Part shown: positions 1 to 32,057 of the stretch, piece by piece | Position numbering within the stretch: the stretch's first letter is position 1 | Layout: each line of letters begins with the position of its first letter | Source of the DNA: a virus | DNA length: 32,057 nt | Virus record (IMG/VR): IMGVR_UViG_3300025869_000052 | Span: 1-32,057 of that record | Strand: one strand, 5' to 3' | Made by a program: the position numbers and the translations under genes | Notes under the pieces: model-generated | What the model was told of the DNA's origin: nothing | The model's input: only the letters and a program-made list of their open reading frames with translations | The model's database searches: none

Positions 1-1119
1 TTTGTCGATCCAGTAATGATTTCACTGATTCGTCGCGCTATGCCAAACTTAATTGCTTATGATATTGCTGGTGTTCAGCCTATGTCAGGTCCTACTGGTT
101 TGATTTTCGCAATGAGCGCAAGGTACACAAGCCAAACTGGTGATGAATCTTTTTATGACGAATCTGATACAAACTTCTCTGGCCAGAACGCAGCTCAGGA
201 CGCGCCAGGCGGTGTTGTAGCAACAAGCACAACAACAGACCCGTTTGCAGCTGCTGGGTACACTAGCGCTGGTGGTATGACTACAGCACAATCCGAAGCA
301 CTCGGTGACGCGGCTGGTAATCAGTTCGCTGAAATGGCATTCTCTATCGAGAAAGTTAGTGTTGTTGCTAAGAGCCGCGCTCTGAAAGCAGAATACACGA
401 TGGAATTAGCACAAGATCTTAAAGCTGTTCATGGTTTGGACGCCGAGTCAGAACTTGCTAACATTCTGTCAACGGAAATTCTTGCTGAAATCAACCGCGA
501 AGTTGTTCGTACAGTTAACTTTGGTGCCAAGCTTGGTGCTGCTGATACTGCTACTCCAGGCACATTTGACCTTGATGTTGACGCTAATGGCCGTTGGTCA
601 GTAGAGAAGTTCAAGGGTTTGATGTTCCAATTAGAGCGTGAAGCAAACCAAATCGCTAAAGATACTCGTCGTGGTAAGGGTAACATCCTCATCTGTTCTT
701 CTGACGTTGCTTCTGCACTTCAGATGGCTGGTGTTCTGGATTACACTCCTGCTTTGTCTAACAGCCTTCAGGTTGATGACACTGGTAGCACGTTCGCTGG
801 TGTATTGAATGGTCGCGTAAAAGTTTACATCGATCCATACTTCCAAGGATCTGCTGGTAGCCACTATGCAACTATGGGATACAAAGGTTCTTCATCATAC
901 GATTCTGGTGTATTCTACTGCCCTTACGTTCCTCTCCAGATGGTACGTGCGGTTGGTCAAGATAGCTTCCAACCAAAGATCGGATTCAAGACTCGCTACG
1001 GCATGGTCGCTAATCCTTTCTCACGATCTGTGCAGGGTGCTGCGGATGTATCTGATGGAACAATCACTTCCGGTACTAATGCTTACTACCGCAAGTTCAA
1101 GATTGTCAATCTTATGTAA
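1..1119 (+). CDS. 23: Major capsid protein gp23, 5'-truncated
   Basis: T4-type major head subunit that forms the hexamers of the capsid shell. The reading frame is open from base 1 (F-V-D-P-V-M...), so the ATG at 16 is internal and the true start lies left of the window. The first residues, DPVMISLIRRAMPNLIAYD and then GVQPMSGPTGLIFAM, match the conserved gp23 segment that follows the prohead-cleaved N-terminus, as known from T4. About 372 residues are present; T4 gp23 has about 520, so roughly the N-terminal quarter is missing. The C-terminal part (GFKTRYGMVANPF...) is also typical. A strong terminator follows within 30 bases of the stop, as expected for a very highly expressed late gene. 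Confidence 0.96.
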   Translation, partial: FVDPVMISLIRRAMPNLIAYDIAGVQPMSGPTGLIFAMSARYTSQTGDESFYDESDTNFSGQNAAQDAPGGVVATSTTTDPFAAAGYTSAGGMTTAQSEALGDAAGNQFAEMAFSIEKVSVVAKSRALKAEYTMELAQDLKAVHGLDAESELANILSTEILAEINREVVRTVNFGAKLGAADTATPGTFDLDVDANGRWSVEKFKGLMFQLEREANQIAKDTRRGKGNILICSSDVASALQMAGVLDYTPALSNSLQVDDTGSTFAGVLNGRVKVYIDPYFQGSAGSHYATMGYKGSSSYDSGVFYCPYVPLQMVRAVGQDSFQPKIGFKTRYGMVANPFSRSVQGAADVSDGTITSGTNAYYRKFKIVNLM

Positions 1120-1147
1120 GATTAAGTCATCATTAGAAATGACATTC

Positions 1148-1173
1148 AAGGGGGCTTCGGCCCCCTTTTTTTG
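1148..1173 (+). terminator. Rho-independent terminator after gp23
   Basis: An eight-base-pair stem AAGGGGGC / GCCCCCTT closes a TTCG tetraloop and is followed by a T-run. This is one of the clearest terminators in the window. It isolates the capsid transcript from the genes downstream. Confidence 0.95.
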
Positions 1174-1176
1174 TCT

Positions 1177-1184
1177 TATAAATA
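1177..1184 (+). promoter_or_regulatory. T4-type late promoter TATAAATA
   Basis: An exact match to the T4 late promoter octamer recognised by gp55-RNA polymerase. It sits just after the gp23 terminator and 30 bases before the start of a virion-type gene. The cognate sigma factor gp55 is encoded at 4087-4617. Confidence 0.85.
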
Positions 1185-1214
1185 TACATATCATTAATAA
1201 GGTAATCAAAACAA

Positions 1215-1727
1215 ATGGCGACTCCAACCAACACAAGCTTTCTTGCAAATAACAAATATCAATTTGTTATAGATCGTTTACCCAACTTTACCTTTTTTGT
1301 GCAAGGCATAAACATGCCTTCTCTAACTATGAACCCTGTGCAGACAAACACACCATACACACAGTTGTATCAGCCTGCAAATCAGTTGACATATGAGCAG
1401 TTACAGGTCACCTACGTTATAGACGAAGATATGCAATCGTGGTTTGAAATTTACAATTGGATGACAAATCTCGGTAACCCAACGTCGCTTGATAAATTGG
1501 GAATACTAACAACAGTCGCGGGCAAAGAAAATAGTGTTGTTTCTGATGCAAGTTTATTGATTAAAACAAACTCAAACAATGACAATATAAATGTGCAATT
1601 TTATGATATCTTTCCTATGGAACTTACGGGGTTTCAAATGAGTTCTGCCGAAGGTCAAGATTTTCAAACAACATCTGTTACATTTGCTTACACTTATTTT
1701 ACTGCAACTAAGTTGACAACACCTTAA
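1215..1727 (+). CDS. Tail-tube-fold virion protein (gp19/gp54/gp3-like)
   Basis: A 170-residue protein with no signal peptide or membrane segment. Its N-terminal pattern (NKYQFVIDRLPNFTFFVQGI then P-S-L) followed by a beta-rich body and 'VIDEDMQSWFEIYNWM' resembles small T4-superfamily tail tube and tube-terminating proteins. In marine T4-like phages a gene of this type often lies between gp23 and uvsY. Whether it is the main tube subunit (gp19), the tube initiator (gp54) or the tail terminator (gp3) cannot be decided by eye. It is preceded by an exact late promoter, which agrees with a structural role. Its 3' end carries the promoter for uvsY. Confidence 0.62.
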   Translation: MATPTNTSFLANNKYQFVIDRLPNFTFFVQGINMPSLTMNPVQTNTPYTQLYQPANQLTYEQLQVTYVIDEDMQSWFEIYNWMTNLGNPTSLDKLGILTTVAGKENSVVSDASLLIKTNSNNDNINVQFYDIFPMELTGFQMSSAEGQDFQTTSVTFAYTYFTATKLTTP

Positions 1728-1741
1728 AAATATGGTATAAT
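1713..1741 (+). promoter_or_regulatory. Perfect sigma70 promoter for uvsY-uvsW
   Basis: TTGACA (1713-1718), 17-base spacer, TATAAT (1736-1741). All twelve consensus bases match, and the -10 is preceded by TGG, an extended -10. The -35 lies inside the last codons of the upstream late gene. Transcription would begin near 1748, just ahead of the uvsY ribosome site (GGAG, about 1761). Confidence 0.92.
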
Positions 1742-1770
1742 AGTATGCCTACTTATATTATGGAGAATAT

Positions 1771-2208
1771 ATGACGCTCGATGAAATTATTGATGAGTGG
1801 AGAAATGATTGTCAGTTGGACTCTACCGCGCTTGGCGCAGAGTCTCTGAAGATTCCAGTTCTACACAGCAAGTACATGAAAATATACTATGAGGAAAGAC
1901 GCAGACTAAAAGCGATAGAATTTCAGATTAAAGATTTGCAGTTAGCAAAGCACGAATACTACACAGGTAAAATGTCCGAAGAAGAACTCCGAGAGCGTGG
2001 CTGGGAGCCATTCGAAAAAATCTTATTGAAATCCGAATCCGAAATGTATATGCAATCAGACAAAGATATCATACAGACCAATATTAAGACAGTAAACCAA
2101 AAAGAAAAAATGTCTTTGTTGGAAGAGATTGTGAAAAATTTAAATCAGCGCAATTTTCAAATCAAAAATGCGATTGATTATATGAAGCTAACGGGTGGTG
2201 AGTTGTAG
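1771..2208 (+). CDS. uvsY: UvsY recombination mediator
   Basis: Loads the UvsX recombinase onto ssDNA coated with single-strand binding protein during T4-type recombination-dependent replication. The protein has 145 residues (T4 UvsY has 137). It shares the helical, highly charged layout, including an N-terminal helix, 'LHSKYMKIYYEERRRLKAIE', a 'YYTGKMSEEELRERGWEPFEK' region and 'MYMQSDKDIIQTN'. It starts at ATG with a good GGAG site and overlaps the uvsW GTG start by one base, so the two are translationally coupled. Its partner UvsX is encoded 22 kb away in this window. Confidence 0.9.
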   Translation: MTLDEIIDEWRNDCQLDSTALGAESLKIPVLHSKYMKIYYEERRRLKAIEFQIKDLQLAKHEYYTGKMSEEELRERGWEPFEKILLKSESEMYMQSDKDIIQTNIKTVNQKEKMSLLEEIVKNLNQRNFQIKNAIDYMKLTGGEL

Positions 2209-3662
2209 TGTCAATAATAAAGGTATCAAAACTAAACGAAGTGTATGCATACATCCATTGCGAAAAAGGCGAAGGTATGGAGATAAGCGAGCACTTTACG
2301 TTTATGGTTCCTGGCTATAAGTTTATGCCAGCATACCGCAATAAGATATGGGACGGTAAGATAAGACTATATCATTCATATAATCAAACACTCTATTATG
2401 GTCTAATACCATACCTAAAAAAGTTTTGTGATGATAGGGGGTACACCTTCGAGGTGGATCGTTCGGTGGATGCTGACGAAGATTTTTCTGTAGAGGAAGC
2501 CAGAGAATTTATAAAAACTTTGCAGATGAAACTTGATCCTAGAGACTATCAGGTTGATGCCTTTGTTCATGCCATAAGAAAGCGGCGAGCGATGATGCTG
2601 TCTCCAACTGCATCCGGCAAGTCATTGATAATCTACCTTGTTACCCGTTTCCTCGACGGAAAGACTTTGATTATTGTTCCCACAACATCTTTAGTATCTC
2701 AGTTAGAAAAAGATTTCTATGAGTATGGATATGATTCGCAGAAATATGTTCACCCGATTATGTCCGGCGCAGATAAAAATACAGACAAGCCAGTAGTAAT
2801 CTCCACATGGCAGTCTATCTATAAACAAAAGAAGGATTGGTTCGATCAATTTGACGTTGTTATCGGAGATGAGGCTCACCAGTTTAAAGCAAAATCTTTG
2901 ACAACAATCATGACAAACCTTGATGGATGTTCATACCGGTATGGCTTTACTGGAACTCTGGACGGAACTCAAACTCATAAGCTGGTGCTGGAGGGGCTGT
3001 TCGGTCAAGTCGAAAAAGTTACAACAACAAAAACGCTAATGGACCAAGGTAATCTTGCGGAGTTTAAGATAAAATCTCTCATACTGAAGCACACTAAAGA
3101 AAACTGTAAGTTGGTGAGTAAATACAAATATCAAGAGGAAATCGACTATCTGGTTTCTAGCCAATCAAGGAACAAATTTATCACAAATCTTACGCTATCT
3201 TTAGGGGGAAATACACTTCTTTTGTTCCAATATGTAGACAAACACGGGAAAATGTTGTATAATACCATATGTGAAAAAGTTGATAAAAACAGAAAAGTGT
3301 TTTATGTGTCAGGAGAAACCAAGGCCAGTGTCAGGGAAGATATTAGAGGGATAGTGGAAAGTGAAAGCAACTCCATCATTGTGGCTTCTTTCGGTACGTT
3401 TTCTACTGGTATAAATATAAGGAACTTGCACAATGTAATCTTTGCTTCGCCCAGTAAAAGTAAAGTTAGAACATTGCAGTCTATAGGAAGGGGATTAAGA
3501 TTAGGTGACAATAAAGAGTATGCTACCCTATACGATATTGCTGACGATCTGACACATGGGAAAAAACAAAACTACACGCTGCAACATTTTGTGGAAAGAA
3601 TGAAAATATATAATGAAGAAAAGTTTGATTACAAGATGTATCAAATACAACTGAAAGGTTAG
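2208..3662 (+). CDS. uvsW: UvsW superfamily 2 DNA/RNA helicase
   Basis: Branch-migrating helicase that processes recombination intermediates and R-loops and shifts replication from origins to recombination. It has 484 residues (T4 about 500). An N-terminal substrate-binding region is followed by Walker A SPTASGKS (132-139), DEAH box GDEAH (220-224), motif III FTGT (247-250) and motif VI QSIGRGLRLG (424-433). The start is GTG, sharing its first base with the uvsY stop codon (TAGTG). A sigma70-like promoter lies inside the gene at 3235. Confidence 0.95.
   Translation: MSIIKVSKLNEVYAYIHCEKGEGMEISEHFTFMVPGYKFMPAYRNKIWDGKIRLYHSYNQTLYYGLIPYLKKFCDDRGYTFEVDRSVDADEDFSVEEAREFIKTLQMKLDPRDYQVDAFVHAIRKRRAMMLSPTASGKSLIIYLVTRFLDGKTLIIVPTTSLVSQLEKDFYEYGYDSQKYVHPIMSGADKNTDKPVVISTWQSIYKQKKDWFDQFDVVIGDEAHQFKAKSLTTIMTNLDGCSYRYGFTGTLDGTQTHKLVLEGLFGQVEKVTTTKTLMDQGNLAEFKIKSLILKHTKENCKLVSKYKYQEEIDYLVSSQSRNKFITNLTLSLGGNTLLLFQYVDKHGKMLYNTICEKVDKNRKVFYVSGETKASVREDIRGIVESESNSIIVASFGTFSTGINIRNLHNVIFASPSKSKVRTLQSIGRGLRLGDNKEYATLYDIADDLTHGKKQNYTLQHFVERMKIYNEEKFDYKMYQIQLKG
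3235..3263 (+). promoter_or_regulatory. Candidate internal sigma70 promoter in uvsW
   Basis: TAGACA (3235-3240), 17 bases, TATAAT (3258-3263): 11 of 12 consensus positions. It lies inside the uvsW reading frame on the sense strand, so it could be fortuitous. It would feed the Sm-like gene and gp55 downstream, which otherwise have no visible promoter of their own. Confidence 0.45.
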
Positions 3663-3665
3663 AAT

Positions 3666-4010
3666 ATGGAAATTAATAAAATAATCAAAACCGTAAGTGG
3701 CGACACTATAGTTGCACAGATACTAAGTGAAACTATATCTTATGTCGAAGTGAAGAATCCTTTTAAGATATATTCTACGTTTGATAATCAGAACATGAAG
3801 TTAGAAGTTATCCGTTGGGATTGGGCATCAAGATTTGATCAGCCTTTCAGAATATACAAAACGGCAATCGTTTCTGTTTCTGACCCAACATTTAATCTGG
3901 AAAAGTCATATGTAGAAGTTGTAGATAATGAACTACACTTTTATGAGAAGAAGAAAGCTGAAGAAGCTATAGATGAGTTTGAAGATTTTGATAAAAAGGA
4001 TATACATTAG
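3666..4010 (+). CDS. Small protein, probable Sm/LSm-like fold
   Basis: A 114-residue protein of unknown function. Residues 5-35 (KIIKTVSGDTIVAQILSE...YVEVKNP) show the strand pattern of an Sm1-type motif: hydrophobic-x-x-G-D, two hydrophobics, a short loop, then V-x-N-P. The same pattern recurs in the protein at 18441-18740, so the two look paralogous. The C-terminus is a charged tail rich in E, D and K. The gene sits between uvsW and gp55 with a three-base gap after the uvsW stop, in a recombination/transcription operon. A role in RNA binding is only inferred from the suspected fold. Confidence 0.6.
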   Translation: MEINKIIKTVSGDTIVAQILSETISYVEVKNPFKIYSTFDNQNMKLEVIRWDWASRFDQPFRIYKTAIVSVSDPTFNLEKSYVEVVDNELHFYEKKKAEEAIDEFEDFDKKDIH

Positions 4011-4086
4011 AAATACCCTTATGGATAGGCTACACTGTTATTTAACCACATTGTCAAGGAAATGTCAAGTACTTTAGGAAAATATT

Positions 4087-4617
4087 ATGAAAAAAGATAA
4101 GCCATTGAAGCATTACGTAGACAACCAGCTGTTCTTAGAGAATATGGTCGTGTATAGAAACTCCGTATTAGCAGCTAGGGAGAACGAGATGCCTAGACCT
4201 AGAGTGCCTGAGTATATTGGCTCCTGCCTGTTCAAGATAGCAACGCATCTATCACGCAGACCAAACTTTGTCAATTATACCTTTCGAGATGATATGATTT
4301 CGGATGGCGTAGAAAACTGTCTATTGTATATCGACAACTTTAACCCCGAGAAATCAAAAAACCCATTTTCATATTTCACGCAGATCATATACTACGCATT
4401 CCTAAGAAGGATTCAGAAAGAAAAGAAACATCTATACATTAAGTATAAGAGCATGGAAAATGAGGTCATCAATACGCTGATTCAAAACTTGGGTGAGGAT
4501 CACGTAACCACTCAGCTCAATGGTATGATGCACGATGCATACAGCGAAGAGTTCATTGCAAACTTCATCCAAAGCTTTGAAGCAACCAAGAAAAAGAAAT
4601 CAAAAAAGAAGTCTTGA
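4087..4617 (+). CDS. 55: gp55 late-transcription sigma factor
   Basis: A sigma70-family protein that directs host RNA polymerase to TATAAATA late promoters together with the sliding clamp gp45. It has 176 residues (T4 gp55 has 185). The diagnostic segment is 'DNFNPEKSKNPFSYFTQIIYYAFLRRIQKEKK' at about residues 87-118, which corresponds to the region-2-like core. The C-terminus is a lysine-rich tail (KKKKSKKKS). A 76-base gap precedes it (4011-4086), in which I see only a GGA ribosome site close to the start. Exact or near-exact targets of this factor occur here at 1177, 17594, 27012 and possibly 28868. Confidence 0.95.
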   Translation: MKKDKPLKHYVDNQLFLENMVVYRNSVLAARENEMPRPRVPEYIGSCLFKIATHLSRRPNFVNYTFRDDMISDGVENCLLYIDNFNPEKSKNPFSYFTQIIYYAFLRRIQKEKKHLYIKYKSMENEVINTLIQNLGEDHVTTQLNGMMHDAYSEEFIANFIQSFEATKKKKSKKKS

Positions 4618-4642
4618 CATTGTTGTTATATTAGTCTATAAT
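4614..4642 (+). promoter_or_regulatory. Perfect sigma70 promoter for gp47-gp46
   Basis: TTGACA (4614-4619), 17 bases, TATAAT (4637-4642), all twelve positions matching. The -35 hexamer contains the TGA stop of gp55. The predicted start of transcription is near 4649, about 24 bases before the gp47 ATG. Confidence 0.93.
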
Positions 4643-4672
4643 ATACAATTAACTTAGAAATGGATTTATTAA

Positions 4673-5731
4673 ATGAAAGTGTGCCTCTTAGGTGATACTC
4701 ATTTTGGTGTACGTAACGATTCGTTGGCGTTTCATCGATACTATGACAACTTCTACACAAACCAGTTCTTTCCTTATATAGAAAAACATGGTATTAAAAC
4801 AGTTATTCAGCTGGGTGATTTGTTTGATCGCAGGAAGTATATCAACTTTGTTTCTCTGTCAGAAAGCCGCAGGTATTTTTTTGACAGGTTACAGGAGTTT
4901 GATATTGATTTTCATGCGTTGATTGGCAATCACGATATCTTCTGGAAAAATAGTGTGGAAGTAAACTCTCCAGATTTGTTACTTCGAGGTTATGATAACA
5001 TTACTCTGTGGCAGGGGCCGGGTTCTCTGACCGTGGGTAATACGGTGTTTGATATGATACCTTGGATTTGCAAGGATAATCAGGAAGAGATCTTCAACTT
5101 TATTGATAGAAGTAACTCTCCATTTTGCATTGGTCATTTTGAGTTGGCTGGTTTTCAGATGATGAAAGGTATTCCGTCTCACGATGGTATGAACTCCGAT
5201 TTTCTTGATCGATATGATTCTGTATACAGTGGGCACTTTCACACACAATCTCAAGTGGGCAAGATCCGCTACTTAGGAACTCCATACGAGTTGTTTTGGA
5301 ATGACTATAACGATCCTAAAGGGTTTTGGATATTTGATACTGATACCTCTGAGATCGAGTTTGTAAAAACGCAATATAATATGTTTCAGAAGATTTACTA
5401 TGACGATTCTAAGGATATGCCTGATATTGATTTTGATGACTATGCAGATTCTTATGTTAAGATTGTCGTACTGAATAAACAAAGTCCATATTTATTTGAC
5501 AAACTGCTCGATGAGCTGTATAATGTAGATCCTGCAAACATTTCTGTGATAGAAGATTTTGCGGATGAAACTCTTGGTGATATAGATTCTGAGTTGATCG
5601 ATCAGGCAGAAGATACTCTGACGATTTTATCTAACTATATTGACCAACAAAACATTGATGAATCTGAGGAGGTAAAAACTCTTATGCGTGAATTATATGT
5701 TGAAGCATTATCTCAGGAGACTATTGCGTGA
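4673..5731 (+). CDS. 47: gp47 recombination nuclease subunit (Mre11/SbcD-like)
   Basis: Metallophosphoesterase subunit of the gp46/gp47 complex that resects DNA ends for recombination and helps degrade host DNA. It has 352 residues (T4 339). Metal-binding motifs run in order: GDTHFG (residues 7-12), GDLFDRR, GNHD, and GHFEL followed by SGHFHT. 'RYLGTPYELFWND' and 'PKGFWIFDT' match gp47 closely. It starts at ATG 24 bases after the expected transcript start. The stop overlaps the gp46 GTG start (GTGA). Confidence 0.96.
   Translation: MKVCLLGDTHFGVRNDSLAFHRYYDNFYTNQFFPYIEKHGIKTVIQLGDLFDRRKYINFVSLSESRRYFFDRLQEFDIDFHALIGNHDIFWKNSVEVNSPDLLLRGYDNITLWQGPGSLTVGNTVFDMIPWICKDNQEEIFNFIDRSNSPFCIGHFELAGFQMMKGIPSHDGMNSDFLDRYDSVYSGHFHTQSQVGKIRYLGTPYELFWNDYNDPKGFWIFDTDTSEIEFVKTQYNMFQKIYYDDSKDMPDIDFDDYADSYVKIVVLNKQSPYLFDKLLDELYNVDPANISVIEDFADETLGDIDSELIDQAEDTLTILSNYIDQQNIDESEEVKTLMRELYVEALSQETIA
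5496..5524 (+). promoter_or_regulatory. Perfect sigma70 promoter inside gp47, ahead of gp46
   Basis: TTGACA (5496-5501), 17 bases, TATAAT (5519-5524), all twelve positions matching, on the sense strand within the gp47 coding region and 204 bases before the gp46 start. The chance of such a match is very small and three further exact matches exist in the window, so it is probably a real secondary promoter that boosts gp46 and the enzyme island behind it. Confidence 0.75.
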
Positions 5732-7443
5732 TCGTATTCAGAACATTAAAGTATAAAAACTTTTTGTCTTCAGGAAACTATTTCACGAAAATTGAACTGG
5801 ACAAAGAAATTTCCACCCTGATTCTTGGTGCTAATGGCTCGGGTAAGTCTACCATGCTAGATGCTTTGTGTTTTAGTTTGTTTGGTAAGCCTTTTCGGAA
5901 TATCAATAAGCCACAATTGGTTAACAGCATCAACCAAAAAAATGCGGTGGTTGAGGTTGAGTTTGATGCTGGTAATAAATCCTATCGTGTTGTTCGTGGT
6001 ATGAAGCCTAACATCTTTGAGATTTATTGTAACGGCAAGTTCTTGAATCAAGACGCTGCAGTAAAAGATTATCAAGATACTTTAGAAAAGGTTATTCTGA
6101 AACTGAATTACAAGTCATTCACACAGATTGTGATATTGGGTAGTGCCTCGTTTACACCTTTTATGCAGTTGTCTGCGGCTGACCGTAGATCTATTATTGA
6201 AGATTTGCTGGACATTCGAATTTTTACCACTATGAATTCCTTACTAAAGGAAAGACACTTAAAACTAAAAAACGAGGTGTCTAACACAAAATATAAATCA
6301 GATTCTGTTGAAGAAAAGATTGATGTACACAAGCAATATATCGATGATATCACGAGAGATAACAAAGAAAAGGTTGCTGTTCTGCAAGAACAAATTGATG
6401 ATGAGCAGATTCAGATAGAAAAGCGCAAAGATGATCTTGATAGTTTGGAGTCTGCTCGTAACTCACTGCAAGAAGACGTAAAAGTCGCCTCGTCGGTTTC
6501 CGATAAACTAAAAAAACTAGAAGATGTTCGTAAAGATCTAAGCCGTACCGTCAAGAAAATTGATAGTGAAATTTCTTTTTATGAGGGTAACGATGAGTGC
6601 CCTACTTGCAAGCAGGATATAGACGGTGTTTTTAAGTCTAGTGTGCTTTCTGAGCGGGCAAATAAAAAGATTCAGGTGAGCGAAGGTTTGTCAGAACTGA
6701 AGTGCAAGCATAAGTCTCTGAAAGAGCGTATGGAGTCTATCAATGAATCTATGAATAAAATCGACAATTTACAAAAACGAATTGTTAGTCTACAGAGCGA
6801 AAACACGGCATCCCAGAAATATATTGGTTCACTACAACACGAAATTTCTAGATCAGAATCGGCTAAAAATAACATCAAAGAGCAGCAAGAAAAGCTTGCC
6901 AAATACGAACAGGAACTGCTTGATATCGAGGATAATATCCGCATAATGCTCGATGAAAAACATCATCAGGAGATTGCATCTACCTTGCTCAAGGATACTG
7001 GAATTAAAACTAGAATCATCAAACAATACATTCCGATTATAAACAAGTTGGTGAATAAGTATTTGGCGTCTATGGATTTCTTCGTGAACTTCAATCTTGA
7101 CGAAGCGTTCAAAGAAACTATCAAGTCTAGGCACCGCGATGACTTTTCGTATTCTTCCTTCTCTGAGGGTGAGAAACAGCGGATTGATATGGCACTAATG
7201 CTGACTTGGAGAACCATTGCAAAACTCAAGAACTCAGCTAGCACAAATATTTTGCTTTTGGATGAAGTCTTTGATTCTTCTCTCGATAATAATGGAACAG
7301 AGGATCTTATGAAACTTCTCAATATGCTAGAAGCGACTAATCTATTTGTTATTAGCCATAAGGGTGATATCCTGCAAGACAAGTTTGCTGATGTTATGAA
7401 GTTCGAAAAGCACAATAATTTTTCTCGGATGGTAGAGCAATGA
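5728..7443 (+). CDS. 46: gp46 recombination nuclease ATPase (Rad50/SbcC-like)
   Basis: SMC-like ATPase partner of gp47. It has 571 residues (T4 560). Motifs: Walker A GANGSGKST (34-42), a long coiled coil interrupted by the zinc hook CPTC (291-294), ABC signature FSEGEKQR (478-485), Walker B LLLDEVFDSSLD (509-520) and an H-loop SHK (543-545). The start is GTG, overlapping the gp47 stop as GTGA, with an AGGAGA ribosome site before it. The stop overlaps the next gene as ATGA, so the accessory enzyme island is translated from the same message. Confidence 0.97.
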   Translation: MIVFRTLKYKNFLSSGNYFTKIELDKEISTLILGANGSGKSTMLDALCFSLFGKPFRNINKPQLVNSINQKNAVVEVEFDAGNKSYRVVRGMKPNIFEIYCNGKFLNQDAAVKDYQDTLEKVILKLNYKSFTQIVILGSASFTPFMQLSAADRRSIIEDLLDIRIFTTMNSLLKERHLKLKNEVSNTKYKSDSVEEKIDVHKQYIDDITRDNKEKVAVLQEQIDDEQIQIEKRKDDLDSLESARNSLQEDVKVASSVSDKLKKLEDVRKDLSRTVKKIDSEISFYEGNDECPTCKQDIDGVFKSSVLSERANKKIQVSEGLSELKCKHKSLKERMESINESMNKIDNLQKRIVSLQSENTASQKYIGSLQHEISRSESAKNNIKEQQEKLAKYEQELLDIEDNIRIMLDEKHHQEIASTLLKDTGIKTRIIKQYIPIINKLVNKYLASMDFFVNFNLDEAFKETIKSRHRDDFSYSSFSEGEKQRIDMALMLTWRTIAKLKNSASTNILLLDEVFDSSLDNNGTEDLMKLLNMLEATNLFVISHKGDILQDKFADVMKFEKHNNFSRMVEQ

Positions 7444-8531
7444 AAGCGTGGCAGCATGGGTACGATCTAGATTATCTAAAAGATATAGAAAAATTGTTTG
7501 ATGACTACAATCAGTATACTTTATCGCCTTTTGCTAAGTACAAGAAAAATAACATTGCGGAGTCTTTACACAAGAACAGGCTGATATTATTAGATGATGC
7601 GCGTTTGGAAGTTGCCGAGTCTAAAGCTAAGTCTAAGATCAAGGTGTATGGTAATACTGTGCTGGGTGAGAAGCTATCCGGTGATATTACTATATCAAAG
7701 TTGTCGGGTAACATTTCTACACTGAAAAATAAAATTAATGAGTACACTGCAGACTGTTGGCTATACGTGTGGGCAGAAAATAATTCGCACGTTGAGTTGG
7801 CGAAGGAATGTGGGTTTTGTGAAGTTGGACCTAAGATTACTTCATACGGAGAAATCTATAAGATATATTATCGGGGCGAGTCGAGAGAGTTTCCTGAGAT
7901 AGACCCTGTTGAGTTTGTTGGTATCAAAAAAGTTGATAATGTTGATGGGGATTTAATTGAGTCGATACGATCTAAACTGGACAAACTACCCGAGTTTACA
8001 AATCATTATAGCAACTATAACAAAGGAAAGTCTTGGTCTGCATTATCTTTGCGCGGATACACCGATGACCCTGCGTTTATCACTAAACCTTCCGAGATGT
8101 CGGATGCGTGGAAAAAAGATCACGTAGATATTGACTTTACCCTACAAGATAGTGTATTATATAATCTGTTCCCTGAAGTGAGGGATCTGATAGAACCTTA
8201 CGGTGATGATGTTCATCGTGTCAGATTTATGTTATTGAAACCTAAGTCTGGTGAATTGAGTCGCCATACGGATCAAGTTGACCCCGATTCTGGTGGCTCT
8301 TTGGGGAAGTTGGCACGATTACATTTTCCTATCGTAACAAATGATATGGTTATGTTTACAGTCTGGGATACTGATGGAGTAGAACAGAATGTTAGTATGA
8401 GTGTTGGTGAGTGTTGGTTTCTTGATACGAGGAAGCCTCACAAAGCAGTGAACTTCGGTTCCGAAGACCGAATACATTTAGTTGTTGATGTTGTGACTAA
8501 GGAATCTTTATATGGAAAACTTATTGGTTGA
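7440..8531 (+). CDS. GNAT-like / aspartyl-hydroxylase-like (2OG-Fe(II)) fusion protein
   Basis: A 363-residue protein with two apparent domains. Residues about 45-145 end in 'VWAENNSHVELAKECGFCEVG...ITSYGEIYKIYYR', which reads like the last strands of a GNAT acetyltransferase. Residues about 230-355 look like a 2-oxoglutarate/iron dioxygenase of the aspartyl/asparaginyl beta-hydroxylase type: HxD (H276, D278), 'RLHFPIVTN', 'GECWFLD', distal H334 and cosubstrate Arg R344. The substrate is unknown. The gene overlaps the gp46 stop (ATGA) and is overlapped by the PLP-enzyme gene by 20 bases, so it is translationally coupled on both sides. The hydroxylase assignment is firm at superfamily level; the GNAT call is weaker. 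Confidence 0.72.
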   Translation: MKAWQHGYDLDYLKDIEKLFDDYNQYTLSPFAKYKKNNIAESLHKNRLILLDDARLEVAESKAKSKIKVYGNTVLGEKLSGDITISKLSGNISTLKNKINEYTADCWLYVWAENNSHVELAKECGFCEVGPKITSYGEIYKIYYRGESREFPEIDPVEFVGIKKVDNVDGDLIESIRSKLDKLPEFTNHYSNYNKGKSWSALSLRGYTDDPAFITKPSEMSDAWKKDHVDIDFTLQDSVLYNLFPEVRDLIEPYGDDVHRVRFMLLKPKSGELSRHTDQVDPDSGGSLGKLARLHFPIVTNDMVMFTVWDTDGVEQNVSMSVGECWFLDTRKPHKAVNFGSEDRIHLVVDVVTKESLYGKLIG

Positions 8532-9312
8532 TGATTATTTAAAGTTGCTTGCTGGTTGGCAAGATCCAAACCCCGCGCCTGTGATAGAGGAATATGATGG
8601 CGTATCTGTAGTGCGTGATGACTTACTAAACTATGGTAGTAAGATTAGATTTATTGATTATTTTGTTGGTCACGCAGAAGAAAACAGAGATGTGGAAGAG
8701 TGGGTGTTTGGGTCTTGCCCCGCAACTGGATATGCACAGATAAGTTTGCCTGTAGTATGTTCTAAGTATGGTAAGAAAGCAGTTTTGTTTATGGCAGAGA
8801 GGAGTATGGACAAACTCCACAACTACCAGAAGCGGGGGATAGAACTCGGTGCTGAATATCACTGGGTTAAGATGGGAATGCTCAATGTTACACAATCCCA
8901 TGCGCGTAAGTATGTAGAAAAGTCTCCATCTACACGCCGAGTTCTACCCCTTGGATTGGAACACGAAACTGTTCTGGCTTCCATCATAAAAGTCGCTCAG
9001 GATTTACCTATCAAACCAGACGCGGTGTGGTCTGTAGGATCGTCCGGTACTCTTAGCAGGGGATTGCAGTTGGCGTTTCCTGATGCAGAAATCCATGTTG
9101 TTCAAGTTGGGCATACAATGAAGGAGAATGAAATAGGTAGAGCAATCCACCACATTTCCCCTTATAAATTTGATCGTCCTGTCAAGGAAAAGGAGATGCC
9201 CCCGTTTCCTTCAGCTCCTACCTACGATGCTAAAGGTTGGAAGCCTATGATGGATTATTACGAGACTCACGATAAACCACAAAATATTTTGTATTGGAAT
9301 GTTGCTTTTTAG
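8512..9312 (+). CDS. Fold-type-II PLP-dependent enzyme (ACC deaminase / tryptophan synthase beta-like)
   Basis: A 266-residue protein. 'RDDLLNYGSKIRFIDY' has the expected position and context for the Schiff-base lysine (K44, SKxR) of the family that includes ACC deaminase, D-cysteine desulfhydrase and threonine synthase. 'GSCPATGYAQISLPVVCSKYG' (67-87) fits the substrate loop and following helix, 'RGIELGAEYHWV' fits the next helix and strand, and GSSGT (176-180) fits the PLP-phosphate loop. The family deaminates, eliminates or replaces groups on amino acids; the substrate here is unknown. It is slightly short for the family (usually 300 or more residues), so it may be a minimal or non-canonical member. 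A ribosome site AAGGA lies inside the preceding gene. Confidence 0.7.
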   Translation: MENLLVDDYLKLLAGWQDPNPAPVIEEYDGVSVVRDDLLNYGSKIRFIDYFVGHAEENRDVEEWVFGSCPATGYAQISLPVVCSKYGKKAVLFMAERSMDKLHNYQKRGIELGAEYHWVKMGMLNVTQSHARKYVEKSPSTRRVLPLGLEHETVLASIIKVAQDLPIKPDAVWSVGSSGTLSRGLQLAFPDAEIHVVQVGHTMKENEIGRAIHHISPYKFDRPVKEKEMPPFPSAPTYDAKGWKPMMDYYETHDKPQNILYWNVAF

Positions 9313-9330
9313 GAAAAACTGTGTTATAAT
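9302..9330 (+). promoter_or_regulatory. Extended -10 sigma70 promoter
   Basis: TTGCTT (9302-9307), 17 bases, TATAAT (9325-9330), with TGT immediately before the -10, giving the extended form TGnTATAAT. It begins in the last codons of the PLP-enzyme gene. A nearly identical promoter precedes uvsX at 24182. Transcription starting near 9337 excludes the ATG at 9331 as a start codon for the next gene. Confidence 0.8.
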
Positions 9331-9354
9331 ATGCATTCAACTGGAGATTATATT

Positions 9355-10014
9355 ATGCGAAGATTTAAGATTTATACTGGGCGGTATGGTGGTGAACTTA
9401 CTATTGGTAGGATTTCTCAAGAACTTTTTGATAATTTAAAGTATGCAGATGAAGATGTTATTATCGAGAATTTTGATGGCTGGGATTCTGATTTAGCATG
9501 GCATGACATTGATGATATCGAACATATTAGCGGACCTTTTGCTGATAATGAATATGATGTTTTCGAAGTAAATTCTGAAGACGAGGAGATTGCCGAAGTA
9601 GGGCGATTTAGATACAATGGTCTGTATGCCCGTGAAGCATATTTGTATGATATCAGTGCTCATGCTGCACGCCCAGAAGGTGCACCTGCACCAATCACAC
9701 CAGAACTGCAACCGGTGCTTCATTTCTTTAGTGAGGAGAAGGGTGGGTTTGGTGAGGTTTATATTGAGACTGAAGGTGACTTTGACCCTGCTAAGTTGTG
9801 TATCGGTACTGTCGAAACGGATCTGGCTGAGATCATTGATGAGTACTACTATGATGGTAAGCATGTGGAACCGGACCTAGATTTTTGTGATACTGTGGGT
9901 AAAGGTTACTATGCCAAAGTCGGGGCTATGAATATGGAATGGCACGATAATCGATCCAACTATGGTCCTGATAGTGAGTTCGTTAAAGAAGCTTTGGAAT
10001 ACTATGAAGAATAA
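9355..10014 (+). CDS. Very acidic protein of unknown function
   Basis: A 219-residue soluble protein that I do not recognise. By eye about 52 D/E against 17 K/R, so strongly acidic along its whole length, with many aromatic residues (YYYDGKH, EYYEE). The start is placed at ATG 9355 (MRRFKIYTG), which has a GGAG ribosome site, because the in-frame ATG at 9331 lies at the promoter -10. It has its own promoter and its 3' end overlaps the dCMP deaminase start by 11 bases. The charge would suit a DNA-mimic or an acidic binding partner, but nothing in the sequence proves that. Confidence 0.8.
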   Translation: MRRFKIYTGRYGGELTIGRISQELFDNLKYADEDVIIENFDGWDSDLAWHDIDDIEHISGPFADNEYDVFEVNSEDEEIAEVGRFRYNGLYAREAYLYDISAHAARPEGAPAPITPELQPVLHFFSEEKGGFGEVYIETEGDFDPAKLCIGTVETDLAEIIDEYYYDGKHVEPDLDFCDTVGKGYYAKVGAMNMEWHDNRSNYGPDSEFVKEALEYYEE

Positions 10015-10480
10015 ATTTATTGTTGCGTATATGAAAGTTGCAAAAACTTTCGCTGAGATGAGCTACGCCAAGAGAGCTAAAGTTGGTGCTATCATTGTTA
10101 AGGATGATAGGATTATCAGCATTGGGTATAATGGTATGCCTTCCGGTTGGGATAATGACTGTGAGTTGCAAGTTCTGCCCAGCTGGGCGGGCAGCATAAA
10201 TGACATCCCCGAAGAGGATCACGACACTTATGTGACATATGTTTCCAAACCAGAAGTGCTTCACGCAGAGGCTAATGCTATTGCTAAAGTTGCGCAGAGT
10301 TCTGAGTCGTGCAAGGATGCTATATTATTCACGACTCATATACCCTGCATCGAATGTGCCAAGTTGATTCATCAGAGTGGGATTCGAAAAGTATATTATG
10401 ATGAAGAGTATAATGCAAATAAGGGTTCTGGTAAGCATTTCTTACACAACTGTGGGACAGAGTTGGAACAGGTTTTATGA
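10004..10480 (+). CDS. cd: Deoxycytidylate deaminase
   Basis: Converts dCMP to dUMP, feeding dTMP (or modified thymidine) synthesis. It has 158 residues. Zinc site motifs are HAE (H87, E89) and PCIEC (C115, C118). 'AKRAKVGAIIVKDDRIISIGYNGMPSG' is the family N-terminal signature. The start at ATG 10004 (MKNKFIVAYMKVAKTFAE) fits the family better than the longer frame, which would overlap the acidic-protein gene heavily. An insert of about 25 residues between NDCE and HAE is encoded partly by a GC-rich hairpin. The stop overlaps the methyltransferase start (ATGA). Confidence 0.9.
   Translation: MKNKFIVAYMKVAKTFAEMSYAKRAKVGAIIVKDDRIISIGYNGMPSGWDNDCELQVLPSWAGSINDIPEEDHDTYVTYVSKPEVLHAEANAIAKVAQSSESCKDAILFTTHIPCIECAKLIHQSGIRKVYYDEEYNANKGSGKHFLHNCGTELEQVL
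10175..10194 (+). repeat. GC-rich nested palindrome inside the dCMP deaminase gene
   Basis: GCCCAGCTGGGC (10177-10188) is a perfect 12-base palindrome. CTGCCC (10175-10180) can alternatively pair with GGGCAG (10189-10194). It stands out in AT-rich surroundings and encodes LPSWAGS in the family-variable loop. It could form a stable mRNA hairpin. Confidence 0.6.
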
Positions 10481-12057
10481 AATATTTTTACGAAAAGAAC
10501 AACCACTTAATCGATCATAAGGTGAACAAAACTTTTGACGAAATTCTGTGGATGTCTGATCAAGAATTTCGTGATTGGTTTATTGAGTTGCGAAAAACCG
10601 TTGCTCAAATTTGGGATGACTATGGCAATCCTCCTAGAGTTGGTAAAGATGAGGAGGACATCAAAAAACAGTTTAAGAAAATGGCTGGATATCCTGTACA
10701 CGAGTTCGAGACTATTGACGAACTTACTGGTGAGTCTGATATCATTAGAAATCATTCTGGGTTAGGTAATGCCGTGAACCAATGGTTTCCTACCATGATG
10801 AAGACGCGAATAAACTATAGTGAAAAAGATGTGGGGTTATCAATCTACGATCACTTTGCCAAGGATGAGTTGTTAGAAAAAACAATAAAGTATGCGCGCC
10901 GACATTTCAAGCGAGATTCGTTCTATCAGCATTCTCGTACTATGATGGTTGGTGAGGAAATCGTGGTGGGTAGTGTGAGGCACACACTAACCGATGTCAA
11001 GAGTTTTGTTGAATGGTTTGAAAGTAAAGCCCGACAGTACGGCACACACGATTACTGGATCGAACACAAGAAAGGTATTGACTACTCTGGGTATAACGAA
11101 AAGATTAATAAAGTTGAGTTTTTACTATTGACAAAGGAGCAACTTTTAGAGTATAATATACCCGAGTCGTGCAAAACCAACATTGATTATGAAGACAAAG
11201 AAGGATTCATATATACGATTCGTTTTTATGAGAAGGGGCAGAAACTTTTCCCTGCCGGATACCGAGCGTTCCGAGTTTCTTGGTGTCAGTATGCGGTAAA
11301 CTTTCCACCTATGACGGCAAAGTATTTGTATGAAAAGTACACAAAGCACATTGAGAATCAAGATACGATTAAGATTTATGACCCGTCTGCTGGGTGGGGT
11401 GGGAGATTGTTAGGAGCTATGTCAGTTAGGTCTCCTCACAAGATACACTATATTGGAACCGATCCAAATAAAGACCATACGATTACTTTGCCTGACGGAA
11501 GTTTGAGTACTAAATACCATGATGTTGCTAGATTCTATAATGAGACTAAGAACGAAGCTGTCTTGTTTAAGAAGTCTCATACACACGAAATCTATCAGTT
11601 GGGTTCAGAAGTTATTGGTGAAAATCCAGACTTCCAGAAACATAAGGGTGAGTTGGATATGGTATTTACTTCGCCTCCTTACTTTTCAAAGGAAGCGTAC
11701 TCTGAAGATGATGAGCAGTCCTACAAGAAGTTTGATACATATGAAGTATGGCGTGACGGATTTTTAAAACAAACACTAAAAACTGCGGTTGAGTATTTGC
11801 GTAACGATAGGTATTTGCTGTGGAATATTGCAGATATAAAACTCGGAAAAAATATGCTACCGTTAGAAAACGATAGCAGAGAAATTCTGGAGGGTTTAGG
11901 AATGACCTATAAAGGTGTTCTTAAAATGGCTCTTGCTAGAATGCCAGGCGCGAATCGAATAGATTCCGAAACTGGCGAAGCAACTATGAAAAATAGTTGC
12001 AAAATAAACGGGAATATTACTAAATATGAACCCGTATTTGTTTACTACAAACCTTAA
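10477..12057 (+). CDS. Large SAM-dependent methyltransferase with DNA-methylase motifs
   Basis: A 526-residue protein. The C-terminal half carries SAM-binding motif I DPSAGWGGRLLGA (302-314), a second-strand acidic residue in 'IGTDPNKDH' and the catalytic motif TSPPYF (398-403), which is the (D/N/S)PPY motif of amino-methyltransferases acting on adenine-N6 or cytosine-N4 in DNA. The order motif I then motif IV is the gamma/beta-type arrangement. The N-terminal ~290 residues are unrecognised and could be a target-recognition or second catalytic domain. It is translationally coupled to the dCMP deaminase. A consensus promoter lies within it at 11128. The substrate could also be a modified base rather than a standard one. 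Confidence 0.75.
   Translation: MKYFYEKNNHLIDHKVNKTFDEILWMSDQEFRDWFIELRKTVAQIWDDYGNPPRVGKDEEDIKKQFKKMAGYPVHEFETIDELTGESDIIRNHSGLGNAVNQWFPTMMKTRINYSEKDVGLSIYDHFAKDELLEKTIKYARRHFKRDSFYQHSRTMMVGEEIVVGSVRHTLTDVKSFVEWFESKARQYGTHDYWIEHKKGIDYSGYNEKINKVEFLLLTKEQLLEYNIPESCKTNIDYEDKEGFIYTIRFYEKGQKLFPAGYRAFRVSWCQYAVNFPPMTAKYLYEKYTKHIENQDTIKIYDPSAGWGGRLLGAMSVRSPHKIHYIGTDPNKDHTITLPDGSLSTKYHDVARFYNETKNEAVLFKKSHTHEIYQLGSEVIGENPDFQKHKGELDMVFTSPPYFSKEAYSEDDEQSYKKFDTYEVWRDGFLKQTLKTAVEYLRNDRYLLWNIADIKLGKNMLPLENDSREILEGLGMTYKGVLKMALARMPGANRIDSETGEATMKNSCKINGNITKYEPVFVYYKP
11128..11157 (+). promoter_or_regulatory. Intragenic sigma70 promoter in the methyltransferase gene
   Basis: TTGACA (11128-11133), 18 bases, TATAAT (11152-11157): both hexamers exact, spacer one base longer than optimal. 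It lies on the sense strand in the middle of the methyltransferase gene and could drive the 3' part of that gene and the small gene at 12068. Confidence 0.55.
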
Positions 12058-12067
12058 GGAGTTTAGT

Positions 12068-12325
12068 ATGATTACTATTGATGGTACAGAATACACTGAA
12101 GAGCAACTAACCGATACCCAAAAGTATTTGGTGGCTCAAGTGCAGGATATTCAGGGAAAAATGCAAAACTTGCAATTCCAACTTGATCAGTTGAATGTTG
12201 CTAAAGATGCGTTTTCAAATCAGATTGTGACTTCGGTGCGAGAAGCACAAGAAGCTGAAGCAGAATCTGGTTCTGATGAGCCTACTACTGAAGTTGCGGC
12301 TGATCCTGCTACTGCAGCGCAATAA
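12068..12325 (+). CDS. Small coiled-coil phage protein (DUF6447-like)
   Basis: An 85-residue protein. 'MITIDGTEYTEEQLTDTQKYLVAQVQDIQGKMQNLQFQLDQLNVAKDAF' is a short N-terminal beta piece followed by a heptad-type helix, a layout I associate with small proteins common in T4-like marine phages. The tail is acidic and low-complexity (EAESGSDEPTTEVAADPATAA). The start is ATG 12068, with AAGGAG (12056-12061) overlapping the methyltransferase stop. It ends in a clear terminator. The function is unknown. Confidence 0.75.
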   Translation: MITIDGTEYTEEQLTDTQKYLVAQVQDIQGKMQNLQFQLDQLNVAKDAFSNQIVTSVREAQEAEAESGSDEPTTEVAADPATAAQ

Positions 12326-12332
12326 CATTAAT

Positions 12333-12356
12333 GGGCGAAGATATTCGCCCTTTTTT
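12333..12356 (+). terminator. Rho-independent terminator closing the enzyme-island operon
   Basis: Stem GGGCGAA (12333-12339) with TTCGCCC (12344-12350), loop GATA, followed by six T. It ends the transcript before the gp45 promoter, which begins two bases downstream. Confidence 0.93.
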
Positions 12357-12357
12357 G

Positions 12358-12386
12358 TTGACTTTTTAAATATTATGCTATATAAT
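12358..12386 (+). promoter_or_regulatory. sigma70 promoter for gp45
   Basis: TTGACT (12358-12363), 17 bases, TATAAT (12381-12386): 11 of 12 consensus positions. It is packed directly against the preceding terminator. Transcription would start near 12393, which decides the gp45 start codon (see gp45). Confidence 0.9.
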
Positions 12387-12412
12387 GAGGTAAATTTATG
12401 CCAGAGGTGAAT

Positions 12413-13081
12413 ATGAAACTTAGTGAAGATACATTGAATGTTCTTAGAAATTTTTCTATTATCAATCCTAGCTTAGTGTTTAAGCAAGGTAATGTTATTA
12501 GAACAATTTCCAAGCAAGAAAATATTTTGGCACGAGCCACTGTTGATGATTCTTTCGACAATAATTTCACGATTTATGATTTGAACAGATTTTTGTCTGT
12601 GCTGTCATCTATGGATAATCCTGATATTGGTGTTGATGGCGGTTCTTCTTTGGTAATTTCTGATGATAAATCTAAGGTTCGCTATGGATTGTCCGATGAA
12701 GTTTTGGTTGTGTCTCCGCCCCAAGATGACATCGAGTTATCGAATGCCAAAATCCACTTCCGTCTGAATTCTGACAACTTTACTAAGATTGTGAAAATGG
12801 CTGGTGTGATGGGACTGCCTAACATTGTAGTTAGAGGTGATCGCAAAAATATTTCCATTGCCGCAATCGATGTGAAAAATGCCGACAGTGATGTTTTTTC
12901 TATTGATGTCGGTGAAACTTCGTTGGAGTTTCAAACTATTTTTAACTATGAAAATCTGAAGATTGTAAATGCAGATTATGATGTGTCAATTTCTACTGAT
13001 GGAATCTCGCATTTCTCACGAGTTGCTGGAAATCTTGATTATTGGATTGCTACGGAGTCTGGATCTTCATTCGTCGAATGA
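12413..13081 (+). CDS. 45: gp45 sliding clamp
   Basis: Trimeric ring that tethers DNA polymerase gp43 and, in T4, is the mobile enhancer of late transcription with gp55. It has 222 residues (T4 228). 'MKLSEDTLNVLRNFSIINPSLVFKQGN' and 'FTIYDLNRFLSVLS' match the gp45 N-terminal domain. The start is placed at ATG 12413: it has the strong ribosome site AGAGGTGA (12403-12410) and matches the T4 N-terminus MKLS. The ATG at 12398 would be almost leaderless, because the promoter -10 ends at 12386 and its apparent GAGG lies upstream of the transcript start. Confidence 0.93.
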   Translation: MKLSEDTLNVLRNFSIINPSLVFKQGNVIRTISKQENILARATVDDSFDNNFTIYDLNRFLSVLSSMDNPDIGVDGGSSLVISDDKSKVRYGLSDEVLVVSPPQDDIELSNAKIHFRLNSDNFTKIVKMAGVMGLPNIVVRGDRKNISIAAIDVKNADSDVFSIDVGETSLEFQTIFNYENLKIVNADYDVSISTDGISHFSRVAGNLDYWIATESGSSFVE

Positions 13082-13128
13082 CCCCCAATTTTAAGCTGTT
13101 TTTGTGTTTCTTGATATTAGTATATGTA

Positions 13129-13157
13129 TTGACACAGTTGCCAATTTATGCTAAACT
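13129..13157 (+). promoter_or_regulatory. sigma70 promoter for gp44
   Basis: TTGACA (13129-13134), 17 bases, TAAACT (13152-13157). The -35 is perfect and the -10 matches four of six. It lies in the 103-base gap between gp45 and gp44 and puts transcription start near 13164, which supports ATG 13185 rather than any upstream codon for gp44. Confidence 0.85.
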
Positions 13158-13184
13158 ATTACTTTGTTATGTGTGGGGTGTTCT

Positions 13185-14123
13185 ATGTTAGAAAATGTAT
13201 TGTGGGTGGAAAAGTACCGCCCCAAAACTGTCGGTGATACGATACTTCCTCAAGGTCTTAAAAAAACCTTCGAGGAGTTCGTCGGCAAAAAAGTTATTCC
13301 AAATCTGATACTATCAGGTCGTGCTGGTATTGGTAAGACAACGATTGCAAAAGCTATGCTTGAGGAATTGGGGTGTTCTTACATGACGATTAATGGTTCG
13401 ATGGATAGGAATATTGATACGCTTCGTAATGAAATTCATAACTTTGCGTCTACCATTTCTATGAAAGGTGGGCGTAAATATGTCATTCTTGATGAAGCAG
13501 ATTATCTGAACCCCCAATCTACCCAGCCAGCACTTCGAAACTTCATCGAAGAGTTTTCTGCTAATTGTGGATTTATTCTCACTTGCAACTTCCCAAACAA
13601 AATTATTGAGCCTTTGCACAGTCGGTGTTCTCTTGTAGATTTCAACGTATCTAATGCAGAGATCAATAAATTGTCGAGCAAGTTTTTTGAGAGAACTAAA
13701 TTCATTCTCGACGAAGAAAACATTGAGTATGAAGATGTGGTTCTTGTAAAGCTCATTAAAAAGCACAATCCAGACTGGAGGCGCATCCTGAACGAACTTC
13801 AGAGATATGCTTCCTTGGGTAAAATTGATACGGGAATATTGACAAAATCGTTGGACACCGATATCGACGAACTTGTTGTTCATCTAAGGGAAAAGAACTT
13901 TACTGCGATGAGGAAGTGGGTTGGTGAAAACTTGGAGGGTGATGTTACCCCATTCTATCGTAAAGTATTCGATAGTATGACTGCTATCTTACAGGAAAAC
14001 TCTATACCGCAGATGATAATTCATCTCGGAAGATACCAGTATCAGTCTGCATTCGTCTCTGACCAAGAGATAAATATCGTATCATTCTTAACAGAAGTGA
14101 TGGCAGACTGTCAATTCAAGTAA
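13185..14123 (+). CDS. 44: gp44 clamp-loader ATPase subunit
   Basis: AAA+ subunit that, with gp62, opens and loads the gp45 clamp. It has 312 residues (T4 319). 'WVEKYRPKTVGDTILP' at the N-terminus, Walker A GRAGIGKTT (45-53), Walker B ILDEAD (101-106), sensor 1 'LTCN' (132-135) and the arginine finger SRC (146-148) are all visible. The start ATG 13185 follows a GGGGTG ribosome site. The partner gp62 is not adjacent as in T4 but lies 1.8 kb downstream at 15930, after four inserted genes. Confidence 0.95.
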   Translation: MLENVLWVEKYRPKTVGDTILPQGLKKTFEEFVGKKVIPNLILSGRAGIGKTTIAKAMLEELGCSYMTINGSMDRNIDTLRNEIHNFASTISMKGGRKYVILDEADYLNPQSTQPALRNFIEEFSANCGFILTCNFPNKIIEPLHSRCSLVDFNVSNAEINKLSSKFFERTKFILDEENIEYEDVVLVKLIKKHNPDWRRILNELQRYASLGKIDTGILTKSLDTDIDELVVHLREKNFTAMRKWVGENLEGDVTPFYRKVFDSMTAILQENSIPQMIIHLGRYQYQSAFVSDQEINIVSFLTEVMADCQFK

Positions 14124-14135
14124 AAGGGGGGGTTT

Positions 14136-14354
14136 ATGGATCCTGTATACTATACTATTTTGACTATGTTTTGTATGATGTGTGCTTATTTTTGGGGAAA
14201 ACGGAATGGAATTTCCTACGGAATAATTCGCACTTATGCTAGGGTAACTGAAGCTTTGGGTTTCCACGGAGTTGAGTTTGATGATGACACCTCATCGATA
14301 GTTTTTATTGATAAGTGGGGCGGTAAACATAACGCAAAAGATGCTTTCAAATGA
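14136..14354 (+). CDS. Small single-pass membrane protein
   Basis: A 72-residue protein. Residues 5-20 (YYTILTMFCMMCAYFW) form one hydrophobic segment, followed by a short positively charged stretch and a soluble tail of about 40 residues. A purine-rich AAAAGGGGGGG ribosome site precedes the ATG. It overlaps the SleB hydrolase start as ATGA, so the two are coupled. The position suggests a lysis role (holin or regulator of the hydrolase), but a single short membrane segment with a long tail is not enough to call a holin. Confidence 0.72.
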   Translation: MDPVYYTILTMFCMMCAYFWGKRNGISYGIIRTYARVTEALGFHGVEFDDDTSSIVFIDKWGGKHNAKDAFK

Positions 14355-14974
14355 TGAAATATTTTTTGTTGATGTGGGTTTTGATATGCATATTTACTAC
14401 GTACACTTTTATGACACTTGTGGATGCACCGCAAGAAAGTGTTGTAATTGAGGAGAATTTGCCGCAAGAAAGTGTTGTAATTGAGGAGAATTTGCCGCAG
14501 GAAAGTGTAGATGAAACAAATACAACTGAGTCTGTCGCGCTTGACCCTCGTGCAGTAGAGTGTATGGCATTAAATATTTACCATGAGGCTAGATCTGATA
14601 ACTTTGCAGGAAAAATTGCTGTGGCAGATGTCGTTCTAAATAGAGTAGAAAGTAATAGGTATCCGAACACAGTATGTGAAGTTGTTGAGCAGTCGAAATT
14701 AAGAACTAACTGGAAAGGTGACGTGGTTCCAGTAAAAAATATGTGTCAGTTCAGTTGGTTTTGTGATGGATTGTCCGATGAGCCTTACGATGCTGGTTCT
14801 TGGGAAGAAGCTTTTGCTGTTGCTGAAGTATCTTTAACTCAGGATAAGTACAGGGGAATTACGGAAGGTGCTACGCACTACCATGCAACATATGTTACGC
14901 CAAACTGGATCGATGATAGGGGAATGCAAGTTGTCGGTCGAATAGGGCAACATAAATTTTACCGGTGGCAATAG
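14351..14974 (+). CDS. Membrane-anchored SleB-type cell-wall hydrolase (probable endolysin)
   Basis: A 207-residue protein. Residues 4-24 are hydrophobic (YFLLMWVLICIFTTYTFMTLV) with no obvious signal-peptidase site, so it is probably an uncleaved signal anchor; C13 lies in it. Residues 26-62 are a linker holding two and a half copies of PQESVVIEENL. From about residue 65 the SleB/CwlJ Hydrolase_2 domain begins: 'ECMALNIYHEARSDNFAGKIAVADVVLNRV' with catalytic E79 in HEAR, then 'CQFSWFCDG' and the C-terminal 'ATHYHATYVTPNW'. The family cleaves peptidoglycan glycan strands. The spanin genes 1.8 kb downstream support a phage-lysis role. Confidence 0.85.
   Translation: MMKYFLLMWVLICIFTTYTFMTLVDAPQESVVIEENLPQESVVIEENLPQESVDETNTTESVALDPRAVECMALNIYHEARSDNFAGKIAVADVVLNRVESNRYPNTVCEVVEQSKLRTNWKGDVVPVKNMCQFSWFCDGLSDEPYDAGSWEEAFAVAEVSLTQDKYRGITEGATHYHATYVTPNWIDDRGMQVVGRIGQHKFYRWQ
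14429..14508 (+). repeat. 33-base in-frame tandem duplication in the hydrolase linker
   Basis: Two perfect 33-base copies (14429-14461 and 14462-14494) are followed by a partial third copy (14495-14508, one mismatch). Each unit encodes the eleven residues PQESVVIEENL. Perfect identity at DNA level points to recent expansion; copy number may vary between strains. Confidence 0.95.
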
Positions 14975-14985
14975 GAGAATATGTT

Positions 14986-15453
14986 ATGAAAAAATGTTTG
15001 ATTACACCTCAGTATAAATTCAATGAGGGTGATTTGCTTGATCAGTTTAGAGACTATGTAAATTCGACATACGACAGTCATTATTCGAAGGACAAGTTTC
15101 AGGCAACGGAGTTTGTTATTGATGGTGGGCATGGTACTGGATTTTGCGTTGGTAATGTGCTAAAATATGCACAAAGATATGGTAAGAAGGGAAGCCCCGA
15201 AGATCATCGAAAAGATTTGATGAAAGTTTTGCACTATGCTTTGATTCAACTATATATTCACGATGAAGAAAATATCTCAAATCTTGATGACTCCAGAGTC
15301 TCTCCGTCATTTCTTACGGAAAACGACTACCCAGAATATGACCCAAAGATGGCGCCAGGTCATCACTCCAGACTGAATGATGCCACTCCCGAAGAGTGGG
15401 ACAGTGTGTCTGGTTATTCTCCAAGAATTAAGGGCGTTTCCCTTAGCGGTTAA
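14986..15453 (+). CDS. DUF3310-like small protein (T7 gp1.7-related region)
   Basis: A 155-residue protein. The central 'FVIDGGHGTGFCVGNVLKYAQRYGKKGSPEDHRKDLMKVLHYALIQLYIH' has the 'GNVxKYxxRYgkK...DLxKxxHY' pattern of DUF3310/SaV-like proteins, which are frequent in phages and include the T7 gp1.7 nucleotide-kinase-related segment. The ends are family-variable. The start ATG 14986 follows AGGAG (14973-14977) and is preferred over the codon at 14965, which lies inside the hydrolase gene. The function in nucleotide metabolism is inferred only from the family. Confidence 0.68.
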   Translation: MKKCLITPQYKFNEGDLLDQFRDYVNSTYDSHYSKDKFQATEFVIDGGHGTGFCVGNVLKYAQRYGKKGSPEDHRKDLMKVLHYALIQLYIHDEENISNLDDSRVSPSFLTENDYPEYDPKMAPGHHSRLNDATPEEWDSVSGYSPRIKGVSLSG

Positions 15454-15465
15454 CAAGGATATATT

Positions 15466-15933
15466 ATGTACGAGTATAAAACAAAATTAATTAAAGTAGT
15501 TGACGGTGACACCGTTGATGTGGATATCGATCTTGGCTTCGGCGTTTGGTTAAAGAAAGAACGAGTGCGCATCATGGGTATCGATACTCCAGAATCTCGA
15601 ACCCGTGACAAGGTAGAGAAAGTTTTCGGCAAAGCCGCAAGCAAGCGATTGAAGGAACTGCTTGGACCAAACCCAGTACTGCAAACTAAGATTGCTCGCG
15701 ACGGTGAAGATATGAAAGGTAAGTTCGGACGTATCCTTGGCGACTTTATGGTGTATGATTCGACCCTTGATGCTTGGAGACCAGTTACTTCGGTAATGTC
15801 AGAAGAAGGTCATTGTGTTCCTTACTACGGCGGATCCAAAGAAGATACGCAAGTATCTCACATGAACAATCGTCGCAAGTTAATTGAAGAAGGTGTTGTG
15901 AAAATGACATTGGAAGAAGCAGGATTGGTATGA
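15466..15933 (+). CDS. Thermonuclease-like (SNase) endonuclease
   Basis: A 155-residue member of the staphylococcal nuclease family, which cleaves DNA and RNA using calcium. 'KVVDGDTVDVDID' opens the OB-fold. R35 and E43 in 'RVRIMGIDTPES' and R89 in 'FGRILGD' correspond to the family's three catalytic residues. There is no signal peptide, so it would act in the cytoplasm, for example in host nucleic acid breakdown. It overlaps the gp62 start as ATGA and is preceded by an AAGGA site. Confidence 0.9.
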   Translation: MYEYKTKLIKVVDGDTVDVDIDLGFGVWLKKERVRIMGIDTPESRTRDKVEKVFGKAASKRLKELLGPNPVLQTKIARDGEDMKGKFGRILGDFMVYDSTLDAWRPVTSVMSEEGHCVPYYGGSKEDTQVSHMNNRRKLIEEGVVKMTLEEAGLV

Positions 15934-16313
15934 ACCCTTTTGATTATTTGAATGCGATAAATACGTCTAAGAAGAACTTGATGGAAAACTCTGCTAACGA
16001 TGAGTTGGCGGAGAAATCCTACGAACCTTTTCTGACTAATCGTGGATTATCGTATTTCCCAGATTCTATTTTTTATGCTAATGAAATGAATATGAACAAT
16101 ATGCTGTCGAAGAAGGCACAATTCTTATATTTACTAAATAGTGTCAGACCTCGCAAAAGGTTTAGTAAGTGGCATAAGCAGGAAAAATCTGATGATCTGC
16201 TGCTGATATCTGAAATGTTTGGGTACAGTAAACCCAAGGCGAGAGACGCGCTGAAAATCATGAGTGGTGATCAGCTGAATGAATTAAGGATAATTGCTGA
16301 GGCGGCGGTATGA
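15930..16313 (+). CDS. 62: gp62 clamp-loader small subunit (short form)
   Basis: The non-ATPase subunit of the gp44/gp62 clamp loader. It has 127 residues against 187 in T4. The aligned core is 'RGLSYFPDSIFYANEMNMNNMLSKKAQFLYLLNSVRPRKRFSKWHK', which corresponds to the T4 segment with SQFPE...NYLMAAVPRGKRYGKW. The short N-terminus is the main difference. It is coupled to the nuclease gene upstream and followed 25 bases later by regA, so the T4 order 62-regA is kept while 44 and 62 are separated. Confidence 0.85.
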   Translation: MNPFDYLNAINTSKKNLMENSANDELAEKSYEPFLTNRGLSYFPDSIFYANEMNMNNMLSKKAQFLYLLNSVRPRKRFSKWHKQEKSDDLLLISEMFGYSKPKARDALKIMSGDQLNELRIIAEAAV

Positions 16314-16337
16314 TCGTTTCGGGGAGTGAGCGTAGCT

Positions 16338-16745
16338 ATGGAAGTAAATATAGACACATTACTGGAGGTTCGTCTAAAAGCACCGGATGACTTTCTAAAA
16401 GTTAGAGAAACACTGACAAGAATCGGTGTTGCTTCTAGGAAAGAACAAAAACTATTCCAATCATGTCATATCTTGCACAAGAGGGGTAGATACTTTATTG
16501 TGCATTTCAAAGAACTGTTTGCGCTTGACGGCAAACCAACTAATTTTGAAGATAACGATATAGGAAGAAGAAACTCGATAGCAAATCTGTTATCCGAATG
16601 GGGCTTGGTTGAGATTGTATCTCCAGAAAAATATGCAGATTCCTTAGCACCACTATCCCAAATTAAGATCATATCATATGCTGATCGGGGTGATTGGGAG
16701 TTGGTAACGAAATACAATATAGGAACTAAAAAGCGAGTAGAATAG
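16338..16745 (+). CDS. regA: RegA translational repressor
   Basis: RNA-binding protein that represses translation of early mRNAs at their start sites. It has 135 residues (T4 122). The match is strong: 'LKAPDDFLKVRETLTRIGVASRKEQKLFQSCHILHKRGRYFIVHFKELFALDGK' and 'RRNSIANLLSEWGLVEIV'. The start is placed at ATG 16338, with GGGGAG at 16321-16326; the GTG at 16326 would overlap that ribosome site. The start region could be an autoregulatory target as in T4, but no specific binding sequence can be asserted. Confidence 0.95.
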   Translation: MEVNIDTLLEVRLKAPDDFLKVRETLTRIGVASRKEQKLFQSCHILHKRGRYFIVHFKELFALDGKPTNFEDNDIGRRNSIANLLSEWGLVEIVSPEKYADSLAPLSQIKIISYADRGDWELVTKYNIGTKKRVE

Positions 16746-16746
16746 T

Positions 16747-17265
16747 ATGTTTGGTTATGTGAAAATGTTTTTGTTGTTTGGTGCCATCGGTGCCATCGGT
16801 GGTGCTTACTCCTACCACCAAGTTACGATCTCTAAGTTTGAAGCGGGTATTGCTAAACTAGAAGCAAACAACCGCACCCTTAAAGAGAATCAGGTACAAT
16901 TGGACATTGCCATCAACACGGCAGAAGCATCACTCAAAGCAGCCGAAGAAAACGCTAAGAAATCTGAAGCAGCAATGAGTGCTCTCACCTCTCGCAACCA
17001 AGAGTTGAATCGTGAGAAGCAAACATATTTGAAGATTTTCAAGGACCACAACCTTACCCGTCTTGCTCGAGCCAAACCCGGCATGATTGAGAAACGAATA
17101 AATAATGGAACACAGAAAGTGTTTGAGGCATTAGAAAATGATACGAAAGAACTTATGGATATTGATGATACCGATGCTGGCGAGTTGTCAGATGCTCCCA
17201 AGACTGGAGTGGGGTCCGAAACCGATAGTGGTTCAACCGGAACCACAGATAGTAACGGTAACTGA
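16747..17265 (+). CDS. Inner-membrane spanin (Rz-like)
   Basis: A 172-residue protein. Residues 5-22 form an N-terminal membrane segment (VKMFLLFGAIGAIGGAYS). Residues 30-105 are a long alanine/glutamate coiled coil. The rest is an acidic, serine/glycine/threonine-rich tail (GSETDSGSTGTTDSNGN). This is the usual layout of an i-spanin, with one inward-anchored membrane helix and a periplasmic coiled coil. The strongest argument is the lipoprotein gene that overlaps its 3' end in another frame. It could alternatively be a structural coiled-coil protein, but the pairing makes spanin the best call. Confidence 0.78.
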   Translation: MFGYVKMFLLFGAIGAIGGAYSYHQVTISKFEAGIAKLEANNRTLKENQVQLDIAINTAEASLKAAEENAKKSEAAMSALTSRNQELNREKQTYLKIFKDHNLTRLARAKPGMIEKRINNGTQKVFEALENDTKELMDIDDTDAGELSDAPKTGVGSETDSGSTGTTDSNGN

Positions 17266-17566
17266 GAAGGTTCCTTTACGGATCTACCAACCACCTCTTC
17301 CCCAAGAGATTGATTTACTCAACGTAAACTTCTTTGTCATCACCGAAGAAAACCTAGAAGATAAATTCAAAGAAATCGAGAAGATGCTCGATGGGCAGTT
17401 CGTCGTGTTCGCACTCACTCCGGACGGGTATGAAAAGATGGCAGAGAACTTCCAAGAGGTTCGACGTTATGTGCTACAACAGAAAGAGTTGATCATCTAC
17501 TACCGTGAAGCAACCACAGAGAGTGAAGGGACTACTGCAAAAGAATGGGCAGAAAAAAATAAATAA
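17138..17566 (+). CDS. Outer-membrane spanin lipoprotein (Rz1-like)
   Basis: A 142-residue protein. A short basic N-terminus (MIRKN) is followed by a hydrophobic core and the lipobox LASC (residues 14-17), so the mature protein would start at C17 as a lipoprotein. A proline-rich region follows (PKPIVVQPEP, QPPLPQE), as in many o-spanins. The gene starts inside the i-spanin gene in the next frame and overlaps it by 128 bases, the arrangement seen in overlapping Rz/Rz1 pairs. The pair fuses inner and outer membranes in the last step of lysis, which implies a Gram-negative host. Rz1 proteins are often shorter, so the C-terminal domain is a little unusual. Confidence 0.82.
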   Translation: MIRKNLWILMIPMLASCQMLPRLEWGPKPIVVQPEPQIVTVTEKVPLRIYQPPLPQEIDLLNVNFFVITEENLEDKFKEIEKMLDGQFVVFALTPDGYEKMAENFQEVRRYVLQQKELIIYYREATTESEGTTAKEWAEKNK

Positions 17567-17570
17567 AAAT

Positions 17571-17601
17571 TTGACATTTTGTAAAAAATGTGTTATAAAT
17601 A
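17571..17601 (+). promoter_or_regulatory. Overlapping sigma70 and T4-late promoters for hsp20
   Basis: TTGACA (17571-17576), 17 bases, TATAAA (17594-17599) is a strong sigma70 promoter. The same -10 region spells TATAAATA (17594-17601), the exact late octamer. The site could be read early by sigma70 and late by gp55. It is followed by a leader of about 68 bases with a small hairpin, TCCAC (17608-17612) pairing with GTGGA (17626-17630). Confidence 0.8.
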
Positions 17602-17669
17602 ACATCGTCCACGCAGAATAATCTGGTGGATAGACAACAATCTTGCTTAAATTAAATAAGGAGATAGCA

Positions 17670-18101
17670 ATGGTTACTACACGAACAAAAGTGTTTTCGT
17701 TCCCCCACTCTCGTTTCATTGGTTTCGACCATGTCTGGGATGAGATAGAAAAACTGACTGCCGCTGGCGCAAACGAGAAGGGTTTTCCCCGTCACAATAT
17801 TATCAAATATACTGACACGGAATACGCCATGGAATTTGCACTTGGTGGTTATCGCAAGAAAGATCTAGAGATCGAGGCTAAGCCCGGTGTTCTGGTCATT
17901 CGGGGAAACCCAGAAGAGGATAAGAAAGATTATCTTCATAAAGGGATTACTACGAAGAAATTCGTGGAAACATTCCGACTCGCAGACCACGTTGTCGTTG
18001 ATGGAGCTGAATTCGTCAATGGACTACTAGTGATTAAACTCAAAGTGGAACTACCCGAAGAACAGCGTCCGAGAAAAATAGAAATCTCACAAAGGACGTA
18101 A
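17670..18101 (+). CDS. Hsp20-family small heat-shock protein
   Basis: A 143-residue alpha-crystallin-type chaperone of the IbpA-like kind, common in marine T4-like phages. The core is 'YAMEFALGGYRKKDLEIEAKPGVLVIRGNPEED' followed by 'FVETFRLADHVVVDGAEFVNGLLVIKLKVELPEE', and the C-terminal I-x-I motif is present in 'RKIEISQ'. It probably holds unfolding host or phage proteins during infection. The start ATG 17670 follows AAGGAG; the longer frame from 17643 starts at a TTG without support. Confidence 0.93.
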   Translation: MVTTRTKVFSFPHSRFIGFDHVWDEIEKLTAAGANEKGFPRHNIIKYTDTEYAMEFALGGYRKKDLEIEAKPGVLVIRGNPEEDKKDYLHKGITTKKFVETFRLADHVVVDGAEFVNGLLVIKLKVELPEEQRPRKIEISQRT

Positions 18102-18104
18102 CAA

Positions 18105-18203
18105 ATGAAAACTTTAAAAAGCGAAGGCGCGATTGCATTGTATCAAGGTTTAACCGTACTTGCGATTGCACCATTAATGATTCTCGCTTCTTACTTCGCG
18201 TAA
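18105..18203 (+). CDS. 32-residue membrane micropeptide
   Basis: MKTLKSEGAIALYQGLTVLA then IAPLMILASYFA. A short basic N-terminus is followed by one hydrophobic helix of about 20 residues. AAAGGACG lies five to twelve bases before the ATG, overlapping the hsp20 stop region, so the gene is well placed for translation. It is below the size usually annotated. The function is unknown; a lysis or membrane-modulating role is possible. Confidence 0.65.
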   Translation: MKTLKSEGAIALYQGLTVLAIAPLMILASYFA

Positions 18204-18212
18204 GGATAGATA

Positions 18213-18356
18213 ATGATTAAGAAAATCAAAAACTGGTTAGGCATTGTATTCTTTGCTTCGCTTGTACTGGGAGGTCTAATAGCACCTCTCTTCACACCTA
18301 ACTACGGTGTGTACACAGCGGGTTCAAGTCTGTATATGCCGGCGCCATATTTGTAA
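18213..18356 (+). CDS. 47-residue membrane micropeptide
   Basis: A basic start (MIKKIKNWLG) is followed by the hydrophobic segment IVFFASLVLGGLIAPLF and a short polar, tyrosine/proline/glycine-rich tail (TPNYGVYTAGSSLYMPAPYL). The site AAGGA (18202-18206) precedes the ATG. It follows the 32-residue gene by nine bases, so the two are probably co-expressed behind hsp20. The basic-then-hydrophobic layout resembles a leader or small inner-membrane protein. No family is recognised. Confidence 0.65.
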   Translation: MIKKIKNWLGIVFFASLVLGGLIAPLFTPNYGVYTAGSSLYMPAPYL

Positions 18357-18440
18357 CATAGTGTGGGTTTGCTGACGTTCCCTGATTCTACTGCAACGAA
18401 TCTATAAAAATGTCAGGCTAATTTATTATGAGGATTTATT

Positions 18441-18740
18441 ATGAACACAGAAGTAAAATTGATTCATTTTGTCAACAATGAAGATGTGCTCGGCGAACTC
18501 ATCGAAGAGGACGCAACACATTATGTAGTTAGAAACCCTTGCGCACTCGCAATGGTCTTGGATGAGAGTCAAACTCCAAGTTTAAGTATCCGCCCCCTGA
18601 TTGTGTACTCTAAAGATGAAATTGTAGAGTTGAATAAAAATCACGCCATTTACTGCGTTGGGGTTGACAATCAGATCGCAACACAGTATAATAGTATCTT
18701 CGGAAACATCATCCTCCCAGAAAAGAAGATCATAATTTAA
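18441..18740 (+). CDS. Second small Sm/LSm-like protein
   Basis: A 99-residue protein. 'VKLIHFVNNEDVLGELIEEDATHYVVRNPCAL' (4-35) repeats the pattern of the protein at 3666-4010 (K-[IL]-I, acidic pair, two hydrophobics, small residue, then V-V-x-N-P), and both end the core with a hydrophobic 'NK..AI..V' strand. The two are probably distant paralogs. The gene is directly upstream of DNA polymerase, sharing one base with its start codon (TAATG). Its 3' part carries a perfect sigma70 promoter. An RNA- or protein-binding beta-barrel role is inferred only. Confidence 0.62.
   Translation: MNTEVKLIHFVNNEDVLGELIEEDATHYVVRNPCALAMVLDESQTPSLSIRPLIVYSKDEIVELNKNHAIYCVGVDNQIATQYNSIFGNIILPEKKIII
18664..18692 (+). 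promoter_or_regulatory. Perfect sigma70 promoter for DNA polymerase gp43
   Basis: TTGACA (18664-18669), 17 bases, TATAAT (18687-18692), all twelve positions matching. It lies inside the Sm-like gene, 48 bases before the polymerase ATG at 18740. The position and exact match make it a credible promoter for gp43. Confidence 0.88.
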
Positions 18741-21241
18741 TGTCAAAATTCTACACAAATTTCTCAAGACGCGGCAACAAAATCCTAGAGATAGGATACA
18801 ACCAGAATGGTGAGAAGTATGCCCGCAAGGTGCCATACTGTCCAACACTATATCTTCCCAGCGAGACACCGACCGGATGGAAAACTCTGGACGGGCAACA
18901 TGTCAAACCGAGAGAGTTGGATAGTATGGGTGCCGCTAAGTCGTTCTTTGAGAAGTATGAGGATATGTCAAACTTCACGGTATATGGATCCGCAAACTAT
19001 GCTTATTCATATATCAACGAAGAATACCCAGACGCTATAGACTACGACAAGTCTCTGCTTCGAGTGGCAAACATAGACATCGAGGTCGGCTCCGAGAATG
19101 GGTTTCCGGAACCGGCATTGGCAAACGAACCCTTGACTGCAATCACATATAAGATGCGTGGCGTCTATTACGTTTTTGGTTGTGGTGAGTTTGTGACTGA
19201 TCGCCCTGAAGTGCGATATAAGAAATGCGAAGATGAAAGAGATTTGATCTTGACTTTTCTTGACACTTGGGAAAGAACTTCCCCTGACATCTTGACGGGT
19301 TGGAACGTGCAGTTCTTTGATGTTCCTTACTTGTATAATAGAATATGTAAACTGTTCAGCGAAAAGACTGCGGTTAGGTTATCGCCTTGGGGGATGATTG
19401 GTGAAAGAACTACAACAATCTTTAATAGACAACAAACTGCTTTTGATCTTGTTGGTATTGCGATATTGGATTATCTTGAGTTGTACAAGAAGTTTACCTA
19501 TTCCAATCAGGAAAGCTATCGATTAGACCACATTGCGTTTGTCGAACTTGGGGAACGCAAATTAGATTATAGTGAATACGAAAACCTCAATCAACTATAC
19601 AAGCATGACTATCAACTTTTCATTGAGTACAATATCAAAGACGTTGACTTGGTTGACCGAATAGATGATAAGATGAAATTGATTGATATGGTAATGGCTC
19701 TTGCTTATGACGCCAAAGTCAATCTTACCGACGTATTCACACAGGTTAAGATGTGGGATGTATTGACTCATAATCACCTATACAAGAATAACGTTGTTGT
19801 TCCTCCAAAGAAGAGAAACCACAAAGTCGAGAAGTATGAAGGTGCTTATGTCAAGGAACCTGTGCCGGGGCGTTACGAGTGGGTATGCTCATTCGATTTA
19901 AACTCGCTCTATCCACATTTGATTATGCAGTATAATGTTTCCCCAGATACTATTGTTGAGGGTGAATATACTAACACCTCGATCAACGAACTGCTATCTG
20001 GAAGTTATGTTTCAAATTCTAATAACTGCATGGCAGCAAACGGGCATTACTTTCGAAAAGATGTTCGTGGATTCTTGCCAACAATGATGGATACTATGTA
20101 CGAGGATAGGTCCAAGTATAAGAAACTTATGATCGGATGGCAGAAGAAGAAAGAACTCGCAACTTCCAAAGAAGACATCACCGAGTGTGAAAATCAAATA
20201 TCAAAATACGACAACTTACAATTAGCCAAAAAAGTTCAGTTGAACTCTGCTTATGGTGCTATTGGGAATCAGTGGTTTCGTTTTTACGATCTTCGGCAAG
20301 CAGAAGCAATTACCCTGTCTGGTCAATTAGCAATTCGTTGGATAGAACGCAAGTTAAATGTTTACCTAAACAAACTTTTAAAAACTGACAATTTTGATTA
20401 TGTAATTGCGTCAGATACTGACTCTGTATATTTGAACTTAGGGCCGTTAGTTAAAGCATCATACAAAGATAGCCTACCCGATAAGAATAAAGTTATTGAC
20501 TTCCTTGATAGGGTTTGCGAAGAGAAAATCCAAAAATACATAGACAAATGTTATCAAGAGCTTGCAGATTATATGAATGCGTATGATCAAAAAATGATTA
20601 TGAAGCGTGAAGCGATTGCTGACATTGGCATATGGACCGCAAAGAAAAGATATATCCTAAATGTTTCTGACAATGAGGGTGTGCGATATACGAAACCCAA
20701 ACTAAAGATGATGGGTATCGAAGCTGTCAAATCATCCACTCCCATGTCGTGCCGGGATAAAATTAAGGAAGCACTCAATATTGTAATGAATGGAACCGAA
20801 TCGGATCTACACACTTTCGTTAATCAATTCGAAAAAGAGTTTGCTCAGTTGCCTTTTGAAGATGTGGCTTTTCCTCGTGGTGTATCTGAATTAACCAAGT
20901 ACTCTGACAAAGATACATTATACAAAAAAGCGACACCCATCCATGTTAGAGGTTCTTTGGTATTTAATAATATGCTCAAAAAACATAATCTCACGAAGAA
21001 ATATGAACTGGTCAAGGATGGTGAGAAAATCAAGTTTTGTTATATGAAGATGCCTAATCCCACTCAGGAAAATGTAATTTCTGTTCCTTCTGTGTTACCT
21101 AAACAATTTGAGTTAGATAAATACATAGATTATGACCTACAATTCCAAAAATCGTTTGTAGAACCACTAAATAATATAGTAAACACATTTAGTTGGACAG
21201 CACAACCAGTATCGAACTTAAGAAGGTTTTTCAAAACATGA
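18740..21241 (+). CDS. 43: gp43 family B replicative DNA polymerase
   Basis: It has 833 residues (T4 898). Exonuclease motifs: Exo I D113-I-E115, Exo II 'GWNVQFFDVPYLYN' (187-200), Exo III 'YNIKD' (297-301). Polymerase motifs: A 'FDLNSLYP' (385-392, D386), B 'KVQLNSAYG' (498-506), C 'SDTDS' (558-562, D559 and D561). Every catalytic residue that I can check is present, so proofreading and synthesis should both work. It is split neither by introns nor by a frameshift. It starts with one base of overlap with the previous stop and ends with ATGA overlap into the next gene. Confidence 0.97.
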   Translation: MSKFYTNFSRRGNKILEIGYNQNGEKYARKVPYCPTLYLPSETPTGWKTLDGQHVKPRELDSMGAAKSFFEKYEDMSNFTVYGSANYAYSYINEEYPDAIDYDKSLLRVANIDIEVGSENGFPEPALANEPLTAITYKMRGVYYVFGCGEFVTDRPEVRYKKCEDERDLILTFLDTWERTSPDILTGWNVQFFDVPYLYNRICKLFSEKTAVRLSPWGMIGERTTTIFNRQQTAFDLVGIAILDYLELYKKFTYSNQESYRLDHIAFVELGERKLDYSEYENLNQLYKHDYQLFIEYNIKDVDLVDRIDDKMKLIDMVMALAYDAKVNLTDVFTQVKMWDVLTHNHLYKNNVVVPPKKRNHKVEKYEGAYVKEPVPGRYEWVCSFDLNSLYPHLIMQYNVSPDTIVEGEYTNTSINELLSGSYVSNSNNCMAANGHYFRKDVRGFLPTMMDTMYEDRSKYKKLMIGWQKKKELATSKEDITECENQISKYDNLQLAKKVQLNSAYGAIGNQWFRFYDLRQAEAITLSGQLAIRWIERKLNVYLNKLLKTDNFDYVIASDTDSVYLNLGPLVKASYKDSLPDKNKVIDFLDRVCEEKIQKYIDKCYQELADYMNAYDQKMIMKREAIADIGIWTAKKRYILNVSDNEGVRYTKPKLKMMGIEAVKSSTPMSCRDKIKEALNIVMNGTESDLHTFVNQFEKEFAQLPFEDVAFPRGVSELTKYSDKDTLYKKATPIHVRGSLVFNNMLKKHNLTKKYELVKDGEKIKFCYMKMPNPTQENVISVPSVLPKQFELDKYIDYDLQFQKSFVEPLNNIVNTFSWTAQPVSNLRRFFKT

Positions 21242-21672
21242 CAACAATACCACAAGAATATCTGGATTTAAGAACACAAGAAGATTTTGGTTTCAGTGCA
21301 GTAGATGAGTCTGAAGTACAGCAAGTCACTGATAGTGAAACGCTGGAAACCACTATTATCCGCGAAACTGTATCCACTTCTAATGAATCTATTGCCAGAC
21401 TTGAGCAAAAGATTGATAGTGTTCTTGCGATCTACGAACAAACCACTTTTGGGTTGGATGGTCAAAAACTCCAACTCGAAGAAAGTTTTGCTACGAAAGA
21501 ATCGGAACTTATCGCATCCACACAAGCAAAACTTACAGAACTTGAGAAGATGATTGTTCCTCTATTAGTGAACTTGATGAAGAATCCAGAGAAGGAATAT
21601 ATCTACTGGCCCAATCGTAAAGAAAAACTCGAAGAGCAAGTAAATAAAATAGTTTCGCTCACGAGAGGCTAA
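21238..21672 (+). CDS. Conserved phage coiled-coil protein with C-terminal YIYWPNR motif
   Basis: A 144-residue protein of unknown function. The N-terminus is acidic and polar, residues about 45-110 form a glutamate/leucine coiled coil, and the C-terminal 'MKNPEKEYIYWPNRKEKLEEQVNKI' is a motif I associate with small proteins of T4-like marine phages. The start is placed at ATG 21238, overlapping the gp43 stop as ATGA; the longer frame from 21193 begins at TTG inside gp43. Coupling to gp43 suggests co-expression with the replisome. Confidence 0.75.
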   Translation: MTTIPQEYLDLRTQEDFGFSAVDESEVQQVTDSETLETTIIRETVSTSNESIARLEQKIDSVLAIYEQTTFGLDGQKLQLEESFATKESELIASTQAKLTELEKMIVPLLVNLMKNPEKEYIYWPNRKEKLEEQVNKIVSLTRG

Positions 21673-21673
21673 T

Positions 21674-22552
21674 ATGTTCTCCGCAATAATGATGATCCTA
21701 ACTGGGTTGTCTGTTTCAGCAGTCGCAGCATACTTTTCCATCGCAGGGCTCATTGCGATCTTTGCTGCTAGCCCTGTGTCTATTGGGGTTATGGGTGCGA
21801 CTCTCGAAGTTTCTAAGCTTGTTGCTGCCAGTTGGGCATACCGCAACTGGCGAACCGCACCCAAGGCACTGAAGTACTATTTCGTGTTTGCCGTGTCTGT
21901 TCTCATTTTGATAACATCTTTGGGTATCTTTGGTTTTTTATCAAAAGCGCACATAGATCAGGGGTTGACATCCGGTGATGTATCAGATAAAATAGTGTTA
22001 ATTGAGGAAAGAATCGAGATAGAGCAGGAGATCATATCTCAAGCCCGATTGGATATCAATACACTCAATGACCAAATCGCACGATATACGGAACTTGGTG
22101 CGGTCACCAAGGGTGTAAACGCACGAGCAGAACAGACCGAAGAAAGGACTAAGTTGTTAGATCAGATAGAACTTTCGCAGAATAACATCACCGGTTATCG
22201 TCTGGAACTTGCGCCGATACGAGCAGAAAGGAGAGAGGTTGAGGCTGAAGTTGGACCAATCAAGTATATTGCTGCATTTGTCTATGGTGAAACAGATCAG
22301 GAAATACTGGAAAAAGCAGTCACTTGGGTTATCATAACGATTATATTTGTGTTTGATCCGTTGGCTGTACTGCTTTTGATTGCTGGGAACTACTCTTTGA
22401 TACAGAGTAGGCCCAAACCCGCCCCAAAGCCGTCTGGGAGCGCCTATTTTGACGCCACAACCCTTGATCCTATCCCAATGGAAAAGGATGAACTTGATAA
22501 AGTCATGAAAGATCAGGGTAAAAAAAGAGGACCTTTTTCACTAAATCGCTAA
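21674..22552 (+). CDS. Multi-pass membrane protein with central coiled coil
   Basis: A 292-residue protein. Hydrophobic segments at about 5-32 and 68-90 and again at about 216-242 flank a long charged helical region (100-190, with many E, R, Q and L in heptad-like order). A proline-rich patch (RPKPAPKPSG) and a basic end (KDQGKKRGPF) follow. I do not recognise a family. The layout would place the coiled coil on one side of the inner membrane. The start follows the previous stop by one base. The gene contains a sigma70-like promoter at 21965. Confidence 0.8.
   Translation: MFSAIMMILTGLSVSAVAAYFSIAGLIAIFAASPVSIGVMGATLEVSKLVAASWAYRNWRTAPKALKYYFVFAVSVLILITSLGIFGFLSKAHIDQGLTSGDVSDKIVLIEERIEIEQEIISQARLDINTLNDQIARYTELGAVTKGVNARAEQTEERTKLLDQIELSQNNITGYRLELAPIRAERREVEAEVGPIKYIAAFVYGETDQEILEKAVTWVIITIIFVFDPLAVLLLIAGNYSLIQSRPKPAPKPSGSAYFDATTLDPIPMEKDELDKVMKDQGKKRGPFSLNR
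21965..21993 (+). promoter_or_regulatory. Candidate intragenic sigma70 promoter
   Basis: TTGACA (21965-21970), 17 bases, TAAAAT (21988-21993): 11 of 12 consensus positions, on the sense strand inside the membrane-protein gene. It would read through the rest of that gene into the DUF262-HNH unit. Confidence 0.5.
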
Positions 22553-22559
22553 AAAAAGC

Positions 22560-22588
22560 TTGACATGTTCACCAAAATGGGGTATTAT
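22560..22588 (+). promoter_or_regulatory. sigma70 promoter of the DUF262-HNH unit
   Basis: TTGACA (22560-22565), 17 bases, TATTAT (22583-22588): 11 of 12 positions. It starts just after the membrane-protein stop. The predicted transcription start, about 22595, coincides with the first base of a perfect inverted repeat. Confidence 0.88.
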
Positions 22589-22594
22589 ATGTAT

Positions 22595-22654
22595 TGAATT
22601 GATGAGCAATTCATTGTCTGTAAATAGTTTCTGAAACCGATTCTATACGGACAA
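22595..22654 (+). promoter_or_regulatory. Palindrome and structured leader RNA upstream of DUF262-HNH
   Basis: TGAATTG (22595-22601) and CAATTCA (22607-22613) form a perfect seven-base inverted repeat with loop ATGAG, exactly at the predicted transcript start. Directly next to it TTGTCTGTA (22614-22622) pairs with TACGGACAA (22646-22654), nine pairs including one G-U. Inside that loop GTTT (22627-22630) pairs with AAAC (22634-22637). The first element could be an operator; the whole could be a folded 5' leader. The ribosome site GGAG at 22674-22677 lies downstream and unpaired. Confidence 0.6.
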
Positions 22655-22684
22655 CTAAAAAACCTTAAACAATGGAGTTATATT

Positions 22685-24157
22685 ATGAACAAAAAAGCTT
22701 TAACAAGTTACACACACGTGGCCGTACCTGTAGAAAATATTGAAAAAACTGTAAAATGGCTTCTCGATATGATGTTTGCTGGAAAAATTATATTGAGTCC
22801 GGAGTACCAGCGGAATTTTGTTGCACGCCCAAAGTGGAGTAAGAAAATTGTAATTTCAATCTGGAATCGTAAAGGTGTTAACACACTACACTTAAGAGAC
22901 CTTGGTGATGGAACATATGAAGTCCTTGATGGACTTCAGAGGCTGCAAAGTATTTTTCTTTATATCAATGGAAAAATCTCTTTGACCACACCTAAAGGTG
23001 CGGATGGGGTGTATGTGCCTATGGGGAATTCCGAAACCTACAGAAAAATTTCATTAAAGTGGGAACACTTGACAGATGCTGATAAGCAAGCGTTTTATGA
23101 TTCTGTAATTGCGACTTCAATATACAACTCCGCAATGACGGACATAGAAGCAGCAGATAAGTTTGTTGAGCTAAACGATGGGAACGATTTAAAGGACCAA
23201 GAAAAACGAAATGGTATAAAAGGATTTTACACTTCTATGGTTCGATCAATAGTCAATCCGGATACTCCTTTTGACGAGTTGGGAACTTCCCTGCACCCTT
23301 TCTTTGAAGTCTTTAAACTGCGGAATGATCGTAGACAGGCTGAAGAATTGGTAGCAAAACTTGCTGCAGCATCTATCCTGTATAACGAAAACTTAAGCGA
23401 ATGGTTTTTAGCAACAGAAATTGATAGAGTTCTGTTAGATGAACAGTATGAATCTACGCCTGGAAGGACAGATTTGTCTGAGTGTAAAAAAACATACAAA
23501 ACTCTGAAGGAAATTTTGGATCAAATGCTTAAAATTGTCAATTCAGCTTCCGACGAGAAAATGGCTAAGAAATCTTTTTCTAGCGGACCTAAGATTCTGT
23601 TTGCTTTTGAATTTTTGCTTTACTTAAAGGCAATGAAGTTAGAAATTGTAGATTTCAAAGCCTTTGCTGATACTTACGTGCCGACAATGTACTCAATGTT
23701 TCTTGACCAAGAAACCACGTATGAGGGAAGGCAAAAAAGTAGGTTACTGGTAACTTGGAGCGGTATGTTAGGTCTGCACTTGAAAGATCAAATCTTTGCT
23801 AAGATTGGAATTTTCCTAAATGCGATAACAGTTGATGGTGAAATTTCTGGAGTCGTAGGAAAGCGTGTCCGATGCTTTAGTGAAGTTCAAATCTTAAATC
23901 GATTTGAACAGCAAGGTAAACGATGTGCAATCGAAGGTGCACCAGTCTTTATGAAAGACATCGAAGGTGGTCACATCATCTCACACGCAAATGGTGGAGA
24001 CAATGGCGATGATAACTTAATCGTCATCACTAAGGAAGTAAACCGAAAGATGGGACGCATGAACCTCGACGAATTCTTAATGAAGTATGGGGAGGAATAT
24101 CCCAATCACTTATGTCGAGATATTGTAGAAAGAATGGCTGCTAAACAAGCAGCCTAA
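22685..24157 (+). CDS. DUF262 (GmrSD-like) and HNH nuclease fusion
   Basis: A 490-residue protein. The N-terminal DUF262/ParB-like domain shows '[26 protein letters not shown]' (37-62) and DGLQR (82-86), the variant of the DGQQR motif. A helical middle follows. The C-terminus is an HNH domain: C414, then '[18 protein letters not shown]' (428-445) and N453. In GmrSD and related type IV systems DUF262 uses nucleotide hydrolysis to direct an HNH-fold nuclease (DUF1524) against modified DNA; here both appear in one chain with a short HNH. The gene has its own promoter, structured leader and terminator, so it behaves as an independent cargo unit between replication genes. It could act against competing phages, on host DNA, or as a homing-type nuclease. 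Confidence 0.8.
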
Positions 24158-24161
24158 TCAA

Positions 24162-24193
24162 AAAAAAGCAAGGGTTCGCTCTTGCTTTTTTTT
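24162..24193 (+). terminator. Rho-independent terminator after DUF262-HNH
   Basis: AAAAAAGCAAG (24162-24172) pairs with CTTGCTTTTTT (24181-24191) around loop GGTTCGCT, ending in a T-run. The descending arm also supplies the -35 of the uvsX promoter. The symmetric A and T tracts allow some termination in both directions. Confidence 0.92.
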
Positions 24194-24210
24194 ACTTTTT
24201 GTGTTATACT
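24182..24210 (+). promoter_or_regulatory. Extended -10 sigma70 promoter for uvsX
   Basis: TTGCTT (24182-24187), 17 bases, TATACT (24205-24210), with TGT before the -10 (extended -10). Same hexamer type and flanks (GTGTTATA) as the promoter at 9302. The -35 is embedded in the terminator arm. It puts transcript start near 24217 and rules out the upstream ATTG/ATG-like starts for uvsX. Confidence 0.8.
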
Positions 24211-24236
24211 ATGTACACTTTGAACGGAGTTATATT

Positions 24237-25301
24237 ATGAGTAAATTTTTTAACAGTCTAGTGGAAACACTCAAAGACGAAGACACAAAAATACTATCTG
24301 AAGGCGGTGCTTCTGCCGAGTATACAGGTTGTATTGATACGGGGAGTTACGCACTTAATGCTGTTCTCTCGGGTAGCATCTATGGTGGTGTTCCCAACAA
24401 TAAAGTCACCGCATTCGCTGGTGAATCTGCAACCGGTAAGACATTCTTTGTCTTAGGAATCGTAAAACAATTTTTAGATTCTAATCCGACAGGTGGGGTA
24501 ATCTACTTCGACACCGAAGCGGCTGTCACGAAAGGTATGATGGAAGACCGAGGTATTGATACTACCCGAGTTATTATTTCTGAGCCTGATACGATTCAGA
24601 AGTTCCGACACACCGCACTAAAGATCATTGAAAACTATTCTGCGCAACCAGAAAAAAAGCGCGAACCGATGATTATGATCCTCGATTCTCTCGGGCAACT
24701 ATCGTCTACCAAGGAAATGGAAGATACGATGGAAGGTAAAGAGACTAAGGATATGACTAAAGCACAAATCCTCAAAGCCACCTTTCGCGTTCTCAATCTG
24801 AAGCTAGCAAAGATCGGTGTTCCTCTTATGGTAACGAATCACGTATATGATGTTGTGGGATCATATGTTCCTATGAAAGCAATGTCCGGTGGTTCTGGGT
24901 TGAAGTACACCGCATCCACAATCGTGATGCTGACCAAGAAGAAAGAAAAAGATGGCACCACGGTTGTTGGTAATATCGTCAAAGCAAAGATGCAGAAGTC
25001 TCGTTTGACCAAAGAGAATGCTCAAGTTGAAATCAAGATAACCTACGAGCATGGTTTGGATCGATACTATGGGCTGCTTGAAATTGCTGAGAAGTATGGA
25101 ATCTTCACCAAAGTTTCTACTCGGTATGAGTTTCCCGATGGCACTAAGGTCTTTGGTAAGTCTATCAATTCGAATCCGGAAAAATATTACACACCAGAAA
25201 TCCTTGCTATGATTGATGATGTATGTAAGAAGGAGTTCTTATACGGTAGTGAAGGTGCAGAGTTTGACGAGGTGCTGGAGACTGAAGATGCAGGAGAATA
25301 A
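24237..25301 (+). CDS. uvsX: UvsX recombinase (RecA-like)
   Basis: Strand-exchange ATPase working with UvsY, UvsW and gp46/47. It has 354 residues (T4 391). Walker A GESATGKT (62-69), the strand ending in '[11 protein letters not shown]' (Walker B, about 145-155), and the typical loop region '[38 protein letters not shown]' are visible. The start ATG 24237 (MSKFFNSL) follows CGGAG; the longer frame from 24201 overlaps the promoter -10. The 3' end overlaps the next gene by 14 bases. Confidence 0.95.
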
Positions 25302-25641
25302 AGATTATCTTTTAATTGATCCAGAAGAAGGATACGAAGAAAATAAAGATTTGGCAAAAGTCAAGATAATTACTGGTGAATTTTCCGGAGTTGAATATTC
25401 ATACGGTGTTGTGAGCTTAGATCCTGATGTCAATGACGCCGATGAGTTGCATGTATCGTTCGAATATAATATTCACACTGAAGAAAAGGATTTTATCTTA
25501 AATGATGAAAAAAACAAAAAAACATTTGAAAATGTTATAAGTTCTGTGCTAAACTCTATATTAATGGCAACAGTCGATAAAGCGGAAGTGAGATACACAA
25601 ATGAACTTAGAAAAGAAAATACTGAAACACCTGCTGTATGA
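25288..25641 (+). CDS. Small conserved protein between uvsX and gp41
   Basis: A 117-residue protein of unknown function. '[39 protein letters not shown]' followed by '[16 protein letters not shown]' and an alpha-helical end reads as a small beta domain plus helix. It resembles unnamed proteins found between uvsX and the helicase in marine T4-like phages. The start ATG 25288 has GGAG at 25277-25280. It overlaps uvsX by 14 bases and gp41 by 41 bases, so it is tightly co-translated with both and may assist recombination or replication. Confidence 0.75.
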
Positions 25642-27010
25642 TGATGAATTTGTACGCAAGACAATTCCTTTCATCAAGGAAGATTACTTTCAGGATATAA
25701 CCGAGAAGACAGTCTATAAACAGATTGTTGATTATATCCTGAAGTATAAATCTTCACCAACTGTTGATGCCCTTAAGATTGAGGTTGATTCTATATCAAA
25801 TCTCAACCAAGAGCAGCACAAAAAAGTTGTTGATTATGTTGACGAACTGGCGTACAATGATGTATCAGAAAAAGATACCGAATGGCTGATAGAAAACTCA
25901 GAGCAGTTCTGTCAAGAAAAAGCTGTATACAATGCTATTATGGAATCTATTCAGATTCTTGATGATGATACGAAAGCATTAGACAAGGGTGCTATTCCTC
26001 AGATTCTAGCAGATGCTTTATCTGTGTCTTTTGACAATCACGTCGGGCACGATTTTATTGCTGATGCTGAAGAGCGATACGAGTTTTACCATAGAGTTGA
26101 GTCTAGCATTCCTTTTGATTTGGATTATATGAATCGAATCACGAAGAATGGATTGCCCAACAAAACTCTGAATATCATTCTTGCTGGCACTGGCGTTGGT
26201 AAGTCACTTGCTATGTGTCACTTTGCAGCGGCAAATCTGACGCAGGGTAAAAATGTTTTGTATATAACTCTGGAAATGAGTGAGGAAAAGATTGCGGAAC
26301 GAATTGATGCCAACTTGATGAACACACCTTTAGACTATCTTCACCAGTTATCTAAAGATGAGTACATGAATAAAATATCGAAAATCAAGAGCAAGACTAA
26401 GGGTAAACTGATTGTCAAAGAGTATCCAACAGCATCGGCAAATGTTTCTCATTTTAAACATTTGATCAATGATGTAAAACTTAAGAAACAATTCAAGCCT
26501 GATATCATTTATATTGATTATCTCAATATATGCTCATCTTCTAGAATGAGAGCAAGTGCTACTGTTAACTCTTACACCTTGATTAAGAGTATTGCAGAGG
26601 AATTACGAGGAATGGCTGTCGAATATGATGTTCCTATTGTATCCGCAACACAAACTACTCGTGGTGGTTTTGCGAACTCGGATGTGGATTTGACTGATAC
26701 CAGCGAATCATTTGGTCTTCCTGCAACCGCAGACTTTATGGTAGCATTAATCGCAACCGAAGAGTTGACAGACCTAAATCAGATTATGGTCAAGCAGTTG
26801 AAAAACAGGTATAATAGCCCTGATACATATAAGAGGTTTGTTATTGGTGTTGATAAATCCAAAATGAGACTGTATGATGTTGAGCAATCGGCACAAAACG
26901 ACATTGTTGATAGTGGTCATGTGAATGACGATAAACCTATATTCGATCGTTCTGATTTTGGTACACGAGCGACTCAAGAAAGGGATTGGTCGCAACTGAA
27001 GTTTTCCTAA
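25601..27010 (+). CDS. 41: gp41 replicative helicase (DnaB-like)
   Basis: Hexameric 5'-3' helicase that unwinds DNA ahead of gp43 and carries the primase. It has 469 residues (T4 475). An N-terminal helical domain (1-110) is followed by the RecA-like core: Walker A GTGVGKS (196-202), 'YITLEMSEEKIAERI' (221-235), Walker B 'IIYIDYLNI' (302-310) and 'VSATQTTRGG'. The start lies inside the previous gene. No primase (gp61) is visible in the window. Confidence 0.95.
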   Translation: MNLEKKILKHLLYDDEFVRKTIPFIKEDYFQDITEKTVYKQIVDYILKYKSSPTVDALKIEVDSISNLNQEQHKKVVDYVDELAYNDVSEKDTEWLIENSEQFCQEKAVYNAIMESIQILDDDTKALDKGAIPQILADALSVSFDNHVGHDFIADAEERYEFYHRVESSIPFDLDYMNRITKNGLPNKTLNIILAGTGVGKSLAMCHFAAANLTQGKNVLYITLEMSEEKIAERIDANLMNTPLDYLHQLSKDEYMNKISKIKSKTKGKLIVKEYPTASANVSHFKHLINDVKLKKQFKPDIIYIDYLNICSSSRMRASATVNSYTLIKSIAEELRGMAVEYDVPIVSATQTTRGGFANSDVDLTDTSESFGLPATADFMVALIATEELTDLNQIMVKQLKNRYNSPDTYKRFVIGVDKSKMRLYDVEQSAQNDIVDSGHVNDDKPIFDRSDFGTRATQERDWSQLKFS

Positions 27011-27011
27011 T

Positions 27012-27019
27012 TATAAATA
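27012..27019 (+). promoter_or_regulatory. T4-type late promoter TATAAATA
   Basis: An exact late octamer one base after the gp41 stop and 24 bases before the ATG of the next gene. It marks the change from replication genes to the late virion block. Confidence 0.9.
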
Positions 27020-27042
27020 AGGGTTGTAGTTTAGGAAAATAA

Positions 27043-28251
27043 ATGAAAACTTTTTCAAATTTTTTGTCGGAACAGAAGAACACTCACATGACCCACATTG
27101 AGGACAAGGTTCTCTACGGTGGTGTAAATGGTACCCGAGAAGCAATCTTTGCTCTGCGTGATATGCGGAATATGCTGTCGGGGCACGGCGGATCCGTCTC
27201 GGTCAAATGGGACGGGGCCCCTGCTATTTTTGCTGGTATAGATCCTAGTGACAAGAAATTCTTTGTTGCTAAGAAGGGTATATTCAATAAAAATCCTAAA
27301 GTGTATAAAACTCCGGCTGATATTGACGCAGATACTTCTGGTGATCTTGCCGCTAAACTGAAAGAAGCTTTAAAGCATCTCCCTAAACTTGGCATCAAAG
27401 GTGTCGTTCAGGGAGATTTTTTGTTTGGTCCTGGCGATGTAAAAGTCAAAACTATCGCTGGTGAAAAGTATGCAACCTTCCACCCCAACACAATTGTTTA
27501 TGCAGTTCCTATAGAACAAGCTAGTGCAGTTCGTGCTGCTAAGATAGGGATTGTGTGGCACACCACATATACAGGAAAAGACTTTATGTCGATGCGAGCG
27601 ACATATGGTGTGAATGTTTCGCAGTTTAGAAAATCCTTAGCTGTATGGTCACAAGATGCGATTTTGACTGATGTTACGAAAGCAACTATGACAAAGAAGG
27701 AGACTTCAGATGTTAACGCAATTTTATCAAAAATTGGAGTACTTTTTAACTCAATCAGTGGAACGACATTACGAACACTGGAGGCGAACCAACATCTCGC
27801 ACAGCACATCGAAACCTTCAACAACACCTATGTCAGAGCCGGATCAATTATCGGAGACACAAAAGAACATACAGAAAAGTTGATTGGTTGGATTAGAGAT
27901 AAATACCAAAAAGAAATTGATGCTAGAAAGACCGCAAAGGGTAAGAGTGCCCAGCAAGCAAAACTTGATGAGTTGCTTGAGTTTTTTTCCGAAGAGAATA
28001 AATCTAGTCTAGTAAAAATGTTCGAGTTGCAGAAGCTAATTGTTGATGCTAAACTTAGACTAATAAATAAGTTGAACGAGCTTCAATCTATTGACACGTT
28101 CGTTAGAACTAATAAGGGTTACAAAGTAACTGGTGCTGAAGGATTTGTTGCGGTTGATAAACTTAGCGGATCGGCAGTAAAACTTGTTGACCGTATGGAG
28201 TTTTCATACAACAACTTCTCACCTGACATAGTAAAAGGATGGCAAAAGTAA
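27043..28251 (+). CDS. Ligase/nucleotidyltransferase-like protein with capsid-targeting N-terminus
   Basis: A 402-residue protein. 'VSVKWDGAPAIFAG' (52-65) has the K-x-D-G motif of the covalent nucleotidyltransferase superfamily (DNA/RNA ligases, capping enzymes), with K55 as the predicted AMP- or GMP-carrying lysine. 'FFVAKKG' (73-79), 'VVQGDFLFG' (121-129) and, near the end, 'AEGFVAVDKLSGSAVKLV' (365-382) could be motifs III, IIIa and IV-V, although the wide spacing of the last is unusual. The N-terminus MKTFSNFLSEQ closely matches the T4 capsid-targeting sequence MKTYQEFIAE. It is behind an exact late promoter. The family name is not known to me; activity is inferred. Confidence 0.62.
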   Translation: MKTFSNFLSEQKNTHMTHIEDKVLYGGVNGTREAIFALRDMRNMLSGHGGSVSVKWDGAPAIFAGIDPSDKKFFVAKKGIFNKNPKVYKTPADIDADTSGDLAAKLKEALKHLPKLGIKGVVQGDFLFGPGDVKVKTIAGEKYATFHPNTIVYAVPIEQASAVRAAKIGIVWHTTYTGKDFMSMRATYGVNVSQFRKSLAVWSQDAILTDVTKATMTKKETSDVNAILSKIGVLFNSISGTTLRTLEANQHLAQHIETFNNTYVRAGSIIGDTKEHTEKLIGWIRDKYQKEIDARKTAKGKSAQQAKLDELLEFFSEENKSSLVKMFELQKLIVDAKLRLINKLNELQSIDTFVRTNKGYKVTGAEGFVAVDKLSGSAVKLVDRMEFSYNNFSPDIVKGWQK

Positions 28252-28866
28252 ATGTACTCGTTCAAACAGTTTATTAATGAGCAACAAGGTAAGGAAGCAT
28301 TCTTTACATTTGGAAGAATGAACCCACCCACCGTTGGACACGGTAAACTTGTTGACGTGCTTGCCAGAAAAGCGGGCAGAAATCCGTTTTTTGTATATCT
28401 GTCACATTCGCAGGATCCTAAGAAAAATCCTCTGACATACGATCAGAAAATCAAGCACGTTCGTAAGATGTTCCCAAAACACTCTAAAAATATTATTCTG
28501 GATAAGAAAGTCAAAAACGTTTTTGATATTGCCGGTTCACTACATGCCAAAGGATTTGATAAAGTCACGATGGTTGTTGGTGCTGATAGAATATCTGAAT
28601 TTGAAACACTGTTAAATAAGTATAATGGTGTAAAGGCCCGCCACGGATTTTATGACTTTAAACAGATCAATGTTGTATCTGCGGGGGATAGAGACCCTGA
28701 CGCAGAAGGGGTTGAGGGAATGTCTGCTTCTAAGCAAAGAGCGAATGTCTCTAAGGGTGACTTTGACACATTTAAGAAAGGTGTTTCTGTCAGCATGTCT
28801 GCCACAGACACCAAAAAGTTGTTCGACGACTTGAGGGCTGGAATGGGAATGTCAAAAGTTAAATAA
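28252..28866 (+). CDS. Cytidylyltransferase-like nucleotidyltransferase with capsid-targeting N-terminus
   Basis: A 204-residue protein. 'FFTFGRMNPPTVGHGKLVDVLA' (17-38) is the first strand and T-x-G-H (27-30) signature of the HIGH-type nucleotidylyltransferases (NMN adenylyltransferase, cytidylyltransferases). 'MVVGADR' (107-113) and 'GMSASKQR' (156-163), the ISxTxxR-like motif, complete the active site. The preferred substrate (NMN, glycerol-phosphate, other) cannot be read from the sequence. The N-terminus MYSFKQFINEQ resembles the T4 capsid-targeting peptide. It begins directly after the preceding stop, so it shares the late transcript. Confidence 0.8.
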   Translation: MYSFKQFINEQQGKEAFFTFGRMNPPTVGHGKLVDVLARKAGRNPFFVYLSHSQDPKKNPLTYDQKIKHVRKMFPKHSKNIILDKKVKNVFDIAGSLHAKGFDKVTMVVGADRISEFETLLNKYNGVKARHGFYDFKQINVVSAGDRDPDAEGVEGMSASKQRANVSKGDFDTFKKGVSVSMSATDTKKLFDDLRAGMGMSKVK

Positions 28867-28867
28867 T

Positions 28868-28875
28868 CATAAATA
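28868..28875 (+). promoter_or_regulatory. Probable late promoter variant CATAAATA
   Basis: One mismatch from TATAAATA, placed two bases after the preceding stop and about 60 bases before the next start. Such variants occur in T4-superfamily late promoters; the evidence is position plus near-match only. Confidence 0.5.
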
Positions 28876-28890
28876 CACATATAACTGCAG

Positions 28891-28937
28891 TAAGGCTAAG
28901 GCAAACCTGCGGTGGGATAAGACTAAGGTAAACTCCA
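28891..28937 (+). repeat. Imperfect 27-base-period direct repeat in a leader
   Basis: TAAGGCTAAGGCAAACCTGC (28891-28910) and TAAGACTAAGGTAAACTCCA (28918-28937) share 14 of 20 bases. The second copy carries the AAGG that could serve as ribosome site for the gene at 28938; the first copy carries the same element without a start codon. Confidence 0.6.
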
Positions 28938-30026
28938 ATGGAAGATATGCAAACAGAAGTTCTGTCTATGCAGCAGCGCCGAAAACGCGGAATGCAGTTG
29001 CGCAGAAGAAAAACTAGAATTAAAAGACAACGCCAGTTGGTTATGCGACGATTTGCAGACCGAGCGCGCATTTCTAAAAGAGCCAGACGCGGAGCAAGAA
29101 TGATGCTCAAGAAGCGTTATGCTGGCGGAAAATCCTACGGAAAGTTGTCACCCGCACAGAAAATGACTGTGGATAGACGCACAGAAAAGATGAAGAAATT
29201 CGTCAGTCGGGTTGCCGCACGTTTAACTCCACAATTCCGAAGAAAAGAAATCGAAAGAAAAAGAGGAACTAAATCAGAAGATTTGGATTTGGATTTTGGT
29301 TCTTTGTTTGTAGAAGATTACGATGATCCAAATACCGATGGGTTACGGATGGCAGAAGCTCAACTGTACGAAATCTCGGAAGATGCGTTATCAATCCTTG
29401 AAATTATGTCTGATATGGATGAAGAGCCTGATGAGTGGATTCTTTCTAAAATCACTTTAGCGTCAGACTATATTTCTACGGTTAGAGACTATCTCGAATA
29501 CTACACCGAAGAAGAAGATGATGAGGATGATGAGGATGACGACGAAGAGGAATATTCCGAGTCTGAAATGATTTCTGCTATGTTGCGCGCTGGTAAGGAG
29601 TCGTTCTCGGAAGAAGAGATCGAAGAACTTGATGGATTTTTTGAGGAATATTCTAGTTTGGTAAAGAAAGCCGAACGGGCTAATATGCCATTTGATATTG
29701 TATTGGAAGTGTATAACCGTGGATTAGATTCATACGAAAATCAGCGATTTAAAACTCCACAACAACTCGGATTTGCTCGTGTGAATAGTTTTATCGCGGA
29801 TGGTAGTGTGGATGAAGATTTGCAAGAAAAAGTTTTAGAGTATGGTACCGACGATGCTTTTATCGCTTATGCTAGAGCTACGCCTGGGCAAAACCCCGAT
29901 ATTGCCACTATGAAGTATGATATGGATTCTGTTTTAAATGCGTTGAATGATATCAACACACAAAGAATTAAGAAGATTCATGAAGAGATCGATGATGAAT
30001 TTTCTGGCATATTTGATAAGGAATAA
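28938..30026 (+). CDS. Bipolar charged virion/internal protein
   Basis: A 362-residue protein. The first about 110 residues are extremely basic (for example QRRKRGMQLRRRKTRIKRQR and RRRTEKMKKFVSRVAARL-type helices). From about 115 onward it is strongly acidic, including an E/D run at 195-207. 'ALSILEIMSDMDEEPDEWILSKITLASDYISTVRDYLEYY' is a helical module I associate with marine myovirus structural proteins. It is behind a probable late promoter and between genes with capsid-targeting peptides. Basic arms suit DNA contact inside the head; no enzymatic motif is visible. Confidence 0.75.
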   Translation: MEDMQTEVLSMQQRRKRGMQLRRRKTRIKRQRQLVMRRFADRARISKRARRGARMMLKKRYAGGKSYGKLSPAQKMTVDRRTEKMKKFVSRVAARLTPQFRRKEIERKRGTKSEDLDLDFGSLFVEDYDDPNTDGLRMAEAQLYEISEDALSILEIMSDMDEEPDEWILSKITLASDYISTVRDYLEYYTEEEDDEDDEDDDEEEYSESEMISAMLRAGKESFSEEEIEELDGFFEEYSSLVKKAERANMPFDIVLEVYNRGLDSYENQRFKTPQQLGFARVNSFIADGSVDEDLQEKVLEYGTDDAFIAYARATPGQNPDIATMKYDMDSVLNALNDINTQRIKKIHEEIDDEFSGIFDKE

Positions 30027-30028
30027 CG

Positions 30029-30379
30029 ATGAAAACATTTAGGCAACACCTAGAAGAGATGATTGATTGTCAGTGCGAATCTGTACAAGAAGAATTAGTT
30101 ATAACCGAATCTGAGTATCAGGGTAAGAAGGTAGAACTAAATAATCCTTTTAGGTTGCCCTCTGGTTCGAACAAAAAGTTTGGTGTGTATGTAAAGAACG
30201 ACAAGGGTAATGTTGTAAAAGTTACTTTTGGCGATCCGAATATGGAAATTAAACGGGATGATCCCGAAAGGAGAAAATCATTCAGGGCAAGACACGGTTG
30301 CGACAATCCTGGCCCTAAATGGAAAGCAAATTATTGGTCTTGTTACCAATGGCGCGCTAGTGCTAAAGTAGATAACTAA
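30029..30379 (+). CDS. Small protein with C-terminal GDPNMEIKRDDPERR domain and capsid-targeting-like N-terminus
   Basis: A 116-residue protein. From residue 33 it carries a highly conserved phage domain: 'YQGKKVELNNPFRLPSGSNKKFGVYVKN', 'VTFGDPNMEIKRDDPERRKSF', 'RHGCDNPGPKWKANYWSC'. I associate this with head-region proteins of marine phages, sometimes fused to larger head proteins. Cysteines near the end (C96, C107 by eye) could bind metal. The N-terminus MKTFRQHLEEM resembles the T4 capsid-targeting peptide. The biochemical function is unknown. Confidence 0.72.
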   Translation: MKTFRQHLEEMIDCQCESVQEELVITESEYQGKKVELNNPFRLPSGSNKKFGVYVKNDKGNVVKVTFGDPNMEIKRDDPERRKSFRARHGCDNPGPKWKANYWSCYQWRASAKVDN

Positions 30380-30392
30380 GAGGTAGATGTAA

Positions 30393-30677
30393 ATGGACCA
30401 GCATACAGACGATAGGCTTCAACGGATTGAAGACAAGTTGGATAAAATGTCGGATGCTATTGTAGCATTAGCAAGAGTAGAAGAAAAGATTACAGACCTT
30501 GAGGTGAGACGCGCCGAAGGGCACGAACGACTTAATAGAATGTCGGGTAAAATGGATGATATCGATGGGATTGTTATCTCTCTGCGAGAACGTATGTCAG
30601 TAATGACCAAGATTATGTGGTTGGTTGGTGCTGGTGTTATATCATCATTAATGACACACTTACCGGAAATATTGTAA
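30393..30677 (+). CDS. Coiled-coil protein with C-terminal membrane segment (XhlA-like layout)
   Basis: A 94-residue protein. Residues 1-70 are a heptad-rich helix (DDRLQRIEDKLDKMSDAIVALA, then VEEKITDLEVRRAEGHERL and DDIDGIVISLRERM). Residues 72-90 (IMWLVGAGVISSLMTHLPEI) form one membrane segment at the end. The arrangement is that of haemolysin XhlA-type phage proteins, which associate with the membrane during lysis, but it could also be a virion component, given its position. The stop shares a base with the next start (TAATG). Confidence 0.7.
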   Translation: MDQHTDDRLQRIEDKLDKMSDAIVALARVEEKITDLEVRRAEGHERLNRMSGKMDDIDGIVISLRERMSVMTKIMWLVGAGVISSLMTHLPEIL

Positions 30678-32057
30678 TGAAAGATGATATTAAAGAATCG
30701 TTGAGAATAAGACAACGAGACGTTAAACCAGCAACAAAACATATTGCGTCTCAGCATATTGAAAAAGGAAACCTGAAGAAAGTCATAGAACTTTTAAAGT
30801 TTTTGGGTAAGAAAGTAAATGTGGATAAATCTACTGAAGGAACCAGCAAAGCAGTTTGGACAATAGAGGGTGCTATGAAAATTGAAGAAGCCAAGAAAAA
30901 GAAAGATGACAAGCGTAAAGACGATCCCTGCTGGGATGGTTATAAACAGGTTGGGATGAAGAAAAAGAATGGTAAAGAAGTGCCCAACTGTGTTCCAGAA
31001 GAAACCGAGATTACTGAAATGAAACTGCCTATTTCTGACGAAATGTTCAAGTCATTGAAGAAAGGTGACAAGATTAAGATTAACTTTGATTCTTCTATCA
31101 AGAAAGGCAACGAAAACACATACGTTGTCAAGTCCAAGAGCAAATCAGCAAAGTACAATCTCGAAAAGATTGCGCTAAAAAACGTTGCCAATCCAGTTGC
31201 ACAAGCATCATATCTCTATAACAGACAGGGCAAAGTTACAATGGCGCAGGGTGACATGGCAGTGACAATGAACTCTGTCGTAAAGGAAGCCGTGAGTGCA
31301 CTTGGGGATTATCAAGCAAATCTAAATCCGGACAGTTCTAAACCTTTGGGCGGTAAAATAGTAAGACCACATTTAGTTAAACCGTACAAGAACAGGAAAC
31401 ATGCTTCAAGATGGATGGGGGTTGTGGATGATTTCGACGACGCTGTGAAGAAATATCCACGCAAAGCTGTTAGGGAATTAGGTAAAAAAGATCAATGGGG
31501 GAACAAAATTGTGCAAATTTGGGAAAATGAAAATATAGAACTTGAAGCTGCGAATTTGTTGGATGAAGGTATGTCATCATCACAAATCGCACAACTGAAA
31601 AAAGCATACGGAAGCATCGAGAGAATTGATGTTACGGGGCCCGCTTATAAGAAAGCAAAGGCATTCATTGCTAATATGAGCAAAGATGAGTTGATGACTA
31701 TCGCCAAAGCAAAAGTCAAGTGGTTGTCACAATTTGCGGCATCAGAACTTGCTAAGTCTCACGACGTTAAGTTGAAAGCAAAAGACTACATGGAATCTCT
31801 ATCATTTAGTGATTTGCGTAAAAATCTTGAAGAAGGATCTCGCGAAGCCGATATTAAAAAGACTATGCAAAAATTAAGAAATGCACCTAAAGGTGCTCCT
31901 GTGATGAAAAAAGCAGGTAAAGATGCAAAGATGTTAAGATTTGTTCTAAATCGCGATGTAAAATTAAGAAAAGAATCTATTGAACTTGATGAAGCAATTG
32001 ACTTCCGTAAAGCACATCAAGAAATCATGGCATATGCCAAGAAGAGTGGTGGTATTG
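30677..32057 (+). CDS. Large virion-type protein, 3' end beyond the window
   Basis: An open frame of at least 460 codons running from ATG 30677 to the last base without a stop. Near residues 78-110 it carries 'DDPCWDGYKQVGMKKKNGKEVPNCVPEE', a C-W-x-G-Y...VPNCV motif that I recognise as recurrent in marine myovirus head proteins. The middle is lysine-rich with few aromatics. 'IELDEAIDFRKAHQEIMAYAKKSGGI' at the window end is a second recurrent module. The sequence looks like a chain of short modules rather than one globular enzyme. No capsid-targeting peptide is visible at its N-terminus (MKDDIKESLRIRQRDVK). Expressed by coupling with the gene before it. Confidence 0.8.
   Translation, partial: MKDDIKESLRIRQRDVKPATKHIASQHIEKGNLKKVIELLKFLGKKVNVDKSTEGTSKAVWTIEGAMKIEEAKKKKDDKRKDDPCWDGYKQVGMKKKNGKEVPNCVPEETEITEMKLPISDEMFKSLKKGDKIKINFDSSIKKGNENTYVVKSKSKSAKYNLEKIALKNVANPVAQASYLYNRQGKVTMAQGDMAVTMNSVVKEAVSALGDYQANLNPDSSKPLGGKIVRPHLVKPYKNRKHASRWMGVVDDFDDAVKKYPRKAVRELGKKDQWGNKIVQIWENENIELEAANLLDEGMSSSQIAQLKKAYGSIERIDVTGPAYKKAKAFIANMSKDELMTIAKAKVKWLSQFAASELAKSHDVKLKAKDYMESLSFSDLRKNLEEGSREADIKKTMQKLRNAPKGAPVMKKAGKDAKMLRFVLNRDVKLRKESIELDEAIDFRKAHQEIMAYAKKSGGI

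Follow-up and report, generated by a model that had tools for sequence, protein, structure and literature searches.

An N-terminal peptide on unrelated proteins of an uncultured T4-like virus resembles the T4 capsid-targeting sequence and probably marks head-packaged enzymes

The window, which is the whole stretch of 32,057 nt analyzed here (IMG/VR record IMGVR_UViG_3300025869_000052, from an uncultured T4-like virus), contains three genes whose products are all basic and begin with a similar ten-residue peptide (Table 1). Between the second and the third of them lies a gene that is untagged here although relatives of its basic N-terminal part carry the peptide, which the first-pass annotation had missed.

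Table 1. Positions of the tagged genes, their neighbors and the late transcription elements in the window.
Feature	Coordinates	Strand	Basis and remarks
gp55 late sigma	4087-4617		phrog_234
T4-type late promoter (-10), TATAAATA	27012..27019	+	Exact match; located right after gp41 and 31 nt before the first tagged gene
Targeting peptide 1, MKTFSNFLSE	27043..27072	+	Pattern scan, conservation in 79 homologs; predicted cleavage after E10
DUF6267 protein, 402 aa, pI 9.5	27043..28251	+	PF19782 E 8e-105; phrog_455
Targeting peptide 2, MYSFKQFINE	28252..28281	+	Pattern scan, ortholog conservation; predicted cleavage after E10
Cytidylyltransferase / NMNAT-like enzyme, 204 aa, pI 9.8	28252..28866	+	PF01467 E 6e-8; phrog_3041, phrog_395, phrog_455 positions 422-603
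Protein whose first 125 residues are very basic (pI 11.9), remainder acidic	28938..30026	+	No peptide
Targeting peptide 3, MKTFRQHLEE	30029..30058	+	Pattern scan
Small basic protein, 116 aa, pI 8.9	30029..30379	+	phrog_7595 family; FRARHxCxxPGP...YWSC

The first-pass annotation had described the three starts by the pattern M-[KY]-[TS]-F-x-x-[FH]-[IL]-x-E and regarded the proteins as otherwise unrelated, and both statements held. A six-frame scan from every ATG, GTG and TTG found this strict pattern at three sites only in the 32 kb, all of them at gene starts with the ORFs and N-termini as described. A broader form, M-x(1-4)-F-x-x-[FYH]-[ILM]-x-E, was matched by 3 of the 38 predicted genes of the window, while 200 shuffles of residues within the N-termini gave a mean of 0.06 matches and a maximum of 1. 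Between the mature parts of the three proteins BLASTP returned only chance-level pieces (best 20 residues, E about 0.01–0.05). The residues of a T4-type capsid-targeting sequence (CTS), namely aromatic residues at positions 4 and 7, I/L at 8 and E at 10, occur in all three proteins, the third having His at position 7, and the [IL]-x-E ending is present in each of them (LSE, INE and LEE), as had been noted.

Conservation of the first peptide was analyzed in 79 DUF6267 homologs, which were picked for similarity over the whole protein, regardless of the motif, and have 67 different N-terminal 12-mers. Position 4 is F in 76 of the 79, position 7 is F/Y/H in 74, and I/L at position 8 and E at position 10 are found in all 79; the remaining positions are free, except T/S at 9. 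The conserved positions are the determinants in T4 IPIII, where positions 4 and 7 matter for targeting and 8 and 10 for cleavage (PMC9026906). The PF19782 match of the DUF6267 protein scored 351.7 bits (cut-off 27), and K55-x-D57-G58, E366-G367-x-V369 and K380 are invariant among 38 sequences. By our own assignment, these motifs correspond to KxDG, EGxV and the downstream K of covalent nucleotidyltransferases (DNA/RNA ligases), which suggests a ligase-like fold, but we do not class the protein as one of them. No ligase Pfam match was obtained for the protein at E 0.1, and a fold search against the PDB with its AlphaFold model (pLDDT 72, C-terminal 52 residues unresolved) gave no significant match. 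In the publications consulted, DUF6267 is not among the reported virion proteins.

The second tagged protein matched PF01467 with 33.4 bits (cut-off 21). The peptide is present in 70/70 cytidylyltransferase orthologs, 65 of them with the strict spacing, and in some cyanophages, such as S-PM2, the enzyme is fused to DUF6267. The annotated start of the C48C1 cytidylyltransferase is wrong and deprives that protein of its tag. For the untagged protein, an in-frame extension is excluded by a TAA 9 nt before the ATG; orthologs of its basic part bear the targeting peptide in C48C1, L022 and L060. Homologs of tagged proteins in P-HM2 and S-WAM2 are untagged and start near the predicted cut. Judged from these homologs and from the tagged C48C1 ortholog of the untagged window protein, the tag is separable from its cargo. 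In the alignment of the third family F4 is invariant and positions 8 and 10 vary, so only the targeting half of the peptide is kept; the case of this protein is weaker because the cleavage half is not conserved. Comparison of its model (mb47b3065ef16) with the PDB gave no significant match.

Among tagged genes bearing the late promoter box, the box lies 30–50 nt upstream in 35/36, and among gp41/uvsX/gp43 genes it was found in 0/21, a comparison in which run detection was crude. Across all genes the box precedes 36/194 tagged and 130/1388 other genes, only a twofold excess, as late genes are also common among the untagged ones; the comparison with gp41/uvsX/gp43 is therefore the more pertinent one.

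The first-pass annotation had proposed a search for the peptide on further unrelated proteins. Performed over the whole IMG/VR collection, this search showed that 119 ORFs begin with it; they belong to 58 unrelated families and come mostly from T4-like contigs. Sites matching MKTFxxF[ILM]xE start an ORF of at least 60 aa or run off the contig in 124 of 132 cases, compared with 8/54 for a reversed-peptide control, and matches to T4-like proteins were obtained for 100/120 loci vs 12/54 reversed-peptide loci. The cargo behind the peptide includes ADP-ribosyltransferases, an HD domain, a protease, acetyltransferases, HNH, ART-PolyVal and DUF3990 domains, RlpA-like proteins and Cpn10. A gp21-type protease is present in 12/12 related records, and the window itself is a fragment cut inside gp23 that ends before gp21. 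The gp23 maturation sites of related phages resemble the tag (for example GGFLTE|T, NFLAE|T and AFLSE|A). As a marker of motif contigs gp21 (PF03420) showed no discrimination: it was found in only 6 of the 30 larger motif-bearing records (the same six hold gp23, and most of the others are fragments) vs 10/35 reversed-peptide controls. The marker was uninformative because the contigs, being fragments, vary greatly in size, and T4-like gene content was used instead. A few motif-bearing records may still be of non-T4 origin.

The strongest evidence for packaging comes from published mass-spectrometric virion proteomes of cultured cyanophages (PMC10665884, PMC9602691), which we matched to the N-termini of the S-CREM2 and S-SCSM1 proteins. 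In Synechococcus phage S-CREM2, 3/3 products of strict-motif genes and 5/7 of loose-motif genes are virion proteins; the strict-motif proteins gp6, gp14 and gp154 comprise a SAM hydrolase, an APH-like kinase and a cytidylyltransferase. The last, gp154, begins with MKNFSSFLTE, and only three peptides of it were detected. Behind the tag Glu the sequences continue with ADEKQQQAPK in gp154, EETEAHK in gp14 and FDRDQESLEE in gp6. In S-SCSM1 one of two strict-motif proteins, the NMNAT gp91 (MKSFLQFLKE), is in the virion, and SSCSM1_30 (MKTFKQFMSE) was not reported in that proteome. Together, 4/5 strict-motif proteins of the two phages reside in virions (P = 0.007). S-CREM2 gp12, a Cas9-like virion protein, was not counted, its FASFMAE being at residues 19–25 and not N-terminal. 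NMNAT, SAM hydrolase and kinases have been repeatedly reported in cyanophage virions with lysate carry-over left open (PMC10665884, PMC9602691), and the authors of the S-CREM2 study stated that such proteins may be carry-over.

Given the conserved T4 IPIII positions, the many unrelated carriers and the tagged virion proteins of cultured phages, the capsid-targeting function suggested by the first-pass annotation is well supported, and we consider it very likely that the shared peptide is a T4-type CTS by which late-made cargo is packed in the prohead, cut by gp21 and ejected with the DNA. The tagged proteins would be made late from the gp55-type promoter after gp41. Their first ~10 residues would bind the prohead core, with F4 and F/Y/H7 as putative contact residues, and the proteins would therefore end up inside the prohead. 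The prohead protease, gp21, would then cut after Glu10 of [IL]-x-E, the same kind of site as in gp23 maturation, and the released proteins would stay with the packaged DNA and be carried into the next host together with it. The predicted cargo of this phage would be the DUF6267 protein (possibly a ligase-like nucleotidyltransferase), the NMNAT/cytidylyltransferase-like enzyme and the small basic protein. We infer cleavage, release and injection in general, and all of the steps for this particular phage.

Packaging may also occur without cleavage, with the peptide targeting the head, Glu not being a processing site and the proteins injected whole. The third family, which keeps F4 while positions 8 and 10 vary, is in line with this, as is the T4 finding that Asp at position 10 blocks processing yet permits targeting (PMC9026906). 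However, [IL]-x-E is invariant in the DUF6267 and cytidylyltransferase families and matches the sites at which gp23 is matured in the same phages, and the untagged homologs start near the predicted cut, which makes uncleaved cargo unlikely. Still less probable is that the peptide binds the sliding clamp (gp45) and thereby tethers DNA-modifying enzymes to the replication/transcription machinery, as gp43 and gp55 do with their C-terminal tails. The tails of the relatives' gp43/gp55 (LEDFFG, LDDFFA, LSEFF and TDFLVDD) have a similarly spaced aromatic/hydrophobic pair, the tagged genes adjoin replication genes and part of the cargo acts on nucleic acids, but the tails have L where the tag has F, are C-terminal and have no fixed Glu three residues on, while E10 of the tag is found in 79/79. 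Moreover, SAM hydrolase, kinase, ADP-ribosyltransferase, RlpA-like and Cpn10 cargo has no reason to ride the clamp, experiments have proven the near-identical peptide of T4 to be a capsid signal (PMC9026906), and tagged proteins occur in virions; the clamp idea was set aside after the virion-proteome match.

Chance resemblance or common ancestry of the whole proteins, the latter having been named by the first-pass annotation as an alternative, has a negligible probability. A ten-residue motif is short, and the DUF6267 and cytidylyltransferase genes are adjacent and fused in some phages; nevertheless, the shuffle expectation and the failure of the reversed-peptide control speak against chance, and the unrelated mature parts and the 58 unrelated carrier families contradict shared full-length ancestry.

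The mechanism itself is already known from T4; what appears to be new is its breadth and the enzymes among the cargo. The first-pass annotation had assigned MKTYQEFIAE to all of IPI–IPIII, which is right for IPII and IPIII in the T4 genome, both recovered by the same pattern scan, but IPI is only similar (PMC9026906). Like the cargo studied here, the T4 internal proteins, which are anti-restriction factors (PMC12373910), carry a ten-residue N-terminal peptide with key positions 4, 7, 8 and 10, are basic and unrelated beyond the peptide, and belong to a gp21/gp23-type phage lineage. They differ in having Tyr instead of Phe at position 4 and in being small GmrSD inhibitors, whereas recognizable enzymes are found among the cargo here; also, the tagged genes here follow gp41, in Kyanoviridae-like or environmental phages and not T-even ones. 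In phage P1, DarB, one of the Dar proteins, similarly has an N-terminal signal that suffices for the uptake of a reporter by the capsid (PMC9024508), although P1 is not T4-like in this sense, the signal was mapped to residues 6–10 and tested as 30 residues, and the likeness is one of description. Iyer, Burroughs and Aravind described polyvalent proteins and head-packaged ARTs that share cargo classes such as ART-PolyVal and DUF3990, but in the parts of these publications consulted head packaging was deduced from MuF/portal fusion and gene neighborhood, not from this peptide (PMC5512222, PMC9503650).

It is likely, with less assurance than for the targeting function, that proteins labeled by the peptide form, across environmental T4-like phages, a large and exchangeable arsenal of enzymes packed in the head and then injected, jointly comprising ADP-ribosyltransferases, HD phosphohydrolases, proteases, acetyltransferases, nucleases, NMNATs, SAM hydrolase, kinases and a Cas9-like nuclease. 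Since matching peptides occur on enzymes inside cultured marine phage particles, injected cargo would be recognizable from sequence. If this is true, the first proteins meeting a host could be listed from sequence alone even in never-cultured phages, and the tag would give a handle on genes of uncultured T4-like phages that act at infection, when host defenses decide the outcome. The tag set may also be of use for introducing proteins into the heads of marine phages.

The NMNAT/cytidylyltransferase of cyanophage virions (S-CREM2 gp154, S-SCSM1 gp91, T4-GC 190) is homologous to the second tagged enzyme and was found in CsCl-purified virions. The S-CREM2 and S-SCSM1 copies are tagged, but the P-HM2 ortholog is without the peptide. 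The proteome publications offered no packaging signal for these enzymes; the tag, which the T4 internal proteins have as well, would supply both a packaging mechanism and a test for it. In S-CREM1, for which 14 virion proteins were detected, a NadR-like protein begins with MKRYTNFLSE.

The window is 32 kb long and comes from an uncultured T4-like phage, of whose genome it is a fragment. It starts within gp23 (major head protein), its first and incomplete gene, and also carries gp19, uvsY, uvsW, gp55, gp47/46, clamp and clamp-loader genes, uvsX and a gp41-type helicase. Directly 3' of gp41 are the DUF6267, cytidylyltransferase-like, basic-N-terminal and phrog_7595 genes, followed by a coiled-coil protein and an open-ended reading frame (see table). 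A CWSGYKPAPGKKAYEKGSC stretch inside a tagged HicA-like protein on contig L215 resembles the DDPCWDGYKQVGMKKKNGKEVPNC of this last frame.

Features of the window and of related records (tag, N-terminal peptide likened to the T4 capsid targeting sequence)
Record	Position	Feature	N-terminus or motif
Window	22685-24157	GmrSD N-terminal (DUF262) domain, weak HNH signal	
Window	27043 (start)	DUF6267 protein	MKTFSNFLSE
Window	28252 (start)	Cytidylyltransferase-like protein	MYSFKQFINE
Window	28938 (start)	Protein with very basic N-terminal part	No tag
Window	30029 (start)	Small phrog_7595 protein	MKTFRQHLEE
Window	30677-32057	Open-ended reading frame	DDPCWDGYKQVGMKKKNGKEVPNC
S-CREM2		gp6, SAM hydrolase, virion	MKDFDSFLEE
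S-CREM2		gp14, APH-like kinase, virion	VKRFDAFLTE
S-CREM2		gp154, cytidylyltransferase, virion	MKNFSSFLTE
S-CREM2 (L345)	7704-10313	gp12, Cas9-annotated virion protein	Tag-like FASFMAEA at residues 19-26 behind short extension
L268	6505-9422 (- strand)	Four unrelated proteins	MKTFKQFI.E
S-WAM2 (L087); HTVC008M (L083)	5733-5987, 6570-7109; 13742-14404	Divergent N-termini	MKDFKKLREE, MKTFKQLREE, MIPFILKE
C48C1 (L082, OQ984149)	13622-15031	Cytidyltransferase gene, deposited start at 13688	MNPPTIGHGK as deposited; VIKNFSQYLLEEEREVYFTFGRMNPPTIGHG from GTG at 13622

The first-pass annotation had claimed that three of these proteins share an N-terminal peptide and are otherwise unrelated, and both parts were confirmed. 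The strict pattern occurred at three sites in the entire window, every one a start of a tagged gene. When N-terminal residues were shuffled across the 38 predicted genes, matches averaged 0.06; the mature parts showed no meaningful mutual similarity.

DUF6267 homologs were gathered by whole-protein similarity and aligned on the conserved KNTHMTHIED C-terminal to the peptide. Among 79 sequences with 67 distinct N-terminal 12-mers, position 4 was F in 76, position 7 was F, Y or H in 74, and positions 8 (I or L) and 10 (E) were kept in all 79; positions 1-3, 5 and 6 varied freely and position 9 was mainly T or S. In T4 IPIII, targeting is set by residues 4 and 7 and processing by 8 and 10 (PMC9026906). 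All 70 cytidylyltransferase orthologs had the peptide, 65 with strict spacing. In the phrog_7595 family F4 was the sole invariant position, position 7 held an aromatic residue or His in most cases, and little of the cleavage half was retained; a tag that targets but is not processed is a reasonable interpretation here, because Asp at position 10 has that effect in T4 (PMC9026906).

The tag is a separate module. The DUF6267 homologs of P-HM2 (MSKNTHLEHLED) and S-WAM2 start near the predicted cut, and the basic part of the 28938 protein, untagged in the window, is tagged in C48C1, L022 and L060. Whether the peptide marks further unrelated proteins had been raised earlier, and it does: loci 3' of gp41 carried it on many unrelated families, and when IMG/VR was scanned with a DNA pattern for M-K-T-F-x-x-F-[ILM]-x-E, at least 120 contigs matched. 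Among the matches listed, 124 of 132 sites started an ORF of at least 60 aa or ran off the contig, against 8 such ORFs on 54 contigs in the complete reversed-peptide control, and T4-like genes lay at 100/120 tag loci versus 12/54 control loci. The 119 proteins of at least 60 aa among the matches listed formed 58 single-linkage families, including ART-PolyVal, DUF3990, HD_4, lytic transglycosylase (DPBB), zinc protease, GNAT, Cpn10, HNH, CTP_transf_like and DUF6267.

The four L268 proteins, on one strand of a single contig, would constitute a cargo cassette. Judged by sequence, the divergent N-termini in S-WAM2 (cyanophage) and HTVC008M (pelagiphage) may be a variant of the tag. With its deposited start, the C48C1 gene loses the peptide together with the beginning of its active-site region; the starts of tagged genes are probably misassigned in further records as well.

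A gp21-type protease (the prohead protease) was present in 12/12 related records examined, and in related phages the conserved core of gp23 is preceded by a putative maturation site of tag-like form; examples are GGFLTE|T, NFLAE|T, GFMTE|A and AFLSE|A. The first tagged gene has a TATAAATA box 31 nt upstream; among tagged genes having one it was 30-50 nt upstream in 35/36, and it was found at 0/21 gp41, uvsX or gp43 genes.

For S-CREM2, 52 of 219 proteins were detected in virions after CsCl purification (PMC10665884). The strict motif occurred at three annotated S-CREM2 gene starts, those of gp6, gp14 and gp154, all of them virion proteins (PMC10665884); a looser motif added two virion proteins (gp13, gp136) and two undetected in the virion (gp30, gp175), giving 5/7. 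S-SCSM1 gp91, an NMNAT found in the virion, starts with MKSFLQFLKE, and a second strict match (106 residues) was absent from the reported virion proteins; pooled, 4/5 strict matches were in the virion (P = 0.007). P-HM2 gene 163 (cytidylyltransferase) bears the label T4-GC 190, a virion protein by experiment according to Sullivan et al. (PMC3037559). The S-CREM2 and S-SCSM1 authors suspected encapsidation and, in the accessible text, named no signal (PMC10665884, PMC9602691). S-CREM2 gp12 has KAxxLGLVSDGHGxxxD in common with tagged proteins of L175, L189 and L266.

Most likely, the tagged genes would be switched on late, the peptide would bind their products to the prohead core, gp21 would cut after Glu10 and so release them, and they would remain with the DNA and pass into the next cell. 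The homologs support packaging; for cleavage and injection the inference comes from T4.

For the cytidylyltransferase, the cargo function may lie in NAD metabolism. The invariant KxDG, EGxV and K residues of DUF6267 are reminiscent of covalent nucleotidyltransferases, a fold that predicted structure and PDB fold search did not confirm. The two proteins probably act together, because they are fused in some cyanophages, e.g. S-PM2.

T-even internal proteins carry targeting peptides. The ip genes of T-even phages have been located through them (PMC12373910). In a literature search with most subscription journals outside its scope, no paper with these peptide strings or DUF6267 was found, and 'capsid targeting' and 'cyanophage' occurred together only in a T4 review. 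Since the mechanism is already known from T4 and no prior paper on these peptides was found, what appears new here is the lineages and the recognisable enzymes as cargo.

The window gene with the DUF262 domain is related to those type IV restriction enzymes that are inhibited by T4 internal proteins.
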